From Antedon mediterranea (taxonomy: Eukaryota; Echinodermata; Crinoidea; Comatulida; Antedonidae): DNA of 64,000 bases. This document shows, piece after piece, positions 1 through 64,000 of the stretch. Each line of letters opens with the position of its first letter. Positions within the stretch are counted from its first letter, which is position 1. Under the pieces are notes generated by a model. It saw only the letters and a list, made by a program, of their open reading frames with translations, did no database searches and was not told the origin of the DNA. The DNA lies in the NCBI RefSeq assembly GCF_964355755.1, contig NC_092672.1:1550001-1614000 (forward strand). The letters are read 5' to 3'. Position numbers and translations under genes: made by a program.

Positions 1-86
1 CTTCCTCTTTTTTCTACTCCTCTGACTAATTTAATTGTTAATAAAATTGAACTTTAACTGTAGTTGTTCTACCTTTTGAAATACAG

Positions 87-3000
87 GTTGTTGCAGTTGC
101 TGATCCCAAAAAGTTTGCTAGGACCTATATTCAGAAGAGATATAAACTAACAGACGAACGTGTTTTTGAAGGTATTTCATAAAATAAACTCTGGATAAGT
201 TAAATTACTGGCATAAAAGAAAATTATTGTTAATGACAATGCTGTGGGTATCAGTGGCTGAAACCTTTCAGTTATTTTCTATTTTTAACTCCCATTTCTT
301 AAAATCTATATTTTCAGATTTTAACGATATTTTAAAACTCGAGAAGCTTGCTGATTGTGTTGTCATAGCAACTCCTGATGCACTACACAAGGTTTGTAAC
401 TAAAAAAATTCAATTTAAGAAGCCTACACTTTCAAACTTTATGTGTCAACAAAATGTAATGTCATCATGATGATGTCATATCACACCATATTTAAGCATA
501 GCACTACTATATATGGGCACATCAAACATCAAACTTTTTTGACAAATAAAGTTTGATAGTGTAGACAAGGCTTAAGACAAGAAAGGGAAAGTTTTTTTAT
601 TTATTTATTTATTCATTTCCCAACCAACAGTGAACTCATGGTTCACCACTTACAGGAGGGAACACAGACAAACACGAACATATACAATAAAAAACATTAA
701 ACTAAACTACTAACATGTTACGAAACTTACGGAAATTATTACTAAAGATATCTAACTCAGGGTTTCTTAAAGTAAAAGAATTATAAGTTTGACTTAATCT
801 ACTAATAAAACCATTTTTTTAAATTACTCTACTCAAACTCAAACTATTGTGATGTGCCCAAATATGGTATTGACATTGGTAAAATATGGTAGTGATATGA
901 AATCATCATGTCCATATATAGGCACATCACATTTTTTTGTCACATAAAGTTTGATAGTGTAGACAGGGCTTAAGAGTTGTTATCACATATCTCTCTTAAA
1001 TTGTTTTCTTTTCAAGGAACCAGCTGTAGGGTTTGCAAATGCAGGCTACCACATTCTGCTGGAGAAACCAATGGCTGTAAGTAGGCTTTTCTCAATTATC
1101 TCTTGTCAATGTTTAATTGAAATCATGTGACAATTTAACAATAATATTGAACCACACTGGCCCGGCAACAGTAAACAAAGTCTCGCATCAATATGCTGCA
1201 CCACTCTCTACTCATTCCTAAAGTGTACATATAAAGATATTGCACAAACTGATTGGTCACACACACATGTATGGAATTCTTCATTCCTTATTAGGTAACG
1301 GAAGAGGACTGTAGAGAGATTGTTGCTGCTTGTAAGAAGAACAATACTATATTGTCCGTTGGACATGTGCTGAGGTACTACCCACCGTTACAGAAACTGA
1401 AAGAGTTGATAAACAGTGGTATCATTGGCGATGTTGTTAACATTCATCTCCACGAACCAGTAAGGCTTCTCAGAATTACTTTTTACCTCGGACATGCTAG
1501 TAATTTGAATTGATACACATTTGCTGTTGAATTTAACAATACATAGTAAAATTACAACTGGCTGTAATAAGTTTTATGCAAAACCTAAGGCCTGGGTAAA
1601 CTAAGCCTGTGGATAACAAAGTTATTCCAGTCCTTAGACATGGTGAGGTTAGAGCTAGGCAAAACAGAACATGACCTCACCTTGACCTCACCTTGACCTC
1701 ACCTTGGTAAGATAGGTATCTTATGTCTAGCTGCGGCAAACACCAACAATACTCTGCACCGTGCGGAAATAATCTATGAAGAGCTGGGGTATACAGAATT
1801 TGATGGTACAGTGTACAGATTGACACGTCAACTCCTTGTGTTGTAGGTTGGGTTCTACCATTTTGCTCACTCTTATGTCCGAGGCAATTGGAGGAATGAA
1901 GATGAATCTACATTTGTTTTGATGGCCAAGTGTTGCCATGACATTGACCTTCTACTTTGGTGGTTTGAAGGTCAAAGGTTAGTTTCATCTCCATAATCAA
2001 TTTGTCTTTATAGTAATAACTAATGATTGTAATTACATTTGATCCAAAATCCATTAAGCTCTGTCTACACTATCAAACTAGTAGTGATATGCCCAAATAT
2101 GGTAGTGATATGCCCAAATATGGTAGTGATGTGCCCAAATATGGTAGTGATATGCCCAAATATGGTAGTGATGTGCCCAAATATGGTAGTGATATATGAT
2201 GTCAAGGTTAGCTATATTCAAACAGAAAATTATGTTTTACAGGTGTACTAAGGTTTCATCGTTTGGATCACTCTTTCAGTTCAGAAAAGAAAAAAAGGTA
2301 TTTTAGATTTTATAAAACATAATATGACTAGTATGTGTATGAAAGCCAATGGTAGGATCTGCAAGCAGACTCCGGGTCCGAATCTCGGTTGGGGCAGGTT
2401 TTTCTCCGATTTCTTTATCTTTACTGTTAATTAATATATACATATGGTGTATCAGGGACAGTTTGAATTTGAAAACGGAAAGACTACTGCCACATTTTCT
2501 ATGGTAGCTTTCCCTGAACAAATCTGTTACAACTTCCTGGGTTAAGTGTCTCTATGTCAAATGTTATGTATATCTAATGTTTGTTTGTTTACTCAGCCTG
2601 AGGGCGCTAGTTCTAGATGTATGGATTGCAGTGTTGAAAAGGAGTGTCCTTATTCTGCTAAGAAAATGTATTTAGATCCCATAAAAGAAGTAAGTTTATA
2701 AATGTTTAGATTTAGATCATAGATTTGGAGTAGTCAGATCCTTTAACTGGAAAGAAGGTGTGACCCGTAATGCGTTGCAAAAAACAGTATTTACTTTGAA
2801 CAAGATGATTGTTACATTAAATTAATATTTTGTATGACTGTATGAGAAATTGAAATAAAAATAGTGAAATCAGTGGGAGAAAATAATGGGCCCTTTTGTA
2901 ATGTTTTTATTGCTTTGTAATGGATATGGATATGTAATATTGACAACATTTTTGGTAGGGTTGTGTTGGCTGGTCATCGGTCATCTGTGATGAACCGTCC

Positions 3001-4231
3001 ATAGAATCTGTAACAGATGCCTTAAGGAACGGTCCATACGGTAGATGTGTCTACGAATCGGACAATGATGTCTGCGACAATCAAGTGGTCAATTTTGAAT
3101 TTGAAAACGGACAGACAGCCACTTTTTCTATGGTAGCTTTCACTGAAAAACTCTGTGAACGACAAGTGAAAGTATTTGGTACTATGGTAAGTGCATCGTA
3201 AGGGCTGGTCTACAGGGCAGTAATCATTTCTCAACCTTTTAATACCGTGTACCTTTTTGACCTGTCCTTATTATGGTATTTTGAAAGTATTTTAAATAAC
3301 AAAATAGAATTTGGGTATTTTGGACCTCTATAAAAGTTTGGTTTAGGAGATTTTGCAGTTTTCAGAGAGTCTGGTACGTCAGTATTGGGGAGTCATCCGT
3401 TTATTTCTACATCAGTATCAGCCATCATGAATCTATTACTATGACAATTGTTCTGTTAATTACCTAATTTTAAACTACTTATCTGGATATTTAAAAAAAT
3501 TAAATTTAAATTAAATTTTTAAGTAAATTTTAACTTTTCCTTGTGTGAAAATGTTTTATTTGTTTTCCGTTTGTTTATTAGGGCGAGTTAACTTTCAATG
3601 GGTCAGGCCCCATCTCTAGGTTTGATTTTAATTCAAAGGAGATATTCATACACAAGCCAGTGTGTTCGTTTAGCGGTTTCGGTGGCCATGGCGGAGCTGA
3701 TTATCATTTAATCAACAGTTTTGTTCATGCACTCGCTGTAAGTACAAATCATTTGTATTTAATTGTACAGTTCAATGGACAAGAAAACTTGTAATTTATA
3801 ATGTTAATCAATTTTATATATTTCTGTATTTTTTAAAATCTATGTTTATTTGAATATATATACAGTAGTATATACTGTACTTTTCTTCTGTAAACAATTG
3901 TTTTCAGCCAACTGGCTACTTGTTCAGATAAGTTTTTACAAGAAATAATTGCCAATCATTTTTTTTCCTGAACCAGGGTTTCCTCTGGTATAATCCCACT
4001 CTAAAATTTATTCCTAAAAAAGCAATTTTTCTTTTAATAAAAATGTTAATGTATTGGTTTTATAATTGCGGCAGCTTTTACAAACTTTGTAAATTTGAAT
4101 TGCAGGAAAATGATCCGTCAAAAGTTGTGACGGGAGCTGACATATCCCTCAGAAGCCATCTACTTGTCTTCCGGGCGGAACAAGCAAGAGTTGAGGGCCG
4201 TGTTGTTGTACCAGAAGATGTCCTAGTCTGA
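87..4231 (+). CDS. Gfo/Idh/MocA-family NAD(P)-dependent oxidoreductase, 3' ten exons (5' end outside window)
   Basis: Exons read as 87-171, 318-391, 1017-1076, 1295-1459, 1847-1977, 2243-2297, 2597-2689, 2959-3186, 3582-3737 and 4106-4231; every join keeps one frame and ends in TGA (390 codons seen). The first exon opens with VVAVADP, the second strand of a Rossmann fold, so the GxGxxG loop lies in an upstream exon not in the window. HILLEKPMA carries the family's EKP motif, whose lysine contacts cofactor and substrate. [12 protein letters not shown] and [12 protein letters not shown] match the start of the C-terminal alpha/beta domain and its catalytic Asp/His region. A Cys-rich insert ([18 protein letters not shown]) is typical of bacterial sugar-dehydrogenase-like members. 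The substrate cannot be named; sugars or inositols are usual in the family. The protein looks cytosolic, with no membrane segment. Family certain, function unknown. Confidence 0.9.
418..576. mobile_element. MITE family A copy 1
   Basis: Imperfect termini AAGCCTACACTTTCAAAC and GTTTGATAGTGTAGAC face each other around a core with ATGATGTCATATCAC and ATGGGCACATCA. Family A is defined by the better copies at 24732, 35619 and 52499: termini AAGCTCTGTCTACACTATCA and its complement, no coding capacity, 100-170 bp. Confidence 0.7.
593..830 (-). mobile_element. Possible antisense retroelement 3' tail
   Basis: The stretch opens with a (TTTA)n run and continues as AT-rich sequence without a frame. Read on the - strand it would be a 3' UTR with an A-rich tail. 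It sits between two MITE family A copies. No reverse-transcriptase frame is visible, so the call rests on tail structure only. Confidence 0.3.
841..974. mobile_element. MITE family A copy 2 (left end damaged)
   Basis: The core GTGATGTGCCCAAATATGG and the right terminus GTTTGATAGTGTAGACAGGG are clear; the left terminus is reduced to CTCAAACTATTG. Confidence 0.75.
2056..2201. mobile_element. MITE family A copy 3 with internally amplified 21-mer
   Basis: The left terminus AAGCTCTGTCTACACTATCA is intact. The core motif GTAGTGATATGCCCAAATAT is then repeated about six times (2076-2195). The right terminus is missing. Confidence 0.8.
2340..2425 (+). mobile_element. tRNA-derived SINE fragment
   Basis: CCGGGTCCGAATCTCGG resembles a tRNA B box/T arm and is followed by GGGGCAGGTTTTTCTCC, a common SINE body start. 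Only a head fragment is recognisable. Confidence 0.45.
2455..2530 (+). pseudogene. Ghost copy of part of oxidoreductase exon 8
   Basis: Bases about 2455-2530 resemble 3088-3160 of the real exon. The reading [15 protein letters not shown] is shared, followed here by a diverged tail and a TAA. It lies in the intron between 2297 and 2597 and has no convincing splice sites. It looks like a decayed partial exon duplication. Confidence 0.75.
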
Positions 4232-4285
4232 TATCATCTTTGTCTGTTGTACCAGAAGATGTCCTAGTCTGATCGTCATTGTCTC
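4204..4285 (+). repeat. 41-bp tandem duplication over the stop codon of the oxidoreductase gene
   Basis: The segment starting TGTTGTACCAGAAGATG and including the final codons and TGA (4204-4244) is repeated at 4245-4285 with a few changes. The second copy lies in the 3' UTR. A possible AATAAA poly(A) signal follows at 4344-4349. Confidence 0.8.
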
Positions 4286-4610
4286 TGTATAGAATTGTTT
4301 AAATTAAACAGTACTTTTATTCATAAAAGAACATTAAACAAACAATAAATTATCAAAGGAGCATTTGCTGAATAGATGAGTTTTTAAATAATATATTATA
4401 AACTTAATATAATATATAATAATACAATCTGATTACAGTATCATTCATAGAGTAGAAAAGCACTGATAAAAAAAATTAAATATTTTATAAAATTGAATGA
4501 CATTATTGATATAAAAAAAGCCAATTAAAACATATACAGTAGGCCATATATAAACATATAAATGAATTATGAATATACACAGTGCTGCTTAATGCTAGTG
4601 TGCTTAGCAA

Positions 4611-5413
4611 AAGAACTTACGCCGTGGTTAGGATTCCGGCACCGGAACTCAACTGCCCACCGTTAGGGAATCCGACACGCTCTTGCGCATGCCCAGAGCT
4701 CTGGGAAGTGAATTATAGCTTGCACTAGTGGCGTGCCACACCACCACACCACCACCGCCGAGAGTCGGAGTGTTATAGGGATTTACTGTAGCCTAGATAG
4801 TCGTTGCGCGAGCGAGAGATGGATGAAACTTGGCCTATGCCATACATGAATTAATAATTAAAATACGACTACGCCACGCGTTAAAATAATTATAATGATA
4901 TTAATAAGTATCAGTATCTATCTAAGAATCGTAATGCTGTTTTTAGCGTTGCGATCCTGACTTCCCGAACAGTTTTTTCACATCCACGCGGTGGCTGCCG
5001 TCAACAAATCAACTTGTGATTTGTTATGTAATGTACAATATAATGTATAATCATAAACCTAGTCATGTAGGCCTAATTATATAATTCATAATGATATGAA
5101 GTTTATATATGAATGAAGCAACGACTTTTTAATTACAAAATAAATACTATAGGCCCACTGGTCAAGTCTAACTGGTAGCCCTAGCCTAGATTAGTGGATC
5201 CAATATTAGTAGGCATCTAGGCTAGTTCGCCGTGTGGCGCAACTATGATCAAAGTACACTATCTTTGCTATGATGAAATGATCCATCGCTGTTTTTTGAT
5301 AAGTATAGAGTCGCCGACTACCCCGCTCTGGGCATGCGCAATAGCGTGTCGGATTCCCTAACGCTGGGCAGTTGAGTTCCGGTGCCGGAATCCTAACCAC
5401 GGCGAAGAACTTA
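4611..5413. mobile_element. 785-bp non-autonomous DNA transposon with 9-bp target duplication (Mutator-like?)
   Basis: The element spans 4620-5404. It starts CGCCGTGGTTAGGATTCCGG and ends with the complement; the inverted repeats stay alignable for about 80 bp with few mismatches. The 9-bp direct repeat AAGAACTTA flanks it exactly (4611-4619 and 5405-5413). A 9-bp target duplication is typical of Mutator-like elements, but no transposase frame is present, so the superfamily is inferred. The interior holds AT-rich sequence without coding signs. Confidence 0.85.
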
Positions 5414-8066
5414 TAGTCCAGTCAAAAATCACCCTCACCATGGTATAAGAACGTACCCTAATAAAATTTCATCCGTAGGTTCTATGTATATAGGTAATAA
5501 CATTTCTTGATGTTGCGTCTTGCAAAACTTGGGATTTTACGAGAAAATTAGACTTTTATACCCAATTTATAACTACCTCATGTCGTATTATTGTGTACAG
5601 CGAATTCGACGAAGCGTGACTAAAATTACGAGACGCCGTTAGCGCCCGTTGAAAAATGCATTAACAAAGCTAAAAACCTACAAAATTAATAGTTTATACA
5701 ATAATTTAAATATAGTTTACAATAAATTGTATAATAAAATACATAACATATAAAGAAAACCCAAGTATAATCTCAAATATTTACAGATATGTGTTTAAAA
5801 ATGTACAAATCAAAATGGCCTTCCATAAAATAAAGTGCGCCCTCACTCGTCATACTTTTATCGGACTTGTATGGATGGTTATACAAGGCATTAATATATG
5901 AAACACGATGCGGTTTGTTAGTTATTGCCTCTGCAAGAGGCAGAATATTATATTTTCACAAATATATTTCCAATTTTTATCATGGAAAAAAAGAATTGTA
6001 TATATTTAAACACATTACAACCTCCAGTATACCATCATGATGGATTAAGTGTATATTTGTATATCTGCTGAAGCGTAATGATCTACTAGTTTTTCTGGTT
6101 TTATTTTTAGACATTCTTTTTTTTAAACAGCATTACTTGCGTGGATATCACAATGCATTGCATATTTTAAACTATCATTCGCGATTATGATCTTAATTAG
6201 TGTAAGAACCAATCATTTAAGGATAATCCATTTCGTGTAGGCCTATACGAAAGATACTAGGCCCTACCTCAAGTAGCCCTACTTTCACTTTCCAACAATT
6301 ATTAAGAGCGTATCAAAGGGGCTGGTTGGCATTCGTCTGAATCAACATTTATCATTTTTCCCTTTCACCCGCCGATGCCCCCACTGCCAATGGGGAGGAG
6401 GAGCCGGTTTGATCCTCTCTGAATCCGTCTGGCCTTCACATCGTACCGATGTGTGAAGTTTGAGCCAATAAACGTCATTCATGACGATTCTTTAAGTTCG
6501 AAGTCGTCTTCCAGAATTCAAAGCATTCTAAATTTAAAGTATTTTTCCGTTTTTCCACCGTTCACATTTCACTAAATAAAAGAAAGTGAGAATGTTGGAG
6601 TGTGATTCGCGAGAAACGACATACTGTATTACCCAATTCTCCCAATTTTTTAAGACGTGACGTATATTAAATACATTCTAATATAAAGTGTTTTGGTTGA
6701 GAGTAGTCCTACAATTATTATTGGACATTTTATACACAAAAGCATGTCATAAACGATCGGTTCACCTCCACGGCCTGAAAGTTCTCACTTGGGACAAAAA
6801 AGTAAAGTCCAGAACAAAAGTTTTATATGCATTTATTTCAAATATTGTTATCCGCCGAGTCCGACACATTTTAATGCATTTAAATAAAATTTTAAAAGCT
6901 TGGGAGAACACAGTAGTTTAATTTGTTGGCTTATTCAAATGCTTATAAATGACGTTTTAAACATAAAAGATGTAGGCTATTTTTCCCAAAAGTGAAGATG
7001 AACATTAATTAATTAATTAAATGTAAAAGAATAACACAGTTATCCGTCAGAAGTCTTCGAACAGAAAGAATCTTCGGTGGCAGGATTACATTTTCTAAAA
7101 CACGAAATTGTCTCACACATCATACGATGCCAATAAACAATTCAAAGAAAATTAAACAAAACTAACAATCACAAGGATTCTTTGTTGCGGATAACCAATG
7201 AGAAAATATTTCAGAGTACTTTATTAATTTAAATCTTTATTATATCGTATACGCGAAATGGACTGTCATTTAAAAATGATTCTTACTCAAATTAATATTG
7301 ACTATAATCGCGAATAAACAAATGCATTGTGATATCCACGCAAGTAATGCTGTGAAAAAAAGAATGTCCAGAATATAACCAGATAACTAGAAGATCATTA
7401 CGCTATAGCATATACAATACGGCGCTTCACTTAATCCATCATGATGGTAGACTGGAGGTTGTAATGTGTTTAAATATATACAATTCTTTTTTTCCATGAT
7501 AAAAACTAGAAATATATTTGTGAAAATATAATATTCTGCCTCTTGCAGAGGCAATAACTAACAAACCGCATCGGGTTTCGTATTATTAATGCCTTGTATA
7601 ACCATCCATACAAGTCCGATAAAAGTATGACGAGTGAGGGCGCACTTTATTTTATGGAAGGCCATTTTGATTTGTACATTTTTAAACACATATCTGTAAA
7701 TATTTGAGATTATACTTGAGTTTTCTTTATATGTTATGTATTTTATTATACAATTTATTGTAAACTATATTTAAATTATTGTATAAACTATTAATTTTGT
7801 AGGTTTTTAGCTTTGTTAATGCATTTTTCAACGGGCGCAAACGGCGTCTCATAATTTCAGTCACGCTTCGTCGCATTCGCTGTACACAATAATACGACAT
7901 GAGGTAGTTATAAATTGGGTATAAAAGTCAAATTTTCTCGTAAAATCCCAAGTTTTGCAAGACGCAACATCAAGAAATGTTATTACCTATATACATAGAA
8001 CCTACGGATGAAATTTTATTAGGGTACGTTCTTATACCATGGTGAGGGTGATTTTTGACTGGACTA
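5414..8066. mobile_element. 2.65-kb long-TIR (foldback) DNA element flanked by TTA
   Basis: The left end TAGTCCAGTCAAAAATCACC and the right end are exact complements, and the arms pair from 5414 to about 6250 and from about 7245 to 8066 with small indels. TTA stands on both sides (5411-5413, 8067-8069), fitting the 3-bp target of PIF/Harbinger elements. The ~1-kb centre (6250-7245) contains no frame I recognise. The left TTA is the last three bases of the neighbouring element's target duplication, so this insertion is the younger of the two. Confidence 0.85.
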
Positions 8067-8076
8067 TTAGTATTAT

Positions 8077-8103
8077 CAGGGAGATGTAATTTACATCTCC
8101 CTG
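8077..8103. repeat. Perfect short palindrome
   Basis: CAGGGAGATGTAA and its exact complement are separated by one T, giving a 13-bp stem eight bases beyond the long-TIR element. It may be a minimal inverted-repeat element or a chance hairpin. Confidence 0.6.
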
Positions 8104-8738
8104 GTATTATACAGTATTTTAAAAAATATATATTTTACGACATCTACAAAATCTAAAACACCCAATGATTTACTGGAACTTAATTTAACAAGAAATATTT
8201 CTTACAAAAAACGCCGCGTAACTTTTTGACTGGGCAGTTGTAAGAACAGTCTTCATTAATCTAATATAATAGGTCGGCCAATCAAAACGCAAGTGAACAA
8301 TTGGGACTTTACAGTGTGATTTATGTCATTGGCCTGTCAGCACAGTCGTTTCTTTCTAGAATTAAACGCACAAACTTGTATTGGGAATAATGTATGTGGT
8401 TATTACTATCGCATTTAGGTATTGATAATAATAATAATATGGCTTTTGAATATATAATTACTGTCTGTAGAATAACATTTATACATTTTCGGTTCGCGAT
8501 CAAAAGTTATATGAATGGATTTGTAATAGGTATTTATAATAATAGTATATGGGTTGTATTATTGCTAAGCTATCACCAAATCGCGTTATAACATTATTTC
8601 TCAGGGTTTTTTGCACCATTGATCAATACCAAACGCGTATCGGTATTATAGTTTTTAATGAATCATTACATTAATAAAAATACCCAATTAAATCAATCGC
8701 GTCAGTCCAATTCCGACTTATGTTTCGATCACATAATT
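8104..8738. other. AT-rich stretch, nothing recognised
   Basis: Small open frames here (for example 8394-8591) lack conserved features. The end near 8605-8720 shares loose similarity with segments near 9330 and 10275-10370, suggesting one old dispersed repeat. Confidence 0.4.
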
Positions 8739-8898
8739 CTGTGTCTACACTGTCCCAACTAGTTTAACAAAAAAAGTGTGATGTGCCCAAATATGGTAGT
8801 GATATGCCCGAATATCGTAGTGATATGACATCGTCATGTCTATATAATATGGGCACATCATAATCATATTTAGTTTGATAGTATAGACAAAGCTTAAG
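8739..8898. mobile_element. MITE family A copy 4
   Basis: CTGTGTCTACACTGTCCCAA opens the copy and GTTTGATAGTATAGACAAAG closes it. The core GTGATGTGCCCAAATATGG is present. Confidence 0.8.
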
Positions 8899-8924
8899 GA
8901 TTATATTTAAAAAATGTTTTCTTA

Positions 8925-9200
8925 CATTTTGAACGGAAGTATTTATTTGTTTATAAGCCCAATTTTCCAGTCTTAATTTTACATTTTGAAAAAAAGTATT
9001 TATTTGTTTATAAGCCAAATTTTCCAGTCCTAATTTTACATTTTGAAAAAAAGTATTTTATTTGTTGATAAAGCCCAATTGTGCAGTCTTATTTTACATT
9101 TTGAACGAAAGTATTTATTTGTTGATAAGCCCAATTTTGCATTCTTATTTTACATTTTAAATGAAAGTATTTATTTGTTGATAAGCCGAATTTTCCAGTT
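8925..9200. repeat. About 57-bp minisatellite, five units
   Basis: Units contain AAGTATTTATTTGTTGATAA and CCAATTTTCCAGTC, diverging by a few percent to 15 percent. Two more units of the same family lie at 10106-10215, and both blocks run into the same sequence (CCTTCCACAGTGC ... TACATGATATTGACC). Confidence 0.8.
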
Positions 9201-9488
9201 TAATAATAATGACCCCTTCCACAGTGCTTATACCATATACATTTTACATGATATTGACCGTGGGTTCTTTACGCCTCTGATGCATTTGTTTTTATTGTAC
9301 CTTTTTAATAAATTATTATATGTTTAGGCCTAATCACACCCAATTTAATGAAACGGTCAGATTCCGATTTCAATTGAACGAAAGTAGTACTGTATTTATT
9401 ATTCATTGATAAGCCAAGGGTCCCATGGCGTTAGCTGATATCTTGAGCATTTGACTCTTGTGTGAACCTGTAACACAAATCAAAGCTC

Positions 9489-9855
9489 TGGAATGAAATG
9501 AATGAAATCCCGGATGATTTAAGGTTTCTAACAAAAAGCAAATTCAAAAAAGAAATGAAAACATACTATTTGTTTGTATAGTGATATTTATTTATTTTAT
9601 AAGAGAATTATATTGTATATATTTGAGAGAAAGTGTATTTAAAAAAAAAAAAAAAAATGTTTATGTATATTAATTTTATTTTAGACAAGTAGCCCTAATT
9701 TATTTATATAACTATTTATATTTCAATGTTTAGGGGCTGAACTTGATTAGTTTTAACTATTTTTTAGCCCTTCCCTTGATATAATTATTATTATTTGTAT
9801 ATTACAATGTTTATAATTTATATTTATGGGTAAATAAAGAAAGAAAGAAATCATT
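9489..9855 (+). mobile_element. LINE 3' end (last ~30 codons plus 3' UTR)
   Basis: The frame 9489-9581 reads WNEMNEIPDDLRFL.KSKFKKEMKTYYLFV stop, the usual C-terminal pattern of non-LTR reverse-transcriptase proteins (W-N-x-IP-x-x-LR ... FK-x-x-x-K-x-Y). An A-rich 3' UTR follows, ending GGTAAATAAAGAAAGAAAG. Truncated and dead. Confidence 0.6.
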
Positions 9856-10105
9856 CTTCAAAATCTAAAGAAAGAACCTCACACGTCTTTTTTGTGAGTG
9901 ATACACTATGGATATGCCCACGGAAATAATATGTGGACATTGCAAATAATCATAGGCCTACAGTAACAAACATAGAATGGCTAATAAGCATAACATTCAG
10001 ACTTGCTTGTTTTCTAGTGGATTTTTATTTACTTTAGCATGTAGAATAAAACTAGTAACAGTGGCTATATTAATAATTATACTGATTATCCTTGATGTTA
10101 TCGCG

Positions 10106-10285
10106 TCTAATAATAAAATATTTTGTTGTTGATAAGCCCAATTTTTCAGCCTTGATTTTACATTTTGAACGAAAGTATTTATTTGTTGATAAGCCCAATT
10201 TTGCAGTCTTAATAATGACCCTTCCACAGTGCATTTTACATGATATTGACCGAGGGTTTTTACGCCTCTATAGCCACTGATCAAT
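10106..10285. repeat. Second block of the 57-bp minisatellite plus shared flank
   Basis: Two units (GTTGATAAGCCCAATTTT...) are followed by the flank also found at 9205-9275. The pair of blocks indicates a segmental copy of about 270 bp, 1 kb apart. Confidence 0.65.
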
Positions 10286-10623
10286 ACCATAATTAATGTA
10301 CTTTTTTAAATGAATATTGAAATGTTTCAACATACCCAATTCAAAAAAACGGTCCGTTTTCGAGTTCAATCTTTTGATTAGAGAGGTTGGAGTTTCATTT
10401 TGAATTATAACATTGGCCTAGATTGACAGTCATAAAAAAGAAAGTCATTGTAAATACTTCCCTTTATGTTGACAGAGCCAAAATAAAGTTTTGACCATTA
10501 TCGAATGATTATTTGACAGTGACTTATTATAATACCGGCCTGGTTGACAGCAAAAACGAAGTTATTATTTATTAAACAAGATTTTACAGATTTCCGTCTA
10601 CATCTCAATAATACTGTATTATC

Positions 10624-10866
10624 AGCAAAGGCTTTCATATAGACTCTCTTCTCCCAGACGTTTTTTGGGTCCAGCAGCTACCTATAAATTATAGTCGAGT
10701 TTCCAAATTCACAAAACTGTCAGCCTTAGATACTAAAGCTACCGCTATGAAACAGCTTATTAATGAATGTGTCCTCCTGGGACATAGCTGGCTAGAGCCG
10801 CGGCGCGAAAACCTTGAAGCTAAGGAAATTGATAATGAGTGGAAGGCGAGGGGCAGTCAAGATTGA
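10624..10866 (+). other. Unidentified 80-codon open frame, possible terminal exon or gene relic
   Basis: A frame without ATG runs from just after TATTATCAG to TGA at 10864-10866. It reads SKGFHIDSLLPDVFWVQQLP and later HSWLEPRRENLEAKEIDNEW. Composition is unlike the AT-rich surroundings, with Trp, Cys and Arg codons kept. AATAAA follows at about 10911. I do not recognise the family; it could be a transposon-derived C-terminus or the last exon of an unseen gene. Confidence 0.35.
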
Positions 10867-11504
10867 CCCTAAATTTAGATTTTAAAGGGAAATCCTTATT
10901 ATATTTTACAATAAACTTTACCCCCAAATATCGTTTAGAGTGTTACCTGTTTATATTGGGAAGTGTTTTGTAAACCCAAAGGAATATAATTGATAAGAAA
11001 TGTAGATAATTATGATAAAAATATTTTTTTCAGCAATTTCCATGGACTACAAGATTTATTTTATTAATATAAGTAATTTATTGATAACAATGAATATTGT
11101 ATAATTTTGTAGGCCTATTATGCTTATAGTAAAAGATGAAGGTTTATATTTTGTAAATCATTGTACTGCGTTCAAATCTCAAATTCTGTGTAAGACATTA
11201 TTGTATAATTTAAAAAAATTTGATTCAATTTTTAATGCAATATTTCTTAGTATTCTTATTAAAATATATACACATGTATGCCGTTTATTTTCTTACACAT
11301 TTGTTGTTTTCCGCTATCGATGTAAACAACTACCAGATAGTAATGTATTTGTCCCTTTTGAGAGAACAAACTTAACTAGGCCTATGTACATTATTATTAC
11401 CACATTCAAAAAGCAACATTCATAAGGAATCGAACCCGGGATCACAATGGTTAAAAAAACATCGGAGATTTCTATTACTTTTTGTGAACACGAAATGTTC
11501 TCCA

Positions 11505-11789
11505 TATAGATGGCGCCATTGTATTTCCTGGTTTTTTCGCTAAAAAAGTTTGTGATTTTGAAGTGCTCGTCGTCGGCGATCGCCCTCCTTTTTATCTCTC
11601 ACATCATCATCGCTAGGCCTTAAAATGCCACGGCGGTGAAGTGTTTTGAGCCTGATGCTTCAGTTTCCGGGTACTGCCTGTTTTGTGTTTTTTAGTGTTT
11701 TCACAAGACTTTAAATATACATATAATAATATGTTGCAAAGGTGACCTCACTTAACGAACAAGTTATTTCATATTTGGTTTTGATTTAG
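11505..11789 (+). promoter_or_regulatory. Candidate promoter and non-coding first exon of the PI3-kinase gene
   Basis: The region is locally CpG-richer (GCTCGTCGTCGGCGATCGCC, CCACGGCGGTGAAG) and starts with GATGGCGCCATT, a YY1-like element common at animal starts. A strong donor, GATTTAG|GTAAGAT, ends it at 11789. The first coding exon at 16732 is preceded by an acceptor (TTCTTATTAG ending at 16707), so an upstream untranslated exon is required. Linking the two is inference. Confidence 0.4.
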
Positions 11790-11861
11790 GTAAGATCATT
11801 TTACCTTTCCATTTATTATAATACACACACCGGAAGGAACCGAAGTGACTAGCTAGGTACA

Positions 11862-12335
11862 GCTAGGCCTAAACTTTAGTTTAGGGCTTTTTGCTATTGC
11901 TCTAACTAGGCCTAGGCCTGGGCTCACTCCTTCTAGGCTAGAGGGAGGTAGGCCTAGGTAGATACGTAGGGCTAGGTTAGCTTAGACTATTAGTCCATGG
12001 CTATCCCTAATTAGCCTACCCTAGCTAGGCCTAGTAGTAAGTTAGTAATACTAATATAGTACTAGGCCTAGTAGGCTAGGCCTGGCCTACTAACTAAAAC
12101 TACTACCTAACTAACTACTAGCTAGGCCTAGCCTAGGCCTACTGTAGTATAGTAAGAAGGCCTAAAACCTATCATAGAATACAGTGAGTAGGACCATTTA
12201 AACCAAGTTCTACTACAAAAAAACGAACAAAAAAATAATTAGTAGTTTAGGATAGGCTAGAAAGTAAAAAATAAACTTTTAATATGATAAAATAAATTGT
12301 TACTAGACTAGCCTAGGCCTACAAGCCTAGCTCGG
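11862..12335. repeat. AGGCCTAG-rich low-complexity block
   Basis: Dozens of overlapping AGGCCTAG, CTAGGCC and TAGGCTAG words make a self-complementary tract. It starts some 70 bp after the candidate donor at 11790. Similar tracts lie at 31905-32155 and 55366-55935. Confidence 0.8.
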
Positions 12336-12477
12336 GTATTACAAATATGTTGATAGGGACGTTTATATTTATTAATAACTTTTTTTGGTCATACATTGGA
12401 ATGATGCTTATTGCAACATTGACACAAACCAATCGGTAGTGCATTCTAATAATAAAAATACAAATATAAAACAATAC

Positions 12478-12718
12478 GCCTTTTTACGAAACGGAAGACA
12501 TTTCGATCGAAGACAAACAATGCAACGAAGCATAACCAACAGAAATAACATAAGCGTTTTAAGCCTATTTTCGGAGGACAAGTTACTTAAAAATCTGTAA
12601 ATCCTCAACAGGCAGTTGTATGAACAAAATTTTTGTTGTAAAATGTTCTGTTGGTTACGCTTCGTTGCACGGCATTGTTGTCATCGATTGAAGATGTCTT
12701 CCGTTTCGTATAAAAGGC
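12478..12718. mobile_element. Foldback MITE
   Basis: GCCTTTTTACGAAACGGAAG at the left is matched by its complement at the right end. The arms pair over about 65-70 bp (12478-12543 with 12646-12718), including GTTGGTTACGCTTCGTTGC. The loop is about 100 bp. No coding signal. Confidence 0.8.
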
Positions 12719-13539
12719 TTACTGTATTACAATTCAAAATTACCCATAATTAAATTACATTAAATACTTATAATGTTTTGTTAATTAATGATAGAACATA
12801 ATATTAAATAACCATGCCTTTTTGATATGTTTAAGACATTGGTTCTTGTTCATTCAAACAAATTTGTTTTATTTAGTTAAATTATGAATTAAAAGCCATT
12901 CTCCCAATGTTCGTGTCTTAGCCACTGATGGTATTCATTTTACATAAGTTAATATTATTTGGTTATTTCTAGGAAATAGGTCTTCCTGTTTATCTTGAGA
13001 AAGTCACCAGCAGATACATATCACAACTCACACACATTACAATCAGTACAGTAGAGTACCATCAAAACATGTTTTTGTCTTTCTTGTTCATTTTACGGTC
13101 ATAGCCCACAACCCAAAATTGGCAGATTTAAATTAAAAAATACTAGTGAATCACAAGTTGAATTTTAACACTTGAAGCTTGTCTGGATTAAGTTGAATAA
13201 CTACAAAAACATGTTATTGGTTTGGTTCAGTTACTCATGTTGTGTCTGATGTTGTGTCCTATTTTGTTAAGTTAGACACAAGGAAAGAAAGGCACAGATG
13301 ATGGTGTTTTAAATTATGTACTTTTAACAATGTAGACAATATTATGGTTCTTTATTACTTGGAGCAACTATTGCATTACAGAATAATAGTAATAGCATGT
13401 CGTGCTTAAAAGCAACATTGGACATTAAAGGAGAAAATTACTTTTCCTAAAAAAAGATCTATAGTTAGACCATGGCTAGAGGAAATACAAACAATGCTGT
13501 ACACACCAGATGGTTGTATCCACTCAGGTGTATACATCA

Positions 13540-14210
13540 GATACAGTATTCACTATAATATCTCTATGGAGTGGCACTTTCATAATGTTGTTTGTACCAT
13601 GGACCTATAAGTATAAATTATAGGTCCATATTTCATCATATTCATCCACTCTTTCCCCCTCCCCCTCTTTCGCCTTTCAGAATGTTGTTATCATTATAAT
13701 ATCTCTGGTTTACTTACATAGAGTGGCACTTTCATAATGTTGTTTGTGCATGAACCTATAAAGTATAAATTATAGGTCCATGTTTATTATTATTATTATT
13801 ATTATTTATTGCCAAAAACCAGTTACAAACAAACAAAACACAGAAACTAAGGGAGTAGGCAGGAACCTAAAAGTGAACCTAATCACTATAACAAGAGTTC
13901 AGGTTCCGTACTCCCAAAGTAACAACAATGATATAAAATAAACTATATAAAAATATTTAAAAAACAAATAGACTTGCTACATTCATATCCACTCTTTCCC
14001 CCTCCCCCTCTTTTGCCTTTCAGAATGATGTTATCATTATAATTAATATCTCTATAGTTTACATAGAGTGGCACTTTCATAATGTTGTTTGTACCATGAA
14101 CCTATAAGTATAAATTATAGGTCCATGTTTGTACCTAGTTCTCTTTCATCATATTCATTGATGTCCATACTTTTCCCCTTCCCCCCTCTTCCCCTTTCAG
14201 AATGTTATCA
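13540..14210. repeat. Triplicated ~190-bp module with acceptor-like pyrimidine tracts, one copy split by an insertion
   Basis: Each unit has GAGTGGCACTTTCATAATG, a hairpin of ATGGACCTATAA with its complement, and a C/T tract ending in CAG (tracts end at 13680, 14023 and 14200). The second unit is interrupted at about 13787-13978. It lies in the presumed first intron of the PI3-kinase gene. Confidence 0.8.
13787..13978 (-). mobile_element. Retroelement 3' tail inserted into the triplicated module
   Basis: The sequence starts with (ATT)n and, read on the - strand, ends in AATAAATAATAATAAT, as CR1/L2-like LINE tails do. The flanking copies of the module lack it, so its limits are visible by comparison. 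Confidence 0.55.
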
Positions 14211-14455
14211 CTGTAATTGTAATCGCTCTTTTCACCTCCTTGATCTGTTGTTGTTACAAATCGTCCAATTGGAAGAAACTATTGATGTGGTATGATATGA
14301 TGGTATCAAGTGTTTGTTTAAAAATCAATGAAGCATGACCAATTGTGTTGTTTACAATCTAACAGATGGGAAATATTCAACAATATTTGTTCAAAGACTG
14401 AGTTATTATACTGTATGTGCAAATGAATGTGTTGCACAGTTCCCAATGCAAAATA

Positions 14456-14588
14456 GTCTGTCCGTCTGTGTGTCCATCTGTCTGTTCGTCTGTTTGTCCA
14501 TCTGTTTGTCTGTCCACTTGTGTGTCAACCTGTCTTGTCTGTTTGTGTGTCAACCTGTCTGTCTTTCCGTCTGTTTGTCTGCTCAGTT
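14456..14588 (+). repeat. (GTCT)n-like microsatellite
   Basis: Imperfect GTCT/GTCC tetramers run for about 130 bp. The cysteine-rich frames across it are products of the repeat. Confidence 0.85.
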
Positions 14589-14589
14589 T

Positions 14590-16404
14590 TATATCATTGA
14601 ATGATGCTGTGAACCATTTCTGTCAAAATTTTGTCACCCTGAAGTCAAAGTTAGCCCAACTCAATGCTATGATAAATGTACCAGGTATTATTTTATAGTT
14701 TAAACCATGGAGAAACTTATTTCTCCACGTTTAAACTGTGTATAAACTTCCTTTAATTACCGACCCAACTTAAAACTAAATAGATGATGGTGGTTGAGTT
14801 TTTTTTTCTAAATTAAGAAATATCAAAAGTCAAAACAGAGCTGAAAACATTAAACAATCACAGAAATATCTACATTTATAAAACCTATTTTTGTCCACAT
14901 TTTTTTTTCTGACAAATTAAATTTTATTTGTCTGACCTTGTTTTTAAACTAGGTTCAGGTTGTTATTGGTTTCAATCAATATGATACATATGTGACCTTT
15001 CTGTGACCTTCGATCACTCTGGTAAACAAAACTTGAGTCACATGGCAGATTTTCTATTGGAGAAATTTAATTTTTTTGTAAATTTAAATCTCAATCAATA
15101 ATATTTATTGTCGGTGTATTATTTATAGGTGTTTATCAACTTTGTGGATAAAGCATACGTACACTTTTTACTAACACCTTCTCTCTCCCCCACTCCCCCT
15201 CTCAGAAAAAGAAGTGTGTTTTATTTAGAGCAAAGAGGAGGCACATAATCAATTATTTATTAATATCAATATAAGTAATTTAAAAAAAATAATAGTGATC
15301 TTATATTTTTATATCTATATCAATAATTGTTAGTGTAATTATGATGTGAAGCGCTTTGATCAATTAAATTGGAAAAGCACTGTATAATTATAAGCTATTA
15401 TTATTATTAATAGAATTGATGTATTGAACATTGTACACACACATGGCTATAATCATTCAATTTGCGGTATTACTATTGTTTTAAAAAGAAAAAAAATTGT
15501 GAAAGTTTTTATGCATTGTTCTTTGTTCTCATTGAAGCACTGACAATTGTATCTAATTACAGCTATCCTCCCCAAAACAGGAACTAAATTATTAATATAC
15601 AAACTTAGATAACACAATTGATTGGTTGTAATAGAAAGCAATCACAACATCCTCACACAAACATATTTGCAGCATTGTTATTGTCAAAACTAACTTTTCG
15701 GCTTAAGCAAACAATCAAAGGTGGTTTACTCTCGATATTGTCATGGGCGGTGATGCATGACCTTCTAGATATCCTTTTTTAAATGCTTCCTCATTCAAGA
15801 CTCTAATGCTGTAAACTGTTTTTTCCCATTTTGCGAGTTCTTCAAAACAACATTTGAGTCATGTAGCTGATTTTATTCACACTCAATACAGTTTTATTAA
15901 AATATTTACAAAAAATTGGGTGGGGGTGGGTGGAGTTTGAGTAAAGGCCAAAAGAACAGCGTCGCTGTACGACGAGGCCCAACGAGTCGTCTCGTCGGAA
16001 GAAAGTTAAACATGTTTACAGTTCTCCCGACGACCTAAAACTACACCCAACGCTATCTCAAGACTACTTGTTGTCTCATCGGGATTCAACACAGACAGCA
16101 CCGACTGGTCAAGACGTTTCGTCAGGCCTTAATAAGTTCGCGTTAACTGTGATTTAGTCCAGTACTTACTTTCAATACATAATTTAATCTCACCATGTCC
16201 ATGATCTTACACAGCATTTATTATTTCTGCTGTTAAATATTTTAAAGATTAGACAGGACACTTGGTATAACGCTTAAGTTGTGCTTTGTTCCTGTAATTA
16301 GTTGTCATTCTTTTCTTTTTTCCAATACTGTATGTTTCATTTTCATTTTCCCATCATTTCATGGTTATAAACTTAATTTAAAGTGTAGTAAAAGCAGTTT
16401 TTAT
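14590..16404. other. Intronic AT-rich sequence with one possible small inverted-repeat element
   Basis: Nothing coding is seen. A GC-richer patch at about 15952-16135 begins AAAGGCCAAAAGAAC and ends GTCAGGCCTTA, possibly a degenerate MITE. Confidence 0.4.
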
Positions 16405-16615
16405 GAGAATGAAAAAATTGATGACAAAACATGAATATTATTGAGAATATTGCAGAAATATTGATGACAAAACGTGAATATTGATGAAGACATGACATGA
16501 ATTTTAATGAGCACTTGACATGAATATTGATGAGCACTTGACATGAATATTGATGAGGACATAGCATGAATATTGATGAGGATGTATCATGAATATTAAT
16601 GAGGACATTGAATTT
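16405..16615. repeat. About 27-bp minisatellite (ATGAATATTGATGA core)
   Basis: Seven to eight units contain GACATGAATATTGATGAG with indels. The array ends about 115 bp before the first PI3-kinase coding exon. Confidence 0.8.
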
Positions 16616-16731
16616 TGTATGAATATGAGACTTCCTAGTGATGTACAGTATAAGCCATTACTCTTTGATAAATTAACAACAGTTTGGTTGTTTTTTTTTC
16701 TTATTAGGTTTTTTGATTTGTAACATTCACA

Positions 16732-28869
<12,138 letters not shown>

Positions 28870-28872
28870 ATA

Positions 28873-29170
28873 TTCAATGAATATTAACATATATATTATG
28901 AATATGCAGTGAATTAGATATACAATGAATGAATATTTCATGTATATCTTATGAATATTCAGTGGATTAGATATTCAATGAATGAATATTTTATGTAAAA
29001 CTTATGAATATGCAGTGAATTAGATATACAATGAATGGATATTTTATGTATACCTTATGAATATTCAGTGGATTAGATATTCAATGAATGAATATTTTAT
29101 GTGTATCTTATGAATATTCAGTGTATTAGGTATACAATGAATGGATATTTCATGTATATCTTATGAATAT
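28873..29170 (+). repeat. 53-bp minisatellite at the start of the PI3-kinase 3' UTR
   Basis: Five to six units contain TATGAATATTCAGTGGATTA. Two subtypes alternate (ATGCAGTGAATTAG and ATTCAGTGGATTAG), giving a 106-bp dimer. The array begins four bases after the stop codon. Confidence 0.85.
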
Positions 29171-30611
29171 TATCTTTATGCCAATTAGTTGATGTATAAT
29201 AATTGTGAAATATATTGTTTTTATAATGAAATACTCATTTGTGTGCAGTAATCTGTTTACACATATAAATACACCTATAAATAACGTTATTACAATTCCA
29301 AGTTATGGAGTGTAATACACACAATCTGGTTTTGTATATCTTTCCATGTATCTGTATACATATGTATACTTTGTATATATGCTCCTAGATAGCTTAATGA
29401 ATTGAATTATATTTATTAGCATAATTTCTGATTAATTTTAAATTATCATGGAGTGATTCTTATTGCTCAGATTAACAACATTGACTCTCAGACAAATGGG
29501 CATTTAGTTTCTGACCGTACAAAATGTAATTGTGACCACTGGTTGGTGGTACAGTAGGGGAGTGACAAACTCTTAGTTAGTAAATTAGGTAATTATTTAT
29601 TTTATATGATAATTTGCTTATTGTTATTATTTGTATACAAGTATTAAATTGTTTAGATAAATGTATTTTCTTAAGCGTGTTTCGTTACTATATTTTAATA
29701 ATGTGTCTAAATTAGCAGCATTTTTTATTTTAAATTTCAAGAATACTTTTTTTCTATATGGTATTAAGATTAACATTATATATTTGTTTGAAGGTTTGCT
29801 TGGCGAAATCAGTATGTTGATGATAATTATAAAATTTGCGGTACATCACAAATTGTTCTGAAAAGAAACTCAACTGTTTTTTTCAGAGAAACTCAACAGT
29901 TCTCACTTTTTTTTTTATCAAGATTAAATGTGCTTAATACATGCTAGTATTCGCTGTATTTTTGTTTGCCTAAATAAGTGTATTTAAAGAAAGTTATATT
30001 TGCTTTGCTTTTTTCAGTATTTGAAAAATTGTTAATAATTTATGTAGATTAAATTTGGAATTTTTTTTTTTTCAAAAAAGTTTTTTTTCCACAAAAAATT
30101 GTATTTTTCTTTTTTCAACTTTTATAATTGTATCGTAAAGAATGCTTCATGATTCCACGCTTATGCAAAAAAAACTGAATTTTATGATATTAAATGGAGT
30201 ACTGTGGTAAATATAGTACTATGTGTTGTCAGGACCAAAACATTGCTATGCATTTGACGGCTATGCAAACATGGCTGTAACATTACGGTGTATTTGTAGA
30301 CGCATTTTGTAAGAAAGATGTTTCAAATAACGTAGAGTGACTGTGTGTTTCTAAAATCAAGTGTTTGACTGTATCAAAAACTAATGATATTATACTAAAT
30401 ATATTAAGATATTGTTCCCTTCAAAATATGGGGTGGTTTTTTTTTCAGTTGAATATGTTATTCTATTGTCACATAATAGTTATTCTTTTTCACTAAAATT
30501 AAAAAATAAAAATATCTACCTGACAAAACTAATTTTTTTTTAAAGTGAAATCATATTTTTTCTTGGACAAAACATTTCATTTCAGAAGTGTTTATTCTTT
30601 AATTATTTTTG
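29171..30611. other. PI3-kinase 3' UTR and intergenic AT-rich sequence
   Basis: No gene is seen. The poly(A) site was not placed. A family B repeat copy lies at 30440-30600 (GTCACATAATAGTTATTC). Confidence 0.4.
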
Positions 30612-30715
30612 GCTAAAAAAATTGTGATATGCCCAAATATGGTAGTTATATGACATCATCGTGTCCATATATGGGAACGTCACAAACTAGTTTGATAGTG
30701 TGGACAGAGCCTAAG
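30612..30715. mobile_element. MITE family A copy 10 (left end lost)
   Basis: ATTGTGATATGCCCAAATAT core and right terminus GTTTGATAGTGTGGACAGAG. Confidence 0.75.
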
Positions 30716-31627
30716 TAAAATTGTAGAATTTTAAACGTTTATATAAATAGTTTAGATTGCAATGCCAATTATACATAATTCCACTTGTAACATAAAACAT
30801 TCGGAAGAAGGACTAATAATATAAATACACTAATGATCATTGTTATCATGCATAACAAATTATATAACCAACTAGATAAAACAGTACAAATGATGCAGTA
30901 CAAGTCTATGACGTAAAAACATAACTTATTATTTTTATAAGAATGTATTAGAATTTGATTGGTAAAAAGAAATTTATAACAAATAATTTAATTTGGTAAT
31001 ACATGTTTGTAAACAATGACATAGTTCATTTATAGTTTATTGTCTTTAGTTGTAAAAATGTGTAAAATGTGATGTCACAACTATTGATGTGTGTAGTATT
31101 AAAAGATATGTAGAGCGTATACCCCAGGGTGGGCTTATACCTGAGTAAGACGATTGTCTTTCTCCTCGTGTGTGTGTCTAAACGCTTTAATTTATATTTG
31201 CAGCTCTTGAATTTAATTTAATTTATAAATCTTAATTTAATATTTTTGGACCAAATCATGAAGAAAATGTATGTATCAATGGAAAATAACACATTTTTCT
31301 GTTTTATGTGATTTTTGTCACTATTAATTTTTTATTGAAAATAAGTGAATGTTTTGTTTGATTTTAATTTTAACTTGCAGATAAACTTATTTTGTATTAT
31401 TTAGAATCATTTTCTTATTATAGACAATATTGTATTTTCTGTTTTTTTCTTCGTAAATAAATTACAGTATATGAATAAATATTGAATATTGTTTTCTGTT
31501 CAGTGTACACTTTCTCCATTCGCGCCACCAGCAAACTGAGTTGATGAATATGCAACATATGATAATTAGTCGTGCCCTTTGACATCTATGCTCAGTACGC
31601 TAAGAAGAAGATACCAAACCTGCAAAG
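30716..31627. other. Intergenic to 5' flank of the ING gene
   Basis: Mostly AT-rich. A GC-richer segment near 31112-31140 (CCAGGGTGGGCTTATACCTG) resembles, inverted, 44475-44500 and may be a dispersed repeat. The last 120 bp before the ING start (31505-31627) are the likely promoter and 5' UTR (TTCGCGCCACCAGC), with no clear TATA box. Confidence 0.4.
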
Positions 31628-34600
31628 ATGGCGATGGCACTTTACCTTGAGCAATACTTAGACAGTAAGAAACATAGCCTAATCAATTTATTAAGCATTT
31701 AAAAGATATTAATACTAATTTATAATACTCCTTAATTACTTAGGTGTTTGTCAAATGCATTGTAATTGCCTTTTTGTAATCAAAATATGCTGTTTTTCAC
31801 TCCGGTTTTGGCTAGGTATCTTTTCACGCCTGACTGAGTTTTCGAAGGCCGCTGTGTGACGTGTGAACGTTTGAATGGTTTCGCGGGTGATTGAAATCCA
31901 CTTTAGTTTTTGGTCTAGGCTAGGCCTAGCTTGGAGGTCTAGCGTAATATTTGTTCCGCAAACTAGAGCATTATTACAACGTTAACATTTTTGCTGCACT
32001 CCCAGAAAAAAAAGGAATTTGCATACCACCATTCCATTTGCCAACAAATAGAATGGTGGTATTTGGGAATTCCATCCCATCCCTCCACGTACCTACCCAC
32101 GGTCCTAGATAGAGGCCTAGGGTAACTAGAGGCCTAGTATAGGCCTATTAGTATATGTCGTGATAAATAATGACATGCCACTAGCACTATACAGTTAATA
32201 TATGCCGATGACACAGTCATCACTGGATACATTACTGGCAATGATGAAACAAGCTATAGACAACTAGGATGTGATTTTTATCACTGGTGCTGCAATAACA
32301 ACCTGAAACTAAACATAAAGAAAACAAAAGAAATGCAAATTGATTTTAGGAAAATTAAAGAACCCTTAGAACCTCTGATTATAAATGAAAATGAGATTGA
32401 AGTAGTACTAGTAAATGAGTACAAATATCTGGGTTGTATAATTGACAATAAGCTAAATTGGATAAATAATGTAAATAAAGCCACATGCAAAGCCAACCAA
32501 AGGATGTTTATTTTAAGAAAAATGAAGTACCTACAAATTGACAAAACTATACTTAAATTGTTTTATAACTCTGTAATTCTCAGTGTAATACTTTTTTGTA
32601 ATGTTTGTTTTTATGGTAATACAATGCAAAAAGATAAAATTAAACTTAATCGAATAGGAAATAGAGCAATTAGACTAGTAGGAGAGCACTTACCTGATGT
32701 TGAATCCTTGTATAAAGAAAATGTGTTAAAAAAAGTAAAAAGTATCATTGATGATGAAACACATCCTCTTCACAAACAATTTGCTCTCATGAATTCTGGC
32801 ATAAGACTACGTGCACTTAATACCAAAACAAAACGGTTTAGGTGCTCGTTTGTACCTAATGCTATACACTTATATAACTCCAGAGTACAAAGGTAAAATG
32901 TAACCGATAATTTTTATCTAATTTTAACAATTTTTAGCCTCTTAACTTTTTGTGTGTTTTTTTGTAAATTGTATTTTATATTTTTGTATTTTGCCAGTTT
33001 TCAAATCACATTTCTGTTTTTTAAATGGACAATAAAGTATATATGACTATGACTACAGTATGACTATGACTATGATAGGCCTACTTGGTATGGTCATAAT
33101 AAGGTTTATCGGAAATAGCGTGCGCGATACACGCATGCTGGGACGGGTTTGGGAGCTAACGTCCCAAAACAAAACGTCCCAATCCCTTACCATCATTCAT
33201 GACGTTACTTGTGAAATCAGGCTATTTGCGATAAACCTTATTACGTTTTAATAATAATATTAAATATTATTTAGGCTCTCTTCCTTATTCAAATATTTGT
33301 ATTTTAATTTTTACGAAAAACAGTGGTAACTGGTAGGTAGGCTCTATCTCATGGTGGCATATTATATATACACCATAATATATATAGCCTAGGCATACAG
33401 TGAAAATTATTAGGTTATATGCATTATCATGCATATAACCTCTTGATTCTGTCAAAATCTTTATTTATTTATTCTTTCCTTAGCACTATTTTGTCCGTGA
33501 ATTATCTTGATATCAGTTTCATCTATCTAAGTCAATTTTTCAGAGTATATTCCTTATGGCCAGGAATCGATGTGGTTATATTTTCACGATGCGTAATCAA
33601 AAATTACGCGGTCTACGCAATCACGTTTGTAATCATATCTTCACAAGCATGAATCACAATTAAACAAAATTTGGTACTCATAAATTTCAGGTCATATTTC
33701 ATCATATGGCAATACAATTACGTGCGTAGCGCATATAACGCTTGCGTACGCGCGCTTAAAATGTTCAAAATTGTCAAAATTTATTTTCGATGAAATTAGA
33801 GTACGTTTCAGGCAATTTTAAGCGTTTAAAAAATTGCCATGAGTGCGCAGATTTTTGCACGCGCACTGCGCGTTATACGTTAATGCGCACTCTTTTTGTC
33901 CGATTTCGGTTGTACAACCTTTCTTTAATAATATCATCATATTTTATTCACTTTTCAACGCGTAATTGCCTTATACGAGCACGTCAAAAGTGACAGGCTA
34001 CGCATGTGTAAGTTAACAAAATGGTGAAAATATGCTAAATTTTAAAATTAATATAGATCGTCAGAATGCTCGGGAACACATATTTTTTATTTAATTTTCT
34101 TGAAGTGTATGTATCTTATGTATGATTTATTATTAAACTAAGGGAACAAAAGTTGATTAAGCCATAATTAATTGCATATTAAATTAAAAAAAATTCATTT
34201 CGACAATCAAACAAATTATGACATTTTCTTAGGCCAAAATAACAAACTTAACATTAACTTTCTTCCTTCAAAAGTTCATATATTAAAGTTAAAAGTATAT
34301 AGTTTGACAGTGCATCATTTTTGTACATTTTTAGAGATGTCATCATAGTAAAAAATTATAATTCATTGCGGTATGTAATAATCTATCTGCACCAAAGTGG
34401 TTACTGCATAGTAAATACACGGAGGAATTTTTCTACAATTTTTAGTCAGTTGTGTATGGCTCGGTGGTGTGTGCTCGTGTCTATGGCACTCAAGGTACCG
34501 AGATCGAGTCTCACCTTGGGAAACGAAATAAATTTTTTTTTTTATTATCCGTATTGTTTGTTCAAATTTATTTCTTAGTGTATATATTATACACATGATT

Positions 34601-37149
34601 TATAATGAAATCTAGATAAAAAATAACTTATGTCTTTATTATTATGTAACAGCAAATGTGGTTTATGACATTATACGCAGAGGGATCTTTGATCGGATTG
34701 TGATACCGGCTATTGTATTCGCGTTAGCAAGGTCCTATCATATATTATATATTATTTAAAGAATCTGAGAAAATCAATGAATCAAAATATCTTTTAAAAA
34801 TAAATTATCTTTATTTTAATTATCAATGCATATAACCTATAATTCGTCATAGTGACGAATTAAATCTAGTTTAGATTTTTAATTCTAATGTAATTTATTT
34901 TATTTATACTTTATAGGCTTTAGTTTTCTTTAACTTTTAATACTGTTATTGTTGTATTTTGTGTATTGTATCTGTTCTGAGGGTCCCAAATGATCAACAA
35001 TTGCTGGATGGATCACCCTCATTAAATATGGTTCAAATAAAAATAAATAAATATAGCTTATTTATGATTATACAGTGCATGTGTTTGTGTGTTTTCCTTT
35101 TCACAGGTATTGAGAACCTGCCATTTGAATTACAGAGAAACTTCACTTTAATGCGAGATTTAGACCAGAGATCTCAAGGTATGAATTTTACAGATTTTTA
35201 TATTATTTCCTTGTAGCAGAAAGTTTGATTATTTAATTACATCACCCTACTTGTACTGTACATACTAACAATTTAAATTATATTTTTCAATCTAACATTT
35301 GTTTTAAATTATTTTTATTTTAATTTTTTATTTTAGACTTATCGAAGGAGATTGACGGCATGACAAAAGAGTACATAACATCGGTGAAGTCATTGACACC
35401 AACTAAACGCAACGACCTCCTGAATAAGATCGACGATGCATTTTCCAAGAGTCGTGAATTCGGGGATGATAAAGTTCAGCTAGCTATGCAAACCTATGAA
35501 ATGGTATGAAGTTTATTTTAAAAGATTTAGTTATCATTCCATTTATAATTGCCACACTCAACTTGTAGAATTAAACTTCAGTTCCTGCTGGTAGCTTCTT
35601 TCATTTTTCTCCTTGGTAAAGCTCTGTCTACACTGCCAAACTAGTTTGACAAACAATGTGCGATGTGCCCAAATGTGGTAGTGATATTTCCAAATAATAT
35701 GGTAGTGATATAACATCATCATGTCCATATATGGGCACATCACATTTTTTTTCATATAAAGTTTGATAGTGTAGACAGAGCTTAAGAACAAAACAAATTA
35801 TCTTTAAGGTGGACAAGCACATTCGGAGGTTAGATTCTGATCTTGCTAGATTTGAAATGGAGTTGAAAGAAAGACAAATGGACCAAACACCTGATCACAT
35901 TGACAGCTCAGCAGAAAAAAATAGTGAGTTATTAGTTATTATTCTCGTTTCACATACACTGTTTAATTGATAGTGACCTATGACCTAGGCTATACATTAA
36001 CCCTTCTGCACATTTTATTTGACCTATGACATGTTTACTCTACAAATCCACAGAAATCCTAGCAAATCTTAATGAAAAGTACTTGTTATTTTTATTAAAT
36101 CTCCTTTTGACTTTCAGAAAAGGGAAGGAAAAAAGAAAAGAAAAAACTGAAAAAAGGTTCAATATCCGATGATGAAATACCAAAAACGTCGCGAAAGAAA
36201 ATGAAAACACAGCTGTAAGTTTAATATCCAAACAGTTTGTATTTTAATACTAATTCTTACGTCTTTCATCATTACCCCCTCTTATCATGTACAACAGTTT
36301 AACCTATGTTTTTGTTTTTCCAACAGAGTTGAAACTGTGACACCAACACTAATTCTTCCATCTGTCATCACCACCCCCTCTGATGTGCTTGACATGCCCG
36401 TGGATCCAAATGAACCAACGTATTGTTTGTGTCATCAAGTTTCTTATGGAGAGATGATAGGATGTGATAACCCAGACGTAAGTGCTTGTTTAACATGAAT
36501 GAATAAATAGTCCCAAAATGTTCAAATTATTTCTAACATTGGAATGTGTTTAATTAACCAACAGACAACACGCCTGAATTGGCAGACATGATGTAACCTT
36601 TAGAGAGAAGGCTGTAGGGGTCATCTAAGTAAACAGTGATCGTTGGAATACAAGTGTTAATTGTTATTATTTATTTTTCAGTGTCCGATTGAATGGTTTC
36701 ATTTTGCCTGTGTTGGATTGACAACAAAGCCAAAAGGAAAATGGTAATTCTTTAAAATAGTTTATAATTAATGTCACTTAATAATATTTAAAATATCTTT
36801 ACTGAAGATTTTTTTGGTTTATTTATTAGTATACAGTTCAAACACTGTAATTTGCAATTTTGTTTTATTTAAAAAAAATATTGTTGTAAAACATTGCCTG
36901 TAAGAGGGAACTTTCCTGTTCGAATGTTTTTGTGCCAAAAAAAAAAAAGAAGAGCAACCAGTATCGTATATTTCTGATGAAAAATAACTGACCCAATTGC
37001 TTAGTCCCAACCTCCTTCAGTGCCACGCCTATACCCAATTGCTTTATGCTTATTCCTAACCTTCAGTGCCACGCCTATATCTTTATTTTATTATATTAAA
37101 TATTGACAGGTTTTGTCCTCGATGTATGCCAGAGAAAAAGAAGAAATAG
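31628..37149 (+). CDS. ING4: Inhibitor of growth protein, ING4/ING5 type
   Basis: Exons 31628-31664, 35107-35178, 35337-35503, 35809-35923, 36118-36214, 36327-36477, 36682-36743, 37110-37149; 741 nt, 246 aa (vertebrate ING4 and ING5 are about 240-250). It is a nuclear reader of H3K4me3 and a subunit of HBO1 (and in ING5 also MOZ/MORF) acetyltransferase complexes. The N-terminal dimerising coiled domain starts [19 protein letters not shown] and includes [21 protein letters not shown] lysine-rich nuclear localisation stretch follows at about residues 125-160. The C-terminal PHD finger (about 196-241) has the full Cys4-His-Cys3 set: CLCHQ, GCDNPDCPIEW, HFACVG, WFCPRC. KKKK ends the protein, as in the family. 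The start AAAGATGGCGATGG is the first ATG in a good context. DLDQRSQ and PKTSRKK lean to ING4; it may predate the ING4/5 split. Confidence 0.96.
31905..32155. repeat. AGGCCTAG-rich block in ING intron 1
   Basis: CTAGGCTAGGCCTAGC, GAGGCCTAGG and TATAGGCCTATTAG cluster, less densely than at 11862 or 55366. A short inverted repeat (ACCACCATTCCATTTG and its partner ending GAATGGTGGT) lies at about 32026-32060. Confidence 0.65.
32174..33080 (+). mobile_element. 5'-truncated CR1/L2-like LINE, reverse-transcriptase palm onward
   Basis: An open frame without its own start runs 32174-32896. It contains the polymerase catalytic motif [11 protein letters not shown], the LKLNIKKTK motif and [15 protein letters not shown], the order seen in non-LTR reverse transcriptases. 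A stop at 32894-32896 is followed by a short 3' UTR, AATAAAG, and a tail of TATGAC repeats (33040-33078), as in CR1/L2-type elements. The endonuclease and fingers are absent, so it cannot move. The intact 240-codon frame suggests a fairly recent insertion into ING intron 1. Confidence 0.85.
33097..33243. mobile_element. 147-bp MITE
   Basis: TAATAAGGTTTATCGGAAAT and its near-complement form ends with a 22-bp pairing and one or two mismatches. It directly follows the LINE tail. Confidence 0.75.
33413..34840. mobile_element. Possible 1.4-kb element bounded by GGTTATATGCAT motifs
   Basis: GGTTATATGCAT at 33413 is followed at once by its complement, making a hairpin. The complement occurs again at about 34829-34840, with TA outside both ends. 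The interior (33700-34000) is unusually rich in GCGCAC/GCGTA words for this window. Whether this is one element or two unrelated hairpin copies is open. Confidence 0.35.
34451..34545 (+). mobile_element. tRNA-derived SINE
   Basis: GGCTCGGTGGTGTGTGCTCG resembles an A box region, and GAGATCGAGTCTCACC the B box. A T-rich tail follows. It is in ING intron 1. Confidence 0.55.
35619..35786. mobile_element. MITE family A copy 11 (complete)
   Basis: AAGCTCTGTCTACACTGCCA to GTTTGATAGTGTAGACAGAG; the core has both GTGATGTGCCC-type and ATGGGCACATCAC words. It ends 23 bp before ING exon 4. Confidence 0.85.
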
Positions 37150-37790
37150 CATTCAGTGAAAAAGAATCAACAGTGTGTGTGAATAGATGTATAAACAAAA
37201 TGTGCGATTAGAGGGCTGAACAAATCTTATTCCCATTTCCTGGTTATGTAAAGTATATTTTCTCCTGTGAACAAACACTTTTTGTGATGTCACTGGCTAT
37301 ATTCAATATGTGACTGCTAACTACTCTTTTTGAGAGTTAAACAAAATACATTTTCTGTCATTTTTTTTTTCTGAAGATAAATGGCAAATTACACCTAATA
37401 TAATTCTGTATAAATAATATAAATAACGAATAATTAAACAGTGAAATGTTACTGCTAACATTTACATTTTATTACTGTTTAATATCTGTCAAATGTATTT
37501 AAGGTATTGTTTAAGGAATTCCTTGTCTTGTAATGTCATAAAGTAAAATAAAATCGTATTTAAAAGTATTTCTATAACTAGCTGCTGCTGCTCCTATCAC
37601 TTTCATAATCTTAGATGTGCCACTGTTAGTAAATACTGTATCATGTGTTTTACCACACTAACTGACAGGGGTGTAAACTCCCTCTACATTTTAGGAAATT
37701 CAGGAATATTCCGATGGGTACTTATATTGGCGGTCACCTCTCTGTTCCTAAATGTCACCAAATGTATTTGAAGGAGGTGGGCACTGCTAC
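37150..37790. other. ING 3' UTR and downstream sequence
   Basis: AATAAA-type signals occur at about 37548 and 37998; the used one was not decided. No gene is seen. Confidence 0.4.
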
Positions 37791-37922
37791 TGCTTGTACC
37801 CACGTCCGTATGTTGTGAGGGCGCTGCTTGTACCCCTGTCCGTATGTTGTGAAGGCGCTGCTTGTACCCCTATCAGTATTGTGAGGGCGCTGCTTGTACC
37901 CTGTCCGTATGTTGTTTATAGT
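37791..37922. repeat. About 36-bp minisatellite (GGGCGCTGCTTGTACCC)
   Basis: Four units of GTATGTTGTGAGGGCGCTGC plus TTGTACCCCTGTCC, the third shortened. Confidence 0.8.
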
Positions 37923-38341
37923 GCAAACTTTCAAATTACTTTTGTACATCGTAAATAATTAATATGCTTTTATTTAATATAGAGCAAGTTAAATGTAAAT
38001 AAAGGTTTTAGTATTGAAACATTGAAGATGGTTGTTTTATTTTTTAATAACAATATTTTTTTATAATTTTTGTTGTTGATGCCATTTTACTGTCAACTTG
38101 GTACTCTGTATTTCAATTTGACCTAAAATTTAAATTTGGAAATTGTTTTTTTTTAAACAAAATGCAATTTATAGCAAAAACAAATTTCAATTTTGTCTTT
38201 TTATAAATGAAAACATCTTTTTTTGACCAACGTGATTAACTTTATTAAAACTTTAAGCAATACGATAAATAAAGCAATAAATTTTAAAATAAACTGTCTT
38301 CCTTCTTGATCACATTACAAAAAAAAGAAAAAAAAACAACG

Positions 38342-38413
38342 GGGCTCGTCCGGGAATTGAACCCGGGGCCTCTCGCACCCAAAGCGAGAATCATGCCACT
38401 AGACCAACGAGCC
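38342..38413 (-). tRNA. tRNA-Pro (anticodon UGG)
   Basis: Read on the - strand, the 72-nt sequence folds as a full cloverleaf. Acceptor stem GGCTCGT pairs with ACGAGCC, the A box is TGGTCTAGTGGCATG, the anticodon arm is CTCGC-TTTGGGT-GCGAG with anticodon TGG, and the T arm is CCGGGTTCAATTCCCGG. The discriminator base is C. No intron. A run of eight T on the - strand (plus 38321-38339 is A-rich) follows as a Pol III terminator. It looks functional and is not a SINE head, because every stem is intact. Confidence 0.97.
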
Positions 38414-38796
38414 GATATGAGTGTAGAACTGAAATTTACAATCTTGTTTGAGATAAAAATTTAAAATTTGTGATAACGATAAAATTATGAATAATTTGAA
38501 TATATCATGTCTTTATTGCTTTTAATCTAATATTTTATGTTCAAATAGTGTTTAATTTTGTGTTTTAATTGTAGAAATTGTATTTCAGATAACATAAACG
38601 ACTGGTAAGAGTCTAATTAAAATACTTCTTATTTTCTTTTGTTGTTCATTGAAGAAGGTAATACTGTAGGTGGCGCGCTTCAATAAACAAGAAAGAAAAA
38701 CATGAACCTCTTTTCTGGTGGGGCTAGGCCAGGCCAACTAGGCTAGTAAATTGCCAATTATAAAAGTAAATTGCAGTATATTGTCTATTTTTACAA

Positions 38797-41700
38797 ATGG
38801 CGACAACTGGAGGAAGGTCTAGAAGTAAAAAACCAAAATTTCATAGACGATGTGGTTCTTTAATTATTCTAGAAAATGACAGAAGGACAGCTCGGAGAAA
38901 CCTGCCTTCTGCTGAGTTTGACAATGGACTCGTTTTGAGTTGTGAGCCTCTTGAAGACGATCAAATATTCGAAATAAAAATCGACAAGAAGGTCAGAAGA
39001 TAAACATCCCTTAGTATTCTTATTTTCTGCTTGCCTTAGGACCTATAGCCTTTACATAGTTAGTCTAGACCTTGAGTAGTAGGCCTAGTAATACTGTATG
39101 ACAACTAAATATAAAACAAGAAGAATACACCAGCCAGGCCAGGTCCAGTGAGTGACAGTGGAGTGTGGCAAGCCATTCTTCGAATCACAATCAAAATATT
39201 TTTTCTGTCCTGTTCTGTTTGTGTAAATAGTAGGTAGCCACTTTATCATGCATCATGGCTAAATAAGAGAAATGTAAATTTATCAAAGTAATGATTTTTC
39301 ACCTTGCGACACATAATAATAAAAATGTGCACACTTAACTAGAACTGAACTAAATTTCAAATATGTCATTGTTTATGTTTATAATTATGTTAATATTTAT
39401 CATTATTTATTTTTCGGTTTAGGTACATTCATGGAGTGGCTCTATTGAAGTTGGCATAACAAGCTGCGATGTGTCCAACATGGCCTTACCAAGTAGCGCC
39501 ACAGAGCTTCACAATGGTTGCTGGATCCTAAATGGTTGTAGCGTGCTACATAATGGGGCATCCATTCGTGATGACTACGCTTGTGACCTTGAACTCTGCG
39601 ACGAAGGCGATGTGATTGGTGTTCAGCGACGTGCTAACGGGGAATTGCACATTTATTTAAACGATAACGACCAGGGAGTGGCCGCTACAGGGATTCCAAC
39701 TGATAGACCGATACATGCGGTTATTGATTTGTACGGCAAGTGCGCCCAGATTAGTGCTGTAGATAGAAATTGTAAGCAAAATCTTCCTATTTTGATTGGA
39801 ATTTTTTATTATTATGTTTAAACTTAATACTGCTACCACTTACATTCTCTACTTTTCTGTGCCTTTAAAGTGTTTTCTTTATTTCTACTACAAAATATAA
39901 TACATAGTGTAAAATCAATTTTTTAGGTACACCAACAATGGAAAACAACCCAGTTATACCATTGCCAATTCTAGATAACAATATAGACAACAACTCATTG
40001 CTAGTAAGCGCACTAGCAGCCACTTTTAATGACAATTGCTCCGTTAATGGCGCAGATGCTTCGGTTAATTACAATGACAACAATACTGCCAGCTCAGATG
40101 ACCTCTGTTTCCATACGAAGCATGGAACGTTGATTAAGTTGAGTAACAGTAGGAGAACGGCCGAACGAATGCATGCAATGGACGAGTTTAATAACGGGAT
40201 TGTTATGACCAATCGACCTCTTCAAAATGATGAATATTTTCAAGTAAGTAAAGTGATGTTGTAAGTCATCTGAAAATGAAAGTAGTGGTAACAGAGTAGT
40301 GCAACATCTTTTGTGTACTCTACTCATTGTGATTGTGAAATTGCGGTTGTTGCAGGAGCTATCACAACATACAGTTTGTTTCTCCTCTACTTTAGTGTTT
40401 ATTGCTGGCACAGTGCAATTAAAAATATTTTTAATGAACAGTAAATAATAATGGTGTAATGTAAATAACATTATATTTGAAATAATATTTATATTTTTGT
40501 AATTATTGTTATTTTCTATTATTTGTATCATCACAGATTCGACTTGATAAATTAATAGATAAGTGGTCAGGATCTATTGAGATTGGAATCACAACGCACA
40601 ATCCTGACAACATAGACTTCCCAGCCACGATGACTAACTTACGATCTGGTAAGATGTCTTAAGCTCTGTCTACACTATCAAACTTTATGTGACAAAAAAA
40701 TGTGATGTGCCTATATAATGGACATGATGATGTCATATCACTACTATATTTGGGAACATAACTACCATATTTGTGCACATCACACTTTTGATAATGATAG
40801 TGTAGACAGAGTTTTATAGAGTATTCATTTCAGAGTTCCACATTAACTACAGGAGTGCAACAATATTACTCTAGACGAATTAAAGTGATCCTGATAATGT
40901 GCAAGGCAGCGAGGCAATATCTAACAGAGGCATCGTTTTATCATTTCTTAAAGTGCGAGACATGCAAGGCATATTTTTTTTAATTTCCCAAAAGCGTGAG
41001 GCATATAACATTCATTCTCTACATTGTTTTTTAACTTTAGTTGACTTCTTTTCTTGTAGGTACGACAATGATGAGTGGCTGTGGTATTCTGACAAATGGT
41101 AAAGGAACGCGCAGGGAATATGGTCAATTCAACCTAGATGAATTGCAAGTAAGATTTTATACAACATGATTTATTAGCATATGATGGGTATTAGTATACA
41201 AATAATGAATGTTTATGAATGGAATGGTACAAATAATGAATGTTTATGAATGCAATGGTACAAATAATGAATGTTTATTAATGGAATGGTACAAATAATG
41301 AATGTTTGTGAATGGAATGGTACAAATAACTTGAAGATGAAAATAATCAAATCATCAAATACAAGTATTTGTTCTATTGCACAAATTTGGGTGGGTGTCA
41401 AAGGTCAAAGGTTAGTGGGTAAAAACTTTGAGGTACACAGAGGTTTCATAGGTGAATAATATGTTGTAATAGGCTGGGTGGAATACCTTAAGGCAACCCT
41501 TAAATTTATGTGACAAAAAAAATGTGCCCATATATGGACATAATGATGTCCTATCTATATATATTTGGGAATATCACTACCATATTTGGGCACATCATAC
41601 TTACATCACAGTACAATTTGATCCATGATTTTGTTTGTAATTCATTGCTTTTGTTGATATGTGATATTATGATTTGTTGATTATTCTTATAGAAAGGAGA

Positions 41701-44700
41701 TATAATAGCAGTAATGAAGAAATCAAATGGAGATCTTCACTTCTACATCAACAACGTTGACCAGGGTCTGGCTGCGTCCAGCATGCCCGCGGATGTATAC
41801 GGTGTCGTTGACCTTTACGGGATGGCCGTCAGAGTAACTATCGTACCGTTGGCACAAGATCCAAACGTTCCAAACATGCTTGGGATTGATTACCTGGATC
41901 GGCGATTAGCTCATCTCAATTTGCTACGTGCTTTAGCCATTAGACAGTTTCCTAACATGTATAATGGTAATTATTTTAAGATCAAGCTTTTAAACCTTTT
42001 ATGAAACTTTCAAGATGTATCTCCTCCCCCCCCCCTCCCCTCCCAAAAAAAAAAATATGAAGATTGATAAAATCGGATTTTATAGTTTTATTAAAGTTAA
42101 TCACTTCTATAAAAAAAAATTTTAAAAATGTAAGATGGTTATTAAAATAAACGGTTAAATTCAATTTTTTTTTTCTTTAAATAACATTTTTTTCAGGTAA
42201 GTACATTTTTTTTAACCAATTTTTGGTCAAAGTGAATAACTATTATGGGACATTCAATTTATATATTAAAAACAAATATGTCTTTTTAAAAATTGTTTTC
42301 AGGGGGACAATTTTTAAGGTATAAATTTTGAATATTCAAATTATTATGAACATTGTTGTACTTTGACCAGATATCCAGACTTTTGTACATTCTTATTACA
42401 GTTTTCATTTCTATTTAGAAATCACAGAAGAGTTGGATTTTCCCCCTGAACCTTCTCAGAACTTGTCGGTAGAAAGTGTGCCGGAACTTGGAACATTAAC
42501 GTCCGTGCCAGCCCCTCCCAACGAGCCTTTAAGATTCTACCCTAGATGCGGGGCACATGCTGAAGTGATTAATTCAGGGAAAACAGCACTCAGACCAGAG
42601 TGAGTTTGGAATAAAGTTAAATTAGTTTACACTTAATATTCAAATATAGTTGGTTTCCAAATATGAGAAGTGGTATATTCTAACATAATATTAGGTGCTA
42701 AATTCTACACATTAAAGTAAATATTACTGAAAAGGCAATCTTCATATCACAGGTATTATATTTTTTTCAGTGCTCTTGGAGATTTCAACAATGGTGTTGT
42801 CATTAGCAATCGTCATATTAAATCCAGTGAACTGTTTGAAATTAGAATTGATAAAGTTGTTGATAAATGGGCAGGATCAATAGAGATAGGAGTCACTACC
42901 CACTCACCGTTTGAACTAGGTAACATTTGCCGCTATTTTCACAAAATCTTAAAACTTTCTGTTATTCATTTGGTGTAAATATTACATCATATATCAACTA
43001 CTGTATTTAGACATTGTAATTTGCACGATAATTTTCCACAAAGGTTAAAGATTAAGTTTAATTTATAGTACAATCCTCCGGATTCTAGATCCAAATTCTG
43101 TATGATACCAGCTATTTTTAAAATTTTATTTTTGAAATAAATCTTTCCACTTCCAAAAAACTTTGTGGTAATTCATATATTAGGGAAAAAAATGTTTAAA
43201 ACTACAAACTCATTTGTAGATTTTCCTACGACAATGACAAATGTGAGGAGTGGGACGTGGATGATGACGGGTACGGGAGTGATGCATAATGGTACGACAA
43301 TCATGGACAACTATGGATACAACTTAGATCGTTTAAAGGTATGTTCTTCTTGCGTCTTGTCTTATTGTCATTTCCAGGTCTATCTGCCTATTATCTACTG
43401 TAATGTAAATCTCTGCATGAATCCTATTTTATCTTTCTCTGCATATCTATTTTTTTCCTTCAATTTTACAGTTAAAAGTACGTACATACTAGGATCATTA
43501 CAAATGTTTTTGCACAACAAAAGTGTAAAGCCTTGTCAAACTTTATGTGACAAAAAAATGTGATGTGCCCATATATGGACATGATGTCATATCACTACCA
43601 TGTTTGGATATATCAGTACCATATTTGGGCACACCACACTTTTCTTGTCAAACTAGTTTGATAGTGTAAATGGAGCTTTATACAATTTTATCTATGCATT
43701 TTTCTATAATAGACAGTATTGCAATGTTTATTTTACTCGTTTATTCTATATTCTTGTTCTTGTGTCATTTCTTTCATGGTCGCAGGAGGGTGATCGTATT
43801 GGTGTGATGCGTAAAGAAAATGGCAACCTCAACTTTTTTATCAACGGTGAGGATCAGGGTATGGCCGTCCCAAACGTACCTCCAAAAGTGTTTGCTGTTG
43901 TTGACTTATATGGACAAGCTGCCCAGGCAACAATACTGGACCAATCAGGTTAATTTGTTTTCACTCATTTGAATTTACTGTAGTTTCTAAATGTTATGTT
44001 TAGGATAGAAATTTAAATTGTGTTATTTTCTTTTGCCTTTGGAATAAACATATGGCATACATAAGTAGCAATAAGAAATTCACCAACCATTTATGCTTAC
44101 AAGCCTAACATTCTTATTATTTTTCGTCTTCTTAGACAATGGTGAATCTACAGTTCAAGTAGACAATGCAACTGTTAACAAAGTACACTCAGAAATTGAC
44201 ATGAACTCTGACCTCCGATTCCACCATCTTCATGGTCGTAATGTCCGTATCTTAAGCCAGGGTCAGTCGGCAATGCGTCCAAACGCTCGTGGAGAATTTA
44301 ATGACGCCGTTATTATGAGCAATCGTCCGTTGAGGGATGATGAACTTTTTGAGATAAGAATTGAAGAAATGGTTGACAGATGGTCTGGGTCAATAGAAGC
44401 AGGTAGGTCATAGGTCATAGGTTAAAAGTAACAGTCATCTATATGAGTGAAAGCAATAACATACTACACTTAATCCAGGTATAAGCCCACTCCCTCAGTG
44501 GGATTATATTCAAAACCAGTATGTAGTTGTTTTCAAATTAATGTAACCAAATATGTAAATTTAAATTTGCATTTTTGTTTAGGTGTGACGGTTATTCCCC
44601 CAGAAGAAATGTCATTTCCAGGAACAATGACGGATTTGGACCATGACACCTGGATGTTAAGGTCGGTGTAAAAGCTAAACACTATTGCACTTTTCTAAAG

Positions 44701-47700
44701 AAACGTTATGATTCTTTAATTGTTTTTTACTAAAATTCTTGATATTAACTCCTGTATGTGATAGGTGGTGGTGTTTTTTTCCCATTATTATTTTAATGTC
44801 TATTGATGCAGTCTTGGAATATGAATAATATCTACTGTAAGGCGGCATCCTGTGATTGGCATAGCCACAAATAAAAATTATAATTTGATTTTGATTTAGT
44901 GGTTCTTCTGTTCTCACAAATGGGAACACTATAAAAAATGGTTATGCCATGGACCTAGATGTCTTAGAGGTCACTCAGAAGGTCGGCATTATGAGGAAGG
45001 CAGATGGCACACTTCACTTCTACTATAATGGTGTTGACCAGGGCGTGGCCTGCTCCAACGTCAATCCTAGTAAGTTTAGTAATATGTACTAAGTACTTAA
45101 ATAGTGTATTACACTTCATTTCTACTATAATGGTGTTGACCAGGGCGTGGCCTGCTCCAACGTCAATCCTAGTAAGTTTAGTAATACTGAGTACTTAAAA
45201 TAGTGTAATACACTTCACTTCTACTATAATGGTGTTGACCAGGGCGTGGTCTGCTCCACCGTCAGTCCTAGTGAGTACTTAAAATAGTTACATTTTCATG
45301 GGGCTTACTTTCAACCAATGCATTCTTATTATACAATATTATAAATAATAAAGTTGAATAATAAATTTTGTACATTTTTTCTTAGATGTATATGCTATTA
45401 TTGATTTGTATGGACAGTGTTCCCGTGTTTCTCTTGCGCATTCTGTCGTGGAAAGCAAAGCTTCAAACAATGGAAGTTCAGTGCAATTTAGTGAGTTCTT
45501 TCTTTCTTTTATTGATTAAGACAAAAAAAAACTGAGATTAAAAACAGGAATACAATTATGAATCATTTTAGTAAAACAAAAAGCAACATTGGTTGTTTGA
45601 AAGCTTTTAAAAGAATGAAGATTATACAAATGATTTACCATTCACTTCATAAGGTCTTTGACCTCCGATCACATTCTCTACACAATTTGTTTACAATGTT
45701 GTAATTTTTAGTTTTTAATGTTACCATTTTTTTCAGGAATGAAACATTTTTTTAGTGAATGTTGCGGTAAGAATATTACGATAAAGAATTTGGGAAGTAC
45801 AGCATGTCGCCAGAAAGGTTGTTTGGATTCAATTTTGTTTAGTTCTAAGCCGTTGAAAGTTGGTGAAACTTTTGAGGTATTTCTGAATTATTCTAAGATT
45901 CAATGTATTAGATGTACTGTAAACCTTAAGCTCTGTCTACACAATCAAGAAGAGTGTCATGTGCCCAAATATGGTAGTGATGCCCAATTATGGTAGTGAT
46001 ATGACATCATCATGTGCATATATGGGCACATCACATTTGATAGTGTAGACAGAGCAAAGTTATGAGAATATCTCATTGCAAAAATAGATTGCTTGTGTTG
46101 AAATTTAACCGTTTGTTAAGCTCTGTCCACACTATCAAATTTTGTGACCAAAAAAATGAGATGTGTCCATATATGCACATATGATGTCATATCACTGCCA
46201 TATTTGGGTACATCACACTTTTTGTCAAACGAGTTTGATAGTGTAGAGAGAGCTGTACTCAGTCAATTTCTCGTCCTTTTTCTACTAATCCTAATTCTTT
46301 TCCTAAGGTTGAGGTTGAAAGTGTTGATCAGAAGTGGTCAGGTTGTCTTGTTATTGGTTTAACATCATTTCTTCCTGAGACGCCGCCATCTCACATTTTA
46401 CCAAGCTTTGCAGTTGACATGAAGTCAAGTGTCACTTGGTTACTACAGGCAACAGATGTCAAAAGGAATGGAGTGGTTGTCAAGGAAAACTACACAGGAT
46501 CTGTCATGAGACTAGAGGTAAGAGAAATGAAGTCTGTTTAATTTTCTTTTCTGTCATCAAATCTAGACAGCTAAACAAAATTACAAATTAAATTGTTATT
46601 TATATATTTATTATTATTTATTTCATCTGGAAATCAACTGAAAATAAATTGTTATTTATGAGCTTCCAATGCAAGAAACATGCTTCAATAGCACAATAGC
46701 AAAGCAAAAATAATAACTGCTAAATTGTAGCTGTTTAATTTTCTTTCTGTCGTCAAAGAACAAATACAGTTTAACCAAATGGCAGCATTGCTATTGAAAA
46801 TAAACAGTAAATTGCTATTTTGTTTATCTGTTACTATATACAGTAGTTTTATATTGTTTACCTTTCTCTTGTAGGTTGGCAATACAATTGGTGTTCAGAG
46901 ACAAGCTGACAATAGTATGCATATTATTATTAATGGTGAAGATGCTGGTGTTGCTGCTACCAATATACCCAAGGTGACTGGTTCAAATTATTCTGTATTC
47001 ACCATTTTCTTTTAGCTAATTTTAGTAGAAGTATTCTCTTCTGTTGTGGTGATTTGAGGTTGATGTTATTAGATATTGAAACAGTAAACAGTGGTAGTGA
47101 ACAAAATGTAGTTACTGTACTGCAGTATGTAGTTACTGTACTGCAGTATGTAGTTACTGTACTGCAGTATGTAGTTACTGTACTGTAGTATGTAGTTACT
47201 GTACTGCAGTATGTAGTTACTGTACTGTAGTTACTGTACTGCAGTATGTAGTTACTGTACTGCAGTATGTAGTTACTGTACTGCAGTATGTAATTACTGT
47301 ACTGCAGTATGTAGTTACTGTACTGCAGTATGTAGTTACTGTACTGCAGTATGTAGTTACTGTACTGCAGTATGTAGTTACTGTACTGCAATATGTAGTT
47401 ACAGTACTGCAGTATGTATTTACTGTACTGCAGTATTTAGTTGCTGTACTGCAGTATGTAGTTACTATACTGCAGTAGGATAGTTTTGAAAACCCATAAC
47501 AAATATTGTTTTGTATGGTTTTAGGAGGATGTTTATGCAATAATTGACCTCTGTGGGTCAGTAGAAAGTGTAACTGCTGTTAGCAAAGAACCAGACATTG
47601 GCGAAATAATTAGAGCACCCTCAATCTCATCCTGTAGTGAAGCAAGCTCAGATAGAGAGGTATTTTATATTTAAATGTTACCATTTTTTGTCCAATATAT

Positions 47701-50700
47701 ATTTATTTATAAATTGTATTATTAAGAAGAATGATTTGGAAGAATCAAATAATTGTTGTGGATTATAAAATTCTTCATTTTTTTGTAGGAAGAATCTGTG
47801 GCCTCCCAAACCTACTACTCAACAGAATTCCATCAAAATCATGGTAAAAATATTAGTCTTTCATGTGGGAATGTTACGGCAAGACGGACTGGGAGTTACA
47901 ATCAAGGAATCACGATATCACGGCATCCTTTGGCACGGCAACAGAAGTTTGAGGTTGGTGAACCACTAGTTTCTCTATTAGGTCATTTTAGCATTTAGAA
48001 GGCTTACGGTGGAGCGCACGTTCACCAGAATCATTGCCATTCGGCATCATTCATTGTTAGCATAGCAACCTAGGGTTAAAGGCAAGCCTGTTCGCCAGAA
48101 ACATTGCCATCCGGCATCATTATTTCTTTTTTCTAATTTTCAAATTTCTAGGGCGAAATAAAATAATGAAAATAAAAATAATCACAGTTCATATAAATAA
48201 ATTGTTCTTTTTTTTATGTTAAGGTCAAGTTAGAAAGGCTCTGTTCTCGCTGGACATCTTCTATACAGATTGGAGTCATAGGTCAGTCACCTGAGAAGTT
48301 TATATTTCCTGTGTCTGGAACATCAATAAAAAAGAATGTGTGGATAATATCAGGTGACTCCTTATTCCATAACACAATAAAGGTAAATACAAGGATGATT
48401 TCTATAAACCCATGTGCTATAGCTAAACCCATGTGCTATAGCTAAAGCCATGTGCTATAGCTAAAGCCATGTGCTATAGCTAAAATAGCTAAACCCATGT
48501 GCTATAGCTAAACCCATGTGCTATAGCTAAACCCATGTGCTATAGCTAAAGCCATGTGCTATAGCTAAACCCATGTGCTATAGCTAAACCCATGTGCTAT
48601 AGCTAAACCCATGTGCTATAGCTAAACCCATGTGCTATAGCTTATAGTAGTCATAAGTGTACTATTCATTTTTTGCAATTTGTATTTGTAATAATTGTTT
48701 ATACCGAGTGACCTCTTCAGTCAAAGACTGGTCTTCCAGAGGGCCCAGTTATGATACAATGCAATTAACTAGAATACTATCTAACCTAGACTATACCATT
48801 GTTTCAATAGGTGTGAGATAATATATAGGTGTTAACAACCTACAGTAGACTTTGATCATTGTTAAAACATATATTACCACTTAATATGGGTGTCCCCTGA
48901 GTAGAGGTTCTACCATTAGTTAAAAGACTGTACTATCTAACATTAAACCTTGTTAGGTACAAGACAAGATAGGTCCTGATTTAAACAAGTACTATCTAAC
49001 ATTAAACCTTGTTAGGTACAAGACAAGATAGGTCCTGATTTAAACAAGTACTATCTAACATTAAACCTTGTTAGGTACAAGACAAGATAGGTCCTGATTT
49101 AAACAAGTACTATCTAACATTAAACCTTGTTAGGTACAAGACAAGATAGGTCCTGATTTAAACAAGTACTATCTAACATTAAACCTTGTTAGGTACAAGA
49201 CAAGATAGGTCCTGATTTAAACAAGTACTATCTAACATTAAACCTTGTTAGGTACAAGACAAGATAGGTCCTGATTTAAACAAGTACTATCTAACATTAA
49301 ACCTTGTTAGGTACAAGACAAGATAGGTCCTGATTTAAACAAGTACTATCTAACATTAAACCTTGTTAGGTACAAGACAAGATAGGTCCTGATTTAAACA
49401 AGCTACAGACAGGCTGTACAGTGGGCATTCTGATAGATGACAAAAGTTGTCTTCACCTGTTGGTAAATGGAATAGACCATGGCATTGTGGCAGAAGATAT
49501 TCCACATCACTGTCATGCGGTCGTTGACCTTTACGGACAGTGTGAACAAGTGAGTTTTAGATTATTTGTTGATAAATAAATATAATTTACTGTGAATTTT
49601 GAAGAAAACAATTTTTTAGTTTGAAGTCTAATAACCCAAATATTATTTGTAGGTTTCGATAATTGGAGGTGATCTTGCAAGTGGTGGAATACCTGAGGAA
49701 AGAGAGAAAGCTGATTTTGAAAATGGTTAGTTTGTTTATCATTATTATTTATACAAAACAAAACAAGACAAGAAAATATTATTAGTTGGGAAAGATATTA
49801 AAATCTCTAATATAATTTTGACTTAGGTTTAGTTATCTTCAGTAATTTTGGTCCATAATTAGAAACATCATTTTCTTTGGATTTAAAAGCCATTTTGTTT
49901 TATTTGTAGGTTTGAAAGAGAATTGTCGTCTACCGTCTGAGTTGAGTTTGACACCTCGGTGCGAATATCAGGAAATGTGTCGGAGGTTTCAAACCATGCT
50001 AGCCCTACCACGTACGTTTATGTCAAACATTTAATTTTTTTTTCTGTATTTAAAAATAAATTAAAACATTCAATATCTACATATGGGATCCTCTTCTATG
50101 TCATAGATCTGGGGGTCAAAAACAATAAAAAAAAAAAACAATTTTCAAAATTATTTCTGTTCAACAAATTTTTTCAGGTGGATATTTTGAAGTTAATCCT
50201 AAATACAATAAATGTTATTGTGATTCTTGCTACAAACACCGAGGCGATGAAGCATACAATTCGCATGGAGAACCACCAAAGGAATACGCACGACCTTTAG
50301 GATGGTGTAAATTTGCTCTCAGGTAAGTTACAAAAACAATTATTGATTGTTGCAAATAGCCATCATGCGACCTGTGGCTTACTCAAACCTTAAGCATGGT
50401 TCCCACTAATCATGTAACATAACACAACCTACAACAACGTAAGAAAATGCTCTTCCAATAATTGTGTTTGCCAGAGTAAAATCAAACCTGCGATGTTTGC
50501 AGCACTGTTGCATCATCGGTTCCCACTTGTGATTACGCAATACAGCACTTTGCGTCGATACGTCGCTGCGTTGTGTTCTAGTGGGAACCTCTAGACCATC
50601 TTGATATTACTGTTTTTTTTTCTTCACTTAAGGCTGCCACCTAGAGTTGACACACAGCGTTTATTTGAGAACTGTCACGTCGCATATCATACAACTGATA

Positions 50701-51953
50701 TAAACACAGTCAGGAAAGTCTTAGATTCAGGATCTCTATTATGTAAAGGTAAGGTGGCTTAATTCTTGCACTTTTACACCAGTGTTTGTAATGAACTGAA
50801 GTTTAGTAATTAAGATAAGGCATGTTAGCTTAAAGTTCTCTGCATAGCACAAATCTTAAAATATGCATATTTTAAAAATAAAGAGGAATTGATGTATTTA
50901 CTGATGGCAACACCTAATATAATGCTGATCTTGTTGGGGAATGACAAATCTTGCTGCAACTATTGCCACATACCTATCCTTTACTATGATGGTTGCTATG
51001 CTCTTTAGATTAAAGTTCTGATGAGTGAGCATTGTAAATGTTGACACACAATTGATAACTGTCTTATACCCCTATCACAACGATCAACAAAACTACACAC
51101 AACGCGGCGTCAGTCCAGCGTTTGTGTCGTGTACACCCAAGTTTTGCATGGCAATGTGAAAGGTTTCTTAGAACAGATTCGCTTGATGTAAATCTTTTTT
51201 TTATGTTTCTATTCAAGGTGACTCGATGATTGGTGGAATATTAAGTAAAGAAATGTTATCAAGTGAAAGGTTAAAGTTCAAAGATACAACGATAGATCAG
51301 ATATTGCTCTCTCCAAGCATGAAATATTGTGTTAGTCATGGTAATATTAGGAGGATGGAGTAAGTATTACTTATGAATAAAAAGAGATGTGTGACACTCT
51401 ATTAAAGAGATGTGTGCTACCCCCTCGTGCTTATGTACTGTCTCTCTCTACCCTTATGCAGCAGGGGCAGCCTTGAGTGCAATGCCATTAAATATCATAT
51501 TTCAGTAACTATGCTATACCTATACTATTGTAGTCATCACATGACTTGAATAAGGGCTAATTTAGTCTGTATACAATCCTGTCTCCCATCACCAGATGAC
51601 CTGAAAAATCCTAAAACCATGGTCCCAAATGTTTTAAATTCGAAAAACTTTCCACAAACTTTTTGAGCAATCCAAAAGTTGTTTAGTTTTGAGACAATTT
51701 TTTTCTATCTTGTATCTCAGTTTTTCTTTCTTGTTAATGTTTTCACAGGTATCAGGATGTCATCAGTGGCACAACACAGTATTCACAAGTCGCATTTCAA
51801 GTTCGTGTTCAGCCAGACAGCTACGATGTCGGCCCAGAACGAATTGGCGCAAATCAACAGATAGACGCACATTTTGACAACAAAGAAATACAATGGATTT
51901 GCAAAGAGAAGTCTGTTGTTGTTCCATATGCATTATTGATTAAGATTGATTGA
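38797..51953 (+). CDS. NEURL4: Neuralized-like protein 4 (six NHR domains)
   Basis: Twenty-seven exons: 38797-38991, 39423-39771, 39927-40243, 40537-40648, 41060-41148, 41693-41966, 42419-42599, 42771-42919, 43220-43338, 43786-43948, 44136-44402, 44583-44661, 44900-45069, 45386-45490, 45737-45876, 46308-46517, 46875-46973, 47525-47659, 47789-47953, 48224-48382, 49370-49549, 49653-49725, 49910-50011, 50178-50322, 50633-50748, 51218-51359, 51749-51953; 4440 nt, 1479 aa (human about 1560). Six neuralized repeats follow one another, marked by [17 protein letters not shown], GDxIGV and (A)VVDLYG; NHR5 is most diverged (CGSVES, Cys-rich start). After NHR6 comes the NEURL4-specific C-terminal region ([26 protein letters not shown]). 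There is no RING finger, as expected. In vertebrates the protein works at centrioles with HERC2 and CP110. AATAAA at 52012-52017 is a likely poly(A) signal. Confidence 0.96.
40661..40815. mobile_element. MITE family A copy 12
   Basis: AAGCTCTGTCTACACTATCA opens it; GATAGTGTAGACAGAG closes it. It begins 12 bp after the NEURL4 exon 4 donor. Confidence 0.85.
41203..41333. repeat. About 30-bp minisatellite
   Basis: Four to five units of GGTACAAATAATGAATGTTT plus ATGAATGGAAT in NEURL4 intron 5. Confidence 0.8.
41500..41605. mobile_element. MITE family A copy 13 (degenerate)
   Basis: TTATGTGACAAAAAAAATGTG, ATATATGGACATAATGATG and CCATATTTGGGCACATCATA are kept; both outer termini are eroded. Confidence 0.6.
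42075..42310 (-). repeat. Dispersed repeat family B, inverted copy
   Basis: CCAATTTTTGGTCAAAGTGA and TTAAAGTTAATCACTTCTAT are complements of the words at 20430-20690. Confidence 0.6.
43526..43680. mobile_element. MITE family A copy 14
   Basis: AAAGCCTTGTCAAACTTTAT to GTTTGATAGTGTAAATGGAG with TA at both edges; in NEURL4 intron 9. Confidence 0.75.
45010..45285 (+). repeat. NEURL4 exon 13 3' end with donor, three tandem copies (99-102 bp)
   Basis: The last 60 bases of exon 13 (CACTTCACTTCTACTATAAT ... CAATCCTA) with donor GTAAGT at 45070 are repeated at 45112-45171 (donor GTAAGT at 45172) and 45211-45270 (donor GTGAGT at 45271). The third copy has more changes. Only the first copy joins in frame to what precedes it. 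Confidence 0.92.
45928..46055. mobile_element. MITE family A copy 15
   Basis: AAGCTCTGTCTACACAATCA to TTTGATAGTGTAGACAGAGC; the core is shortened. Confidence 0.8.
46118..46254. mobile_element. MITE family A copy 16
   Basis: AAGCTCTGTCCACACTATCA to GTTTGATAGTGTAGAGAGAG. It is only 62 bp from copy 15 and in the same NEURL4 intron. Confidence 0.82.
47106..47478. repeat. About 21-bp minisatellite (PstI-like CTGCAG core)
   Basis: Some 17 units of TAGTTACTGTACTGCAGTAT fill most of NEURL4 intron 17. The TATA/TACA repeats give stop-free frames on the - strand, which are not genes. Confidence 0.92.
48022..48125. repeat. Two-copy 67-bp direct repeat
   Basis: CAGAATCATTGCCATTCGGC and CAGAAACATTGCCATCCGGC head two similar segments in NEURL4 intron 19. 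Confidence 0.6.
48403..48642. repeat. 19-bp minisatellite (CCCATGTGCTATAGCTAAA)
   Basis: About 12 units with CCC/GCC variants begin some 20 bp after the NEURL4 exon 20 donor. Confidence 0.9.
48929..49402 (+). repeat. NEURL4 exon 21 acceptor and exon start, eight tandem 59-bp units
   Basis: Each unit holds TACTATCTAAC (branch-point-like), CTTGTTAG, then 33 exonic bases starting GTACAAGACAAGATAGG. Exonic parts start at 48957, 49016, 49075, 49134, 49193, 49252, 49311 and 49370. Only the last runs on into the real exon. The others would meet TAG in the second unit if read through. The units are almost identical, so the expansion is recent. Confidence 0.95.
50394..50596. mobile_element. Short MITE with GGTTCCCACTA termini
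   Basis: CATGGTTCCCACTAATCATG near the left and TTCTAGTGGGAACC at the right are inverted; GGTTCCCACTTGTG also occurs inside. In NEURL4 intron 24. Confidence 0.55.
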
Positions 51954-52159
51954 TTGATTATTATTTATTGGTATCGATTGATAGTTTAATTGGTCAGTCT
52001 AAACAATGACCAATAAAGATAGAATATATTTAAACTATTGAAATTATAAATTAAACGCCATAATAAGTCTAAACTCATAGGTGCTGGCGAAAAATAAAAT
52101 CCATTTTGAAAAAAAAATTTAAATAAATTACAGCGCAATGTGTTATTTTAATTTTGGAA

Positions 52160-52326
52160 AATTCTGCCCTGTTGCAAAATTTCTACCCTGTTACAATTAA
52201 AATATTTCTGCCCTGTTCCAATATTTCTGCCATGTTCCAATATTTCTGCCCTGTTCCAATATTTCTGCCATGTTCCAATATTTCTGCCCTGTTCCAATAT
52301 TTCTGCCACGTTCCAATATTTCACCT
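52160..52326. repeat. About 20-bp minisatellite (TTTCTGCCCTGTTCCAATA)
   Basis: Eight units differing at CCCTG/CCATG, just after the NEURL4 3' end. Confidence 0.88.
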
Positions 52327-52498
52327 ATGAACTCTTAATCATGGAAAGATTTTTTATAATAAAAGTAAAAGATAAATTGTGGCGTAATTAATGTTACCTT
52401 GTCTTTCTGTTTTAAACAACTATTTGTTTGTGTGTGTGATGCCAGATCACAGATCTGTTTAACAGTCTTCTACAAAGTTATTTAAAACATGTTTTTTG

Positions 52499-52648
52499 CT
52501 CTGTCTACACTATCAAACTAGTTTGACAAAGTGTTATGTGCCCATATATGATAGGGATATGCCCAAATATGGTAGTGGTATGACATCATCATGTCTATAT
52601 ATGGGCATATCATATTTTTGTCACAAAGTTTGATAGTGTAGACAGAGT
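52499..52648. mobile_element. MITE family A copy 17 (complete)
   Basis: GCTCTGTCTACACTATCAAA to GTTTGATAGTGTAGACAGAG with the full core. Confidence 0.85.
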
Positions 52649-52845
52649 AGCTGCCTTGAGTCTTTTAAAGAAGCATTAAGTTAATTGTTGACGATTACTA
52701 TTATTAAAACCATTCTTGCTTTAACTTCTATGTAATCATGTAATTAATGAACAATGTATTGTTTTCTAAATCAATCATACTAGAAAGTAATTTTAAACAA
52801 ATTTTTAAGTCAAGTAAAATCAAACAAGCAATTAGTTTAGTAAAC

Positions 52846-52975
52846 GATATGTACCAAATTGGTAGCATAGATCAGTCTCATACTATCTAAAGATATGTAC
52901 CAAATTGGTAGCATAGTCTCATACTATCTAAAGATATGTACCAAATTGGTAGCATATAGTCTCATACTACCCAGT
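52846..52975. repeat. About 42-bp tandem repeat, three units
   Basis: GATATGTACCAAATTGGTAG plus CATAGTCTCATACTATCT repeated three times. Confidence 0.8.
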
Positions 52976-54237
52976 ATTAAGTATGACACTACAGTATTAT
53001 TGATCTTACAAAGCTACTCATTTCTATGCTTTAGCTCATAGCTCTTCAATTTTTCATTACTATGTCAGGTATTGAATGAATATTTTTGTCATTTTCCTGG
53101 GAGCATATTTATAATAACACATAGTCTGTCAAAATGAGGCAAGTGCTGTGTAATTTATAAAAATACAATGTTAATATTGAAATGTATATGTATTAATTAA
53201 ATGGTCTATGGTTACTATGGTTACTGATTGCAAATCGTGTTTAATTTTGGTGCGTGCGATGTGAGTGTGGTTCTGTCAAAAAGTCATGCAACTTCAGCTA
53301 TTTTTTTAACAAGATATTTTTTTTTCTACTTGAAAAAGCTGGAATGATCATTTACAATACTCTCTACTAGGCTACGTAAACCCCTACTATTTACCTCCAT
53401 GGTGAAGCAAGAATCACAAGATATTACATTATTATACTATACACAGTATACTGTAATTACATATACTAGAGGGTGAGCTCGCTTCGCTCGCTCCCCTTCT
53501 AGGAAGTGTAGACGATGGTTCTCGGAATGATAAAAATGTTCTCCTTGTACGTTTTCTGTCGGTTACCATTATTGAAAATGCTTGACATTCGTAAAACAAA
53601 ACTAAACTACTCTGTTTCACAGTGTTTTAGATGATTAATAACATTTTAAAGTACAGTGTTTGTTTGGTAGGGCCCTTTGGGGAGGCGGAGTTCATTTGAG
53701 GGGGGTGCTTATTCGATGGATATGTTAATTTGTTTAGTTTTAATAATATGGTAACATTTATAATCAAATGAAATCCTCTAATAGATATGAAAAGTGGTAA
53801 AAAAGAATAACAAATGCTTGGTAAATTGTAGATAAGAGTGCGATGAATTCTACTATAAATAGTATAAAATGATTATTATTCAAAGTGATGTTTTATTGGA
53901 GAGGCGTTTATTCAAATAAATACCGTCCTAATAATTATTAATACATTATTTAATTTAAACATCTTTTGAAACTACCGTGCCGTGATAGAGTGGGCCAAGA
54001 AAGAAGACATTACGGCTTGCAACATGGGCAGACATCTCGCTCATAACGGGACACAGCCTGCCAGCTTATTCAATCAACTATCGGGATTTCACTCGATTTT
54101 AAACAAAATGTCTTATCATCAAATCTCCCTATGTAATTTTATAATTAATACTATTTCCTACAATATATTCCGATTCTTTATGGCCTATATTCAATTTGAT
54201 CTTTATTAATTTGCAGTATAATTTTTATTTTTTAACT
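52976..54237. other. Intergenic AT-rich stretch between NEURL4 and HELLS
   Basis: I see no supported gene. The frame at 53982-54209 starts plausibly (WAKKEDITACNMGRHLAHNG) but shows no known family and no splice context. Confidence 0.4.
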
Positions 54238-54243
54238 ACTGTT

Positions 54244-54930
54244 ACTCTTTATCTTCCTAAGATAGAAATATGGAACAATAGCGTCGATGTGAAAACTAAT
54301 GTTATCAAATCTACGTTTCGCGGTACATCTGTGATAGGTAGGTATCCAAGGCGGAGATTTGTACCGAAGTTTTTGCATTGTGCTCGCCTATGTCAGAATT
54401 AACCATAATTTATAATAGATTCAAAACTTGCAACAAACATTATACAATAATAATAATAAACAAAATATGGATACCTACCTTATCTATCACAGATGTACCG
54501 CGAAACGTAGATTTGATAACATTAGTTTTCACATCGACGCTATTGTTCCATATTTCTATCTTAGGAAGATATTATAAAGAGTTTTTTAACAAAATGTATG
54601 ATTTCAACAGTAGATTTCAACTCAATTTCAATTCTTCGCGGGTCAAAGTAATTTCTGGGTTCACAGAAGCTCCGTCCTACTATAGGTTTTTTCTTCCTTC
54701 TTCCAAAGGGACAGTAGTATTGATTGATGGAAAGTGCCTGTTTCCAGTCACCTTTAGGGTCAAATCTATTATTTTAACTGCTCCCTTGTGTATAAAAGAG
54801 AGAAAATAGTTGAAGATTTGTACCGAAGTTTTTGCATTGTGCTCGCCTATGTCAGAATTAACCATAATTTATAATAGATTCAAAACTTGCAACAAACATT
54901 ATACAATAATAATAATAATAAACAAAATAT
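54244..54930. repeat. Composite inverted plus direct repeat
   Basis: 54250-54352 is inverted at 54470-54576 (AACAATAGCGTCGATGTGAA and its complement; ~100-bp arms). The spacer 54354-54468 (TTGTACCGAAGTTTTTGCAT) is repeated directly at 54817-54928. The sequence between, 54577-54816, is single copy. It looks like nested or template-switched duplication of a repeat whose full form is not in the window. Confidence 0.85.
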
Positions 54931-55099
54931 AAAAATAACAATTAATAAATAATTAAAAATATAAGTTCACATTACAACATAAACAAATTACATTAAAATA
55001 TATAAAGTATAATGATAAAATGTTATTTACGGTAATAATAATAGTCTCAGTAAACGTAACATTGGTGTGAAACATTTTCCGATTAGACTCCGCCCATTT

Positions 55100-55330
55100 A
55101 TCATGATCACGTGATAGTTAAAGACCAGTGGATGCAGACAACCTTAGCGCGGGAAAGTTGATGAGATACAGCTGTGATTTTGCCGCGGCGGCCGTGTCTG
55201 CAATTCAAAGATAGTGTATCAATATTGCGTTGCTCTGTACTGCTTGTACTTGTTGTGCATGCAGCAGGTGGTGTTAGTGTCACTCTGCCTAGGCTAGTTT
55301 ATCGCTTTGAATACATTTGGATTTGGTAGC
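55100..55330 (+). promoter_or_regulatory. Candidate HELLS promoter with E2F-type site
   Basis: TTAGCGCGGGAAAG at 55144-55157 contains the complement of TTTCCCGCGC, an E2F site. CCGCGGCGGCCGTG at about 55182-55195 is the local CpG peak. It precedes the first coding exon at 56010, with an AGGCCTAG block between. HELLS is an E2F-controlled proliferation gene in vertebrates, which fits. The start site and any untranslated exon were not fixed. Confidence 0.5.
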
Positions 55331-55365
55331 TATAATTATACTGTTTTTTGGTTTTAAGACAAACA

Positions 55366-55935
55366 GGCTAGGCCTAGGCCTAGGCCTAGCCTAGGCTAGG
55401 CGGCTAGGCCTATAATAATAGGCGCGCCTACTTAGGGCCTAGCCTACTACTATCTAGGCCTAGGCTAGGCCTACTACTAGCCTAGGCCTAGGCGTCCTCT
55501 AGGCCTAGGCTAGGCCTAGTAGCCTAACCTAGGCCTAGGGAGGCCCTAGTCTAGCTAGGCCTGCTGGGCTAATAAAATTAACAATTTTGTGTTGTCAATA
55601 ATGACGTTGATGTGAATGCTAGCCTATAGCTAGGCTAGGCCTAGCCTAGCTAGAGAGTTATAGGACTAGGCCTAGGCTAGCTAGTAGGCCCTAGGCCTAG
55701 CCTAGTAGCCTAGAGGCCTAGGCCTAGCTAGTAGGCGTAGCCCTAGGGGACCCCTACCTACCTAGGCCTATATAATAATATACTTTATAGATAACTTAGC
55801 CTAGCTAGGAGGCCTTCTAGTTAAACTAATAAGTAGGCCCTAGGCCTATTACTTCATTAGTATTGTCGATTGAGTTTTTGTAGCTAGGCATAAATAGGCC
55901 TAGTCCCTAGCTAGGCCTATAATTAATAGTAAGAA
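55366..55935. repeat. AGGCCTAG-rich palindromic block
   Basis: The densest such tract of the window: chains of TAGGCCTAGGCC and CTAGCCTAGG for some 570 bp, with only short ordinary gaps. It is located between the presumed HELLS promoter and its first coding exon. Confidence 0.85.
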
Positions 55936-56009
55936 AATTTGATTCAATTTTTGTTTTTAAATACCCACCAAGTCAACATTCCTTCAACTATTCTTTAAAG
56001 AAAAAAGTA

Positions 56010-59000
56010 ATGGGTAATTCTGATGCTAATCGTTCTGATTCACCTGTAAAACCAGATGTTATGGATTCCACAGAGCCATCGGAAACAGCAGCTTGCACAC
56101 TCAAAAAACCTCCTTTGGGTAGGCCAATATTAATACCAATATATTTTTATTTTCACTAATCACATTTATTTGTTATCTCAACTGTTCTGATCGTGGCAGA
56201 TGCATAGGTCTCACAATTGCAAAAACCCCAGACAGCTGACCACCACCTCACCTTTTTTAATTCAGTCAGTACAGATAAAAATTCAGTGACAAATATCTCT
56301 TGTAGTTATATTTATACTTCATGGTTATTTAGATTTTTACTGTTACACATTACAGTATCATAAAAATAAGATCAATAATATGCCAATGGTGATGATAACA
56401 GGTCATCAGAGAATAATTTCGCCAGTGTAGCATAGCAAAAAGCTATACAAAACAACCTTTTTGCTACAGATTTTTAAAATTGTGTAGCAAAAAATCAATA
56501 CAAAACTATGTTTCTAGACTCAAAAATCAGTTTGATTAGCAATAATGCTAAACAAAAATTTTCCCCTGGTCATCTCTGAAAACTATACCAGACCTTGATT
56601 TATAAATATAAGAGGAGAGCTCCTAATGGCTCTCCTCAATATGTTGAGGAGAGCCATTATTTTGATTAAGTATTCGAGGCACAGGCCCACCATGGTTGGG
56701 CCTGTGGCGAGCCGAATTTTGATAAATGACACCTCTAGATGGCCGGAAATGGTATTCTCGCACGTAAAATTCATCGTAGGTCATTGTTCTCTGAACGTAG
56801 TCTACGATGTATTGTTATGATAATTATCTACGCGTCGATCGTAGGGTGGTTCGTAGGGTTAGTAAACACCATTGTCATCGCCTTTACTTTAGAAGCATGG
56901 ACAATGCAAACAAACAATGTATTGTTTGCTAATTAAAATCCTATCTAAAGATAGTAGACGTCAATTTTTGTAGCCACCCTAGCTAGGCCTACGCATCGGT
57001 TATCCTAATTTGGACGGAAATCCGCCGCCGACGAGACGACATCGGGTCCGTGGACCTCTCAGCTCACGCAGAGAGAGAGAGTCGAGGCTATCTATCTACT
57101 AGTCTAGTTTCGGCGGCCTACACTATACATTATTTAATCCTACCTTGGGTTAGCGAATTAAAAAAACGACGACACCTAGGCTAGGACACCAACAAAATAT
57201 ATGCAAAATAAATATATATTCCATATTAATTACTATAAGATTTAACATAAAGGCGACATGTGTATAATAAGAAAAGGCCCGACCAGAATTTGGAGGGGAA
57301 AACATGTGAGCAGTTATTAATATTAAGATCAGAGAGAGTGTTTCATGTCATGTGACACAAAATCCAGGTACACGATCTTAATTACTGTTTATCGTCGTCG
57401 GCAGCCACCCTCACATACTGAGTTAAAAAAAAAACATGTGAGATGTTGCGGTAAAGCAGAGAGTATCGCGTTTCATGCCATGTGACCAAAAAAACTAGGT
57501 CTGTATAATTACGGTCTTCTGACGGCAGTCTTTTTGAGCTACCGATTGAACGTTCTGATACTATATTTAGAATGAATTGTTTACGATATTTTTCTCGCAA
57601 CATCAAAGATCATAGGCGCGCCTAGCCTATCGGGGGTAGCCATAACAAAGATCGTTTGCGCGACTATATATAGACTGTGTGTTGTATTCGGGGTTAATAT
57701 TCTTATCATTATATATATTTTTATGACGCACTGTAACAGGTTGGGGAGCGCTATTTTAGGCGCTCCTTTGATCGTTTTCAGGAGCGCCAAGGAGCGTCAG
57801 CGCCATGGCGCTCCTTTTAAATCAAGGTCTGCTATACAGTAGGCCTATTACAAAAGAACATATTTTGCACAAATATTCATGAATTGTTGTGCACACAAAA
57901 TAAGATAATTTAAAGGAATGCATTATTGACATGTCTATTGAGCCAAACAAGCTAAACTTTCACAGGTCAGGGCTGGTCATAACATTTAATTCTTTAACTT
58001 TTTACGATCGAGGTTAAATAAACTCTGCTAAAAATTAAATCAAAATGAGTTTACACCTTATCATGTTTATTCCCAGATGGTATGACATGCTAAAGGGTAG
58101 CTTTGCATTTAAAATGTATATTGTTTAATACAAACCTTTTGATTGAAACAACTTTGATAATAATTTCACTTATTTAATGTCAGTGAATAGCAGAACAAGT
58201 ATCATAAAAAAATACTTTATAGTAATATGCTGTAGGACATTTTTGTAATGTTATAAGCTGCACCAAAAGTGACTGTCATGTCAATTTGAGGGTTGAAAGA
58301 ACATTCAGTTCTACACAGAAATTACTATGTTTATAAGAAATAGTTATCTGGCTAGCATTCATTGAAAATCACTAACTTTAATTATTAAAAAAAATGCTTT
58401 ATTGATTACATCGTTCGACTGTGTCCAGGAAGATCTTCAAGCTCACCAATTTTTGCTCAGTTTAACTGTTGTGTGTTAATACACTTTTAAAATTTACTTT
58501 CTAGAAAAGAATGAAGAGGTCAATCGGAGGTCAAATGTAGAGGGAGCTACTTCTGAAAAAGTAAAGGAAGAAACTGAAATGGAGGTTGATTTGAACTCTG
58601 AGGTCAACACGAAGCCAGAGGTCAATTGCAAGCCAGAGGTCAATTCAAAGCCTGCGGTCAAAGTTGAGACGAGAGATGAAGCCTCCGAACAAGGAGGGGA
58701 CCATTATGATAACTACCTGGAGGATGTACAGACAGATTCTGGACTTATAACAAAAGACATGCTAGAAGAAGAAAAGAAATTACACAATGAGACCAAGAAT
58801 GAAGAGAAAAAAAGACGAGAAGAGGTAAAAGAATAAACAAATGTTTTAACCATTAGATAAATAAATTCTGCCTGTTGAACTTTAACCTTATTCTTAATAA
58901 TGACTGCCTTGTTCTAAGAGTAATATGATTTGTTTGAGAGTCATTTACAAATTAACTTTTAACGTGCAAAAGAAAGTATATTAAAATATAGCTTCCAGTA

Positions 59001-60313
59001 ATAGATGAAATGCTGTCTTAAGCAAATAAGTTAAGAGTCTTACTAATGTTTTCCTGTTGATTATTATCAGGCTATGAGTGAATGGCAACAAGATGTGGAA
59101 GAACAACGATACAAGCGACTACAACATTTACTACAAAAAAGCAATATTTACTCAAAGTTTCTGTTAGCAAAGATGGAACAACAGCAAAAACAAGAACAAC
59201 TACGTCTACAAAAACAAGCAAAGAAAAAGGCACTTGAAACGCAAGCAAAGGTACTAAACGTTGATACATTTATAAAAGATACAGTCAACTGTCCCAATAC
59301 TGGACGCCTGTGACACTGTGTGACCGTCTAATATATCTAGTTTTCTGTAATGTCTGCTATTCAGTGGAGCTGTGACTTGGTGGTTATGATGCTTGGCTAC
59401 CAATCTAAGGGTCCTGGGTTCAAGTCCTGTCAGGGTTGTTTTCCTCATGACAATTTACAACTCCACTCCCAAAGACTTAATAGTAAGTCTTTGTTTATGT
59501 AGAGCATCTTGTTTGTTTTGTGAATGGGATTGCCACCTTTGAGAAGGATAGTGAATGAATTCACTTGTGGTAATCCTTGGCAATTGAGAATGAGAATAAA
59601 AAAAAAAAATAAAATAATTCCAAATGTTAAAAAGATGGTAAAAAAGAATTTGGGTACTTTTGGACATAAAAAGAAGTCTGGTTTGGGAACGTTTCTGGTT
59701 TTCAGAGAGTATTACTCAAAAGTAGTGTTTATTGCAATGTTTTTTATTCCATTTTTATTAATCATATTGTGTTATGTTTTTACAGTTTATTTTAATATGT
59801 CATACAGTTTTGCTGACACATCAGTTTTTCTAATTTAATCTTTTTTAGACTGCTACTGCTGCCACCACAGAAGTGTTGTCCCCAACTAGAAAATCCAGGA
59901 GGAAAGAAAAACAACAAACAGATTCTGCCAACAGCAGTCAATCTGAAACAGACAGTCCTAGTGCAAAGACAGAGACAACTCCTGTAAGAAAATCTAAAAG
60001 AGGTCAAAGGTCAACTGAACCTACTCAAGCAGAACAAGCTGAAAATCAAAAACGTAAGTACCTGTTTCACAGCACATTTTAGAATTTGTCTCTTAATTAA
60101 AATTGTATTAGATAAAATATACACCACCTATGTTCTTCATAGAAGGATAAGTACTAATATTAAACAACAAATTCATTCATTCATTTTTTAATGTGAAGAG
60201 AAATATTAATAGTATTATTTTTTTTTCTTTTTTTTTTTTGCTTTTCAGCGCCAAAAAGAGGTAGAAAGAGAAAGAATGAAAGTTATAATATATCACACTA
60301 CCTAGACAAGGAG
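56010..60313 (+). CDS. HELLS: HELLS/LSH SNF2-family chromatin remodeller, first five coding exons (continues beyond window)
   Basis: Exons 56010-56118, 58505-58824, 59071-59250, 59849-60053, 60249-60313 (879 nt, 293 codons, frame open). The ATG follows an acceptor-like TTCTTTAAAG ending at 56000. The N-terminus is acidic and low-complexity with a short KPEVN repeat. Residues about 145-195 carry the HELLS coiled-coil signature, [18 protein letters not shown] then [12 protein letters not shown], nearly identical to vertebrates. A basic Ser/Lys-rich linker (KSRRKEK, KSKRGQR) follows, then [19 protein letters not shown], matching the conserved ESYNIS motif before the ATPase. The two helicase lobes are outside the window. 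The protein is a nuclear ATP-dependent remodeller (with CDCA7 in vertebrates) needed for DNA methylation and silencing of repeats. The linker is longer than in vertebrates. Confidence 0.92.
56589..57831. mobile_element. 1.24-kb DNA element, hAT-like, with subterminal hairpins
   Basis: CAGACCTTGATTTA at the left and its exact complement at the right are flanked by the direct repeat CTATAC (56583-56588, 57832-57837). CAG...CTG ends fit hAT elements, though hAT target copies are usually 8 bp. Perfect hairpins lie inside both ends: AATGGCTCTCCTCAA with its complement (56623-56656) and CACAGGCCCA at the left, GGAGCGCC pairs at the right. No transposase frame. It sits in HELLS intron 1. Confidence 0.75.
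57838..58504. other. HELLS intron 1, nothing further recognised
   Basis: AT-rich intron, ending in the acceptor TTTACTTTCTAG. Confidence 0.4.
59363..59475 (+). mobile_element. tRNA-derived SINE in HELLS intron 3
   Basis: ACTTGGTGGTTATGATGCTT (A box), an anticodon-arm-like stretch, and CCTGGGTTCAAGTCCTG (B box) are spaced as in a tRNA. The stems are too imperfect for a real tRNA. A unique body follows (CATGACAATTTACAACTCC). Confidence 0.7.
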
Positions 60314-63300
60314 GTAAGCATGCAAGATATAATATCAGACTACCTAGACAAGGAGGTAAGCATGCAAGTTATAATATATCAGACTACCTAGACAAGGAGG
60401 TAAGCATGCAAGTTATAATATATCAGACTACCTAGACAAGGAGGTAAGCATGCAAGTTATAATATATCAGACTACCTAGACAAGGAGGTAAGCATGCAAG
60501 TTATAATATATCAGACTACCTAGACAAGGAGGTAAGCATACAAGTTATAATATATCAGACTACCTAGACAAGGAGGTAAGCATGCAAGTTATAATATATC
60601 AGACTACCTAGACAAGGAGGTAAACATGCAAGTTATAATATATCAGACTACCTAGACAAGGAGGTAAGCATGCAAGTTATAATATATCAGACTACCTAGA
60701 CAAGGAGGTAAGCATGCAAGTTATAATATATCAGACTACCTAGACAAGGAGGTAAGCATGCAAGTTATAATATATCAGACTACCTAGACAAGGAGGTAAG
60801 CATGCAAGTTATAATATATCAGACTACCTAGACAAGGAGGTAAGCATACAAGTTATAATATATCAGACTACCTAGACAAGGAGGTAAGCATGCAAGATAT
60901 AATATATCAGACTACCTAGACAAGGAGGTAAGCATACAAGTTATAATATATCAGACTACCTAGACAAGGAGGTAAGCATGTAAGTTATAATATATCAGAC
61001 TACCTAGACAAGGAGGTAAGCATGTAAGTTATAATATATCAGACTACCTAGACAAGGAGGTAAACATGCAAGTTATAATATATCAGACTACCTGGACAAG
61101 TAGGTAAGCATGCAAGTTATAATATATCAGACTACCTAGACAAGGAGGTAAGCATGCAAGTTATAATATATCAGACTACCTAGACAAGGAGGTAAGCATG
61201 CAAGTTATAATATATCAGACTACCTAGACAAGGAGGTAAGCATGCAAGTTATAATATATCAGACTACCTAGACAAGGAGGTAAGCATGCAAGTTATAATA
61301 TATCAGACTACCTGGACAAGGAGGTAAGCATGCAAGTTATAATATATCAGACTACCTAGACAAGGAGGTAATAAGCATGTAAGTTATAATATATCAGACT
61401 ACCTAGACAAGGAGGTAATAAGCATGCAAGTTATAATATATCAGACTACCTAGACAAGGAGGTAAGCATGCAAGTTATAATATATCAGACTACCTGGACA
61501 AGGAGGTAAGCATGCAAGTTATAATATATCAGACTACCTAGACAAGGAGGTAAACATGCAAGTTATAATATATCAGACTACCTAGACAAGGAGGTAAACA
61601 TGCAAGTTATAATATATCAGACTACCTAGACAAGGAGGTAAGCATGCAAGTTATAATATATCAGACTACCTAGACAAGGAGGTAAGCATGCAAGTTATAA
61701 TATATCAGACTACCTGGACAAGTAGGTAAGCATGCAAGTTATAATATATCAGACTACCTAGACAAGGAGGTAAGCATGCAAGTTATAATATATCAGACTA
61801 CCTAGACAAGGAGGTAAGCATGCAAGTTATAATATATCAGACTACCTGGACAAGGAGGTAAGCATGCAAGTTATAATATATCAGACTACCTAGACAAGGA
61901 GGTAAGCATGCAAGTTATAATATATCAGACTACCTGGACAAGGAGGTAAGCATGCAAGTTATAATATATCAGACTACCTAGACAAGGAGGTAATAAGCAT
62001 GTAAGTTATAATATATCAGACTACCTAGACAAGGAGGTAAGCATGCAAGTTATAATATATCAGACTACCTAGACAAGGAGGTAATAAGCATGTAAGTTAT
62101 AATATATCAGACTACCTAGACAAGGAGGTAAGCATGCAAGTTATAATATATCAGACTACCTAGACAAGGAGGTAATAAGCATGCAAGTTATAATATATCA
62201 GACTACCTAGACAAGGAGGTAAGCATGCAAGTTATAATATATCAGACTACCTAGACAAGGAGGTAAGCATGCAAGTTATAATATATCAGACTACCTAGAC
62301 AAGGAGGTAAGCATGCAAGTTATAATATATCAGACTACCTAGACAAGGAGGTAAACATGCAAGTTATAATATATCAGACTACCTAGACAAGGAGGTAAGC
62401 ATGCAAGTTATAATATATCAGACTACCTGGACAAGGAGATAAGCATGCAAGTTATAATATATCAGACTACCTAGACAAGGAGGTAAGCATGCAAGTTATA
62501 ATATATCAGACTACCTAGACAAGGAGGTAAGCATGCAAGTTATAATATATCAGACTACCTAGACAAGGAGGTAAGCATGTAAGTTATAATATATCAGACT
62601 ACCTAGACAAGGAGGTAAGCATGTAAGTTATAATATATCAGACTACCTAGACAAGGAGGTAAACATGCAAGTTATAATATATCAGACTACCTGGACAAGT
62701 AGGTAAGCATGCAAGTTATAATATATCAGACTACCTAGACAAGGAGGTAAGCATGCAAGTTATAATATATCAGACTACCTAGACAAGGAGGTAAGCATGC
62801 AAGTTATAATATATCAGACTACCTAGACAAGGAGGTAAGCATGCAAGTTATAATATATCAGACTACCTAGACAAGGAGGTAAGCATGCAAGTTATAATAT
62901 ATCAGACTACCTGGACAAGGAGGTAAGCATGCAAGTTATAATATATCAGACTACCTAGACAAGGAGGTAATAAGCATGTAAGTTATAATATATCAGACTA
63001 CCTAGACAAGGAGGTAATAAGCATGCAAGTTATAATATATCAGACTACCTAGACAAGGAGGTAAGCATGCAAGTTATAATATATCAGACTACCTGGACAA
63101 GGAGGTAAGCATGCAAGTTATAATATATCAGACTACCTAGACAAGGAGGTAAACATGCAAGTTATAATATATCAGACTACCTAGACAAGGAGGTAAACAT
63201 GCAAGTTATAATATATCAGACTACCTAGACAAGGAGGTAAGCATGCAAGTTATAATATATCAGACTACCTAGACAAGGAGGTAAGCATGCAAGTTATAAT

Positions 63301-64000
63301 ATATCAGACTACCTGGACAAGTAGGTAAGCATGCAAGTTATAATATATCAGACTACCTAGACAAGGAGGTAAGCATGCAAGTTATAATATATCAGACTAC
63401 CTAGACAAGGAGGTAAGCATGCAAGTTATAATATATCAGACTACCTGGACAAGGAGGTAAGCATGCAAGTTATAATATATCAGACTACCTAGACAAGGAG
63501 GTAAGCATGCAAGTTATAATATATCAGACTACCTGGACAAGGAGGTAAGCATGCAAGTTATAATATATCAGACTACCTAGACAAGGAGGTAATAAGCATG
63601 TAAGTTATAATATATCAGACTACCTAGACAAGGAGGTAAGCATGCAAGTTATAATATATCAGACTACCTAGACAAGGAGGTAATAAGCATGTAAGTTATA
63701 ATATATCAGACTACCTAGACAAGGAGGTAAGCATGCAAGTTATAATATATCAGACTACCTAGACAAGGAGGTAATAAGCATGCAAGTTATAATATATCAG
63801 ACTACCTAGACAAGGAGGTAAGCATGCAAGTTATAATATATCAGACTACCTAGACAAGGAGGTAAGCATGCAAGTTATAATATATCAGACTACCTAGACA
63901 AGGAGGTAAGCATGCAAGTTATAATATATCAGACTACCTAGACAAGGAGGTAAACATGCAAGTTATAATATATCAGACTACCTAGACAAGGAGGTAAGCA
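60281..64000 (+). repeat. 44-bp minisatellite built from the HELLS exon 5 3' edge and donor, about 84 units, running off the window
   Basis: The unit is 33 exonic bases (AGTTATAATATATCA.ACTACC then TAGACAAGGAG) plus 11 intronic bases GTAAGCATGCA, donor GAG|GTAAGC included. The first copy is the real exon end; the array differs from it by C to G (CACTAC to GACTAC). Variants: +3 (GGTAATAAGC), AAACATGC, GCATACAAG, CTGGACAAG and a donor-damaging AAGTAGG. The same variant order recurs 1599 bp apart (for example 61101/62700 and 61723/63322). Confidence 0.97.

Follow-up and report, generated by a model that had tools for sequence, protein, structure and literature searches.

The end of the window (the whole 64-kb stretch of DNA analysed, G000:C3:1550001-1614000) and the DNA beyond its edge contain a HELLS gene. 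We joined 17 exons to give a 951-aa protein, with approximate N-terminal exon boundaries and leaving out the initial coding exon at around 56 kb. This protein matches human LSH/HELLS (PDB 9z04) with an E value of 2e-285, and it contains SNF2 and helicase C domains (Pfam). The features of the gene that lie in the window are as follows (window positions).

58600-58661, + strand: in-frame coding repeat of 18 bp, 3.4 copies, inside HELLS exon 2 (Tandem Repeats Finder, TRF)
59071-59250, + strand: HELLS exon 3 (junction analysis, LSH match)
59849-60053, + strand: HELLS exon 4 (junction analysis, LSH match)
60249-60313, + strand: HELLS coding exon 5, in the numbering of an earlier note on this DNA; the repeat unit takes its exonic part from the last 33-34 nt of this exon (ORF and junction analysis, human LSH match)
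60272-64000, + strand, continuing to C3:1614445: 44-bp minisatellite of exon edge and 5′ splice site, with 84 of its copies inside the window (TRF, flanking DNA)
60314-60319, + strand: authentic 5′ splice site, donor 1, GAG/GTAAGC (frame analysis and homology)
60356-60361, + strand: donor 2, 42 nt downstream of donor 1, in frame
60937-64000, + strand: internal duplication of a 36-unit block, the two adjacent copies being identical (1643 bp exact at a lag of 1599)

The earlier note, made from the letters of the window, had described a HELLS 5′ splice site and its exon edge multiplied in tandem from the real exon end, in ~84 copies, with the array still open at the window edge. TRF, the exon junctions and the LSH match all bear this out. 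Within the window, TRF reports a single array at 60272-64000 with a period of 44, 84.1 copies and 96% match. The array overshoots the window by 445 bp and ends at C3:1614445 (window-equivalent 64445), past which the sequence is single-copy intron again and then HELLS exon 6. Over its full extent (60272-64445), TRF counts 94.2 copies, and splitting the array at its donors gives 94 donors. At 42 nt, the first repeat unit is 2 nt shorter than the 44-bp period. Exon 5, which ends at 60313, joins exon 6 at 64601 in frame, and the LSH match crosses this junction. A whole-genome DNA search with a two-unit query matched, among the matches listed, the HELLS locus only; a copy of the array elsewhere had been named as a possible sign of misassembly.

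The 44-bp unit consists of 33-34 bases of exon edge and 10-11 bases of intron. Its length had been given correctly, but the split into 33 exon and 11 intron bases is ambiguous, since both breakpoints share the trinucleotide ATG. Exon 5 ends in GACAAGGAG and the intron starts with GTAAGCATG; the unit starts in the exon with GAATGAAAG and the last unit ends in the intron with GCATGTTTT, and hence ATG is common to the two breakpoints. Outward of the array, the first copy adjoins single-copy exon and the last copy single-copy intron. Two changes of wording follow from the complete array. The statement that nearly every unit keeps GAG/GTAAGC was too strong: this donor is exact in 60 of the 84 units in the window and in 66 of all 94, the remainder being GAG/GTAATA (11), GAG/GTAAAC (10), TAG/GTAAGC (4), GAG/ATAAGC (2) and AAG/GTAAGC (1), so that GT is present in 92 of 94. 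The C-to-G change described for all later units was found in every one: the exonic CACACT reads CAGACT in 93/93, which places a new AG 17 nt before each donor and indicates that a single changed copy founded the array.

We joined exon 6 to all 94 donors in turn. The frame stays open from donors 1 and 2 only, use of donor 2 adding 14 aa (VSMQDIISDYLDKE) without a stop, and donors 3-94 all lead to premature stops. A second array lies in intron 8 of the same gene (C3:1615653-1617058), where the repeat is at the other end of the intron. Its 36-bp unit, TAACTTTCTGATTCCATACTCCTCCCAG/GTCCCTGT, runs from the pyrimidine tract through the acceptor into exon 9, of which it takes in the first 8 nt, and the array holds 40 AG/GTC acceptors, the real one included. 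Only one of the 40, the last, leaves the frame open; the 39 upstream acceptors give premature stops. The LSH match runs across the junctions flanking the donor array and those flanking the acceptor array of intron 8. Thus, the choice that yields HELLS protein is the exon-proximal site at both ends, and we infer use of donor 1 from coding capacity and homology. Judged from its coding sequence, HELLS is predicted to be intact provided that the exon-proximal sites are used.

A third HELLS array, in the intron preceding the VLIFSQMTSM exon (C3:1619880-1620087), has a 57/58-bp unit of acceptor plus exon start and contains 4 acceptors. The same array is present with 8 acceptors in a partial HELLS duplicate 33 kb downstream (C3:1645001-1658000), which is ~90% identical, 5′-truncated and rearranged, and retains introns. 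The array is therefore older than the duplication, and its copy number has since drifted. The duplicate is likely a pseudogene. We had considered this second HELLS-like SNF2 match as a retrocopy, which would show splicing; as an intron-containing partial duplicate it was ruled out.

Arrays of this anatomy have been described in amphioxus as "mirages", tandem copies of intron/exon boundaries at 5′ and 3′ ends, in Adh3, the globins BflGb6 and BflGb9, troponin C and PGBD5 (PMC3087553, PMC3902484). Their copy number varies and their length is unstable, in Adh3 even somatically, and splicing is normal where tested (PMC3087553, PMC3902484). The HELLS donor array resembles them in being a minisatellite-like series of boundary copies with GT/AG signals: its head-to-tail copies adjoin the authentic exon 5 boundary, and its unit contains that boundary. 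It differs in scale, with 94 donors and 40 acceptors against the 3-6 repeat units of amphioxus BflGb6, and in that donor and acceptor arrays occur in one gene. The class is thus already known, and HELLS is extreme in its size and its paired donor and acceptor arrays. In the literature, we found the term "mirage" for cephalochordates only. The genome analysed here has 11 chromosomes of 22-41 Mb, a TTAGGG telomere and a GC content of 28-38% within the window. We take 11 chromosomes, ~33% GC and this telomere to be a poor fit to amphioxus, and the host presumably lies outside the cephalochordates, so the HELLS array may extend the mirage class to another lineage.

Two further systems are related. 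Variable tandem repeats straddle exon-intron boundaries in human segmentally duplicated genes (PMC2812944); those are recent paralogs with alternative transcripts and putative new introns, whereas HELLS is an ordinary gene in which a new intron is not seen. Tandem duplication across boundaries is also a model of intron gain (PMC4974935). The likeness is that the duplication crosses an intron-exon boundary; the difference is that HELLS exons 5 and 6 join in frame and the copies only lengthen an existing intron.

Similar arrays occur in other genes of the Antedon genome. One lies within the window.

45009-45276, + strand: donor mirage of NEURL4 (Neuralized-repeat), exon end plus 5′ splice site, 99-bp unit, 2.7 copies (TRF; neighbouring exons match Pfam Neuralized)

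Two other repeats were observed in this region. A 59-bp repeat at 48930-49402 has 8 copies that are 100% identical, and is very young or actively homogenised. A 21-bp array at 47106-47485 starts at a possible exon end, AACAAAAT/GTAGTT, and reaches to within ~40 nt of a likely acceptor; its unit may derive from a weak donor and 2 bases of exon.

Among 60 SNF2 and myosin exon matches screened at their edges, the only boundary duplications besides those of HELLS were a 112-bp donor array in a CHD-like gene and a two-copy acceptor duplication in a BTAF1-like gene, both genes being named from their exon translations. A pattern search for three close tandem donors listed arrays on C1, C3, C4 and C5. 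We read the 5′ flank of six of these donor arrays, and three begin at a coding exon: in DHX8 (C1:17776253; PDB match, E 1e-20), in TDP2 (C1:41208067; E 3e-29), where a 31-bp unit recurs at least 28 times by a manual count over the listed matches, and in an unnamed gene at C4:35201374. The other three were rejected as mirages, having no coding exon on the 5′ side. A 31-bp array at C1:40902567-40903660 carries more than 30 perfect copies of the donor consensus CAGGTAAGT, and its 5′ side is without a coding exon. We therefore count nine mirages, three in HELLS and one each in NEURL4, the CHD-like gene, the BTAF1-like gene, DHX8, TDP2 and the C4:35201374 gene. Nine in so small a sample suggest that mirages are common in the Antedon genome. 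The earlier note had also pointed out that HELLS is itself a silencer of repeats; with at least five other genes carrying like arrays, this link looks coincidental.

We considered how far the placement of the arrays could be due to chance. If arrays are placed at random, each in its own short intron, and placements that leave the coding sequence usable are counted, all three HELLS arrays would span a junction with a probability of 17%. With placement over all HELLS introns, the probability falls to ~1%, from which some junction preference in HELLS is possible; we do not claim one, since this estimate is post hoc and small. Genome-wide, we obtained 246 donor-containing matches and 126 for a reversed control motif, figures that represent overlapping windows over a limited number of arrays and a search in which one further donor variant was also used. 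Distinct arrays of the control motif are similarly numerous and the windows overlap; hence we do not claim enrichment of donor arrays. That control-motif arrays are as common as donor arrays fits a genome rich in minisatellites of every kind; TRF gives 58 rows in the 64-kb window.

Other repetition was seen in passing. A 21-bp repeat (GTGATATGCCCAAATATGGTA) recurs within an inverted-repeat element ending in TAGTGTAGACAGAG (2081-2195, 8778-8827, 17155-17223, 27271-27341 and others), and this element is a widespread MITE-like family with an internal minisatellite. On C3, between 19.6 and 25.1 Mb, ~22 exons, most of them minus-strand, match positions 342-408 of the myosin head profile with near-identical scores, which suggests that one myosin heavy chain gene is present in dozens of copies.

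We favour the view that the HELLS donor array belongs to the mirage type and that this junction-spanning minisatellite is most likely neutral, and give this a probability of roughly 80%. The first tandem duplication would have crossed the boundary of exon 5 and its intron at the ATG microhomology, and the shared ATG may be the trace of a microhomology-mediated or slippage event. Growth would have followed by slippage or unequal exchange. The array would be tolerated because splicing still uses the exon-proximal donor or, for the acceptor arrays, the exon-proximal acceptor; if so, each extra copy falls inside the intron that is removed. Wholly exonic duplications, by comparison, would be removed by selection unless in frame, and the 18-bp duplication in exon 2, being a multiple of 3 in length, is tolerated. 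In a minisatellite-rich genome with frequent tandem duplication, mirages would be expected to be scattered over many genes, with HELLS as the extreme case.

The earlier note had proposed instead that the array could act on exon definition or as a decoy for U1. In this case, the ~90 extra donors would bind U1 snRNP and slow or tune the removal of intron 5, or donors 3-94 would produce transcripts targeted to NMD that set the level of HELLS. The number of donors retaining the exact motif, and the larger number retaining GT, are in keeping with such a role; the premature stops from donors 3-94 are what a poison isoform requires, and donor 2 would give an in-frame insertion of 14 aa. However, the donor 9-mer is not better conserved than the remainder of the unit: 5 of the ~11 independent changes that we counted manually over the array units fall within its 9 of 44 positions. 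Donors under selection should be less variable than the remaining positions, and thus we see no sign of donor conservation. Acceptors, too, carry like arrays, as do at least five other genes, which argues for a general mutational cause, and amphioxus mirages leave splicing undisturbed where tested (PMC3087553). We regard regulation through U1 or NMD as unlikely.

It is very unlikely that the array, or its size, is an artefact of assembly, with far fewer true copies or with the 36-unit block doubled by the assembler. The exact identity of the two adjacent blocks would be expected of such an error, and we read it as either a recent block duplication, that is, growth in blocks, or an assembly effect. 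Against an artefact, the single-copy flanks at the two ends belong to adjacent HELLS exons, outside the duplicated block many unit variants follow one another in a non-random order, and other mirages with independent sequence exist. A further conceivable role takes the donor and acceptor arrays together, as an expression brake that is tunable by copy number and is kept for its dozens of decoy sites, nearly all of them leading to premature stops; we consider this highly improbable.

The weakest proposal, which we find barely credible, is that each later unit is a latent microexon, ACTACCTAGACAAGGAG, entered through the acceptor that the C-to-G change created: a CAG did arise at the right distance from the donor in all 93 later units, but the change is simply common by descent from the first copied unit, the 17-nt exon would shift the frame and contains TAG, and the sequence upstream of the candidate acceptor TATATCAG is 45% pyrimidine, lower than at all 16 real HELLS acceptors (55-95%, mean 72%). 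On the sequence of the array, a role as U1 decoy or microexon source appears unsupported.

Read as a neutral mirage, HELLS offers a natural experiment on the choice of splice site. Of its 94 near-identical donors in a row, protein comes from the first (or second) only; intron 8 is the counterpart, with 40 near-identical acceptors of which the last alone gives protein. Whether the exon-proximal copy is chosen, and how that choice is made, would be directly readable from RNA. If mirages are common in Antedon, the class would be not a peculiarity of cephalochordates but a general by-product of high rates of tandem duplication, with a bearing on intron lengthening, intron gain and gene prediction.
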